From contig CM038919.1 in the NCBI GenBank assembly GCA_021904315.1, forward strand, positions 14,873,666 to 14,937,665: DNA of 64,000 nt. Reading direction: 5' to 3'. Below, piece after piece: positions 1 to 64,000 of this stretch (position 1 is its first letter; each line of letters opens with the position of its first letter). This DNA comes from Sphagnum magellanicum (lineage: Eukaryota > Streptophyta > Sphagnopsida > Sphagnales > Sphagnaceae). A model generated the notes under the pieces. It was not told the DNA's origin, ran no database searches, and saw nothing but the letters and a program-made list of their open reading frames with translations. The position numbers were made by a program, and so were the translations under genes.

Positions 1-165
1 AACTGCCTCTGCACCGCTCTCTTTAACAAAATTTTCTGGCAGCTCAGAGTACTCGACCATCACCAGTGTTTTCCTAGTTTCAAATTCAACTCTTCACTCA
101 AAACTCGACTGTTCCAATTACATAGCAACCCGAATCCCGAATATCATACTAGCAGAGTAATTAGC
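1..165 (+). promoter_or_regulatory. 5' leader of peptide gene copy 1, cut by the window edge
   Basis: This stretch aligns with the leaders of copy 2 (about 7680-7830) and copy 3 (about 50690-50837), sharing the run CACCAGTGTTTTCCTAG and the Ser/Thr-codon-like CA-rich stretch before the ATG. In copy 2 a TATA box lies about 380 bp before the ATG, so the promoter of copy 1 should lie just outside this window. No intron boundary is obvious. Confidence 0.6.
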
Positions 166-663
166 ATGGCGCTGATACTAATTGTTGCTTTGATGCTCGT
201 GGCACTTTTGGACGGAACACAACTGCAACTCGCCACTGCGGTCAGATTACGTGTACCGGGAAACGTCGAGCGTCACTCAAGCCTTTCTAATTGCAAAAGA
301 GCAGAGTCAACAGACGAGTTGCAGCCAGTAGCTGTGGATGTCCAAGCTGCATCTACCATGATCATCATCACACACGGCCAACAAAGTGAAGGCGTTGCTC
401 GTAATCACGAAAATCTGGGGAGATTTGAAGTTGAAGGTGTTCCTTGCAATCACGAAAGCCTTCCGATCTTTGAAGTCGTGCCCCCTGCTGGTACCGTTGA
501 AAAAAGAGAACTCGGCGAGAACTCCTCGAATGCGCACCAACGTGGTCATCATAGAATTCTCGGTGAATCGGACAAAATACGTCGTCATTTTAGAATTCTC
601 GATGCAGAAGACAAAGGTAGCCCAGTACAAGGACCACCAGGCAGCAACCCTATTCATAACTAG
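166..663 (+). CDS. Small secreted protein, candidate peptide-hormone precursor (copy 1)
   Basis: 165 residues. Residues 1-25 are a hydrophobic signal peptide ending ATA, with likely cleavage before VRLR. Then comes a polar, variable region, a 15-residue direct repeat (residues 75-89 and 90-104, core NHExLxxFEV), a KR dibasic site near residue 113, and a second imperfect duplication of 12-13 residues (about 127-151, sharing RIL). The C-terminus, SPVQGPPGSNPIHN, has Pro, Gly, Asn and a terminal His-Asn placed as in CLE peptides (six of twelve consensus positions by my eye), and is also reminiscent of IDA and CEP peptides. The start is supported by a good context (AGCATGG) and by conservation in two other copies. 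Secretion is inferred; hormone function is a hypothesis. The frame is intact and copy 2 keeps the same frame, which argues for a real gene. The only alternative reading is a lineage-specific secreted protein of unknown role. Confidence 0.75.
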   Translation: MALILIVALMLVALLDGTQLQLATAVRLRVPGNVERHSSLSNCKRAESTDELQPVAVDVQAASTMIIITHGQQSEGVARNHENLGRFEVEGVPCNHESLPIFEVVPPAGTVEKRELGENSSNAHQRGHHRILGESDKIRRHFRILDAEDKGSPVQGPPGSNPIHN

Positions 664-1396
664 GTTTTTCTAGTTTCTACCACACGATCAGCAAGCTCTA
701 GTGAATGATCAAATCCGAAATGGGATTCTGTGACCCAACATTGCACCATCCATTGGAAACCCGTTACGACTAGTGGTTCATCAACAAAACAACTTAATTG
801 TACCATTGAAGGTTCCACTATCCTGTAAATTCCTAGAATTTCCACTTCACAATTTACCTCTAGGTAGCTGCCCTATGTATGAAATGGTCAGTATCAGCTG
901 TTACTAGGTAGGTAATGTAAATGGGTTACCTAATATAATAGTTAAAGGCTTGGTAGCAGCTTTTCTTTAATAGCAAAATTTTGCCAAAAAGTGAAATTTT
1001 AAATTTTAACTCGAAAATTAAGTGCTTTCTGAGGGTTTCAATCCCAAGAATTGAGGTGGATGGATGCCGGGAGTAAAAATCCCCATATTTCTATATTTGG
1101 TTTCAAGCCTGTAACGGAAAATTATAGAAGGATGATTAAAGTTTTGTATTTAGTATCTGGTTTATAGCCAGATTTGGCTAAATCTTTCTAGGGATGATCA
1201 CCACTTGGTGACAAACCAAAATTCCTAAAAACTCGCTCCAGTAAATAGATACATGTGGATGCTTTGTACATAGTTAACCATCATGGTTAACTATGTAGGT
1301 CCTGTCCCACATACCATCCATGATCCATCCTACATGGTGCGCTGGTGGCCAGCACCTGTGCTGTGCTGGTTCACTCTGGCCCAATCCTTGGACTCC
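664..1396. repeat. Duplicated 3' flank of peptide gene copy 1
   Basis: This region aligns with 8302-9040 downstream of copy 2 and, for its first 250 bp, with 51296-51560 downstream of copy 3. Shared landmarks are a block around CAGTGCACCATCC, the tract ending in TTACCTCTAGGT, and GAAGGATGATTAAAGTTTTG. It contains no plausible coding frame. It shows that the duplication unit was several kilobases long. Confidence 0.75.
1268..1296. repeat. Perfect 14-bp inverted repeat (palindrome)
   Basis: ACATAGTTAACCAT is followed after one base by its exact reverse complement. The matching place in copy 2's flank (about 8933-8957) still forms an inverted repeat, with changed bases on both arms (TAACTAAC and GTTAGTTA). 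Confidence 0.8.
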
Positions 1397-2367
1397 CAGA
1401 AAATTACAAAGTTTTGTGCATTAGTACAAACATGTTTTCATTCAAAAATTCTTCTATATGAAAAAGTGAAAAGAATTCATTAGTATATTTTTATAAAGTA
1501 ATCCATTGGCTCTTATTAACTTGTGTTATAGTAATGTTGTTAGTAATTGTTGAATAAATTTATGAATTTTTCAAAGTGTGGATTTCATCAAATTTTGTGT
1601 TGTCTTGAAAATTTATCATAATTTAAATCATACCAAAATATGCTAAAAATGTTAGGTTTAATTTTTTATAATATCATAAGCTACAACTTTGTTTTATATT
1701 TCATGTACATTACAACCCATTTACATGTGATAAAAGACTTTTGAAACTTTAAGATTTTGAGAAATATCTTGAAGTTTTACAAAATTCAAATTTTATAACT
1801 TTTCAATTTTGAGTGCTTTTTGAGTGAGATCAATTCATGGTTGGGGTGACAAAAAATGGAAAAAAAATTCCATGATTTTAGGCTACTTTCCCAAGGGAGG
1901 ACATTAGTAAAAAAAAGTAGAAAATATGTGAATAAAAAAATATATGGTGCATTATATTGATTGTTGGGTAAAAATTATAAGTTAATTAGTTAAAAAATAA
2001 GGTATATGTTATCAAATAATCAATTTAATTATAATACAATGTATGTAATAATCTGAAATAATATATCATAATTATTATAGGGTGGCTTAACATGTATATA
2101 TTAAAAAATTAGATAATAATAGGGTGATAAAAATTAAGTTGGACAATTATCTAATACCCACTTAAAAATGGTCGTTTTAACACATGTAGATCTCAAATTT
2201 TACACTAAGTCCCCCCCCCCCCAACCCCCAAATGTTACTTTTACAAATAATATTTACATTTAAACATATTTAAAACTACTTTGGGTTCATCCAATTCATC
2301 CTCAACAAAAGCATGTCTTGTAGCTTGTCCCATCCACACATGATACAATTCAAAATCAACAAAATTT
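1397..2367. other. AT-rich intergenic DNA, no gene seen
   Basis: Mostly A/T with short open frames that look random. A run of about 13 C residues sits at 2211-2222. I see no transposon ends or coding signal here. Confidence 0.6.
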
Positions 2368-2870
2368 CACTACTACAATTCATAGTTTCTTTTGTCGAAG
2401 CATTTAATAATAAAGGACCCCATTTGGACATGTTTCAAAAAGACCATCATATCAATTTGGACTTATTCAACATGATTGGTGGTCTTTTCAATTGGCAAAA
2501 TGTTGGACTATTTAACTAATCATTTTGATTGGTGGACAATGGACTATTTGATTGGTCACATTTTTACCTTAATTTTTTTAAATTGGATTGCTACCAAAAA
2601 TAATATTTTTGTGTAGATAGGTGGCAAGTTGTAAAAAAAAATAAGTAGGTGGGTGATGTGATAGCTCAACCTTGCCTACTTAATTTAATTTAACCTACTT
2701 GACCTCCTATCCTAACCCTTTAAACATGTATATAGGTTGCAAGTATTAAGAATTGAACCCTTCGTCTCCCCAATGATAATCCAAATCTTTATCAATGGAC
2801 TACATTTTTCAAAGTTGACAAGACTTGTAAAATTTTTAATTTCACTTTCTATTTCACATCATTCATTATG
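2368..2870 (-). mobile_element. CACTA-like terminus, family D, reverse orientation
   Basis: Begins CACTACTACAATTC, the CACTA-type start. The following 500 bp match the reverse complement of the right ends at 15039-15372 and 37630-38177: phrases about TGGACTATTTGA-like motifs, a GTAGGTGGG tract, then a block resembling CCCAATGATAATCC. Only one end is recognised; the partner end was not found. Non-autonomous and decayed. Confidence 0.55.
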
Positions 2871-4920
2871 TAAGTAAGTAAAAACATTAAGTAATTAATC
2901 TAAGTGGGTTGCACAATGGTTGGTAGGTAGAAGGGGTAAGTAAGTAAGTAGTTTGTAATCTATAGGAAATAGGTACGTAATTAGGGAGGTTATGGGCAAA
3001 CCTATCCTTGGGTGATACAATTAGGAACATCACACCTTATACCCATCAAATTTTAAAAATTCATAGAAAACACTTAAATAAATATTTTCACAATTGTTTT
3101 TAATGAATACATTTATTAAGTTTCATAGATTTTGAAATTTCAATAATATCAAGAATATTGTGTATTTTGATATTCCTAATCATTGCATTTAAGAAAAGTT
3201 TTACAAACATAACACTAATTCCTATCTTTGAACTTTTTAATCAAAAACACAAATTTGAAACATGATTTGAGAATTTTCTTGGTAATTTTTTCTAAGGTAG
3301 TTTTGAAGTCATTCTATTTGATTAAGTAATTAATTGGGTAAATATAATTTAGTTATGAATTTTCAAATTTATTTATTTTAATTCCTAAAAATGCCATTTT
3401 TACTAGGAATACAATTTTTTAACATTTTTCATTTTTTTCATTCCAAAATAAACTTTAATCCATATGTTAGTGCATGCAATGGATAAACACAAGGGAAAAA
3501 AATTATAGTTATGAAAACATTTTTAAAAAAGGGCCTAAAAAAATGATTTGACCACTTTTGGTTCCTTAACCATTCCTTGAGATAGTTCCTAATGGTACCA
3601 CCCAAGGATTGGTTCACCCTTGTAGGAAATAAAAAGCAGTTAGGTGGGAAAATTTAAGTAAGTATGAGGTATGAAGTAGGTAAATAATTAGGTAAGTAAA
3701 TATGTATAATGGTATGTGGGAAATAGGAGGTAAATAATTAGGTCGGTATGTAAATTGGTAGGTAGGTAAGTAGTAAGAAAGTTGGTATGTTGGTAGGCCT
3801 AGACCATTACCTAGCTTAGTTTGTAATTATAACCTAACTTAGTTTATAGTTATATGCCTTCATTATTACAAAATGTGGGTGCAATTCACTAATCCCCATT
3901 CATTAGGCCAATGAATTCACTACTTCCCCACTAGGTCCCATTCGTTATGACAAGTGAATTCATTCAACACCAAATGAAATCACTTGACATACAAAGACAC
4001 CTTTTGTTGGAATGCTTTTAGGTAACATAGGATGTCCCATTTGATTATAACAACATTGGGGTGCAAACAAGTTCAAACAAATTATTAACCATATCAAATC
4101 ATGTCAAATTTTTGCAATACTTGTTACTTTTGCCTATGTGTTACCATTTTAATAACACATAACTCACAAAACATTATGTTTAATGAATAATATGTATTAT
4201 GGATGCTGAAAAATGTAAATTGAATTAGGACATGTTCTAATTGAATTTTGGTTTGAATTTAAAACCTTCAAAGTTGAGCAAGTGTAGCTTCATTGAGCAT
4301 GTATTTTCACTGAAAACCCTTAATTTTCATGATATAAAAATTTTAATTTTGAAAATTTTTGTACTAATTGGGTACTTTAATTTATAAAACACACCTAACA
4401 AGCAATCAAAATATTAAGAAATTATAATTTCATTCTTTTCAAAATTCAAGGTCTATTCGATGATCATGAATTCTTTACCACATGTAATTTATGTGGTGCA
4501 ATGTACATAGTGTCGAAGAAAAAAATTCTTATTTTAATGTAAGCAATTCAAGAATGAAATCCTATATGTGCTTTTACATGAGTGGATTATTAATCAAACA
4601 CACTACAAAAGTTCATGCATTTTTTAAAATATTTTTCTATCTAGAATCATCTTTTAAAAGTTAATTAAATGATTATAATAAAGCCCAATTAAGCTAGTTG
4701 TGATCAATTTGCAACAAATCCCAATGCAAAATTATATGTGAGCACAACACACCAATCAATTGAGTACAACTAGATTCTATTTTGTGTCACCAACAAATAA
4801 CATAACAAAGTTCATTTGTCAAATTTTTGGATGCTGCAACTAATGTCATTTTCTTTTCATCCATCATCCATGACCCTAAATGGGTATCTCCCCATCCAAT
4901 AGAATCCAATGACCCAAGAA
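2871..4920. other. AT-rich DNA with GTAG/GTAAG tracts, no gene seen
   Basis: Stretches at 2925-2990 and 3655-3790 are degenerate tetranucleotide-like repeats of TAGGTAAG/GTAGGTAG. A possible CACTA-type start (CACTACAAAAGTTC) lies at 4601, without a recognised partner. No coding frame looks real. Confidence 0.5.
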
Positions 4921-5290
4921 GCTCAGTTTGAAAGCTTGTATGTTCCCTCTTGATGATTGTGGCGTGTTCGTTGCAGGGTCAAAGGTGACCGTGTGTCCTG
5001 AAGCTCATGTGTGTAACCTATTGCATTCTGCACATCATTGAGATGCTATGGAGTGTCATATGTTGCATCGTGTACATCTCTAAGATGCTTGGGAGTCAAC
5101 GTGTGTGCAGGAGCGAACGTGTGTGCATTCTCCAAACATTTTTTGCCTCACAATGAATGTTGCAAGGAACGACCATATGCTGTAGAGGTCAGTACTCAAA
5201 AGAGTGGCACACACCAAGAAATGAGCTTGTCCACTACAAGTCTTGTAAATATTGCTTGATTGATTCTGCGGCCGTTCAACCTGAGATCAT
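4921..5290. other. GC-richer island with internal repeat, unassigned
   Basis: Base composition is visibly more balanced than the surroundings, and a CGTGTGTGC motif recurs. The unit around GATGCTATGGAGTG (from about 5040) is repeated imperfectly about 50 bp later as GATGCTTGGGAGTC. A 73-residue Cys-rich plus-strand frame exists at 5038-5259, but it has no signal peptide and no relative here. A captured gene fragment or an old exon is possible; I cannot name it. Confidence 0.3.
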
Positions 5291-5600
5291 TATCGATCAC
5301 AGTAAGCATGTTTGCAAGTAGCAGCAAGGACCTCAGAGCCCAGAACCCACATACCATGGTGTTGTCTGGATGAACTAGGAGATGGAATCTTCCTTTTTTT
5401 TATTGTTGTTTTTTCTGGCCATAGTGAACCAGCACCCACCAGTGCACCATCCACTGGATGCCTGTTATTACTCAATTGTGGATGAACGTCAACTAGTTAA
5501 TATTTGGTTTCACCCTGGTAACCAATTCTGTAGGAAATAGACAGTTAGGAAAATAAGCAACTACTAGGTAAGTAGATGGTTTATACATAGGTAAGGGCTG
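5291..5600. repeat. Fragment resembling the 3' flank of the peptide genes
   Basis: The stretch around 5427-5480 (CCACCAGTGCACCATCCA, then a CTGGATGCCTGTTA-like block) resembles 740-780 and 8355-8400, which follow copies 1 and 2. A GTAAGTAG tract follows, as it does after copies 2 and 3. It may mark an older, mostly lost duplication. Confidence 0.45.
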
Positions 5601-5869
5601 TTTTTACTACCTACCTACTAACAACCCACTTGTGGGTTCTTAGTAAGTAGATAAGGAAAAAAAGCAACTGACCTAACCACGATGGTTAGGTAAGGAATTG
5701 GAACCCACCAGAAAATTGTTTCCTGATCACTTACCTTTCATCCTTTGTGGTGTGCTGGTGGGTACTGGTTCGTTGTGGCTGTCAAACTGCACCCAAAAAA
5801 TTTTAACAATTTGAAGGTAGGTACGAAAAAAATCTTAATACTGCAAGTCACCCCAGGTTGTCTACATTT

Positions 5870-7452
5870 TAGATTGTCAGATTATGCAGTATGTCAACTT
5901 TGGGATCTCCTCTTGTATACATGTTGGTCTGGGGCGGCAGATTATGCAATTTTCTGGACCACATTATATGACATAATCTTTCAATGATGATCATTGACCA
6001 TATGAACCAAAATGTGTCTGTTTAAAATGTTTTTTTTTTAAATCGTTGAATCTGTCACCCCAGACCTTAACCCCTAAATATCACTGTATTTCTGAATTCC
6101 CTAATGTTTAGGGGTTAATTTCATGGAATGGCCTTTCCCATTACATTGGGTGCACCCCCTGGCTTATTCAAACACGTCACTTGGTGCCTTACCCAACATA
6201 TTGGGCAGGTTGTCAACCATTCTACAAGCCTTGGGTGAACAAGCACTGACAATGGTATGCTGGTAAATACTCCAAATATTTTGTTGTGAGACAAAATTAG
6301 GGTGAAATTTGACATTCCTTAGATGAACTATGGCAGGGTTTCATCATCAATGTGGCCCTTTCCTTACTGAAGGTCAAGGTACCAGTGCAGAAGGTGCTGG
6401 TTCGTCCTGGCCATTCCATAGTGCATTATTCATTACCTTAGGTTTCACAATATGATGACCTTCCAAATTGGATGTTATAGGGGAAGCCCTGCCCTGCCAG
6501 AGTGAACCAGAACCCAAAGCTACTATATCAACCCTTAAATGTTAGGGTAGGTCCCATCTTAGTGCACTTTCCCTTGGGATCTCAGAATCCTTGACTATGG
6601 GGGCCAAACAATGCTAGATTTGAACTCAGAGACCCTGATTTAGTCTAAGCATGTGATATTTCTAATATTTGTAAATAATTAAATGGATTTTGGGATTTAC
6701 CATGGTACCAGCTTGGGTGCCTGTTCACCCAAGGCAGCCTGCTCCCACATGCCTCCTGGAGTTTGAGGTCCATAGCCTTGACCCCAACACCCTCTGGCTC
6801 CGCCCTCAAGGCTATGACTCTCAAAGTACGGTAGGCCAGTGGGAGCACACCTTCCCTTAAAGGGTTTTTTCTTCAAACGGCTGAAAGTCTGACATTGGTC
6901 ATGCCGAAGGGTCGTTGAATAGGTGAACTACTCTTGTGTGTGTGGAGGTGCTTTCAAATAGGAAAAAAAGACCTTGGATTGCTTTATTTTCCAGCCATAA
7001 GTTCTCTTGGTGCACTACTGAACAGAAATTCGTGGGAAGGACATCATTAGGCTTTCCCCTGTCATATGGTGGGCCTGTCCGCAGAGCTTTCAGAATCTCT
7101 TGTCTCCAAGGTCGCGGTGAAGCAGCCGGCTCTGACTAAATTGATAAAGCATCCGTTGATCAATTATCCAATGTCACATATTGCTTTCATGGCCAACAAC
7201 ATTTTCATGTTGACCAGTACCCAACAACTCACTTTTTCCCTTTGATATGTGGCCTCTTTGACAATCATACCGATTCCCTGCCCCACAATCTAAATGTAAA
7301 TTATTATGGTGGTGGAAGACTTCTTTGTGCGGAAGGAAATTGGAAGACTTGGGAGTCGGCATCGTCGGGAAGTCTGCAGGTCAAAACGTGAGGGCTCACA
7401 AACGCTAGTCTTTTGTGGTCGAGAAATGGAAAACGCGACAGACTCCAGATTC
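5870..7452. repeat. Duplicated 5' flank of peptide gene copy 2
   Basis: Aligns along its length with about 48840-50458 upstream of copy 3. Shared landmarks include a CAGATTATG...ACATAATCT inverted repeat with about 23 bases between arms, GATGATCATTGA-like sequence, a GTGGGAGCA block, and the final 150 bp before the TATA box, where identity is highest. Scattered short frames here are not conserved as proteins. High identity near the TATA box suggests a retained promoter. Confidence 0.7.
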
Positions 7453-7460
7453 CTATAAAA
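7453..7460 (+). promoter_or_regulatory. TATA box of peptide gene copy 2
   Basis: CTATAAAA sits in a conserved block shared with copy 3. It lies about 370 bp before the ATG, implying a leader of roughly 340 nt if transcription starts about 30 bp downstream and there is no leader intron. The corresponding site in copy 3 reads CTATGAAA. Confidence 0.65.
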
Positions 7461-7830
7461 TCCCGCTAGTTCACATTTAACTGCATAGTGCTCCATAGTC
7501 CTACACACCCAGATTCATTAAGTTGCAAAGATCGATGCATATCCATCACATTTCAATTTAGCTCGCAGTACGCAATTAGTGATAGGTCAAGGCTGCGTGA
7601 CAAATCATCTCACCCATTAGACACACCTTCGATTGGTTGAACCAGCTTAGCCCTAGAGCTACAACGGCTGTCGCTGAACCGCTGTGATCTTAACATTTTT
7701 TTTCTGTCAGCTCAGATCACTCGATCATCACCAGTGTTTTCCTAGTTGCAAATCCAGCTCTTCACTCACAACTCGATTGTTCCATAAGATAGCAACCTGA
7801 ATCCTCAATATCATACGAGCAATAAGTAGC

Positions 7831-8301
7831 ATGGCGCTGATAGCAATTGTTGCTTTGCTGATCGTGGCATTTTTGCACGGAACACAACTGCAGGTAGCCA
7901 CTGCGGTCAGATTACGTGGACAGGGAAGCATCGATCCTCACTCACGCCTTTCTAATTCCGAAAGAGCAGAGTCAACAGACGAGCTGCCAGTAGTGCAGGT
8001 TAATAATACTATGGATGTCCAAGCTGCACCTACCATCGCTACGATCATCACACACGGCCAACAAAGTGAAGGCGTTCCTCGTAATCACAAAAATCTTGGG
8101 AGATTTGAAGTTGAAGGTGTTCCTCGCAATCACGAAAGCCTTCCAATCTTTGAAGACGTGCCCCATGCTGGTACCGTTGAAAAAAGAGAACTCGGCGAGA
8201 TCCCCTCGAATGTAGACCAACGTAGTCAATTTAAAGTTACCTTGGACAAAGCAAGTCCTGTACCGGGAACACCAGACGGCAACAATGGCGGTCACAACTA
8301 G
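7831..8301 (+). CDS. Small secreted protein, candidate peptide-hormone precursor (copy 2)
   Basis: 156 residues, clearly paralogous to the protein at 166-663. It has the same signal peptide design (residues 1-25, ending ATA), the same AESTDEL region, the same 15-residue direct repeat (80-94 and 95-109), and the same KR site. The second duplication of copy 1 is absent, and a single unit leads to a C-terminus SPVPGTPDGNNGGHN. This keeps SPV, a Pro/Gly core and the terminal HN but differs in between; VPGTPD resembles the VPxGPD core of CLE peptides with extra residues before HN. Start context is AGCATGG. A TATA box lies upstream and the frame has no damage, so expression is plausible. Receptor, processing and role are unknown. 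Confidence 0.8.
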   Translation: MALIAIVALLIVAFLHGTQLQVATAVRLRGQGSIDPHSRLSNSERAESTDELPVVQVNNTMDVQAAPTIATIITHGQQSEGVPRNHKNLGRFEVEGVPRNHESLPIFEDVPHAGTVEKRELGEIPSNVDQRSQFKVTLDKASPVPGTPDGNNGGHN

Positions 8302-9040
8302 GAGTTTTTAGCACACAATCAACAAGCTCTAGTGTTGGGATTAGTGACGCGCCACTTACCCACCAGTGCACCATCCATTGGAAACCAGTTATGACTTATT
8401 TGTACGTGGTTAGTAACTCAGTTACCATTGAAGGTTCTATTATCATATAAACTCTCTATTCCCACTTCACACTACCTCTAGGTGCCTGCCTACGTAAGTT
8501 GGTAAGTCTTTTATGTGACTACTATGCAAGTCATGTAAGTGGTTATTATGTATGTAGGAAAGTAAGGTGCGAGGTGCTTATTGGGTAGGTAGGAGTCAAG
8601 TTTTTTTTATTGGCCAATTTTCTCCCCAAAGAAATAATAATTGAAGGTTTTTTATTGCCAAAAAGTGGGGGAAAATAAAAGAGTGAAAATTTCCAGGTTT
8701 TCATATTTGGCTTTCAGTGTGTAGCAGGAAAAACATAGAAGGATGATTAAAGTTTTGTGCTTCATATCTGGTTTATGCTCAAATTTAACTAAATATTTCT
8801 AAGGATGGATGATCATCACGCTTTTTACATCTTCCTGGATGATCAGTGTCACTCCCCATAGAAACAAAAATTCTTAGAAAAAATCACTAGTAGGTAGATA
8901 CATGTGGATGGTTAGTACGTAACTAACCACCATAGTTAGTTATGGGACAAAGATAGAATGAAAAAGTAGATCATGTCCACATACCAAGTATGATCCATCC
9001 TACGTGGTGCACTGGTGGGTCGCTGGTTAACTATGTCCCA
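8302..9040. repeat. Duplicated 3' flank of peptide gene copy 2
   Basis: Counterpart of 664-1396. Contains the CAGTGCACCATCC block, a GTAAGT/GTAGG tract at 8480-8600, the GAAGGATGATTAAAGTTTTG match and the altered palindrome near 8933-8957. No coding frame. Confidence 0.7.
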
Positions 9041-10640
9041 CATTTTGTGCCCCTTCCATTAGCACAGGCCAAAAATGGTGACAAACAGTTTTGTAAATAA
9101 AAGTTTTATGCAGCCAATGAGAAAGCTCAGCATCCACTCAAGATAAGGGGTCCAGTTTTCTCCTTTCTGGTGAGGAGGGGTGCGAGATTTTGTGTTTTTT
9201 TCATTGTTCCCAATGTGTTCCCATCATGTTCCCCAAGTACCCAAATTGTTCCTGAAGACATTGTCAATAGCACTTCAGATTTTGGTAGGCAAAGTGGTCA
9301 AGATTATCCTCAGGTCCAAGGAAATGCATGTCACACTATATTTTGCAGGAAATTCCCAAGAGTTCAATCACAATTTTGGATAGTTTTCTCATACCTTTGA
9401 CTATTGAAATAAAAAAAGAAGGTTTTCAGCTTAGATAAATTCAAAGCATTTAGCAATAACATCATTTTTAAGGATGATTTGTGGTCCTAACACAAAATGG
9501 GCAGGACATGTGACATTCCATTCTTACCAATTTGGCACATATAAGTACCATGAAGAATGTATAGAATTGGAATGATTTTGTTTGGTGGCCTATGCATCTA
9601 CAAACAATATAGAATGTACTGGTTAATTTGATCTATATGGCCATTGGGTATTTTTATGTAGTAGAACTTATGGAATATTGGTCATCATGAAAAAAACTTC
9701 TCTACAGTATGAAAATATGAAAAGTTAAAACAATTTTCATCTTTTATTCATAATTTGTACTTTGGAGAGATATGCATTAACATGTCCCAAACGCAAAGAT
9801 GTGTATGAAATGAAAAGGATGACAAATATGAATTCATCATCCAAGTTTTAAGTGGATTGACATGTTGATCAATATCCATCCTAGTCTTGATTGACTCAAG
9901 ACGAAGGCATATTCTATTAGACACAAAAAGTGATCAAACGACAAATGCACTCTCATAAAATCATATTTTGGACACATAAATGGAAGAAAGTAGAGTCAAA
10001 ATATTTTCAATTGTTACACCAATTTTGGAGCCATTGAATTAATAGGAAGTTGTATACAAAGTTTGCAAAACATTAATATAATTAAAGTAGTTAACAAGTA
10101 TATTTGAAAATGGTTGGTGAATACGACGTTCAAACATATTTTTACATTAGAAGTAGAAAGTAAAATATTTCAATATTTCATCTACTTGAAACCAATCTTA
10201 TAACAAATTGAGTTTTGTTTGCCTTTTGTTTCATTTGTAAAAATCTATCTAAATGCACATTTTATATGTTATCATTCAATATCATTGTTATAAAGTCAAA
10301 AAAATATTCATATTGATCATTGTAATAAATATATTTGAAAATTTAATACATTATTTTTCATTTATGTTGAAAAGGATGATGAAATGTTTATTGAATTGTT
10401 CTTTCACCCCTCACAATGATTTGTTGGTTCCTTATCCAAAATGCCACATGGAAGCAAAAAAATTCAACCTAATTGCCACATGGAGGATAATCCTATCCAA
10501 AGAAACATGAACATATGATGTCTCGTAATTGGATAAAATTAATCTATAAATTTGAAACAATTCATTTGTCCCTAAAATGAAATGTTGGGACAAGATTTGG
10601 TTGAAGTCTTATAGTTGTTCCTAACATGTAGACTCAATTT
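9041..10640. other. AT-rich intergenic DNA, no gene seen
   Basis: A short block at about 9170-9235 (TTGTTCCCAATGTGTTCCC) recurs at about 49515-49545 upstream of copy 3, so it is a dispersed repeat. The rest is AT-rich with chance frames, including one of 85 codons at 10253. Confidence 0.5.
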
Positions 10641-11060
10641 AAATTAATTTGGTTAATGTAGGTGGGAAGTGTAAGTGGGTAGCTAGGTTCTAGGTAGCTA
10701 TGTTAAGTAAGCTAGGTACATAGGTTAGATAAGGTAACTATGTCAAGCTACCTACGTAGGTTAGAAAAAAAACTGATTGAAATAATATGATGGCACAAAA
10801 TATTGTTTTTGAAGTTTTGGTGTAATGGTTGACTTGGTCCCCCAACATGGAAGTGAATTGATCAATTCACATCTTCAAGATCAACCTTACAACTTGACTA
10901 TATGTTTAGCATGGGCCCAAGTTGCTAATTAGGTTATAACCTAGTCAAGGCATAGGCCTAGGTTGTCAATGTAGGTTAAACTTAGGTTAGCTAGGCTACT
11001 TACACTAAGCTTAAGTACACCCCATGTTGTTTGCCATAGGTTGCTTGTAAATTAATTATT
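10641..11060. repeat. Degenerate TAGGTTA/GTAGG tract
   Basis: About 400 bp of short degenerate motifs of the type TAGGTAG, AGGTTAG and GCTAGG, with interruptions. Similar tracts lie next to several transposon-like ends in this window. A C-run (eight C) follows near 11083. Confidence 0.5.
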
Positions 11061-14000
11061 ATGATCAAGGACCTCCCTTGCCCCCCCCTACCACAAAATG
11101 CCATGTGACTATATCATCATTATACATGCACGAATAGGTGGCAACATTTGGTTTAATATATCAAATAAAGTCCAATCAAAATTGGGATACATGAAAAGGT
11201 TGTTTCATCCCAAAATCACTTTTAGAACCTTATTTTCAATGATCATTATGTTTGTACCAAATTATTTATTTATTAGTTTTATATAGTTCATAAAAAATTT
11301 ACATATTTTTAATTTAAATGATTGTGATTTTTTCCAATTTGGATGATTTTAACATGTCCTTTAAAAATCTCATGAAACACCATTCAAGAATTTTGTCCCA
11401 CTATGTAATTTCATCAAAAACCTTCAATCAATATTAATATGAATATTTGTTGAAATTGTTTCATATTTTGACCACAACTAGAATTTAAAGTATGTTCTAC
11501 ATGATGACATAAACCTTTAAGATTATAAAAAACCAAATTTTGTGAAACATATGTTAGAAACTCAAAAACAATTCATCAAAAGGCTACATAATAAGAATGG
11601 CAATATTTAATGTTTATTGATAATTAGATTACATTCCAAAGGTTTGGAAAGAAATTAGGAGATATCCATACAAAATATAGGAGATTATTCAATTTTTTAA
11701 TAATGGTTTGGCACTCCAAATGAAAATCACATGCTAGAAGTGTTATGGAGTCTTGGTTTCCTTTTTGGTTTACACTCAACATGACATTCAAAACTTGTTC
11801 AATCAATTTTTACCACCCACTATCCCACTTTTTGTTGAAAGAACTAATTTTCCATATCCCTCAAAATGTACATGTCCATTAGTCAAAATGACAAATTAAT
11901 CAACTTGAACTTCTTAAATTTAACCATGATTTGTAATAGTGCTAAACATTCACATATTGATGACTAAATTTACAACCAATTTTAATAAAATTACCACATG
12001 CAATTAATATAATGTCTAATCGAAGTGGACAAGTTGCAAAAGACATTATGTGGCACCTAGTTGCATCCTCCATGTGACTTGAGGGCGAATGTAAGGTATG
12101 GTGGCTCACTCTTGAAATCATGGTAATAATTTATGTAAGGTGTTTTGTGTTTAAATGCTTAATACAGTGAATAAATTAATCTCAGATATATTAAATGATG
12201 ACTCATTCTAAACTAAGAACTTGATTATGAAAAAAATTCCACAATTATTTTTCGAAAATAATACATTCATTATCAATAGTGGACTTTTGAAGTAAAAAAT
12301 GTGGACTAATCAATTGATTGGATTGTTAAGAAATTCAAAAATTCATATTGTCAACTTGCATAATTGAAAATTAGTTGGCATCCCAACTATAACCACATAC
12401 TTCCTCCATCCATGGATGAAGGGACTACCCTTATATAACATTGTCATTTACTTTGAGCTTTCTTTGCATTCTACTTTGATTTTTTCTATTTTTTCAGTTT
12501 TTTAATTTTATTTTGCTTTTCTTTAGGCCCAACTTGTGTTTAAAATTTTAAATTATGTAGTTTAATATCAATTCATGGATTTTTTCAAGTGAGTGCATCA
12601 TGTTTTTTACATTTGAGGAAATTCAAGTTTTTCATTTTGGGGTTATTGTTAAATTGTTTTCTTTTTTATCATGTTCAAACTTTTTTTCTTCTTTTCATTG
12701 CATTTTTTTAAATAAGCACATTAAGCTATGGTTTCAAGGCAAGTGAACATGAATTACGTGAGACAAGCTTATGGAGTTTGGAAGTCACCACCACACATGT
12801 ATCTTACAACTACAAGTGTTTAGAAATTCTTTTCCTCTTTTATTGTTTATTTTCCCTTTACCAAGATATTTCTTCCTTTATTTCTCCACCATGTTACCTT
12901 TAGTTAAATTATTTTTAACTAGGTTTTGTTTGAACTCTTGCTAGTTTTTTTTTCAACTAGGTTTTTTTTAAACTTTCATTAAAATAACTAGGCTAATTTT
13001 AATACACTTAAGCACTTAGGGCAATCTAGATCCAAAGGGAGGGCTTTTTTAGTTTTGGTGTCCAAGTAGATGATGAACCCCTCCTTTTGGCACATCTAAA
13101 GCACTAAAAATTGTCAAAAACATATTAGAAATGAAAAAGTTATGGCCCCCCAAAGTAAGGGGGCAAGAACTCAAAACAACAAACCACAACCAGTTCTTGA
13201 ACACCCAAAAACTTTCTTGTATGTTGCTCTATTGTTATTATAGTTCCAAGATTATTTGTAGAACTTAAGGTGGTGTTCCTGTAGCACTTTAAATCATTTA
13301 AAATGAAGAAGACATGATAAAGTTATGAGCTTTCAAAGTAGGAGGGGTCCAAATAGAAGAAAAAAAAAACGTGTTTTATAAATATGAAAGTTTTTTCTTC
13401 AACTTTCATTGGTTTTTCTTTTTTCCAACTTTAAAACAAACACTCGAGCAATGAGAGCTAAACTTATGAACATTTATGAACCATCAATGCAAGTAAGGTT
13501 TTGATTATGTTTGTTTTAGTGAATTACTTTCAACTAACTTTCAACTATATTATTTTTATTATATTTTGATTAAGTTCAACTAGATCTCAATTAGGTTTCA
13601 ACTATGTTTATTGATTATGTATAAGGTAAGCTCATGATGTGTGCCATTTCTATTCGTTATTTAATTATAATTTTTCCAGATTTCAAAATGTTTTCTTCTT
13701 TGTCAAACTTTCTTATTCTTGAATAGTAAATGATGATTTTTTTTATTGATTTTTAATGTGTGCAACTAATGCAAAATCTTTTCTTGATGCATTATATTCC
13801 TATTAAGTTTTCTCATTTCTAACAATTTTCATTTCTTTAATTAAAAAATGCAAGATGCAGTTATGAACAAGTCAAAAAATGTGGTCCAACAAGGCAACAA
13901 TCCAATTAAGCATACCAACGAGTTCACACCATTAATGCATAAACATAAAACAACCACCTTATAGGAGAGCCATTTCATTGTTCCAATAAATGTTTGATTA

Positions 14001-14200
14001 ATAACATTAGCATCTTCGGGATGTAGATGGGACCATTTCCTACATGAAAACAATGTTTCTTTTCATAATTTTCAAATTATAATAGGTTTTGCATTTTTTG
14101 TTGATAATGTATAGGCAGATTATGCTTTTATTATGATTTTATTTTCTTTAATTAATTTTAGCTAGGTGTATTATCCCCATAGTCTAGGTTTAATAGTCTT
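11061..14200. other. AT-rich DNA, no gene seen
   Basis: Long AT-rich stretch with T-runs and short frames in all directions. No conserved motif, splice pattern or transposon terminus was recognised. It may include the body of the elements whose right ends lie at 15038 and 15372. Confidence 0.5.
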
Positions 14201-15038
14201 ATAATTGTGACTGTAATTTGTGTAGACGTGTAATTTCAACAACATTTGAACTAATTTACACAAATTTTTGACTTATTTTCAACATATTTTCAATTTCTTT
14301 TCAATTTGCTTTCAACTACCTTGTAGTTGATTTCTTTACTTTGGCTTGACTTCACATATGTTTGATGACCTACAAACAACAAGATGCCATGTGTCATGTA
14401 AGTGTGTAACATAAGTGTCCACGTGGCACAATATCATACGCTAACATTTTCAATAAATCAATAATTTCAAGATTTTGAAACCATACACATGGCACAAGTC
14501 AAATAATTTAGTTTGATGGTGGACCATGAATGCCCATGTGACACATGTCAATGTTCCATTGGTTATAATATAATTGAATAATAATCAAAAATTCTAATTT
14601 TCATGCCTTTCCTCATTGACATGACATGTGCCAATGCTACAATGGTTGTAAAGTAGTTGAAAGATAGTCATAATTTCAATTCCACACCCCAAATACATGA
14701 CATGTAGGTGGATGAAGTTCATCCATTGACTTGCTAGCATGGAATCAACTAAATATACTCAGCACTTTATAGTTGAAATGTTGCGTCAATTGAAATGTAT
14801 GTCGTTTTCAATTAAAATGTTGTCACCTCAACATTAACCCACAAATTGACATGTGTATGTTGTTTTCAACTATGTTGCAAAGTCGACTCAACATTGTCAA
14901 CTATTTTGGAAAGTAGATGATAATGTTGTTTTTGAGTTGTAAAAAACATTTTGTAATTGAAAGTGATGTTTTCAACTATAAATGAAAATTGAAAAGTAAT
15001 TGAAAACATAATTGTAAAATGGGTTTTTTCTCCTAGTG
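14201..15038 (+). mobile_element. Right end of a CACTA-like element, left end not found
   Basis: The sequence ends TTTTTTCTCCTAGTG. Its reverse complement, CACTAGGAGAAAAAACCC, resembles the termini of the element at 39946-43901. Subterminal DNA is rich in TTTTCAAC and GTTGCAA-type motifs on both strands, as expected for CACTA subterminal repeats. No transposase frame. Confidence 0.55.
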
Positions 15039-15372
15039 TAGGTAAGGTAGGCTAAGTAGGATATACTAGGTTAGGTTAAGGTAGATTAAATAGGATAGGA
15101 TAGGCTAGGCTACCACCTACCTACTTGCCTTTTTATGACCTACCTACCTACCTACTTGCCACAAATTTATTGTTTTATAGGCATAAATTTGACTTGTCAA
15201 AATGACTAGTCAAATGGTCCATACTCTACCAATAAAAAAAACCACCCCAATCACAATAAACATGTCAAAATTGACTTGTCCAAAATGATTGAATGGTTTT
15301 TTAATGCATGTTCAAATTGAGTATTTTTTTATTAGATTTGCTAGTCAAAAAGTACCAAGTTTTCTAATAGTG
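15039..15372 (+). mobile_element. Right end of family D CACTA-like element
   Basis: Ends TTTTCTAATAGTG (reverse complement CACTATTAGAAAA). The preceding 330 bp, a GTAGG tract followed by a block with TCAAATGGTCCAT and a CTACCAAT phrase, match 37760-38177 and the reverse complement of 2368-2700. The abutting end at 15038 suggests one element inserted into another. Confidence 0.55.
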
Positions 15373-15609
15373 TTCCCTTGGCTTCTCCTTCTCCTTTTCT
15401 TCAAAGGCACAAATTTAGATCATTTGTCTCTCTCTTTTGAAACGTGATTTCTAATTTGAAAACTTGTTTCTACAACTTTTTTTAGGAAGAAAATAATGAT
15501 TAATCCTAGTAAATGATGGAAAGAAGGAGAATAGATGAGATGATAGTAATACCTTTGAAAGAATGGAAATGAGTAGGGGTACATTTAGAGCTTGAAATCT
15601 TAGAGAAAT

Positions 15610-15990
15610 TTCATAAGACCTTTTGGGTTTTGTAGCATAATTTATTTTTATTTAGGTGCAAGGTTTGAGATTTAACACGCAAGTGCACCTTGTAGCTAGT
15701 TTTCCAATGAATTAATGCAAGCTAAATTTGGATAACGTATGTGATAGCAACAATGTTTTAAGTGATTAGAAATCTACTGTCAAATTGAGCTTTCTGCTAT
15801 CATAAAACCCTCTTAGGTTCTATGGCACAACTTTTTACTAATTTAAATGTAGGGCTTGAAATTTGGTAGGCAAATGTGCTTTGTAGCTAACTTTCCAATG
15901 AATTAATGCAAGCTAGATTTGGATAATGTATGTGATGGCAAAAAATGTTTTGAGTGACTAGAGGTTTATTTCAAGTTGAACATTATGTCA
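15610..15990. repeat. Tandem duplication with 191-bp period
   Basis: The block CCAATGAATTAATGCAAGCT occurs at 15704 and 15895. Surrounding sequence (TTGTAGCTA before, GATTTGGATAA-like and ATGTATGTGAT after) is repeated with about 80-85% identity by eye. No coding role seen. Confidence 0.75.
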
Positions 15991-16891
15991 ACTCCTTAGA
16001 AGTTAGTTTAAGTGGGTGACAATTTAACATAAAATTCTAGGATTTGAAAAGTTTAAACTTTGAAAATATATTTATCAATTCCAAGTCATAAATGATGCAT
16101 AGGAGGCAAATTATTTATTTTCAACTACAAACGCAATTCAATATCTAGATATACACTTTACATTTTTCCTTCACCAATAACATATGTAGCTTCAAGTATA
16201 ATCACCTCATAAAACCGAGAATAAAAGGGCAGAAAGTCACCTCATAGTTTTCATTGTCTCCATAGTTGGAGCTCCCTACACTTGAGCTAATATATGAAGG
16301 CACTAAAGGAGTTGAGTGTTAGGAATTAAATCATGTTTTAAACTCTTGGACCTATTGAGTTTTACAACATTTTTTATGAGGGAATTTATTTTTGATGGAT
16401 AGATTGAATGGGTTTAAAGCATTACAAGTAGTATTGTTATGAATCCATGTTAAAAGATGGTTTGATGGTCCTACCAAACTCTATGTTCAAGGCATTATGG
16501 AATGTTGAAAGATGTTTTATGACTACCAAGATCAATGTTCACAATGCAGGTAGCTACTGTATCAAAAATGGGTTGACCTTGTGGATGTTACTTTTGTACC
16601 ATTCTTGGATTTATGTCTTCATTAATATTAGAGAATTCATTGAACTTTTTATTGGTAGGACATATTTAACCCATTAAGCTAAATAATTATAGGCCCCATG
16701 TATCAAAGCCTATTTGAAAACACTTGAAACTTGTTCAAGAATTGGTTGTTACATTATTATATGTAGCCAACAATAATTGAAATGATTAACATGTGTCTGC
16801 AACAACCTTTCTTCTAAAAGGCGAACCTCAAATCCATCTAAAATCTCATTTGCAATTTGCCTTCCTCCTAGCTACAAAACTTGGTTTATTT
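15991..16891. other. AT-rich DNA, no gene seen
   Basis: A 76-codon plus-strand frame at 16447-16677 has ordinary-looking residues but no relative, no signal and no splice context that I can see. I do not call it a gene. Confidence 0.45.
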
Positions 16892-17340
16892 AATGGAGTC
16901 TACACACGAAGTTTCTAATGTGTGGAACCTGCCACACAAAAGCCCAACTTGCCATAATAGTTCATTGCATCCCAATATCCATTATGTTGATGTAATGTTA
17001 TCAATGTAGTATTAAGACACCTGAAATCCATGCAATATTCACACTTTGGTAATGGAGTTTACACACCAAGTCTTTGGTGTGCAAAGCCTACCACATAAAA
17101 GCCTAATTTATCACAATAGTTCATTGCATCCCAATATCCGTTATATTGATGTAATGTTATCCATGCAATATGAAGACACTTGAAATCTATGCAATATTCA
17201 CTCTTTGGTAATGGAGTCTACACACCAAGTTTCTAGTGTGCAAAGCATGCCACACATAAGCCCAACTTGCCACATTGTTCATTGCATCCCAATATCCATT
17301 ATATTGATGTAATGTTATCCATGCAATAATTAAACATTTG
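16892..17340. repeat. Three tandem copies of a 159-bp repeat
   Basis: Copies start at 16892, 17051 and 17210 with AATGGAGTYTACACAC. Each contains TTCATTGCATCCCAATATCC and TTGATGTAATGTTATC. The spacing is exactly 159 bp twice, so this is a short satellite-like array. Confidence 0.9.
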
Positions 17341-17445
17341 AAATCCATGCAATACTAGGACATTTGAAATCCATGTAATACTTAAACAGTTAAAACCCAT
17401 GTAGCACTCAGACATTTGAAATCTATGCAATATCAAACATAGAAT
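17330..17445. repeat. Short decayed repeats of CATTTGAAATCCATG
   Basis: About four to five imperfect units of 30-35 bp (CATTTGAAATCCATGCAATA and variants) follow the 159-bp array. The motif is itself part of the 159-bp unit, so the array appears to have re-expanded a sub-piece. Confidence 0.7.
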
Positions 17446-17907
17446 GTATTAGTATCCAAAATCACAGAGAATGCAAGCTAATTTATATTTGCAAATGAGA
17501 ATTGTTTGAAAGCAACATCAAAATGAAAAACTTGAAAACCAAAATATTACAATAGGTTCAAAACATGCCCATGGAAAAAACAAAAACTAAGGCTTACAAA
17601 ACAAAAAAATAACAATCCAAGCATATTGAGAGATGATGTGCTTTATATGTTGTAGAGATAATCAAAGACCACTTGAAGTAGCTCAACTACTCCTTTAAGT
17701 CCAAAAATTCAATTTCTTTAGGTTCATCCTAGGCTAACCTCCATACACCTTGCTTCATGGAAACTGACAAGACATGCGCTATAAAAAGAACTAGAAGCTA
17801 ATCAGACATGAATGACATACTTATATGTAATTGGTGAATGGCATTTTAGTTCCAATTTTTACTCTTACTAAAGGTTGTAGAAGCTGGTGGTGTTGCTTCT
17901 TTCTCAC

Positions 17908-18825
17908 CTTGTTTTTGAGTGCAAACTACCCTAAGTGAACTAACAGTGGGTTGTCTCTTAGATGGTGGCTTGGGTTTGGAATTACCAACTACTAATCCCT
18001 TTTGATATGCCTTCTTTCATGGATTATGAACTGCATGTTGGTCTTCTTATGTGTTAGCCCTTCTCAAAATACTAGTTGCATCTGATAATCACATAGAGAG
18101 ATAACAAATTATGTTAATATGCATCATGTGACTAAAAGTTTGGAATTTTTATAAAAATTTCTAGCACAACAACAGATTAACTCAAAGACCAAATTCTCCC
18201 TTGGAATTGATGCTTACAGACTTGATAAGTTGGATTCAGATGTCAGTCTCCTAGCTACATGTCATCAAGAGCTTTACGCTTAGACTAAAAAATATATATG
18301 GCTATAGGTTGCGAAGCTTTAACATTTATTGTGCAAGTTGGACTATCTAAATTTGTTGGTTGTTGATTAACTTTTTCAAGGTCTTATTGCACATGTGCAT
18401 TATGATCTAGCGGTTATGCATTGAACATGAAATCAGTGAATATATTAGAGAATTGGCCATTTGATGCCAAAAAAATTATTAGCATTGAAAAATGACAACA
18501 TGGTTTTAAAACAATAAAATCTCATACCTACACTTTTATTCACTACTTTTGTGGGTGCAACAACCGTGAAATCCATTTGTGGTTTTTGATCATCCTGTTG
18601 GAACTCAATCAAGACATCATTAGAAGCGGGGAATTCACTTGAAAACAAATTAAGCCTCCTATGCTCTAAGGAATCCACATTTGGCTTTTTGGTTACATTT
18701 GTTTATATTCACCCTCATTGGTAGCTGCTACTTCTAGTGATGGTAAATGTGTTGTAACTACATTTCTTGTACAAGACACCATCTCAAGAGGGCTACCACT
18801 TGCGATTGGAAAACTGTCTTTTTAG
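17908..18825 (-). pseudogene. Decayed spliced gene fragment, function unknown
   Basis: Two stretches on the minus strand read like exons. The first (about 18825 down to 18528) has SFPIASGSPLEMVS, then a frameshift near 18690, then DSLEHRRLNLFSSEFP and TVVAPTKVVNKSV. It ends at a good donor (GTAG before GTATGAG). A 446-bp intron (18527-18082) ends at TTATCAG. The next stretch (18081-17908) continues in the matching phase (the split codon gives Asp) with ATSILRRANT, two in-frame stops, then KKAYQKGLVV and KPKPPSKRQPTVSSLRVVC. It ends at a second donor-like site (CAAG before GTGAGA). The matching splice phase and protein-like composition support a real former gene. I recognise no domain; it looks like a disordered basic region. 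The frameshift and stops indicate a pseudogene. Confidence 0.45.
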
Positions 18826-19522
18826 TTTTACAGGATCAAGTGCACATGTAGAACCATGTTCAGTTGGTGATTGAATAATTATAGTAGGATGATAAAACAA
18901 TGCACAAGGACGAGTGAAAAACATCATAGGATGACAATAGGATGACATAAGGACATAGAAAAAACAAAGTGCATGAGAAGAAATCTTTTTTTACTGTGAT
19001 AAAAAGAAGTAAGAACAACCAATCCTTGTCAATTTTTGAATTTATTGGACGAAAATGGAACTATTATGAATCAACATTGCTCTTAGTTGGCATTGATCAC
19101 AAAGAAGCACCTAATTATGTTTATAAGTGACTACTTCATATCTCCCCACTTAAATCGCATTAAATGTTTTTCTATTGAATATTCACATTTGATCAACACA
19201 AAATGATCCCATATCCAAGGAATGGTAATCGCCATTCACCAAATCCTGTTCTGATGGAGCATAGAAAACTAAACAAGTTTATTATTTGTATATGGATAAT
19301 AGGTGTATAAAGGCTAGGTTTTTCATTGTGTAATTGATTGATTGTTTATGTTCTTTGACACAAAAAGAGGAAAGATTCTACATTGTCAATGGTCAATAAT
19401 GATCCAATGGTTATAAGGAGGCTCTTGGTTTGTCCCAATTACAACTCATAGGATTCAATTGCATATTATTGTTAAGTCAATACCGAATGATGCCATGTTG
19501 AAATTTGGCATAATGGATTTAT

Positions 19523-19873
19523 TCAATATTTGAAAAGTAGGTAATAGCTGCAACCAAAATCTTGAGGTTTCATACTTAATGTCAGCAACAATATAACATT
19601 TATTTTGGATTTTTTGTTACAATTAGAGGAATAGACCAATGGGTTTTTGGAGTGGCCCACCTTTTGTTGGGTATTTTTGTTCCTCTTCTCATTGATATTC
19701 TTGTCTCCATGGTGTTTAAAGATCTGATTTGCTCTTCCATCTAAACCAGTCCTTTCATCAAAATCATCAAGGCTTGAAGCATTGTTCATGAATGCCCTAG
19801 TATTAATGCTTAATGATATGTATGTCAAAATCTCAATGCTATCTATCACATTTGAATTACTCTCGATCAACAT
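19523..19873 (-). other. Open frame of 116 codons, possible exon of the same lost gene
   Basis: Longest minus-strand frame in this part. The segment NNASSLDDFDERTGLDG and following charged residues look protein-like, while the last 30 residues are hydrophobic and look like intron read-through. It lies 5' of the spliced pseudogene at 17908-18825 on the same strand. No start or splice sites convince me. Confidence 0.25.
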
Positions 19874-19999
19874 TGAGGCAATTCAAATCTACACTTGATT
19901 TACCACCTAATTTCCTTCAACTACATATAACATTTTGCTTAGTTATTAGATTTCCAAATGAATTTTGATGCCCACCTAGTCATTATCTCTTGTAGCAAA

Positions 20000-21058
20000 T
20001 GCTCCTATGGGTGTAATGATTTCTAGTTTAGAATCTCATGTGTTTCCATTTGCACAAAGTCAATTAAAACTCTTTAAATCCATGAAGGGGAGTTACACTA
20101 CATGTGCAAGAGAAAGAAAAAAAACATTTATTTCCATGAATTCAAGAACCTTAACCACGGAATGCAAACCTTGGCTTTCTTCAGAATGAGGAAATATAGA
20201 ATTTATACTTCATTGAAGGGTTGTAGCAAATGTTGATCTTCATAGGAACACTTGACCTCCTTTTCTTCTGCAAACAACACATCTTGAGATTTGTCAACCT
20301 TATGTACATGAAATGCATTAGTTCAATATAGAACTCTTGCAAATTCTTCTACTCATTCATACCTCAATTTGGAATTTTTCGACTAGGGTCTGCACACATT
20401 GCAAAATAGTGAAGAGCATTGCAAGTCAAAAAAATTACACTTAGAGTGTCCATTTGAACAAATGAGACCTAGCTTGAGCTAAAAGTGCATAAAGATCATC
20501 ACTTGAGTCTTAATGTCCCCCAAAATTGAAGATACATCACAAATTTACAAGCTTCATGGGTTTGTTCCAAATTTGTGTGAATTTTTTTATTTCATAGGTT
20601 TGTATTAGTTAAACACAAAAGTCGTGCATATGATTTTTGTGTGTAAACAACACGAATAGACATATAGCATCCATGTTTAAATGATACAAATAAACATATG
20701 ACATTCATGTTTAAATAATGCGCATAATATCAGTGTTCAAACAACACAAGTACATGAATGACATCCATGTTTATTCCATATGAACCTATGAAAAGTAGAT
20801 TTTACACAATTATTATTGCCAAATTGTGACCCATTAAGTTTGTGATGTATGTTTGGAGAAGAAAAAAAAAACTTGCACGACAATGAAAAAACTTTCTCTC
20901 TTCTCGAGTAAACTTAAGAATGCTCCCAAGCATGGCAAAATATGTTTTTTGAGATTACTCCTAGAGAAAGCCCGGAAGGTTTTCTTGTGTTCTTAGAAAC
21001 CCCAAATTGTTTATGAGCTCTTTGAACCGAAATGTTTGTTGAAAGCACCTAAGCTCTT
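20000..21058. other. AT-rich DNA, no gene seen
   Basis: Short repeated phrases around 20640-20770 (variants of ACATCCATGTTTAAATGA, three to four copies spaced about 35-60 bp) suggest a small decayed tandem repeat. Nothing else recognised. Confidence 0.4.
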
Positions 21059-21068
21059 TTGACCAAAT

Positions 21069-21475
21069 CTAGCCTCCTTTCCTTCTCCCTCTCCTTCTCT
21101 TCTCCTCTCCTCTCCTCTCCCTTTCCTCTCTATCCCTGGCCCCTCTATTTTCGACGATCCTCTCTCCTCTTGAATCCTCTTCTCTTTGACCCCTCTCTCT
21201 TCTCAGACCCCTTCCCGAAAGCTCTCTCTTGCCTCCCAATCTCTCTTGCTTCCCCATTCTTCCTCTCCTCTCGACCTCTATTCCTCCCTCCCTATTTTGC
21301 CTTTCCTTGCAACCTCTGTTTTCCTTCCCCAACTCACCTCCCCTCCCAACCTCTCTTCTACCCTTCCCATCTCTCCTCCTTCTCCCTCCCTCCTCCTAGC
21401 CTTTGTTCTTCCCTCCCCATCTTTCTTCCTTTTACCTCCTTCCTCTTGGCCCCTTTCTCCTTTTGGGTAGTTTGC
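21069..21475. repeat. Polypyrimidine (CT-rich) tract of about 400 bp
   Basis: The plus strand is almost entirely C and T, with CTCTCC and CCTTCC motifs. The long Ser/Pro/Leu frames on the plus strand and Arg/Gly/Glu frames on the minus strand are products of this composition, not genes. Confidence 0.9.
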
Positions 21476-22000
21476 CCTTTCAAGCCCCGAGACTCAAGCT
21501 CATGGCCTAGGACTCAAAAGACTTGGAAGAGTTGAGCTCACAACCTCAATCTCACAACTTGAGACTTGAGCTCCCCAAGCCGTGCCTTTACCGAAAACAT
21601 TCAAGATTTTTTGGCTAGAGCTTTGCTGAAAGGACTCAAGCTCTTTTGGCTGGAGGCTCGAGGTCTTTGATTCACCCTAAACCTAAAAGGCTCGGGGTCC
21701 TCTTGAGAGTGCTCGTAAAAAAAGAACCCCCATTCAGAATCAAAGAGCTTTTCTAAGTTCTTTTCACTCCCCAAAAGCTCTTCTCCTCCATGGCTTGTGG
21801 CATTGCAAAAACTTCAAATGAATCCTTGAAGGTTCTTACAACGCTTCAAGATTTCACTCCTCACTTTATGCAACTAAAAGAGAAGGCAAAAAAATTCAAA
21901 AGGAGGGAAAGAAAGGTACCTCTTCAATCTTGCTCGTTTGTGTTGGACATGGTTCAACCTGAAAATGATTGAAAACAAGCATTTATAGACTTTGAAACCC
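21476..22000. other. GC-richer stretch with CTCAAGCTC/ACTTGAG motifs
   Basis: Recurring short motifs (ACTCAAGCTC, GAGCTC, GACTTGAG) on both strands. A 60-codon frame at 21790-21972 exists (starts MACGIAKTSN), but I see no support beyond openness. It could be the edge of an old gene or a repeat. Confidence 0.3.
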
Positions 22001-22480
22001 TAAAAGGCAACATTTGGAAAAAGTATGCTGTGAGGAATTCTTACACACCTTCACCATTAAGATATGCACTCACAAAAAAACCGGTTGGAAGTGGAACTAC
22101 TATGTGGTTATAGTCTAACAAGTAAGGTGATTCAAGGTAGGTAATGAAATTCACTAAGGATCTAATGCGTTGTGTCTAATTTGAAGATACAAAGACATTG
22201 TGAGATAATCATAACTCACCATGATGGAATATGAAGGAGCCATATGTTGATGTTCAATCCAATGTCACGCTTGATGGTTGGAACCCTTCCGTTCCATTTG
22301 TCATAACATCTACATATAACCTCTTAATCTAACATGCATTGAATTTTTGGAAAGCTAATATAAAAGGAACCATGTTACAAAATCTCATAAGTTTTTTATT
22401 TTTATTTTTTTGATCAAGAGTTAAGCTTTGAACTAAAAACCACTTTGCTTAGATTGAAGGAAAAAATAGACAATTCGACC

Positions 22481-22844
22481 CCCTCTACTTCCAACAAGTG
22501 TAGCTCCCTTACAACAACTCCGATGATGCTGAATTTTGAACAGAAACTTCTACACTTCTCAAACTAAGACTAATTTAAATTTGACACAAATCCAACGGTG
22601 GATTTGGGAGGAAAAATTAATTGAAATAAAAATCTAGAGGCTTTGTCATGGAAATCCTTCCATGAACTCCACTACAACACCCTCTACTTCCAACCAGTGT
22701 AGCTCCTTGACAACAAACCCAATGATGCTGGAATTTGGGGAGAACCTTTTACACCTTCCAAACTAAAACTGATTTCATTTTGACACAAATCCAATGATGG
22801 ATTTGGGAGGAATAATTAATTGAACCAAAAATCCAGAGGCTTTG
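22481..22844. repeat. Tandem duplication with 199-bp period
   Basis: CCCTCTACTTCC occurs at 22481 and 22680. Each copy runs about 165 bp to an AGGCTTTG end and includes GACACAAATCCAA and GGATTTGGGAGG. The copies are similar but diverged. Confidence 0.8.
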
Positions 22845-23727
22845 CTACAAGTACTTGTTACACACAACTTCCTTCCATATTTGATTCTTACACACACCTT
22901 TTCCATGAACACCTTTCCACACATAAGAACTAAAAAATTCTCCCTCACACTTCCTTTCCTTCCCACATACACACAATACCCTCTTCTTCGGTAAGCCTCC
23001 ATGACCTTCCTTGAGCTTGTTCCCCTTGTCCAATGAAAGCTTTGAAATCCTTTGCTCCAATCAATGGCCTCCTCATCCTTCTAAAGTCAATGAGAATTGA
23101 GAATAAATTGCCATGCAATTGAGTTTATGATGAGAATTTTTGGGCCCAATGAGACACAAGAAATATTCCATCCTCCAATCAAATAAGATGACAATCCTCA
23201 TGACTAATGGGATTGGACGATTCATCCCTTCCCTTATCTTGGATATCTTAATGAAGTCTCTTGAGCTTGATCCTTATCCTTTCCGTCCGTTGACCTTCAC
23301 ATCCTACTTCTTCATCCTAATTATTTCAAATAACTAACTACTAGGATAGTTTATCGGTAGTAACAAGTAACGTCCTTGAATTCTTACTTGACTAATTCAA
23401 TGGTTAAACTAACATTCCCGTGTACCATTTACTCTTTTGATATACACTACCTATTTATTTTACCATGCACTAGTTAACTATGTAGTACATAGTAAATTGA
23501 AAGTAAAATTTGAATCCCCACATACTTCTAGATCCGCAGTCGAAATTAAGGTTTGATGAATCCATTAGATCTAGGATGTTCGAGTTTTCATGAGGTTTCG
23601 CCGTCATTCCCACACCTTACGCCTACCCTAATTTGTTAAATAAAAAGGCCTCGACCCCTTCTAAACGCAAGTACCACATTGTTTGTACTACTTTTTTGGT
23701 TTTTGTCGATGCAGGTGAGAATTAGTC
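22845..23727. other. Low-copy-looking DNA, no gene seen
   Basis: No reading frame stands out. The last 150 bp before 23728 become richer in CpG and end with TTTTTGTCGATGCAG, a good 3' splice-site shape, followed by GTGAGA, so a short exon or leader boundary could lie here. Confidence 0.35.
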
Positions 23728-24142
23728 ATGGCGGATGATGTCGTTATGCCTTCGAATCTTCTAGTTGCACCAGTAGAACAGGAAAAGCTTGAAGAAATAC
23801 CGCTCGACGTGATTGTTTCTCAATGGCCGCGCGAAGAAGAATCGCCCAAGCGAGTGGTGCGCACTCGAGTCGATCATTCGGCATGGGATCGTTAATTGTC
23901 TCTTAACCCACATGTTTTAGCAATCTATTTAAAATTCGTTCGTGCTCGTGGAGCCGCGCCAGAAAGGTTTGAAGAGTGTTAATGTGAAGATGATGATGTC
24001 CGCTTTCATTGGCGAACGTGGGTTCCCGATGATGGCCATTATCGTTGGTTACGAGGGCCAATCAACCCCCTTTCCATGGAGCACCGAGTCGAGTACCTCG
24101 CTCACACCATTCGTCGCATTCTAGATTTTTTGCAATTGTGAT
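23728..24142 (+). pseudogene. Coding-like frame interrupted by two TAA codons
   Basis: From the ATG at 23728 one frame runs without frameshift to a TGA at 24140-24142, about 137 codons, broken only by TAA at 23893-23895 and TAA at 23986-23988. Codon use is CpG- and GC-rich, unlike the neighbours. The first 55 residues (MADDVVMPSNLLVAPVEQ onward, acidic) lead to VRTRVDHSAWDR. After the first stop come LNPHVLAIYLKFVRARGAAP and, after the second, a Trp-rich part with HWRTWVPDDG, RWLRGPINPLSMEHRVEYL and a final helix. Absence of frameshifts over about 400 bp argues that this was recently coding. Both stops are one base from CAA (Gln). I do not recognise the family; it could be a retroelement gag-like protein or a host gene exon. 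Confidence 0.55.
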
Positions 24143-24700
24143 CTATTTTTTAAGTCGGTTATAAAGTTGTAATTCACCTGAGGCTATTTAGGCGGAAATG
24201 TTAATACTTAAGTTTGAATTGATTCTATTTAAAAGTCTGATAGAAGTGAAACTAAATAAAAATGTATTAGGACTACATCCTAAAAATCTTACAAATACAT
24301 CATTAGTGCTTGAAGATTCTTCTACAAACTAACTTAACCTTGTCACAGCGAAAGGCTATTATTAATTATGGGCTTGTATTCCCTATATATCAATAAATCA
24401 CATCTATTTCTACATCCCCTTTCCCTTCTCTACAACATAAAAGGGATAATGTACTTTAAAAGGTTTACTAGGTGCTTAACTGATTAAGCGCTACATCAAC
24501 TGAAATAAAGAAGTACTATATGCCTAGAAATATCACAAAAGTTGATTCAACTATTAATAATCATTACTTAGAGGCTTATAAGCATTCAAATCATTAATAC
24601 TAAAGAAAATTATGGAACTAAAGCTTAACTAATTGTTGAACTATAATCCATGGCTGACATATGCCATAGGAGGTTCTACATCTTGAAAATAACGACTGAA
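24143..24700. other. AT-rich DNA, no gene seen
   Basis: No recognisable frame or repeat. It could be the 3' part of whatever unit the frame at 23728-24142 belonged to. Confidence 0.35.
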
Positions 24701-24714
24701 ATGTAAAAAAACTA

Positions 24715-25045
24715 TTAAAGCCAAGATGTTACTTCTTCATCAATTGATGTAACTAAAGGGACTATTTCTTTAGTTGAGCCATTTCTTTTCTTTTTCTCTG
24801 TTACTTTGAATTTGTCCACATAAAACTACTCCCATGCCTTCTAGGAGTTCTAGCCTTCACACTGTAGTTTCCTTTCTTGGCATTGACAAGTGATTGTATG
24901 AATGGGAGTTACCTATTTTATTAACATCACTATTTGTAGTTGTAAAATTTTGAGTTTCACTGGTTGTTTCGATGATTTGCAGATAGTAGTTCTCTCGCAA
25001 GAAACCATGGACTAAATGTTGTTGAGAATATGGATAGTTTTTCAA
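24715..25045 (-). pseudogene. Minus-strand coding-like fragment, function unknown
   Basis: Reading down from 25045, a frame begins with MKNYPYSQQHLVHGFLREN and continues with polar, protein-like residues to VNKIG, followed by a donor-like GTAACTCC. Further down, about 24885-24715, coding-like text resumes (NYSVKARTPRRHGSS, then after an apparent frameshift VDKFKVTEKKKRNGSTKEI). The basic, Ser/Thr-rich character resembles the fragment at 17908-18825 on the same strand, so both could be exons of one lost gene with long introns. No domain recognised. Confidence 0.3.
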
Positions 25046-26780
25046 CTTATAACTCTATCAAATAATTACAATGAGATAATTATTTTTTACTGTCCATCTT
25101 TTTCCACTATTTCATATAAAACCTGGGTGAACATAATCATGAATAAACCATTGAAAACTTATTGCAAATAATTGAGTGGAATAAAATCAATATTTTAACT
25201 AAGGACATTTTAGCGGGTAGTGAAATTATGTCATCCTTTAAACCTTGAAACCTAAACCCTACACCTTAGATATGTCATTTTTGTGGCTTTCAAATCACCA
25301 AATCTAAGGAAAGATATTTTATATCATGAGATTTGTAGAGATTTGAATTTTGATGCAAGTAGAGATTTAAAAGGATGATAAAAGGATCATATTTGGGCAA
25401 TTTGTCATTTGAATTATTGCCATTTTTTTCCATAACCTTATGGTTGACAACCTCTTTGCCTCCAAACAAGAAAAAAAGAAGGATTGAACTAAAAGGAAAC
25501 CTATTTGAAAGAATTCACAATATTTTTACATTGGTGTAATTCATTAACGAAAAAATATGATTTTATCAACCTTCTTGTGTCTAATAAATGTTTTAATTGT
25601 TCTTTGAAATAATTAGAGGATAATCCTTTGTGGCTAGTAATAAGTAGTTTTGGTTTTAGCATTTTTTTCCTCTTTGTGCGTAAGCTTGTAGGATAGAAAG
25701 ATAAGTTGGTTTGAACCACTATCTTCTTTCCCAGTTTTGCAATACGACATTGGGAGCCTTCAATAGGAGGTTTTTATATCAGATTTAAATATTTGTGGTT
25801 TTCATTTGACTACTCTATGACTTTCTAGAGGAGCATTGAGTGAAAAGATGACAACTTCACACATTTACCCCTTGCTTGTTTGGCATATTCTTTGGAAAAC
25901 TTCATAAATTTTCCTTCAAGGAAAATCACATATGATTTTTAGATTTTTCGAATAAATGCTTATTTCTAAATCTAGATTCCTACATCAATGAATACTTAGA
26001 TAAATGTAAAAATGTAGGAAAATAAGTGATTTCTTGTTAAGAAATTTATTTTAAATTTTGACATAGATAAGTGCCTCTTTATTTCCTCCATACTCATTAG
26101 CTACCAATGGGTTGGTACAAGGTTTTTTTTCCAATGTAGGGTTTCAGATAGTGTATGAATTTTGAAAAAACCATCCTCGTTAGTATTTAGGTATTTTATG
26201 AAAGAGATATGTAGTGAAATTTTTTTCCTTCAATAAACTAGGATGGTCTTGATGATAGAATTAGTGAACTCCCACTTAATAGTAGAAATTTATTCGTATA
26301 AACATTTGTAATAAACTTTGGAAAAATGAAATTGTTAGAGCTACTAATTCAATCTTGTTGTTTATATGGACCTCAATGTTCACGCATTTATTTTGGGCTT
26401 ACAAAAGAAACTAGGTATGCTTAATTCCATAGGGCATATATTTTGACATGGAGTTCTAGCCTACACTAAGCTCAGTTAATTGGCTTGGTACATTGCGCAC
26501 AATGGAGGTCTATTTATGAGTGGTCTTTTCATTTATCTTGGTACTAAATTTGATGCTTCTTCCAATGGTTTTCATTTAGTTCAATTGTGTACACTCCCAT
26601 GTTTGACAGTTGTTTTATTGGCTTGTTTCAAGCACATCCATTGATATGAATGTTCTTTCGAAAATTCCAAATGTTAACTAAAATATTTGTCTGAAGACAT
26701 TTTATCCCTGAAAGGTTTCTAGACATGTTCTGTCATGACATTGCTTTGTGTGGTTGTGAAAATGGTTCTTTCTTACAAGT
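25046..26780. other. AT-rich DNA, no gene seen
   Basis: Short chance frames only. No transposon ends or tandem repeats recognised before the CACTA element that starts at 26781. Confidence 0.5.
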
Positions 26781-29110
26781 CACTAGTAGAAAATGGCCAT
26801 TTTGTAATTGGTCCTTGCAACTAATTTTTAGTTGCAAACGACATTTGCAATTAAAATCCTAATAATCGCATTGGACAAGTCGCATTGACACTAATAACAA
26901 ATGATAATGAATTTTGGATGAAAGAAAAAATTAATGAAATACACTTTCATCCTTTGACTAGTCATATACGTATTGTTGCTTGCAACTAGGATGCAACTTT
27001 TTTGGTGAACAATGGGAACAAGTTATGTGTTGCCACATGTCCCAACTTTTAATAATTAAAAATATTTATTATTATTATTTTGAAATAATTTAAAACATTT
27101 AATTTCTATGTTTGGATGGTTTAGATTGTGACACATGGTGCAATAGAAATTTGTCACATGGCATATTAATTGAATTTGTCCAAATTAAATTTAAATCAAT
27201 ATTTAGGTATGTAGGTTGAACTAGGTACCTACCTACCTAGGCCAAATACCTACTTAGGTAGGTAGGTAGGTAGAAAAGTAGGTAGGTAAGTTAGGGAAAT
27301 AGGTAGTTAGGTGTAAGTACATGAATATTTATATTTTATTTTGGGTTAAGCCATTTTTATTGGCTCATCCCATATGCCCATGTTTTAAAATATGAAAATG
27401 TCAAACAAAACACATTGTTCATATGTTTTTCAAGATGAGAATGAAAGCCAAAACATATGGGATAAACTTTTTAATTGCAAGTCGTTTGCGGTTAAACATT
27501 TTTAGTCACAAACAACTTGCAACTAAAAAGTTCACCCCATATGTTTTGGCTTTCATTCTCATCTTGAAAAGTATGTAATTAAATAGGTAAGTGACAACTA
27601 ACTAACTAATTAATGAACTAACTAATGAACTAGTAAATCAACTAATTAATTGATAAAATTAATAATTATTAAATGAATAAAATATAGATAACTTAATAAT
27701 AAACTTGCTAATTAATTAATTATCAACTAAATTAAAAACTACCTAATTATTTATAGTAATAATCATCAAATATTATGATTACTCAATTGATTATATTATT
27801 AGTTATTATTAAAAATTACTTAATTTATTAGCTAGATAAATAGTAATAATACTTAATTTTAATTATATATTAATTATAATGATCTATCAACCAGTTTAAT
27901 TAACTAATAATTGGTTAATATTTTAACAATTAGCTAATTATTAATAACTAATTAATTAATATTTTGTAACCAAATAAATTAATATAATAATTGAAATATT
28001 CAGTAGCGAATAATTATGAACTATTAATTATAAATATTGAGTACTAATTTTTTTCTATTTAATAATATAACTAAAACCTAGCCTAGGTTAATTATTTTAT
28101 TATAATTATTCCCACTATTATTTTCATTTTAATAGTTAATAATAAATATAAATGTAGATATTTAATAGTAAAAATAAAATTAATTCAATTTTTATTGTAG
28201 CTAATTGGTAACCAAGGTTAACTATTTTATTTTTATTATTCATATTATTACTTCACTCATTATCTTTCATAATTTATTACCTATAATAATAATAATATAA
28301 TTTGTAGCTAACCTAGATTAATTATTTAATTATTATTATAATTATTATATATGATTATGTCACTTGTTAGAGCTATTATGATTTATTATAATTAATGTTT
28401 TATTGTAATAAATAAAAATAATTTTTAATAAGTACATAAGTCATTTGAAAATATTTATAATTTAATAATAATATATTATATTTTTAGTAATTATTTCAGT
28501 AATTTTAAAATTATTTTCCTATCATTTTAATATCATCATCATTATGATCATTATTTCGTAAAATAGTATTATTTTTAAAAAATTAATCAAAGATAATTTT
28601 GAAATTTAGTTTTTTATTGCATTAATTAATATAAATACATAATATAACATTAATATAAATAATAGTAAATTTTATTTGTAATAATTTTAAGAGTTATAAT
28701 AAGATGGTGTGGATAAACTTGTAATATGGGCACAATATATTTGGTAAATATCTTACATAAAATTTTAATACACTCAACATATACACTAATTAGTGGAACC
28801 ATAATATCGAGGCCATTTATGCTAATAATAATACTTGAATACACATGTAATATGGTTGTTCATATACATTCAAAATATACATTTATAGATCCTAATACAC
28901 CCAACTATATTCCTTAAAATTCACAAAATACACTTTTGTATATTCATAGGGTTGTAACTAAATTGGTCAAGTTTGCAACTAATTGGACATAAATTGTTTT
29001 TTTAAGATGAAAACTTAACTAAATGTTGTTCACATGTAAGGATGAACATCAAAATAGTCACAAACTAGTTGCAAATAGAATGATTACATTTTGGCCAATT
29101 TCTATTAGTG
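26781..29110. mobile_element. Complete non-autonomous CACTA element
   Basis: Begins CACTAGTAGAAAATGGCC and ends with the near reverse complement (GGCCAATTTCTATTAGTG). The terminal inverted repeats match over about 45 bp with a few differences. The flanking triplets are AGT and AAT, a nearly matching 3-bp target duplication. The interior is very AT-rich, holds a GTAGG tract (27200-27310) and a long hairpin (27427-27570), and contains no transposase frame. Subterminal TTGCAACTA motifs are typical of CACTA elements. It would depend on an autonomous relative elsewhere. Confidence 0.8.
27427..27570. repeat. Long hairpin with about 68-bp arms inside the CACTA element
   Basis: The left arm begins TTTTCAAGATGAGAATGAAA and the right arm ends with its exact reverse complement. 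The first 35 bp of the stem pair perfectly; the rest has about six mismatches, around a loop of about 10 bases. Transcription would give a fold-back RNA suitable for Dicer-like processing. Confidence 0.85.
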
Positions 29111-29620
29111 AATGAACTTTGTTTATTTCTAGATTTTTATTCCTTTTGTCAAATGAAAAATCCGTTTCATGCATTGGTTTCCATGTTTTAAGGCTAGGTA
29201 GAGACTTCTCTTCTAGGTTTAAGTAGACCACATTTCCACTATTGTGCTTATGTTTTCTCTCTTTTAGTTCTTCTTTACATTGTTTATGTTTTTCATTTCA
29301 ATTGCTTATTAATTGGAAAGTGTATCCCTTGAACTATTCTTGGTTTTGATTATATGCATGTCCCATTTTTTTGTGAATTAACAAATCTTTTGTGTTTTGT
29401 CTATTGTGTGTCAATTGCTTTACTTCAACTTTCCTCAAGTAAAGTGGTTTTTTAAACTCAACTATTGTTTGTGATCATTTCTTTTTTGTTCTCTACTTCT
29501 TTTCTTCTATCCTTGTTCCAGTAGGTTATGTGGTTTTCCCTCTTTTTTACAATCTATATTTTGGATGGCAACTTTTCACTTATATGGGAGGTTTGATCTT
29601 ACCATTTTGATCGGTGAGTC
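29111..29620. other. T-rich DNA, no gene seen
   Basis: Lies between the CACTA element and the truncated gypsy element. Mostly T-rich on the plus strand. No LTR or coding signal; the start of gypsy homology near 29620 is abrupt, so the retroelement is truncated at its 5' side. Confidence 0.5.
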
Positions 29621-29621
29621 A

Positions 29622-30790
29622 GGTGTCGCCAAAGTTACAAAAAAATGCTTTTGTTACTAAAATAATGCAAAAGAAAATATTTGATGTTGGATATTGGTGG
29701 CCAACTATGTACAAAGATGTGCATGATTAATGCAGATCTTGTGATGCATGTCAAAGAACAGGAGGATTAGTAATTCAAAGTCTTGCAAAGTTGATCTCAA
29801 GTATTCCAAAGAAACCATTTATGAAATGGGGACTTGATTTTGTGGGGCTAATTAAGCCAGTAAGAAGATATAGAGGAAACAAATATATTTCTGTTACCGC
29901 AGATTATGTTACCAAGTGGGTGGCAACAAGAACATTGAAAATTAATATTGTAATAGTCACAACAAAATTTTTGTATGAGTGCATATTAACCAGGTTTGGA
30001 TGTTTTTCGATTATAGTCACAGATCAGGGAGTTCATTTCATTAATGATGCCATCAAGTATTTGACAAATCATTTTATGTCAAAGCATGTGAGTTCTACAA
30101 GCTATTATCCCCAAGGGAATGGGCAGATTAAGTCTATTAACAAGGTATTTGAAACACTGTTGACCAAGTTAGTTAGTGAAAATATAATAGATTGGGATGA
30201 ACATTTTTCCACAATGTTATTTTCATATAGAACTACATACAAAATAACAATAGGGTTACACCATATCAATTAGTGTATGGATTACATCCATTGATGCCCA
30301 CATAATACATAGTGCCAATTGTTGTGGAAATGAAAGAGACAATATTTAAGTGAAAGTTTTAACTAACAATATTACAGATTTAGAAAAGTTGCAAGAGGCT
30401 AAAATGCAAGTTGCAGAAACTACAAGTATTCAATAGTGGAATAGAACATTATGGAGTCAACAAAATAATCCAAAAAAATAGTTCAATTTTGGGGATTATG
30501 TTTTGTGGTTTCCAAAAGGAAATAAGTCACACCTAGGGAAGTTTACTAGGAAATGGTTTGGATCGTACAAAGTATATAGTATGTGTTACCAAATAACACT
30601 ATGTTATTGGTGACAACTGAGAAGTGTGAAAGTAATCCTATGCTGGTCAATGTGAATAGCTCAAACCCTACAAATACATGGATTCTAAAGTTCAAAAACA
30701 AGAACAATAAATGCCAATATATTGGGAACACACTTACATGTGGACTTCAAGCGCAGGTGGAAAATGAAGATTCTGAAATATAAAAACCAC
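29622..30790 (+). pseudogene. Ty3/gypsy integrase region, inactivated
   Basis: Starts in the zinc-binding domain (GYWWPTMYKDVHD, then a stop at the next codon, then CRSCDACQRTGG). The integrase core is open at 29791-30273, with WGLDFVG carrying the first Asp and VTDQGVHF the second. Exactly 35 residues later, where the catalytic Glu is expected after GNGQ, the codon is AAG (Lys). A frameshift near 30258 then breaks the frame; the family's next segment continues in another frame to about 30340. Further remnants with LWFPKGNKSHLGKFT and, at 30583, LPNNTMLLVTTE represent the C-terminal tail. Stops, frameshifts and the Glu-to-Lys change mean no active enzyme. Reverse transcriptase, protease and gag are absent upstream, so the element is 5'-truncated. 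Confidence 0.9.
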
Positions 30791-33700
30791 AAATATGGAA
30801 AATGAAAATGAAGAACATATGAAAGATCATGTGGTCAACATAGTATTGATTTTGGAACCATAGATGACTAATAAATTCAAAGTAATAATTGCAGAAGTGA
30901 AGGATTTGGGATGTAAAGATCTGAAGATGATTCGTTAGGGGTATTGGCTGAATCAATAGAGGTATTTACCCAATGATTAGGGGAATTCACAAGATCATCA
31001 AATTTGGTGGTATAATTAACAAAAAAATCAGTACAATTAGTAAATGAGTTGACATAGTCAACAGATAAATGGGCATAGTTAGCAGAAGGTGTACAAGGTG
31101 AATGAGCTTGAGTTAATATAGTTAATGTAGGGAGAACAGGGATGTGGATTAATCAAAAGATGAAATTTGAGGTGTTCATTCATAATGATGGTGCGAAATG
31201 CTTCCACATGGCTATACAAGGGACACAAAAAGTGGTAGTGATGGGTCGTATTAATTTTGAGGATCATGCGTTAATTAAAAGATGATGAATAGGTAAGAAA
31301 AGGAAGGCAACAGGTGGGAAGCTCAAGGATGAAAAAAGTAGGGTAACCATTGGAAATTGTTTTTGTTTATTGTCAAAAGTTATGAGCATTCTTGAAGTTT
31401 TGGAATTCATAGAAACATGAATGCATAGAGTGTGATTGAAAAACTATAGAGAATAGCAAAGGAAAAAAAAGTGTATAAGGGTGAGCACAAATGAGAATAG
31501 GAGGAGGATGTAAAATTGTTGAAAAGAAAAGAAGTAGAAAAGGAGTTGCAAAGAACAAAGCGTGAAGGAGTGCTAAATATTTAGCCATTAGCTATAAGGT
31601 CATCATTGCATTCTTCATCATCTTCAGAATGTGTAGAAGGAAAAGTGTACAATGAGAAGATACAAATTGCACAGACAATAATTCATGATATAGATGAAAC
31701 TAAAACATTTGTAGTTGAGTTTTTGTGTAGAAGCAAAAGATGTTGGCATGCAAATGCATAGATAGGACTAAGAATTATTTCAGTGGATTCAGTGTTCATT
31801 GAAGAATCGAAGGAAGATGAAGATGTGGAACAACAATCTATGGAGACACATGCAATGCAAATGGACACATGGGAAGATGATGTTATTGAGGTGGAAGTAT
31901 ACCCACCCACGAAAGTGCAGGTGATGATAGAAGCACAGTTAAGGGTGATGGAAATCGAGATGTGTGAGTTAGATGTTGTAGTAAAGAGAAGACGTGCCTT
32001 CATGGACAAAGCTACACTTCTAAAAAAAGGTATTTGCATTCCAAATTGTAACCAATTCATGTGGATACAAACAAAAAAAAACTACAATAGGCATGTTGAG
32101 AGGATGGAGAAATGAAAGGATATCAATGAAGAAGAAGATTGGGCTTCTAAAGCAAGGCTTGTTCCTTTTTTTCTAATGAGTTAGGAAGCATTGATGTTTG
32201 ATGTCATGCTGGAAGTTTTGAACACATCTGTTATCAAGGGCACATATATCTACTTTGGGCATAAGCATAAGGTGTATGTCATTAGCAAACAACTGATTGT
32301 AGATGTCTTTGGAATATGTGTAAAAGGGTATGTAGAAGACTCGAATGGGTAAGTCAATAAGTCATTAACATTGCAAGCATTATAGAGTTGTAAAACTACA
32401 CCTACAAATTCTATAACAAATGCAAAGAATTTAGGTCTATCATACTTTTTTAGATATCTTGCAATCATATCTATGATTTATTAGAGAGAGAAGGTGACGT
32501 ATTTTAGTAACAAGAATGCCATTACATTGATGAGGGTAGAAAAGGGGCAAAAGGCAAATTGGGCACAAATTATATACAATACTTTGTGTAGTGAGCTAAA
32601 TTAGTGGTATAAGTATGTCAAGGAGAATATGGGGGATAAGGACACTTTCTAGTCCTCCTTGATACTTGTAAAAATCTTTCAATATATGTTTGTCCACTAG
32701 AAGGAAAATCCATAGAAACCATCAGCCGAGGTGAAGATAACTAGGGAAAAAATGAAAACAACATTGGAAAATAAAAAGAAGGTTGCAATAGAATCTCCAA
32801 GAAGTGTTCTAAGAGGAAGAACAAAGGTGAGGAAGGTGGAGCCTCAGGCTTAGGAGTTAAAAAGGAATAGGAGAGCATAAAAGTAAGGGCATAAAAGTGA
32901 TGAGGGGTAGAATGGCACCATCCATAGTGCCAACATTGGTACAAGTAGTACTAATAGTGGTACAAGTAATTAAACAGACTACAAAAGTACCACAAATGAC
33001 ATCTCCACAGGAGAAACAGTTGAAGGAGTAGAAGCAAAAAGTTAAGAATGAATATGACACAATGTTTCTAGAGGGTGAGGAACAGCTACACTTGGATAGG
33101 GATGTATATGAAGACTGGATGGACACCACTGGAAGTCCACAACATTTTCAACATTTACAACATCGTTTGCAGTAGCAACAACAATAAACACAAAAAGGTT
33201 TAAAGGCTACTAGACTATAGATGGAAAGATTGGTAACACAACCTTCTTTTGTTGTGTTCAGACCACCAAAACTACAAGTATTAGTTAGTAGACCAAGATT
33301 TGTAGAGGGACAATCATTTGAATTTGGGTTGGGGAGCAAATTGGTGCAGGAGATGGGATCATCTGCAAAAGGATCCAAAAATCCTACAACACAAATAAGT
33401 AAACCAAAGTTTATGGAAGAGGTAGTTGCAAAAGTAATGCAAGTAGATAAGGCAACTGAATCATTTTAGACCATGGTAATTATGAGTATGAATATGGGGA
33501 ATTTGAATTTGGAGGTGAATAGTCTGAAAAACAGTTTGGTTACAGAGGAGAAGGAAAAGGTAATATTATAAATGGAATTAGATAAAAAGGGACTTTCAAA
33601 AGGAGTATAAACATAACATAGAAATCTTAAGGAAGAACATGGTAGAAAATGAACAGAAGATTAAAACATTCATATAGAAAATACAAGATGAAAATAAATA

Positions 33701-34785
33701 GTTCAAGGTTAGCACAACACGGATGAAGTCACAAGTTAAAAATTGCGGGATTTGAAGCAAAAGGCTGAAGCTTAGGAAACCATAGAGAGAAAGTGGTCAA
33801 AGGCATTATTTTTTTACAAGTAACAATAGAAGGCTTTGGGTAGTTAAATGGAAGCATTAATTGAAGAAAAGAAAGAAAAGGAGAAAGTTTTGATAGATTT
33901 GGAATTGGTGAATTTGAAGAATGCATCTCTGTTGAATTTTGAAGAGCTTATAAGAAAGATAACAAAACAAAAAAAAGGAAAGTTGGTGGAGGAAAAGAAG
34001 GAATATTAGAAGAATTTGTAACAACTGCAAGCATAATTGGAGATTGCACATGAAAAAAAAAAGAGTCTAGACCCAGTTGGAGTTAAGAAAAGGTTCGAGG
34101 ATTATGAACAAATGCTACAGTATTATACTCTAATGAAGACAAAGAACAAGATGGAGGATTTTGAACAGAATCTGAGGAATGGTGGGAGGTTGCAAAAGAG
34201 TATTTTGCAAAGGAGTTGGAGAAGAATCTAACTCATCATAAAGTTGATAAAAGAAATTTGAGGTACAAGTTGGAAATTTATCAAAATAATTTTCCAAATT
34301 TTGTCTATGGCAATCCAACAAGTACAGAGGCATTGGACAAGGATGAGGAGGTTTAAGTAGGGCCCGATGGAACAACTCAAGAGGAGGAAGTGCAAACTAA
34401 GGAACCATAGAACCTAAAAGGAAAAATAATTCAAAAGGAGGAAGTACAAATAGAAAAACCATAAGACCTCAGATGAGGGGGCCAAGAATAGAAAGAACCA
34501 TAGAAAACTCAAGAACAAGAGCAGGTGGAGACTATTCCAATAACATAAGAAAAGGTATCCAAGATACATCCCTTGGAAATAGAACCACAAACTAAGTTAG
34601 TGGAGAAGGAGGTTAAAATTACACAGCCATAGGTGGGTATAAAAACACTAATTGTTGAATAAGTCGAAACTACAGAAACTATAGTGAAGGCAATAGATGA
34701 CTAGAAGATTGCAAAATGCTTTCATTTCATTTTCTATCATTTCACAAGGATTTTGGGGACAAAATTCAAAGTATAGAGGGGGTAA
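30791..34785 (+). pseudogene. Extra ORF region downstream of gypsy integrase, decayed
   Basis: About 4 kb between integrase and the LTR. Readable pieces in changing frames include an acidic segment at 31783-32115 (ESKEDEDVEQQSM), a segment near 32220-32340 (NTSVIKGTYIYFGHKHKVYV), a piece at 33221-33469 (PFEFGLG-like motif QSFEFGLGSKLVQEMGSS), and a long charged, coiled-coil-like part to about 34375 (Lys/Glu-rich with VKKRFEDYEQMLQYYT). Many in-frame stops are TAG or TAA at places where Gln would suit. The same unit recurs at 59715-61571. Its position after integrase suggests an additional ORF of this retrotransposon lineage; function unknown. Confidence 0.7.
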
Positions 34786-35410
34786 TGTTAAAGGGGTAGG
34801 ATGATTACACGGTTTGGATGAACAACGCATTTAGGATAGGGACTATTCATGGAACATTGTAGGTTTAAATTTTGAATTCTTGTTGGTTTTGAATCATGAT
34901 GATGTGACTTGGGACTACCTAAAAAGAAGAGTTTTGGGGAAAAGGAATTCATTCTTAGACATAGTTTTAGGAGAATAAAAATAGTTATAAGTACTTTGTA
35001 GTTAAAAACCACAGGTTTTGTTTTTGATATATCATAAATTTTATTTTGCTGTTTTGATTTCATTTCAACAAAAAATGGAATTTTGCTATAATTATAATGG
35101 AATTTTTAGTAAAATAGGTAAGTACATACTTCTATAGTGATTTCCATATCCATATTGTTGTGTGAACTTTCTATAGTATCAAAAATGTAATGTAATGAAT
35201 TGTAATCTTGTCTTTGGATTTTTTAAAATTGTATTTTGAACTACAAATTTTGGTTATATGAAATAACCATGAATCTGGAGTTTTAATGAATTACAAAGTC
35301 AAATTTAATTAAAATTACAGCAAAAATTATGAATGTGTGCATATTGTAGTGCAAATCTGTTGTTACAGTAGTATGGAATAATTTTGCAACAATTAAATTC
35401 ACTTCTACCA
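34786..35410 (+). mobile_element. LTR (start clear, end uncertain) of the gypsy element
   Basis: A polypurine-like AGAGGGGGTAA precedes TGTTAAAGGGGTAGGATGA, a normal LTR start. The same junction and about 620 bp that follow recur at 61572-62195 on the same strand. The true 3' end may be further on; homology between the two copies fades at about 35405. No 5' LTR was found. Confidence 0.65.
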
Positions 35411-36880
35411 AGAATGTGTCTAAAATTGTTGGAAAGTTCTGAGTAAGAAGATTGGACTTAGAATCAGAGTTAATGAGTAACCTTGATTCATCTATTCAAA
35501 AGCAACATGTGTTTGACATAACCTCATAATTTAAATCTTTCAATGTGTGCCAATTTGATGTATGCCAATTTTTTATGGTTTTTTATATAATGTGAAGTTA
35601 GGTTAATAAACTTAAGTTGTTTATGAAGTTGGTAGTATTTTTTATAACCATTTTCCCCCTAAATGTTATCTTTAGAAATGTTTCTTAAGTTAATAGTAAA
35701 AGGTGATAATAGTAAACATCTATTGGTAGGCAAATTGTCATCATTCAAGAATATTTTACAAGTTACAAAGTTTTTGCAAAATTGGTATTCTTCAATGTTG
35801 TTTCAAGGAAGAAGGTGCTTCATCCATTTAGTCCACGTGAAGGAATATTTTTCCATGTCACCAAAAATGATGCCACATGTGTGGCCTATAGTATATTTGG
35901 AGTTTCAGTGTTGAATTGTACAACTTGTGTTAATGATATTATGATAATATTTAGTTACAAGAAAATTATTGAATTGAAAAACTAGTATTAAATGCAAGAT
36001 GAATTTAATTCTCTAATTTTTAAACTCACATAATGAATTGAATTTTTTTAAATTTCTACAAATGGACAAGCTACTTGGCCTGAGTGTATGTGTGTTGTTA
36101 TCTTTCATGTTTCGTGTTTCTTATGTCGTGTTAAACAATGAAAGGGATATGTGTGTTTAGTCATTCATTGATAAAAAACCACAAGAAGATTTTGAATGTC
36201 CTTTTCCAAATATGTTTTTTTATCATGTATGCTACACATCTCACCCACAAAAAAACACCATTGTCTTATTCAATAACTTAGAAAGTATGAACAAGTCAAG
36301 GTTTAAGGTCTAAGCCTTTTCAAAAATAAATTTCAGATCTAGAAAGTTTCATCCAAGAATTTTTTTGCATGAGATATTTCATTTGTTGATATCATCCATT
36401 TTACATTTCATCCATGCCCAAGTGGCAGAATATTTTGCCACATCATCAAAGATTTTGTCCTATGTGGAAAAGAATATTTTTGGAATATTTTATCCATGTC
36501 AACAAAAGATTCCATAAAAGATTCAATCATGTTCACACACTCATGTTCGCATTCACAAATTCACAAGATAGTGTCGTTTTGATTGTTGTAGGAACAATGT
36601 TTTTTGAAGGTGCAAAATATCTTACTATATAGTAGAAAATAAATGTTAGTTATGTTAATCTATGATCCATGAAGGCATTAAAAATTTATGAAAAGATAAT
36701 AAATAATCATTGGAAAAATTGAACATAATGTATATAAGTGCCTACCACATAAAAAAAATAATTTATTGTTTTTAGTCACACTCCCAAATCTATGGCAGAA
36801 TGTTATTGGCCATATACCTTGTGTGACATATATCAATGACATTACCCTTGTTAATCTAATACACGTGTAGGTCAATTAAT
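35411..36880. other. AT-rich DNA, no gene seen
   Basis: Could include the rest of the LTR. Two stretches (35830-35880 and 36440-36520) share a GGAATATTTTTCCATGTCA-like phrase, hinting at a decayed repeat. No convincing gene. Confidence 0.4.
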
Positions 36881-37268
36881 AAATTATAGTCATGCTATTA
36901 AAATTTTGACTACATATGTAGCTTTGTTGATTTCTTTTAGTCACATTCATTATATCAATTTACATGTGTAATTAAAGTGACTGAATTTAGTCACATTACT
37001 ACTATTGTGATTACATGTCGCAATATGTGAGTAATTTTAGTCATGTTGATTACCATTATGAATACACATAGTCACTAAAAGGTCCACAAGTGTTTAGTTC
37101 AAATGTTCGTTATGACTAAAATGAAAACCACAATTAGTCATAACAGACTATGCTACATTAGTGGTTAATCATGATGTACATGGTTAGTCATGCAACATTT
37201 TCAAGTCCAACTGCATAGTCATGTCAATCAAATATAAGTAGTGAAAAAAACATAATTTTGTTGTAGTG
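36881..37268 (+). mobile_element. Right end of a CACTA/MITE-like element with TAGTCA repeats
   Basis: Ends TTTTGTTGTAGTG (reverse complement CACTACAACAAAA), a common plant DNA-transposon terminus. The 380 bp before it repeat TAGTCACATT/TAGTCATG motifs many times, as in subterminal repeat regions. The left end was not identified. Confidence 0.45.
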
Positions 37269-37269
37269 A

Positions 37270-37640
37270 TATATGTTTAGCCAAGATTTAGTCATTATGT
37301 TTAAACATTATATTTAACCACTAGGTTTGGCCAAAGTTTAGCCATGAAGTTTAGCCATTAGGTTTATCAATTATGTTTAGCTAAATTTTAGTCAAGGGTT
37401 AACCACTAGATTAGTCATTAAGTTTAACCAAAGTTTAGCTGTGAAGTTTAGCCATTAGGTTTATAAATTATGTTTCGCCATTATGTTTAACCATTAGATT
37501 AATTAGTAGGTCTAACAAAGTTTAAGCATTAAGTTTAAGCATTACATTAGGCTAGTGAGTTTAACCATTTGATTTAGGCACTATATTTAGCCATTAGTTT
37601 TTACCTAAATTTAATCACTATATTTAATGATGTGAAATAA
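37270..37640. repeat. Degenerate minisatellite of GTTTAGCCATTAG units
   Basis: At least fifteen imperfect copies of a 12-18 bp unit (TTTAGCCATTAGG, TTTAACCAAAG and variants) in one orientation. Confidence 0.8.
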
Positions 37641-38177
37641 ACATGTGAAATTAAAAACTTAACAAAAGTTGATCACCTTTGATGATGCAGTTCATTGGTA
37701 AGGACTTGGTTTATCATTGTGGAGGTTTGGGGTTTATTATTTAATTCTTATAACCTATGTACATGCTTAAAGAGTTAGGGTAGGTAGGCTAAGTTAGGAG
37801 GTTAGATAGAATAAACTAAGCTAGGTAGGGTAGGTTAGGCCGGGTTACCACTTACCTACTTACCTTTTTACGACCTATCTAAACATATATAACACTTACC
37901 CACCTACCTACTTACACAAATTTCTTTTTTTTTTGGGTAATAATCTAGAAAAAAATTGGGTGAAAATTTAACTAATCAAATGGTCCATTGTCTAATAGTC
38001 AAAATGACTACTCAAATAGTCCAATAGTCTACCAATGAAAAAGACCAACCCCTAGTCATGTAGGCAATGGCCAAAACGACTTGTCCAAATTGATGGGATG
38101 GTTTTTTTTACGCTTGTCCAAATGGGGTCCTTTTTGATTGAATTTTTTAATCAAGATAACACTTTTTTATAATAGTT
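37641..38177 (+). mobile_element. Right end of family D CACTA-like element (third copy)
   Basis: Matches 15039-15372 and the reverse complement of 2368-2870, including a TTATCATTGTGGAGG-like block, a GTAGG tract and a TCAAATGGTCCATTG phrase. The final terminus is decayed (AATAGTTT instead of a TAGTG end). Confidence 0.55.
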
Positions 38178-39594
38178 TAGTAATGTTGATATGAAAGTTG
38201 GGCCCAACCTCAAACATGAATTGGATCATGCAACTCATGAAGTTAAACCAAAGTAGGAAAAAAAGGTTATGGTTTTTCAAATCTTTTCACATTGTGTTAC
38301 ATGATCCAAGTTTGAACCATGTAAATGAATTTAAAATATTCAATGCTTGAACATTTTGGCTTAAGGATATAATATTTTGAAGCAATTTAACTTATGGTCT
38401 AAGCATTTAATTGGCCTACATTTAGGAGCTTTCCACAGGATGCATGACTTATGATTATACTTGGGCTTCCAATTTAGTTGTTTTGGTGTTTCATATATAA
38501 TTGGCCTAACCCCAAGTCCATTAATGTTTTATCTTGGGACCGAAATGTGTTTATTTTAGGTATTCTCAAGTTAATATGTTTGACATTATTGCACATTAAA
38601 TAAATCTTCAATTAAGTATGGTTTTACCTTATGCTAAAAGAACTTATTAAAAGCTTTGGATTTTAATATGACCTTTTTGGTATTCCATACTACTAGGGGA
38701 TTTCTGGTCAATTTTGTGATATAGCTAAAGTGGCAATCACTCATAAGCTGATTTAGGTAGATTTAACTAGATACTAGATATGAAAGTAGAAAAAAAACTA
38801 AATATTTTTATATTGTTGGCTACCTCTTGAAATTTACCCTTAAAAATTGGTAATTTGGATTTTTTTCTTCAAAATCTAATGAATTTGGTTAAGGTTTTCA
38901 ATGAAAAATCCTTTGTGTAGGTCAAAAACATATTTTTGAAATGAATGTTTTCTCAAATTTTCACCCAAGAAACAACATTTTAAATTGTGCAAACTTGTTA
39001 TAGTTGAACCACAAAGTGACCCACTTATTAGAATGGAAGCAAATTTAGCTTTATATGGTGCATTTGCCCTTTACCTTTCCCTTCATTCCTTGACTAAAAA
39101 TTCACCTTAGTAGGAAATAGCTTAGAGTGTTTCCATCAATGTTATTTGTAACTTTGTCCACTAGTAAAAATAATATATTAAGCAAAATGATGACAAAAAC
39201 ATTTTTATGTTGTTCCCATTACTACTTAGGGCATTAGAAAAAATGAACACTTGGTAGTTTGAGGTGTAAAGACTTAATGTGATTGGACATGATTGTACAT
39301 TAGCCTAAGAATTTTTTTCACATGTACAAATGGTTTTGAAGTTGAAGTTGTCGGCAATTGTAAGTTTAATAGGAATCTCCAAGGGGTTGGGGTAGGGGCA
39401 CACAACAAAATAGTGGGGCGTTTACGTGAAAAATATGTGAATTGAAATCAACATTTACATGAAAATTGCAATAATTGAATAGGAACCATACAAATCACGG
39501 GCAAACAATAATCATGAAACCAACATTAACAATGTCCTTTGTTTTGGAAACCTGGGATGTTTCAAATAAGGCATCCTAAAAAAAAATTAGTTTT
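38178..39594. other. AT-rich DNA, no gene seen
   Basis: No gene or tandem array recognised. A CACTA-like start (CACTAGTAAAAATAAT) lies at 39159 but has no partner I can find. Confidence 0.5.
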
Positions 39595-39945
39595 CATTAC
39601 TAGAAAATGTGTGGACAAACCACTACAACCAATCATCCAATTCAACTTTGGTGGTTTTCACATGACACAAACCATTCATGATTTTGTTGAGTGGGCAAAT
39701 CCCACTAGAAATTCACCAAAGTGGTCATGTAGTGGAAGGCAATGGTGGTTTAAGAATTTTCTAGCCAAAATGCCTTTGAGTATGGTAGAAAATTTTCCAT
39801 TCCACATTTTCAAACCATTTGGGTGGTTTTTGCTAGTGGTCATTCTAGGCATTGTGCATAAGGTTAACCACCTTAGAAGGTAGGTAGGTAGGTAGTTGGA
39901 CCATGTAAGTTAAATGTCACATTGCTTAACTCTTGGGTGGCCAAT

Positions 39946-42900
39946 TAATAGTAGAAAACCCCTATTTTTTAACCAAAACATTTTCAACTAGATGTGATTT
40001 GCAACATAGTTGCAACTAGATTTTTTTAATTTTCAAATTAAATAATGGCAATTACTAATGAAGTCAACTCATCAACTAAATTGGTATATAGTTGAAAGCA
40101 ATTTTCAACTAGGTGGTGTTTTGCCAAATATTCCATTGAATATTCTTGGCATCAACAATGTTTATAAATTGAAATGCCTACTAGATTGATAAATAGTGAA
40201 AAACATGTCTTCAATAAAAGGTCATTCTTGGAATATTTTTAACACTTAAAGGTTCTTTAACTAGCACATGGTCAAGACATTAACCAATGTTCACATATTT
40301 TCGTGACACCATTAACACATGCATGGATGATAAAATGTATTAAAGGATGGATCAAATGTAATTTCATTTGCAACTTTGTTGCAATTATCTTTCAATTCAA
40401 TTAAACAATTAATAAGTGATTTTGCCTTTATACATATCATATATGTTAATATTTATGTTAATTTTGGTAACATTAAATTACATGAAAATTTATTTGTATA
40501 AATGAAAAGTTATGTGTGACATGATTTTTGCAATGCATATAAATTTTGAATAGATTATTTTGAATATAAAGTAGTAATTTAATCTTGTATATATTCATAC
40601 ATGTAATATTTGATATTTATGTAGACCAAATTTAGTTTATGATATATAAATGATGATAATTAAATTGTAGAATTCTAATGTTCATTCATTTCTTTTCATG
40701 TGATAACTTAATATTTATTTAAAATTATGATCAAACTTTATTAAAAATTAAATTACATCTTATTTTTATTTGTGAAAGTGAATGGTTATGTATAATTTTA
40801 AATTATTTTTTATGCATTCAAGCAATATTTTTCAATTTTGAAATATAACTTGATAATAATGCATATGTTCAATATATGTAGTTTCTATTTTTGTGTAAAT
40901 CAAATTTAGTTTTCAACATATCAAGTGATGATAAATAATTAATATTTTTGTGGAAGTCTAATGTTTATCCATTTTTATACATATGATAACTAAGTTATGT
41001 TTTTTCAAAATTTTATCAATATTCATTAAATTGAAATTACATGTAAATTTTATTTGTAAAAATGAATTTTTTGTAGGATGTAGTTTTTTCATTAAAAAAA
41101 AATAGTAGTAATAATAAGAATAATAAAATAATTAAAGTATAAGTTTAAAGTATTGTGTATTGAAATATTAGTTGGACTAATATGTTTGTTAATGAGGTTT
41201 TCTATTACCTTGATTTTGAAATTGATTTAAGAGCATAAAAAAACTGAATAGGTTCTAATGTTATTCTTCAACAAATTTTGTGGGGTAGTTTGTTTATGTC
41301 CTTTATCAAAGTATTCCAATATATTACAATAAATTTATTATTTTACTTCATAAACAAATGGCTTCCTCTTTTTCCTAATTGAAAAAAAAAACACAAAAAC
41401 ATGTCCCAAACCAAAAAGTTGTCCAATGTAAGTACCAATGTTCTTATATATACCTTAGTATTCTTTTGTTTTAACAATAATTAAGCAATATTAGATGAAA
41501 TAAACAATTTTTTTCTCTTAAATTCAAATTTTGGCTACTTGTTTATTTAACTACCTATTTTACCTTGTATTATTAATTTTGCTCAAAACTACATGTTCAC
41601 TTATCAATAGATCTTTTCTAACTAACAATGTTCGACACATGTGATGATAGTTATTTTTATAAATTTAATGAAACATAATTAAAGTTATTTGGAATTAATG
41701 TAATAATTAATCTAATGTTAATTATTGGTTTGAATATATGTTCAAATTATTTGGTTCATTATTATTTTATTTTACATCAAATGATTATAATAATAGGCAT
41801 AGTTGATATGGACATCTAATACATGATTACATAATTTCAAAAATATATATATTTAGCACTATTATATTTACTCCAATATTTTTATTATTATTTATCTTTA
41901 TTCAATATATATTATATTAATTTATAATATTTATTTAAAAATTAATAATAATAAAACTAATAATAGTTAAATAACACCATAACTTACATTAGCTACAATA
42001 GTATTATGAATGTCATTTTTATAAATTTTATTTAAAATATTAATTACTCATAATATTTTTAATTAATAAATATTTTTATTATATCCAATGAAATATATAT
42101 ATATAATTTTATAGTAAATTAATAAATTAATAATGAAAATTTTATTAGAATATTTTTAATCATTATTAAATTATGGAATTAATTGCTCAAGGGTGTAAAC
42201 ATCATAAAGAAACAAAGAAAGTTGATGAAAAAAAATGAAGTTGAAATTGAGACAATTTTTTTATCAAATACTAGAAAGTATATTAAGATTTACTTAAATT
42301 TGATTTTTGAAACCATTGTGTTTTTAATTGGGTTTATTATAAACATAATACAAAATCTGAATATTTTAAAATAATAAAAGTAGGTAACAAGTATGTTTGA
42401 AATTAATTCGTCAATATGATGTTCAAACATATCTTTTCAATAAAAAATTTAATGAAATAGACATGTATGAAATTACAACATAAAGATCATTGTGTATTAA
42501 AGGGCATCACCAAAAATTGTATCTTCTTTCTTTTTGATAAAATATATTTACTTGAATCAAATATTACACTACAAAAATAGGCTTTCAAAGTTACTTACAT
42601 TTTTAAAAAAAAACTCAAAACTTACTTTTACAATGTGAAAATTTTAAATTAATGCATGATAATGAAGAAATATATTGTGAGTAATCATTCAACTAAAAAG
42701 ATTGCATGTATAATAATTTTGTGATGGGTTTTGGTTCTACCTTTTGTTAGTTTGACAAGTAGACTACCAAGTACATTTAACATGTTTTCACCCTCAAAAT
42801 AGATAAAAAATGAAGAAGATATGGGGATTGAAAGTAGGCAAGGTAAGTGTTCGGTCATAGGCCTAATTCACACATTCCAATTTAGTACATTTGTGCTTTT

Positions 42901-43901
42901 TGTAGTTTTTCTCCATTGGTTCTTTGCATTTGAAGCTTAAAAAACTATAGTAAAGCTTGATTTGGTACATTAATAGTTCTTTAGATCACTCAAATTGAAT
43001 AAGAAATGAATAAGATATGACATTCTAAAATAATGGGTCATTTTTGGAGTAAACACATTATCTGATTTTGACATGTTCTTTGCTTCTTCCATGTTGCTCC
43101 TTTGCTTTTAGAGCTTAAAGAGATCATGTAGAGCTTACCTTAACATTCCCATAGTTTTTTACATCATTCAAATTAGATAAGAAATGAGAAAGATCTTTAA
43201 GTTTTTAGTTGTAGGCTTATGTGTGTTGTTAGGCTTGTCTTCCCATGGTGGAAACTAAAATATTTGTCCCTTATTGTTTGGCTTCCATTTCAATAATCCA
43301 AACTATCTAGGCAAATGCATTGTGAGTATGGAGAACCAAAATAAACATGAAAATGTACTAGCCATTTGGGATGAGCAAATAAAAAATGCCCAACCTTAAA
43401 AGCTAAGTAATGAAATAGGACTTATTTGTATTTTAGGTAAAGGCCTAACCTAATGCTTATGTTTAGCTTTAGCTTAGGCGCCTAGGTCTAGCTTTGACCT
43501 AAGCCTAGACAAGGGGGTTTAGTTTTAGACCTAACCCATCCCTAGGTAATTAGGTGGCTACCTATGATTAGGCACCACATACATCTATAGGCTTAGGTTA
43601 TGCCAAGTGGCATTAAATTACCTAGTTGAAGGAAGTTAACATTTCATGACTAGGTTGGTAAGATAATTTGCAACTAGAATGGTTAATGATGGTTGTTGAT
43701 GTGGTGTTGACATGTGGTGAACACTTTCAACTGGAATGTCATTGTTGATTTGTACTTGTTAACTTTTTTGGTTTGTAATTGCAAAAAATATTTCTTAGTT
43801 GCAAAAAATACTTTGCAACTATTTTTGTCATTTTCATCTATGTTTTATAGTCAAGATGTAGGTGAAAACATAGTTGTAAAAGGGGGGGGTTTCTACCAGT
43901 G
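39946..43901. mobile_element. Inner CACTA element with AAT target duplication
   Basis: The left end reads TAATAGTAGAAAACCCC (CACTA start decayed to TAATA). The right end reverse-complements to CACTGGTAGAAACCCC, and both continue into a block ending in ATTTTCAAC or GTTTTCACC. Both ends are flanked by AAT. Length 3,956 bp. The interior is AT-rich with TTGCAACTA subterminal motifs and no transposase, hence non-autonomous. A CACTACAAAAATAGGC start at 42567 could be a further nested fragment. Confidence 0.65.
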
Positions 43902-43964
43902 AATGTTTAAATGCCACATGTTTGTACTTCAATTTGACATAGCCATTGGGTAACATAGAAATGA

Positions 43965-44375
43965 ATACTAGGTAAGTATAGGTAGAAATATACCTAGGCT
44001 AAGTTAAGATAATCAATTTATACTTAGGTTAGGTAGAATAAAATATGTATTTAAATTATGTTTATTATAGCCTATAGTTAGGCTAAGTAAAACATAATTT
44101 ATACATAGGCTAAATATATCATAGCCTATTTACTAAAGTTAAGTTCTAGTATACGATTTTTTATGTACCTACATAGGTATACAATGATCTATAATTACAT
44201 TAAGGTAGGCTAGGCCTATTTAATTACACATAGCTAACCTAGGTATAGCCTAGCTTATACCTACTTAGTCTATACATACTTAGGTTATATGTACTTAATT
44301 TATATGTACATAGCTTCTACATATTTATTCTATATATATTTTACCCTACCTCGCTTATACCCTACATATACTATT
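43965..44375. repeat. Degenerate TAGGCTA/TACATAGG tract
   Basis: Around 400 bp of short imperfect motifs such as TAGGCTAAGT, ACATAGGC and CTTATACCTAC. No coding potential. Confidence 0.6.
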
Positions 44376-45359
44376 ACACCAAAACTTGACAAATTTTATG
44401 ACTAGGACAAATATGACTAGTACTTAACCATTTTTTAGCAATACATTCATATATGTCATGTTTTTGTACCTAGTCATATTCTTGTAAGCATGGATATAAC
44501 TACATGATTAAAAGTCTTCATGGATAGGACTTGTGACTAAAAATCTTCTTCATGAACACCATATAATTCTTTAATAATATACAATTTGAAACATTACAAA
44601 CTTGTCAATTTAAAGGGAAAGAACTAAAAGGTGTCTATATGTACTTAGTAAGCATATTATAAGCTTGTAAATGATCAAACGAATAATTTGTGCGCAAATA
44701 AATAACTAATACCCTATAATTAAAAAAACTTTTGCCTTAGAATCACTCATTATTTAATATGAATTCTTGTATAGTGGCTAAAAACAAATTTGGGGGAATT
44801 TTTTCATTTTTGAAAAAAATTCCAAAAAATGAAAAACAAATTGCCAAAGTTTTTCAAACCATAAAATTAAATAAAAAATTGATGCCTAACATATAATTAA
44901 AACATTGAAGTTGGGGTTATTTTTCAAAGGTTTATTTAAATGAATATATTCTTTGAATTTTTTGACATGAAATCTTCAAGATATCATTATTGTCCAAATG
45001 CGTCAAATAGTGAATATTCAAATGCATTTTCAATCAAATTACTTGATATTTTGGTTTTATATTTTTATAGATGTGTAGATCTTGGAAAAATATTTAAGAA
45101 TGGAATTTATTTATCTTCATTTGGACAAAGTAGGAAAAATATAATTATGGTCAAAGTTGGGTACTTTTGTGTGGGACGAAGGATGATGTGAAATAATGTT
45201 GTATCCCATATCCTTTGTCAACAAGTTGAACTTTGTAAATTGATGAAAAAGTATTAGTCTACACACAATACATGCATTAAATATACCCAAAATGAAAATA
45301 TTACTTATGATGAACCAATAAATGTTTTTAGGTTTAACCTAGGTCATATAGTTATAACC

Positions 45360-45595
45360 ACATGGCATAACCTAAGTGGTTAATGTTTAAATGCCATGTG
45401 GCCTAGCCTAGGTGGCCAATGTTTAAATGCCATTTGGCCAAGCATAAGTGGCCAATGTTTAAATGCCACGTGACCTAATTTGGGTGGCCAATGTCTAAAT
45501 GCCATGTGGCATAACTTGGGCGACCAATGTTTAAATGCCACATGGCCTAGCTTGGGTGGCCAATGTCTAAATGGCACATGGTATTTAACCAATCA
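45360..45595. repeat. 36-bp minisatellite, six units
   Basis: AATGTYTAAATG recurs at 45382, 45418, 45454, 45490, 45526 and 45562, exactly 36 bp apart, with GGCC/TTGGGTGGCC between. As 36 is divisible by 3, the minus strand stays open as a 12-residue protein repeat, but there is no sign it is expressed. Confidence 0.95.
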
Positions 45596-45929
45596 ATCAA
45601 GGTTTGACTAGTCACCTTAATGACCATTGCACAAAACCACCCATAGAACCATTAATTATACACATGCTACCAAGGCACCTTAAAAAAACCACCCAAAAAA
45701 AAATTGAATCAAACCTTCCAATTGCCTATTTAGTCATTTCCTTATCTTATTAGGACCAACCATTGCCCTAAACCACTAAGCTTACTTGAAATCCATTATA
45801 GTGGTATCATTACAAAACGAATGGTTTGCACAATGGTCTAACCTTGTGTTTTCTAGTAGTGTTTAACATATCTTTTAAAGTTTGTAAATATTTCCTTCAT
45901 CTTCAAAGGACACTAGGGACAAGGGGAAG

Positions 45930-47010
45930 ATGTTAAAGGATGGTGAATTTTTTTTGGGGCAATTGCGAGTCTGGGGGACAATGGTAGTGTTAAGAATATG
46001 CTGAAGAGACACCAACTTGTGTCAAGGAGACTAAAGGATGTCAGGCAATGTAAGGAAAACTATAAGGGGACATTGGGCAATGTTATGAAACCTCCAAGGG
46101 AGATTGGTTTTTTTTAGAGGAATAGGGAATGTTAAGGCTTATTCAAGGTTTGGGTTCCAAAAAAGGAAAAGGATTCAAGGAGTTTTGTAAGGCTATTTTT
46201 CGCAAATAACATTTACTTGAAACAAATTTAAGTGAAAAAAATTGAACAGTCCAATTTAAGATAATTCATATGACAATGGTGATTTTTCATATGCATATGT
46301 AATTGTGTATCAATATTTTGGTTTATAACCAAAAATGCAAAAAATCCTAAAATGAGATTTAATAGACAACCAAACATGTTTTTTGGCAAAATTATTTCCT
46401 ACACATGTGACCTACACCTAAAGCTAGACATTTTGAACCCATTCAACATAATTTATTTACCAAATGGTTTAAAAAATGAATCCTTTGCATTATAACCCTT
46501 TTTTTCAAAATTTCAAGACTTTGAAATTTTTGTATGATTTAGTTTTTAATCAATGTCACCCAATGAACATGTACTGTCATAAAAAGAAACATGGTTTTGT
46601 TGTACAAAAAGTTTGAAAGCAATTGTATAACTTTATACATTCCTTGTGATTACTTTTTAAAAAAATGCAATTTAGACATTTGATAAAATTAGTTTAAATG
46701 GCTCAAAATGACATTTACATAGTATTCAAATTATTTAAAAATATTTTGATTAGTTCAATAAGACATCATTTTATTTATTGACATACAATAATGCATTACA
46801 TCTATAGTAATGTAGAATAAACAAAATCCAAAGTTATCCTTTGAAATGTTTTGAAAATAAGTCATTCTTTTTTTATACCCCAATCATGGATACACCCATC
46901 AAGAAAACACCAAGAAACAATGAGATACTAAGAAAATGAGAAGTTGTTTTCAAGCAATGTCAAAAAGACATTAAAAGATATTAGGCAATGCCAAGAAAAT
47001 GCCAAGGGAT
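45930..47010. repeat. Imperfect repeat with GGCAATGYYAAGG motifs, split by a MITE
   Basis: Phrases like GATGTCAGGCAATGTAAGG (about 46036) and GATATTAGGCAATGCCAAG (about 46976) lie on both sides of the MITE at 46152-46880, suggesting the MITE inserted into a pre-existing repeat. Confidence 0.4.
46152..46880 (+). mobile_element. MITE of about 730 bp, copy A
   Basis: Bounded by short terminal inverted repeats (GGGTTCCAAAAAAGG and the complement of CTTTTTTTATACCC). It matches the reverse complement of 55766-56495 over its whole length with many small differences. Non-coding; superfamily not certain (no clear target duplication). Confidence 0.7.
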
Positions 47011-47189
47011 GGCTGTTAAAAGTAATTCCATTTGAACCAAAAATAATAATTCAGGTAAAAATGTTTTTAAAAATTACCATTTACAAAGAGGACAAAGAGG
47101 ACATCCCTCTTGGCAACCCTCATACAAACATATCGTTAAGGAATCCAAGCAATGCATGGGGCTATCCTTTCATTGAATGCCAGATTACG

Positions 47190-48840
47190 TAGAATAAATC
47201 TTTAACAGTGACAGTTAGTAGACCAGCAATCTTGTACTCTACGATGGCATTCAAAATTGTACTCAAGTGTGCGATTCAAGTACTCTCCAATGACGACTCT
47301 TAGAGCACTCCACCTATGGAAGTAAGAACTCATGTACCCTGTTATTTGGAGGAAACATGTACCGGTCGAATGGCGTACACATGTTTTTTTGCAGTTAAGT
47401 ATGCCTTGCGAATGTTGCATTAAAGAGATTTTTTTTTTCCAATTGGCCAATCGTAGTTATTGGGACTCAATTTGGTCGTCAGTTTTAATGGTCTCTTACT
47501 TTGTGAGTTTTCTCCCCGGATAAGGTGGGGAGCGGACATTTTTCATGACTGTATCTTTGAAGGGGAGGTATAGCTGGAGATATTGGTGTAAGCGCGAATA
47601 TAGGGGAAGCTTATATTGGAAATTTAACTACTTAACAGAAAGAGGTCCTTGATTACCAAAAATAGCCGAGGTGTGGGAGCACCAGGGTTACTTCCAATGA
47701 CCAGCAGGCCATAATTATTGAACGTAACCAGCATCCTTTGCATCCATAAACTGTGCTGAACGACTGGATGTAGATCAATTTTCATCCATACACAGAATGA
47801 ATATGGATCATTTCCCATTCACACATAGAATAAATGATATAACAATGGAGTGGAGGTCCAATCAGGAAGCGACACACCATCCAGTCAGCCTCTAAAGCTG
47901 GCTATGGGGTTAATTGACCACCTATGTCTAGCCCAAACCAATGTGGGTGTTTAGGATTGGTGAACAGTACCAAATCCCCCTCCATGCCCTTGTTTTTGGT
48001 TGCTTGCAAACACCAAACATATGATGTCTTGATCCTAAATCAAGGTCTTAATTTGTTCTACTCGAGCAATAAGGTGGGGCAAAATGTGCATTCAATATGT
48101 TTTTTGGATTAACATCATCATAGTCCTATATTGATAGAAAATGCTAATGTTGGGGATTATCAAAGTATCATTAATTTTTTGTGAAGGGTCCATTATAAAA
48201 ATAAAATAAAATAAAATATTGGAATGCACTGATGACTAATTAATATGAATTTACAAGAAGGTATGGTCGTTAATGATATATAATATATATTTTTATATGC
48301 CTCAAAACATTTACACATGGCTTTGTAAATGTATTTAACAAATATTTACATTCACATGAGATTTACATGCCATATTATGCACTGTTGACACTTACACACA
48401 CAACACTGCTAAATACTGATAGAGGGCCATCACTGGGCATGCTCTAAATTGTTGAATTGTAACGAACCAAATTTAAGAGTTCAAAGAGAAAAAGGCTACC
48501 AGGCACAAAAACTTACCACTGCGGGTGCTACTTTACAGTGGACCCTACATGACTTGCAACTTCTTCCACCATGTATATAGTCACCAAGGTCCAAGAGGCT
48601 TCACTTAAAAAGGAAAATGTATCAGAGTGGATACTTATTTACAGTGGCCCCTACAGTAACTGCAAATTCTTCTGCCATGTCTAGTCTGGGCTTACATGAC
48701 AATTGAAGAGTACAAGAGGCATTACCTAGTCTAGGGTTTTGTAAGGGTTCATTGCACTTTGTGGGACTGCTCTTTTATGGACTGCAATGCGTTATAGAAC
48801 TTGATGTCACTTGTCACTTAGGAGACTTGGTTGACATAAG
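47190..48840. other. GC-richer, low-copy-looking DNA, unassigned
   Basis: Composition between 47200 and 47960 is clearly less AT-rich than most of the window (for example CCCCGGATAAGGTGGGGAGC near 47515). Frames at 47332-47523 (+) and 47202-47450 (-) have no recognisable motif. A relic of a gene or regulatory region is possible. Nothing identified from 47960 to 48840. Confidence 0.3.
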
Positions 48841-50458
48841 CTTGTTAGATAATGTGTCAGGTCAACTTTGGTATCTCTTATGCATATATCAGAGTCTAGG
48901 GAGACAGATTATGTCATTTTCTTGATCATATTATGTAACATAATCTTTGGGTAATGATCATTGATCATACAATCATAATCTTCCCAAAATCTGTATGTTT
49001 AAATTGAATTTCTAAAAGAATATTTGAATCTGTCACCCTAGACCTTCATGTCATGGAATGACCTTGGCCCATTATCGTGTTCAATGCATCCCCCTAGCTC
49101 AGGCTCACCTAGTGCCTTACCCAAAATCTCCAAAATAGCACCTCATGTTTTATCCCATATTATCTGGCTGTGGTTCAATTTCCATGTTAATTTGTAAAGA
49201 GTGGTGAGCCAAATGGAAGTGTAACAAAGCATGCTTCTATTTTGGGGAGGGAAGCATATCTAGGCTTCTATGTTGGGGAGTACCCATGTTCCAAAAATAT
49301 TGGTGATGGGCCAATCAAATGACTCCTTTTTGAAAAATAAAATAAAAATGAAAGCATGAATAAGTACCCCAAACTTTTAATATACACCCATAGTTCATGC
49401 CCCTGCAGGCTAGGCCAAAACTTGCAAAAACATTCTTGCAACAAATGAGGTGAGGCAGCATGCACCCACAAGGCCTAGGATTTTTTTTCTTTTGGGGTAG
49501 GGTGTGGGTGTTGGATTTTTTTGTTCCCAATGTGTTCCCTAACCTGTTCCCAGTAACTCCTCATTTTACACCATATCCTTTGCCCAAAGTTCTACTCTTG
49601 TAACTATGTAACCAGCCCCAAAGGATGAGGGTTGCACCATATATTTTGGGACTGTCCACTTCAATTTTTTTTTTTGTGATCAGCCCATCACATAAGGAAA
49701 ACATAAAAAAACAAACACAAGTAATTAATATGAATCACCATTTAGGTATATAAGTATATGGGAAGGGCTTACTCCCCCGTGCCTCCCCTAATTTGAGGGT
49801 AGGAACTGGAGGGTGTTGGGTTCGAGACGACCACTTTCAGGGAGGCTAGTGGGAGCATGCCTCCCCACTGTGTAAAGGTTTTTATTCAAATGGTGGAAGG
49901 TCTGAATGTGGTCAGTGGAAGGGTCCTTCAACTGTTGAACTTATCTTCTGTGCGTGGACGTGCTTTCAAATACAAAGAAAACAACCTTGGAGTACTTTAT
50001 GGGACAGCTATAAGTTGTCTTGGTACACTACTGAACTGAAATTCTTGGAAAGGAAATCATTAGGCCTTCCCGTTATCATTTGAATTTATAATATATAGTC
50101 AGAATCTACGGGCGCGATGAAGCAACTGGCTCTGACTAAATTGGCCGTAAAGCATACGTTAATCAATTACCAATGTCACTGCATATTTCTTTCTCATGAT
50201 GACGACCTCCCAACAACTCACTTCTGCCATTCATTCGTGGCTGCTTTCACAATCGTACCTATTATTCCCTGACAAATAAATTATTAAAATTATTATGGTG
50301 GTGGAAGAATTTATTCTTGGCGTAGACGGAAATTGGAAGTTTTGGGAATCGGCGAGGTCGGGCAGTCTGCGGGTCAAAACAAAATGGCATTCGCGTGTCG
50401 GCTCACAAACGCTCGTCTTTGTGTTCGACAAATCGAAAACGCGACAGACTCCAGATTC
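48841..50458. repeat. Duplicated 5' flank of peptide gene copy 3
   Basis: Counterpart of 5870-7452. It keeps the inverted repeat AGATTATGT...ACATAATCT, the GTGGGAGCA block and a highly similar last 150 bp. Differences are small insertions and substitutions. Confidence 0.7.
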
Positions 50459-50466
50459 CTATGAAA
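50459..50466 (+). promoter_or_regulatory. Decayed TATA box of peptide copy 3
   Basis: The site reads CTATGAAA, against CTATAAAA at 7453 in copy 2, within otherwise well-conserved sequence. One A-to-G change in the core TATA would weaken the promoter, in keeping with the damaged reading frame downstream. Confidence 0.6.
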
Positions 50467-50837
50467 TCCCGCTAGTTCACACTGAACTGCATAATGCCCC
50501 ATTGTCCTCCACACCCAGATTCTTTAAGTTGCAAAGATCGATCCATATCCATCACATCTCAATTTAGCTCGCAGGACGCAATTAGTGATAGGTCAAGGCT
50601 GGGTGATAAATCATCTCACCCATTAGACACACCTTCGATTGGTTGAACCAGCCAAGCCACCATAGAGCTACAACAACTGTCTCTAAACCTCTCTCTTTGA
50701 CCAATGTTTCTGGCAGCTCAGATCACTCGACCATCACCAGTGTTTTCCTGGTTGCAAATCCAGCTCTTCACTCACAACTCGATTGTTCCAATTAGGTAGC
50801 AGCCTATATCCTCAATATCATACTAGCAATAATCAGC

Positions 50838-51295
50838 ATGGTGCTGATAGTAATTGTTGCTTTGCTGATCGTGGCATTTTTGGACGGAACACAACTGCAG
50901 GTCGCCACTGCGGTCAGATTACGTGAACCTGAAAGCGTCGATCCTCACTCACGCCTTTCTAATCCCAGGAGACCATAGTCAGCAGAGGAGTTGCCAGTAG
51001 CGCAGGTAAATAATACTATGGATGTCCAAGCACCAGCTACCATCATTATGGTTACTTTTGACTCACGAAGTGAAGGCGTTCCTCCTAATCATGAAAATCT
51101 TTGGAGCTTTGAGCTTGAACTTCTTCCTGGCAATTACGAAAACCTTCCGATCTTTGAAGACGCGCCCCCTGCCGGTACCGTTGGAGAAAGAAAATCGGCT
51201 TGAACTCTTTGAATGTACACCGACGTGGTCTCGGGACAAGGGATAGAACAAGTCCTGTACAGGAACCACCAAGCGGTAACGGTGGTGGTGATTAG
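50838..51295 (+). pseudogene. Broken third copy of the secreted peptide-precursor gene
   Basis: Begins MVLIVIVALLIVAFLDG, the same signal peptide as copies 1 and 2. An E codon (GAG) has become TAG at the NPRRP-stop point, about residue 47. The frame then continues with the VNNTMDVQ region and both 15-residue repeats (EGVPPNHENLWSFEL, then LPGNYENLPIFED). A one-base deletion near 51190 shifts the frame, and in the shifted frame the end reads TSPVQEPPSGNGGGD before TAG at 51293-51295. The terminal His-Asn of the other copies is lost (Asp). Two independent disabling changes plus a weakened TATA box indicate a pseudogene. A short product from an internal ATG is unlikely, since it would lack the signal peptide. 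Confidence 0.85.
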
Positions 51296-51560
51296 GCGTT
51301 TCTAGTTTCTACCACACCATCAGCAGGCTCTAGTGAATGATCAAATCCTCAATGGGATTATGTAACCCAGCACGTACCCGCCAGTGCACCATCCGTTGGA
51401 AACCAGTTATGACTGATGGTTCATCAATAACTCAATTGCACCATTGAAGGTTCCACTATCCTGTAAACTCCTAGTATTTCCACTTCACAATTTACCTCTA
51501 GATGCCTGCCTATGTAAGTTGGTAAGTAGGTGATCATTGGGTAGGTATTTGCTTTTGTTA
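51296..51560. repeat. Duplicated 3' flank of copy 3
   Basis: Matches 664-890 and 8302-8530 (CAGTGCACCATCC block, TTACCTCTAGATGCC, then a GTAAGTAGG tract). Homology to the other copies stops near 51550. Confidence 0.75.
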
Positions 51561-53400
51561 TGGGCAAAAATTTGCCAGTTCTGAACATCTTGGGGTCAAA
51601 TGAGTTGTGGCAATTACATATTGTGCAATAAAAGGGAGCACATAAAAATCCATTGTCTTGGCCAACATGGCTAGGATATGTTCTTGCACAAGCTGGTTAA
51701 CTAGTATGAGAGGGAAAGTTCACCTGTTCACATTGCTGCATTACAAGATATTGCAATTGAGGACTTTCATCAATATGGACATTGGCGTGTACCTTTTGGC
51801 AATGGGCGAGATTAGGTCCTCAATGAATTGGAGATAAATTATCATTACTTTTGTAAGGAATCTTGCTAGAAAAGAAAAGAAATACAATAATGGGTAAAAA
51901 CACAATCCAAAGAGCCATTAAAGTGAGTGGACACTTTTTTAATTGCATTTTTTAATGTTTCAAAAATCACAAGGGAAATATAATAGTTTGGAATGTCATA
52001 ATAATTTTTGGAATATTTTTTACTAATTGAAAAGTTTACATTTTAAAAGCTTGATAGAAATCAAAAATGTTTTTGCATGTTCATTTAGCATTCAAACCTC
52101 AAGAACGGACAATCTTTGTTTTTTCTAAACATTTTTTTTTTTAATACCAAATGTGCATCATTTCTTTTTCAAATTGGAGAGAATTTTAAGATTAATCATT
52201 AGAATGGCAAAAGGAGTTGAACTAATGAAAATTGTTTTTATAACACATTTGAGCACATTTGGTTCAAAAGTGCTTTTGACTTTGAAAATTATGGATTTTG
52301 AAAATGTGGCTTTGACAAAAGTTGTTCATATTTATGTGATAGAAGGCATGAATATATAATACATATGATATAATATAAAATCAATTAGTCAAAATGTATT
52401 TATATCTAACATGCAATGTTATATTGGGCATCCAAACTACAAAATTTAAAGTTGTAAACCAACACAAAAGTGACATGTGTGATATTATTAGTCCTTGGAA
52501 AAGGACTTTTACTTTGATGCCCATGGTTCCTTTGACTATGTTCTCATGTAGTAGGTGGCAATACCATCATTTTCCTTTTCTTCCCTTCTTACTGATCAAC
52601 TACAACTTCATTTAAAATTTTCTTATGTTTTTTATGTTGAACTAAACTAACATCATGTTCATTAATGCAATGGGTTTTTTCATAGTTGTGATGTCATGTG
52701 CAAAAGTATGAAAAAATACCTTTTTTGAAACTTTGTTGTGTTATTAAATGAAGATTCATTGAGTGGCACATGGTGCACCTTATGTTTTAAGAGGTTTGGA
52801 TGTGGACACCCGTTGTTGGGTTGTTCAATACACAAAATGTTCAAGTAGATGAAATTTGATTGGGAAGTTTTAAAACCTTTTATTTTTCTGCAATTCCAAC
52901 AATTGTACCTTCATAATTATATAATCAAATTGTTTAATAATAAGTTCATCAATCACTATTTTTGTGATTTGAGGACCATCCATGGTGTTTGTAGGTTGTT
53001 GGAGCTACACAATATCACTTGTCACCCTTATAATTATTAATTACACCACCTTTGGGTTATGCACTTTAATTGGAGTCAAAGCATTTGAAAGCAATTTTTT
53101 TTTCATGTTTTAATGTCAAAAATCGTATTAATGAACATTACAATTCATTCAAAAAAAATCATTAGGCATTATAACCAATGTTTTTAATTATCACAAAGAT
53201 TCTTATTTTTGGGGAAATTTTTTAAGCATGACATATTTTTGGGAAAGTTCTTTAATCATATATTTATATAACAATGGGTCCATTTACGATTGGGGTACTG
53301 GGGTTGTCAAAATTGACATGACGTGATTATTTTGTGTTGAGCCTCATGTTGGGATCCAACTTGACACATTTGTCATGTTTGACAAAATGAACTTAAGAAA
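51561..53400. other. AT-rich DNA, no gene seen
   Basis: Short chance frames only (up to 73 codons). No transposon ends recognised. Confidence 0.5.
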
Positions 53401-55680
53401 ATATTTATTAACACTCGAGCAACCCCCATTACAAATGGCTACTAAGACCTTTTGGTTGCCACAAAAGAGGGGGGGAGGGGGCGCTTTCCGAAAACATATG
53501 ACACACCCCTTTTCCTAGTGATTAAAACAATTTAGTCACCTTTCGACACACCCCCACCATTGGATGATGATTGAAATTTTTCTATTGCCCAAGAGGGCAT
53601 GGTGGGGGATGATGCGCCCCCTTTTTTGGCAATTGAAAAATTTCAATCACCATCCGTCATACCCCACCTTCAGATGACAACCAAGAGGGGTGGGGCATGT
53701 GCTATCATGTTGGGAATTTTTTTTTCATCCCTTGTTTTCCCTTTTGGGCGATCAAAGAATTTTGGTTGTCATTCGGTAATTAATGTGGTGTGTTAGATGG
53801 TGATTGAAATTCTTTGGTCACCATCCGACAGTGGGAGTATGTCAAATTGTGAACAAATCTTGTCGATTGCCAATCAATACCATTGTCCGATGGCAACCAA
53901 ATTTTTTTGGTCGCCCAAAAAAACATGGGGGGGAAGGACAGGAAATGGCAATAAGAACAAGGTGAGGAAATAAAAAATGGAAAAAAAAGAATAAAAGGTA
54001 ATAAGAACAAGGGGAAAATATTGGTAAGACTAAGCGAAAGGAGAAAAGAAAGGGTAACACAGAAGAAAGAGGGAAAATGGCAGGAGTGAAAACAAAAGAA
54101 GGGGAAAGAAAACACAAGGCAAAAATGAAAGGAAAAGGAAACCAAAACCAAAAAGGGGGTTAACCAAAGAAGAATTCTAAAAACATAAGGGGGGATGAAA
54201 GAAAAAAAGATAAAAGGTGGGGGCGTACAAAGAAAAGGAAAAAATCAAAAGGGGAATGGGGATGAAAGAAGCAAAAAAACAAGTAAAATAGGGAAGGTGA
54301 AAAATCAAAGAACAAGGAAAACAAAACCCAAATGGTGGAGAAGGAAGAAAAAAACAAAAGGAGGGGTTTTCACTAGATAGCAACTAAATTCATTCGCCCT
54401 GGTCAAATTTGCTTAGCCCCATCAGATGGTGATTGAAATGGATTCAGTCGCCACCATATTTAATTACCACCGTTGGATGGCAATAAAATGGATTTGGTCG
54501 TTGCCATCAAATTTGGTTGCCATTGTCAGATGGACATGCAAAAACGGGGAATATGACAAACCCCCTTTTGCTTGTTTTAGTCACACACAAGGATGGGCAA
54601 CTTTCAAAAATTTGGTTGCCATCAAACCATCACAATTTCTTGAATGGCGATTGAAATTTTTCAATTGCCAAAAAAAGGGGCATGCCACATGTTGTTGAAA
54701 ACCTCTTTACAAGAGCTTTACAAAAACTTTTTGTGGCACCCCTTTTGTGGCAATTGAAAAAATTTGGTTGCCATCCAAAAAATAGTGATGATAAGATGGG
54801 GACTAAAAATTTTCAATCACCACACCTTGTCCCATTTCAATTGCCACAAGGATGGGTGACTAAAAAATTTGGTTGGCCTTTTTTGTGGCAACCAAAGAAT
54901 TTCAATCACCATTCGACACACCCACACACCGTCAGATGGCAAACGAAATTTGTTGGTCACTGAGGAGGGAAAGCGGGGCATGAATTTTTTTTCCCCAAAA
55001 TGATAGCATAGGCGGGGACCCCTTTTGGTTACCATTCGACAATAGGGGTGGGTTAAATGGTGATTGAAATTTTTTGGTTACTAAAAGGGGGTGGCACATG
55101 TACCCCCATCATCAAACGGTGACTAAATAATTTTGGTCGCCATCTGACACACCCACACCATTAGATGGCAATTGAAATTTTTTGGTTGATATCCTACACA
55201 TCCACACCATTTGATGGTGATCGAAATTTTTCAGCCGCCCAAGAAAGAAGGTGAAGGTTGAATTTTTTTATTTTTCCAAAATGATAACACAGGCTCACAC
55301 CCTTTTTGAGAATTGAAAAATTTTGGTTACCATCCAATGGTGGGGGTATATTGAATGGTGATTGAAAAAATTTGGCCGCCATCCAACAAACCACCATTGT
55401 CCGATGGTGACTAACAAAGGCTTTCCAAAAACATATGACATGCCCCCCTTTTGTGGTGACTAATTTTTTTTCAATTGATGTAGCATTGGCAACTGAAAAA
55501 ATTCAGTTTTTTTAGTTTCCACAAGGTATGGCAATCAAAATTTTTTCAATTGCCATAAGGTAGGATGACCAAATTCTTTTAGCCACCACATGGTTTATGG
55601 TGACCCAAATGGGTCTAGTTTCGGTTGCCCATAAACCTACCACGGGCAACTTAAGAATGTTTTTGAACTAGGTTGACTCT
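53401..55680. repeat. Degenerate satellite-like region, 2.3 kb
   Basis: Variants of GATGGTGATTGAAATTTTT, TTTGGTTGCCATCC and CCGACACACCCACACCATT recur dozens of times on both strands, in units of very roughly 50-60 bp with much drift. A purine-rich block (53925-54370) interrupts it and produces long Phe/Ser-rich antisense frames. No gene. Confidence 0.75.
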
Positions 55681-55716
55681 ATATTGACGTGATGTAAAGG
55701 TGCATTTGTGTCCAGA

Positions 55717-55743
55717 TGCATCCATCACATTGTGATGGATGCA
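55717..55743. repeat. Perfect 13-bp inverted repeat beside MITE copy B
   Basis: TGCATCCATCACA, one T, then its exact reverse complement. Flanking bases extend the pairing imperfectly (GCATTTGTG and CACAAACG). It lies 22 bp outside the MITE boundary. Confidence 0.85.
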
Positions 55744-55765
55744 CAAACGTGGTGACAACCCTATG

Positions 55766-56495
55766 GGGTACTAAAAAGAAGTGTTTATTTTTTTAAAGAA
55801 TTCAAAGGACAACTTTGGATTTTTTTAATATTACATTATTATAGTTATAGTGGATTGTTGTATGCCAATAGATAAAATGATGTCTTATTAAATTAATAAA
55901 AATATTTAAAAATAATTTTGATACTATGTAAATGTCATCTTGAGTTCTATAAATAATTATATCAAGTGTTTAACATCATTATATTTTTAAAGGAATCAAA
56001 AGGAACGCATAAAATCATACAATTGATTTCAAAAAAATTGTACAACAAAAATATGCCCCCTTCTATGAAAGTACATGTTCATTGGATGAACTAGATGAAA
56101 AATCAAATCATACAAAATCTTGAAATTTTGAAAGAAAGGGATGTAAGGCAAAGGATTCATTTTTTAAACCATTTGACAAAAAAATTATGTTCAATGGGTT
56201 TAGAATGTCTAGCTTTAGGTGTAGGTCATAGGTATAGGAAATCATCTTGCCAAAAAACATGTTTAGTGTCCATTGAAACTCATTTTGGGATTTTGTGGGA
56301 TTTTCTACGTTTTTAGCTATAAACCAAAATATTCATACACAATTATGTATGAATGTGAAAACTCACCACTATCACATGAATTATTTTAAATTGGACTAAT
56401 CATTTTTTCTCATTGAAATTTGTTTCAAGTAAATGTTATTTGCAAAAAGTAATCCCACAAAAGCCTTGGAGTCCTTTTTCCTTTTTTTAGTACCC
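55766..56495 (-). mobile_element. MITE of about 730 bp, copy B (inverted)
   Basis: Bounded by GGGTACTAAAAAGAAG on the left and the complement of GGGTACTAAAAAAAGG on the right. Full-length match to the reverse complement of 46152-46880, with lengths of 730 and 729 bp. Non-coding. Confidence 0.75.
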
Positions 56496-56955
56496 TAATC
56501 GTGAATGGACCCCAATACATTGCAACATCATTTTGAGTCAAATTTGATTTTGTTTCAACTTTAGAGTGGAGTGTTTTTATGATATTTTTGGAATATTATT
56601 TCAAAATAAGGAATGATCTGAGCAAACCCATGTCTAAAACTCTTATTATCTTACTTGCACCCCTTTTCCCTTTCCCCATTAAACTTTTGACAAATCATAT
56701 CATGGTGCATGATAAATTCTATGCCTATGGATTCATAATAACCTCAATAATAAACATTGAATATTTCCAAATGTACATAGATCCATTTTGAAACATGGAA
56801 ACAAAAAATATTATTTTCTATTTAAAAAAATTTATTCAATTGCACCAAGGTTTAATAATTAAGGAAAAGGTTTCAATAAAAACCCAAATTACAGCAACAA
56901 TAAGACAAGGACACACCGCATAAAATACAAAAATACAAGTTTACATTGCTTTCAA

Positions 56956-57027
56956 GCTTGTATCCTTGTATCCTTGCACCATAAGCTTATATTGCAATGT
57001 ATGGTGCAAGGATACAAGGACACAAGC
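56956..57027. repeat. Hairpin with 27-bp arms
   Basis: The left arm ends TATCCTTGCACCAT; the right arm begins ATGGTGCAAGGATA. The 27-bp arms differ at one position, with an 18-base loop. The size and near-perfect stem suit a young microRNA-type or siRNA-type foldback, but no expression evidence exists here. Confidence 0.85.
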
Positions 57028-57162
57028 CACCAAATAAGTAGAACCTTTACAACCCACAAAGACATATTAACTAAAAAATCGTCAATTGCAAAAATTTTGA
57101 CATGAAATTTAAAATGGAAATGAAAAGAGATTGTAGCATAAAAACATTTAAGATAAAATAAA

Positions 57163-57949
57163 TATGGGTGAAAGCACACTACAAGGGGGCCAAAATTATT
57201 GTCACATTGTATTGTTTTTAGGGGCCCCTTGTTTGAACTTCAACCATGTCCTTATTATGAAGGATTTTCACAATGTTTTTGCATACTATGGTAGGTCAAA
57301 ACCCAAATAAGTCAAATTCCAAAAAAACTACACTTTTAAATTTAATATGATGTGATGTTAGAGTATATATGTGCCAAAATAACATATGTCATAATGCACT
57401 AAAAAATGCAAATATATATTTAAAATAATTAAAATAATTTTTAATCTTCATGAAATTCGTAGTACTAAACATTGTGGTTCCATATGATTAGAGTAAGTTT
57501 ATGAGCCATGTGAAAAGTTTGATAATTATCATATCACAAATGGGTGTTTTTGGGGGGTGATGACCATAAGTATGTGGTAAATTAACATTTTCACAAACTA
57601 TCACTTTCAAATGGAAAATGACAAGATATGTGAAGTGGGTCATTTTTATTTAATTTCATTTTGAGATTTTTTTGATTAAATAATTCAAACTCAAACCTAG
57701 TGCAATCCCAAAAACAAAAATAGGGTTTATTATACTGCATATACCAAAAATATACCCATTATTCCTTGAATATAATTTTTTTTCAAATAATATTAAATAT
57801 CATTAACTTTGTGAGAATAAAAATATCAAACCCAAAAACCAAAAGTGAAACCCAAAATTAAATGCAACACATTTTGCAAAAATATACATTACATACATGT
57901 CGTGAAAGTGCCCAAAATGGCCGCCTTGTAGTGTGTTTTCACCCACATA
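57163..57949. mobile_element. MITE of about 790 bp with 35-bp terminal inverted repeats
   Basis: The left end contains GGGTGAAAGCACACTACAAG; the right end reverse-complements to GGGTGAAAACACACTACAAG. The repeats continue into GGGGGCC and GGCGGCC. The CACTACAAG core is CACTA-like, but the repeat extends about 12 bp outside it, so the superfamily is unclear. No clear target duplication; no transposase. Confidence 0.65.
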
Positions 57950-59714
57950 TGAAGGTTACAATTGAGGTTTGAGTGACAAAGAAGGGTAAAACTTATAGAA
58001 CATTAAAAAAGAAAACAATATTGACAAATTGAAGGGTCTTAGTTTGCTTGAATGTATAGAAAATATTATCCCACGTAGTTTTTTATGTGATTTTTCGAAC
58101 AAAATACCATATAATGCAATGCTAGGTTTTCTTATTGAAAATTTGAAATTACAATAATGTAATATGGAACAAAAACATCACAAAAATGTTGAGATATATC
58201 CATAGTTATAATATAAATGGTATTTTGGTAATATTGTAAAAACATCAAATTTATGTCTTGTAGCATAAATACCTCATACATGTATGGAATTGTTATGTTT
58301 AAAATTATTTGTTTTAAGGAAAAATTGGTGTAGTCTTCATCAATATCCATTAGATGCATCTTTTCACCAATTTTTAGGCCCAACCATTAACAATGACTAT
58401 GTAAACTTGTGTATTTGGATGTTTTTAAAACTATTGAAAATTGTCCCACATAGGAAAATACCTTATCTTATTAAAAAATGGTATGAAACCAATTTTGAAA
58501 GTGCTAACAAGGAAGTACACTAGTGCCACCTATATTTTATGTTTGAAATTAATCCTCTTAAAATCATAGTCATATGGTTTATAAAGGGGTCCCATATGAC
58601 TTCTTTTCATAAAATACTAATAATTTTCATATATTTGAACCCAAAGTTTGTACAATAATGCTACATGTCATATGGTTTGAATGTTTGAAGATCTTGACAC
58701 ATAGAAAATTGTGCAATTCACATCTTTAAATGAGAAGGTTGGTGGAAATGTGTAAGTTTTTTGGAAATTTGAAAATACTAAAAGGATACAATACCATATT
58801 ATAAAAACATTTACACTCTAGCAAATTGAAACCCATAAGCACAACAACATTGTAAGTTGCACATTTCTAAAAGAAAACATTGCTTGAGTTAAGGGTTTAA
58901 CAATTTATTGTAGTTCATAATGATCACTATAGTTAATGAAAAACTTGCATATTTCAAGTACAATAGGGTGTACAATTGATATTAGGGTGGCAAGGCTCAA
59001 TTGGCTCCTTCGTATATATATTAAGCTTGATATTTGAACTTCTATAAGAGATTAGTATTTCCCAATTTTTTCCAACCACTTTACTAAGCCAACATGGTAT
59101 TAAGCTAGGTATCTCCACAACTAATACCAACTTAATTTAATATCCAATACCAATATTGATACCATTGTTGAAAATAGTTACAAACCTATATACCAAATTG
59201 ACATTGGTCCATGGGTGGGTAAATCTATTACCATGATATACTCGTAGGTATATAATAAAATAAATATATACCCTAGTACTTGATTTGTAAATGTTTTTGT
59301 TTACCTTTTTAATTACCATACCTAGTTGGTAAATATTTCAAATTACTCTCTTTATTCTACCTAGCTCGTATATACTTGAAGTTTACCTTTACAAGTTTGG
59401 GGGAAGTAAATTGTCTTAACAAAGGTGTAAATAGATGGTAATATTATGTGCTAAAAACACTGTATAACATAGATCCATGGCCATATTTTGCCATGCATGT
59501 GGCTATAGTGGATTTTTTTTCACTTATGATGACTAACTATTGAATATATATATTTTTAGTATTTTATTTGTATCCATAATTTATTCAATTATTTGATTTG
59601 ATTGTATTTTGTTAATTTTTATAAGATGCTTGAAATTTCATGTGTTCATTCAATTGCATTTTTTTTCTTCGTTTAAAAATGTGCCATACTAATGTGAATA
59701 GTTTTTAATCCTAT
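57950..59714. other. AT-rich DNA, no gene seen
   Basis: No gene, tandem array or transposon terminus recognised. Some short frames of 60-83 codons are chance. Confidence 0.5.
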
Positions 59715-61571
59715 AGTTACCCACTTACAATAGATGAAGTACCTGCACATTTAAATGTGCAAGATTTGAAAATTATAAGGTGGGCACTACAAGAAGATGT
59801 GCCAACATTGGTATAGGCATTTAGGTAGAGTGTTAAGCTACCATAGATGTCATTTCCATAGGAGAGACATATGAGGGAACAAAGGCAAAAGGTCAAGAAA
59901 GAACATGATACCAGGTTTCCAAAGGTTGAAAAGCATCCATTGATGGATGAGGACATATATGAAAATTGGATGGACAGTGCAGGAAATCCACAACATTTGT
60001 AACAACAACAACAATAACATACACAAGGAGGTCTATAGGCTAGTGGACTATAGACAAAGAGGATGGAAACACAACCTCCTTTAGAAGTATTTAAACCACT
60101 AGAACTTCTTGTACCAACTAGTAGACAAGGATTTGCAAAAGGACAACCATTTGAGTTTGGCCTAGGGAATGGAATAGTACATGAGTTAGGATCTTTTGGA
60201 GAGGAATCCAAAAATCGTACAACACACACAAGTACACCAAAATCTATGGAAGAGGTAGCTGTAGAGGTGATGCAGTTGATAAAATAGTTAAATTGTTGCA
60301 AACCATGGTTATTGTGATTTTGAATATGGGGAATTTGTATTTGGAGGTGAGTAGTTTGAAGAACAGATTAGCCACAGAAATTAAGGAGAAAGCAGTATTA
60401 CACGTGGAATTGGACAAGGAGAATGATTTTCAAAAGGAATATAAACGCAATATAGAAATATGGAAGAAGAATAGGACAAACAATGAATAAAAGATCAAAA
60501 CGCTCATACAAAAAATGAAGGACGAGAATGAGGAGCTCAAATCAAAGATAGGGTTGATGAAATCATAGGCTAGGCTAAAGAATTAAAAGAATTAAAGAAG
60601 ATGATAGAAGCCTACGAAACTAAAGAGAAAAAAATGGACAAAAACATTATTCCATTACAAATAGCAATAGGAGGCCTTGAGTAATCAAGTGGAAGCATTG
60701 ACTAAAGAGAAGAAGAAGAAGGAAAATGTACTAACATACCTGGAATTGATTAATTTGAAGAATGTTTCTCTGCTTAATTTTGAAAAACTTAGAAGAAAAA
60801 TAGCAAAGGCAGAGATATGGAAATTGGTGGAGGCAAATAAGGAGCATCAAAGGAATCTATAGTAGCTGTAGGCATAGTTGGAGACTACAAATGAAAAGAA
60901 GAAGAGTTTGGAACCAATTGGTATGAAAAAAAGGTTGGAGGATTATGAATAATGTTGCAATATTACATTCTAATGAGAACAAAGAACAAAATGAAGGATT
61001 TTGACGCAGAGTTTGAGGAGTGCTGGGAGGTTGTAGGGGAATGCTTTGCAAAGGAGTCAAAAAAAATCTTGCCCAACATAGAGTTGGTGAAAGGAGCTTA
61101 AGTATAAGTTGGAAATATATGAGAAATTTTTTTTAGATTTTTTCTGTGGAAGTCCAACAAGTATAGAAACATCAGGCCAAGATGAAGAGGATGAAACAAG
61201 GCTTAGTGGGATAGCTCAGGAGGAGGAAATGTAGAATGAAAAACCATAAGTACTTATGGAGGGAGTCAAGAAGAGAAAGAACCATAGATAGTTCCAGAAC
61301 AATAATAGATGAAAACCACTCCAACAACAGAAGCATAATAGGGTCAGGAATGTAGCCACTAAAAGTGGAAGCATAGAGTAAGTTAATGGAGGAGGAGGTC
61401 AGAACTACAAATTGAAAGGTAGGTACAAAACCCTTGGTTGCTATACAAATTAAGATTGCAAAAACTGTAGTTGGGCAACCAGAAGCTTAGAAAGTTGCTC
61501 AATGATTTCATTTCATTTTTTGTTATTTTACAAGGATTTTAAGGATGGAATCTAGAGTACAGAAGGGGTAA
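59715..61571 (+). pseudogene. Second copy of the gypsy extra-ORF region
   Basis: Homologous to about 32890-34785. Readable parts include 60063-60287 (METQPPLEVFKPLELLVPTS, with GQPFEFGLG), 60293-60490 and 60677-60862 (Lys/Glu-rich, coiled-coil-like, VEALTKEKKKKENVL), followed by a KKRLEDYE-like remnant near 60930. Frames are broken by stops and shifts, but less so than in the first copy. The 5' part of the element including integrase is missing. A perfect 18-bp palindrome (TGCACATTTAAATGTGCA) lies at 59744-59761 near the truncation point. Large minus-strand frames here are shadows of this region. Confidence 0.7.
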
Positions 61572-62195
61572 TGTTAAAGGAGTAGGATGATTACATTGTT
61601 TTTGGATGTATAAAGCATTACAAATAAGGATTGATCATTAGACATTGGCGGTTTGAATTTTGAATTCTTGTTAGTTTTGATCCATGTTGATGGTGATTTG
61701 GGAACTACCCAAAGGTGGGAGTTCTGGGAAAGTGAAATTCATTCGGAGACACATAGTTTTGGAGTAAACAAATAGATGTAAGAACTTTGTAGCACAAACT
61801 ACAAATTTTGGTTTTTCATACCATAGATTTAATCTTGTTGTTTGATTACATTTCAATGGAACATGGAATTTTTTGTTATATTTTGATTGAAATTTTTAGT
61901 AAATAAGGGAAGTATAGACTTCTATAGTGATTTCCATATTCAAATTATTGTGTGAATTATTTGTAGTATCAAAAATATCATGAAATGAATTGTAATTTTG
62001 TTTCTGGTTTTCTACATTGTATTTTGAAGTACAAATTATAGTTATCTAAAATAACCATGAATATGTTGTTTTAATGAACTATATACATAAGTGTGTTCAG
62101 AAGTAGTGCAAAAATTGTGAATGTTTGAATATTGTAATGTAAATATGTTGTTACAGTAAATGTGGAGTAGTTCTACAAAAATTTAATCCACATCT
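61572..62195 (+). mobile_element. LTR copy belonging to the second gypsy remnant
   Basis: Starts TGTTAAAGGAGTAGGATGA after AGAAGGGGTAA, matching 34786. About 620 bp of homology follows, ending where the transposase remnant on the other strand begins. Confidence 0.65.
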
Positions 62196-63310
62196 ACTAG
62201 ACTTGTCAATTAGTATATCTTCAATGTGCAAATCAACTTCTTGAACCTCTAGTTTAGGTGTTTTTATCATGTCCACAAACCACCCATTGGGTTGAATCTT
62301 GTTTTCCATAGCATTCAAGTTGAATGGCCATATTTCAATTGTTTTGAAGCCTTGGCATGTGTTATGTGGAGTAAATGTTTTTTTAAGTTTAGTTAGCAAC
62401 ACCCATTGTGCTAAATCTTCTTTTCTAGCACCTTTTCTTTTGTTAACTAATGTTCACATGTTCTTGTAAACTCTAAATGTTATTTTGAAAGGTTTGAAAC
62501 ATGTAACATCAAAAGGTTGCAATGCATGGCTTGTGTGTGATAACAAAGTAATAAAATCCAACCTTACCTCCCTTGTCTTGTGCACTACATCTAGTGTAAC
62601 ATGCAAATTGTGTCCATATAAAATAATTAGATGACAATTTTAGTACTATTCATATTTCCTTTGTGTGCTTGAATAAAAGCTATCAAATGGGAAACTCTGT
62701 TTTTAAACAATATTGTTGTCATTCAAGCTTTAGGCTACATACCCATTGTAGTTCCATATTCACACCTATCTATGAAATTGCTTACCTTTAAAAATGTAAA
62801 ATTTTGGAAATGATTATCTTGTTGCATTGATGTAAGACAAGGTTCACAACCATTCCTTCTAGTTTAGTGTAATTAAATGAACAAATTTGGAACTGGTCCT
62901 AAACAAGACAAATGCACCCCCATTTTTCTTAGCTTAAGCATTGAACTCATCATAGTTCCATATTTGAACTAGCCAATACTTGTATGCACTATACATCTTT
63001 GCTAGGTTTGTGCAAATGTTTCAACATTAGTTGGGAAAGGCTTTTCACATGCCCAACCTTTAGACCTTAGGCAACCTTCAATGATAGTTCAAGTTTGCAT
63101 TTCCTAAACTGTTTAACCCACCCCCACCTTATAAATTCATTTTTAAAAGGTGTAATCTTTTTCTTGTATGAGTGTGATTGGTTCCCCAATCCTTTACATC
63201 TTATTCACATATGCAACAACTGCTTCTTCTTCCCTTTTTGCAATAATCTTATTTTGCCCTTTTTATAATTCAATCATTGGGATCCAAGCTGTAGATCCAC
63301 ATGCATCATG
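62165..63310 (-). pseudogene. Decayed pogo/Tc1-type (DDE_1) transposase
   Basis: Reading leftward from about 63310: a helix-turn-helix-like start (REEEAVVAYVNKM), a DNA-binding segment with PFKN then RWGWVKQFRKCKLELSLKVA, a WNYDEFNA motif holding the first catalytic Asp, a CEYGTTMGM and PKA-stop-MTT region, then the endonuclease core. There the usual DGH motif reads YGHNLHVTLDVVH, so the second Asp is Tyr, and TSHALQPFDVTCFKPFK follows. The 3' part (62402-62165) contains FKTIEIWPFNLNAMENKI. In-frame stops and several frameshifts are present. In this family the protein cuts and moves its own element; this one cannot. Terminal inverted repeats were not identified. Confidence 0.8.
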
Positions 63311-64000
63311 GAACGTTTGATTTTGTCCTTTTCCACTACCCAAATTCATTAGGTTTTTAGTGAAATGGGACAAAATTGACTAATATGCAATCTTGTAAAA
63401 AAAGATTAATTGATTAAGACATTTTTACTGAAATATTTTTTAGTTGTTTTGGATAGTCACATGTTGCACTAAATAATTTTTAATTAAAACATTATGACAT
63501 GTATATGAGGTCCCAAGTTAATATGACATGTAATAACATGCCATGTCATCATATAACTTTTTTCATTTTTATTTATTTATTTATTTTCTGGGTTTGTTTC
63601 TCAGATTGTGGAATCATGGATTACATTTTTGTTGTGAAATTTACATGTTGTGAAAATTATTTATTTATTTATTTGATTTGGTCAACAAAAATGTTTTAAC
63701 TACATCTTTTTCCCCAATTTTGTTTACAAAAATGTTTTGACATTATTTAACATGATGTACATGTTTATGTATTCACCATGATGTATATGTTTGTAAATTA
63801 CATTTATACAAGATATATTAAAGCATGCATTCATTAAAGATTGAACCCAAGATGTCATGGAAACACATTAAGGTCTTAACCACCAAACAATTTCAAAACT
63901 TTGTTAATAAAGATGAAAAAGTTTAATTTTATTATGTTTGGCATGAAATTGTTTAAGAAATTCAAAATTTAACATAATTTTTTTGCAACATTTATTCAAA
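63311..64000. other. AT-rich end of window, no gene seen
   Basis: Includes TTTA/TTATTTA simple repeats at about 63570-63590 and 63660-63675. From about 63830 a short ATTGAACCCAAGATG-like phrase resembles part of family D, possibly the start of another copy. Confidence 0.4.

Follow-up and report, generated by a model that had tools for sequence, protein, structure and literature searches.

The SGP-rich peptides of plants are described as consisting of a leader and a variable region followed by a conserved C-terminus that is poor in Cys and contains Ser, Gly, Pro, and His, and the superfamily proposed for them takes in CLE, IDA, CEP1, PEP1, and PIP (Hou et al. 2014, PMC4154866). A conserved Arg after the leader, SGPS, and GxGH are described for IDL and PIP precursors by Vie et al. 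(PMC4526919), who report that neither family occurs in Selaginella, Physcomitrella, or algae. Extracts of two other papers give PIP as missing from non-vascular lineages (PMC13091385) and list no typical IDA/IDL in P. patens, S. fallax, or M. polymorpha, together with 11 CLE genes in S. fallax (PMC7552357). Physcomitrella CLEs appear as RMVPTGPNPLHN and similar in the available part of PMC6089843, and class XI receptors are described as holding the peptide's C-terminal Asn in an extract of PMC6749341.

Here, we analyzed a window of 64,000 nucleotides of Sphagnum magellanicum DNA (C13:14873666-14937665), in which no tRNA was found and for which a preliminary description, made from the letters of the window, had proposed a new family of secreted plant peptide precursors. 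Our sequence comparisons suggest that two genes in the window, copies 1 and 2, are likely to belong to a multigene family of some age, whose secreted prepropeptides carry a new peptide signal of the SGP-rich type. We found no description of such a family in the parts of the literature available to us, where six tail strings led to one unrelated paper. Pfam returned no family for copies 1 and 2 at E values up to 10; for 11 members it returned single names only, each for one member and at E values of 0.03 to 0.12, which we take as chance. PDB sequences gave no match to the family, none of 24 pattern matches in viral contigs was a relative, and no relatives beyond this genome were seen among these three collections.

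Copies in the window and their relatives in the genome

Copy 1 (166..663, plus strand) is an intact single-exon open reading frame of 165 aa without an internal stop. It begins with a predicted signal peptide of 25 aa (166..240) that ends in ATA and is followed by VRLR, contains an in-frame 39-base tandem repeat (540..615), and ends in a C-terminal candidate peptide delimited by the family alignment, GSPVQGPPGSNPIHN (616..660). Copy 2 (7831..8301, plus strand), likewise intact and single-exon, encodes 156 aa, with a predicted signal peptide of 25 aa (7831..7905), an in-frame 45-base tandem repeat with the unit EGVPRNH...FEV (8067..8155), and, from the same alignment, the candidate peptide SPVPGTPDGNNGGHN (8254..8298); a TATA box lies at 7454..7460, 377 bases upstream of its ATG. 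The two proteins are 62.6% identical over their full length (tblastn E value, 8e-55). Copy 3 (50838..51295, plus strand) is a pseudogene with an in-frame TAG at 50976-50978 followed by a change of frame, and its C-terminal motif is still present, but in a different frame. Two intact paralogues and a broken third were thus present as the preliminary description had said.

At least 15 loci of the family, spread over five contigs, were recovered by whole-genome searches taken together; 12 are intact and 3 broken. The census combined one DNA search of the genome (438,994,042 bases, 31 contigs) with five protein searches; none of these by itself recovered every locus, and the counts are lower bounds. 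Four loci lie on C13, namely copies 1 to 3 and a broken copy 4, which is inverted, internally duplicated, and interrupted by a TAA. C8 carries three, a deleted relative of copy 4 and one near copy each of copies 1 and 2; C18 has two, and C11 and C14 have three each. Outside the clade formed by the C13 and C8 copies, here called the window clade, there are eight intact members, all on C11, C14, and C18, and these supply, within the same genome, the homologues with a conserved C-terminus that the preliminary description had looked for. The best distant match to copy 1 was on C18 (E value, 7e-10), and C14_c, which scored an E value of 1.3 from copy 1, scored 4e-62 from C14_b. A weak match at C10:15917957 (E value, 7.5; one stop) was dropped from the count, as there was no family-like frame at that locus.

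The maximum likelihood protein tree united copies from the window with those on C8 (support, 100/99), C18_a with the C11 members (96/98), C14_b with C14_c (100/99), and C18_b with C14_b/c (91/91). Between the old clades, dS (NG86, 60 bootstraps) ranged from 0.62 to 1.30: it was 0.62 for C18_a/C14_a, 0.70 to 0.80 for copy 1 versus C18_a/C14_a, 0.72 to 0.82 for C18_b/C14_b,c, 1.06 for C18_a/C18_b, and 1.30 for C14_a/C14_b. Lower values were obtained for C18_a/C11_b (0.28), copies 1/2 (0.18), and the C13/C8 pairs (0.03 to 0.04). The available part of a Sphagnum genome study, which used another Ks method, places duplication peaks at 0.406 and 0.643, dated to 102 to 122 and 189 to 247 Ma, and derives chromosomes 3, 13, 14, and 18 from one ancestral chromosome (PMC9946827). 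If contig numbers equal chromosome numbers, as we infer, that ancestral chromosome may be the source of the copies on C13, C14, and C18, and the C11 and C8 copies may be later moves.

Protein layout and likeness to known peptide families

All 12 intact proteins have the same layout, in which a hydrophobic leader is followed directly by an Arg, then by a variable middle, and finally by a C-terminus that runs up to the stop codon. The maximum 11-residue hydropathy mean of the leader is 2.3 to 3.6, and a simple A-x-A-like motif precedes V/I/M/A-R in 10 of the 12. Copies 1 and 2 have the signal-peptide-like leaders claimed for them, in which the first residues are strongly hydrophobic (maximum 11-residue Kyte-Doolittle mean, ~3.5) and ATA|VRLR comes next; signal peptides were predicted by hydropathy and the (-3,-1) motif. 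A TATAWA motif occurs 295 to 404 bases upstream of the ATG in 12/12 intact members; the probability that a random segment of that size in the window contains one is 0.15. Broken copy 3 has no TATAWA in the 700 bases upstream, and broken copy 4 retains one.

The family tail starts at about FHAQRADKG and ends at the stop. That of C11_b can be given as the type example (KGSPVPSGPGGNPGGN); the corresponding tails are RGSAVPAPPGGNPGHD in C18_a, KGSPVSGPPKGNPSGH in C14_b, KGSPVQGPPGSNPIHN in copy 1, and DKASPVPGTPDGNNGGHN in copy 2. The family's own signature is P-x-G-N-P/G-x-x-stop, in which a spacer of two residues separates GP from NP. Copies 1 and 2 share EKREL and, as previously stated, an HN end. 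The dibasic KR site attributed to these two copies is present in both, and EKR also occurs in their two C8 near copies, with GKR in copy 4 and GERK in copy 3; the eight members outside the window clade lack KR, and we rejected it as a processing site of the family.

Small, fast-evolving proteins of secreted type that are encoded by a multigene family might also be precursors of defense (antimicrobial) peptides. Antimicrobial peptides are usually cationic or Cys-rich, whereas the last 15 residues of the moss proteins carry a charge of -1 to +1 and each protein has 0 to 2 Cys after the leader; we regard a defense role as quite improbable.

The moss family shares with CLE a leader, a variable middle, and a short C-terminal motif of Pro, Gly, and Asn. 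The ungapped CLE motif R-x-V-P-x-G-P-N/D-P-L-H-N/H occurs in 0 of the 12 members, which match 3 to 7 of its 10 positions. Copy 1 is the best match: six fixed positions in its last twelve residues agree, the number originally counted by eye, or 7 of 10 when Ile is accepted in place of Leu (p = 5e-5 in a post hoc comparison with permutations of those 12 residues). We considered copy 1 as a true CLE and rejected this for the family, its GSNPIHN end being absent from the near copy on C8 (GGNGGGN) and from the other members. In the C11 members, VPSGP-GG-NPGGN corresponds to the TDIF string VPSGP-NPISN with two inserted residues.

IDA and IDL proteins share with the family the Arg after the leader, an SGP-like core, and the HN end, which is found in 3 of the 12 members, and peptides of the PVPPSGPSPCHN type align above shuffles with several members, in gapped comparison only. 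No PIPPSAPSKRHN-like motif was detected, and the PIPP-S-A/G-P-S-K/R-R-H-N core is absent from all 12 tails. Points in common with PIP/PIPL are the Arg after the leader, a Cys-poor tail at the very end, and SGP in 5 of 12 members (SGPPKGNPSGH in C14); SGPS is found in none of the 12, and neither is GxGH at the extreme C-terminus. The CEP motif SPG(I/V)GH is absent from the 12 tails. The layout of the proposed SGP-rich superfamily is seen in all 12 proteins, and His falls within the last five residues in 7, so it is not universal.

Gapped alignments with seven reference peptides amounted to 84 uncorrected tests, many of them nonsignificant, though the tails of several members scored above shuffles with CLE- and IDA-type peptides. 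The p values against shuffles included ~0.001 for C11_b with TDIF (VPSGP-(GG)-NPGGN), 0.003 for copy 1 with the IDA-like PVPP type, and 0.009 for C14_b with PIP1. With CEP1, the best p value among the 12 members was 0.033, and TDIF gave nonsignificant results with copy 2 (p = 0.70) and C18_b (p = 0.94). Given this gapped likeness and the absence of the core motifs, the moss family resembles several peptide families and is a member of none, which bears out the earlier statement that neither copy fits CLE, IDA, CEP, or PIP exactly. What stands of the original proposal is a family of small secreted-type proteins with a conserved C-terminus; the KR site does not extend to the family as a whole, and the CLE look is limited to copy 1.

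Conservation and selection

In comparisons across clades, which used 37 pairs drawn from 10 intact proteins (all 12 except the C8 copies), amino acid identity is 49% in the C-terminus, 46% in the leader, 38% in the post-leader region, and 29% in the middle, and 0 of 84 windows in the middle reach the C-terminal identity. Omega is 0.687 (p = 3e-4) across the eight intact members that fall outside the window clade; p values are approximate here, because kappa was set to three fixed values for the null in the likelihood test. By region, omega in these members is 0.85 in the leader, 0.81 in the post-leader region, 0.57 in the middle (p = 1e-4), and 0.69 in the C-terminus (p = 0.20; 25 codons), the last being no lower than the middle. 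Their protein is under mild purifying selection, and the codon test does not single out the C-terminus.

The low omega of the middle and the conserved blocks of the leader and post-leader region, together with a Pro/Gly-rich tail, are what might be expected of a secreted structural or cell-wall protein, in which the whole protein would be the product and the tail would serve wall attachment or glycosylation. However, the Pro-rich part is confined to the last ~16 residues, the combination of a variable middle and a tail that ends at the stop is prepropeptide-like, and no Pfam wall or arabinogalactan family was matched. We therefore consider a structural protein unlikely.

Neutral evolution simulated 500 times without indels left no more than 4 of 8 frames open, compared with 8/8 observed, and no more than 5 of 12, compared with 12/12 observed; similarity searches favor intact copies, though three broken ones also turned up. 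Multiple copies, and an omega near 1 for copies 1 and 2, could suggest a repeated DNA element with frames that are open by chance. The simulations, the omega below 1 beyond the window clade, and the centering of protein conservation on the C-terminus make this explanation very improbable indeed.

Within the window clade, omega is 1.32, which does not differ from 1. A dN/dS near 1 between copies 1 and 2 had been named in advance as refuting a precursor role, and that is what this pair gave (0.83 to 0.96, or 1.08 under another alignment), so that function could not have been shown from these two copies by themselves. Their C-terminus is the least conserved part (identity, 0.36, versus 0.73 elsewhere). 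Omega in the post-leader region of the clade lies at its bound (50; p = 0.02; 16 codons), and we give it no interpretation. We read copies 1 and 2 as young, loosely constrained members.

A family that was once functional, with C13/C8 copies in or near the window that now drift as redundant genes and have no function themselves, would account for these ratios, for the three broken sister copies, and for the diverged tails. Against this, four of the seven copies in the clade have kept both the full frame and the TATA box, and the tests have little power at such low divergence; we rate drift of these copies as a serious possibility, a little short of an even chance. Drift is compatible with the reading of the family as secreted prepropeptides, and the odds of the two overlap.

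We also asked whether positive selection had acted on the copy 1 C-terminus, which differs from that of the C8 near copy by 11 nonsynonymous and 2 synonymous changes in alignment codons 153 to 172. Mismatches between the two number 8 of 420 before this tract and then 13/60, 7/60, and 11/55, followed by a gap. Because the high divergence does not end at the stop but extends into the 3' region and an indel, positive selection was rejected in favor of a divergent tract (conversion or rearrangement), for which no clear donor was found. The window copies form a young tandem or segmental cluster in which frames are kept or lost and tails are changing.

A putative peptide signal of mosses

Our preferred reading remains that copies 1 and 2 belong to an old family of secreted prepropeptides, and we count against it the omega of the window clade, the diverged tails, the p value of 0.20 for C-terminal omega, and the breakage of 3 of 15 loci. 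We postulate that the leader would direct the protein to the secretory pathway and be removed before V/I-R, and that the variable middle would act as a pro-region. Proteases would then cut near a basic residue ahead of G/A-S-P, ~15 residues from the end, and the freed Pro/Gly/Asn-rich C-terminus, probably Pro-hydroxylated, would serve as a short extracellular peptide signal. Its receptor, judged from the SGP-rich peptides CLE, IDA, PIP, CEP, and PEP, would most likely be a class XI LRR receptor kinase, and the family may have a hormone role.

More tentatively, and with some doubt, we speculate that this is an SGP-rich moss hormone family that predates the Sphagnum duplications and has its own receptor, with a tail (VPSGP-xG-NP-GGN) that in some members resembles CLE/TDIF with a two-residue spacer and in others resembles IDA or PIP. 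If this is true, the family would represent the CLE/IDA/PIP ligand space in bryophyte form, in a lineage that is reported to lack IDA, PIP, and CEP, and mosses would own an SGP-rich ligand family alongside canonical CLEs. It would also provide concrete candidate peptides of 14 to 16 residues, such as GSPVPSGPGGNPGGN or the C-terminus of copy 2, for use on moss tissue, as well as candidate ligands for bryophyte receptor kinases without known ligands, and would bear on the origin of the CLE, IDA, PIP, and CEP ligands.

Duplication between contigs C13 and C8

Near copies of the two intact putative precursor genes in the window, copy 1 (166-663) and copy 2 (7831-8301), were found on contig C8 of the same genome (C8:2492001-2510000; loci L010 and L011), together with their flanks (window 1-9000). 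Identity between the two contigs is 94 to 98% over stretches of about 620 to 1,180 bases; this is a recent interchromosomal duplication. When copy 1 is aligned with its counterpart in L010 on C8, divergence rises sharply across window 595-1005, with an indel; this tract starts in the last coding bases and extends into the 3' region.

Broken copies and repeats

The broken copy 4 lies on the minus strand of C13 (14790970-14791611; about 3917-4612 of L012). Part of the gene is duplicated internally and one TAA stands in frame, and its C8 relative carries a large internal deletion.

Within the window, tandem arrays occupy 16891-17354 (2.9 copies of a 159-base unit) and 45363-45581 (36- and 72-base units). 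An ORF at 29821-30273 has a weak integrase core match (Pfam rve, E 0.0012, under the curated cut-off) and is interpreted as a retroelement remnant.

A string near the TATA box

A CAGTCGA-like string was noted upstream of family members on C11, C14, and C18 (loci L022 to L028). By eye, it lies closely 3' of the TATA box in 5 of the 12 intact members (C11_a, C11_b, C14_a, C14_b, and C14_c), and it may represent a core-promoter element common to these members.
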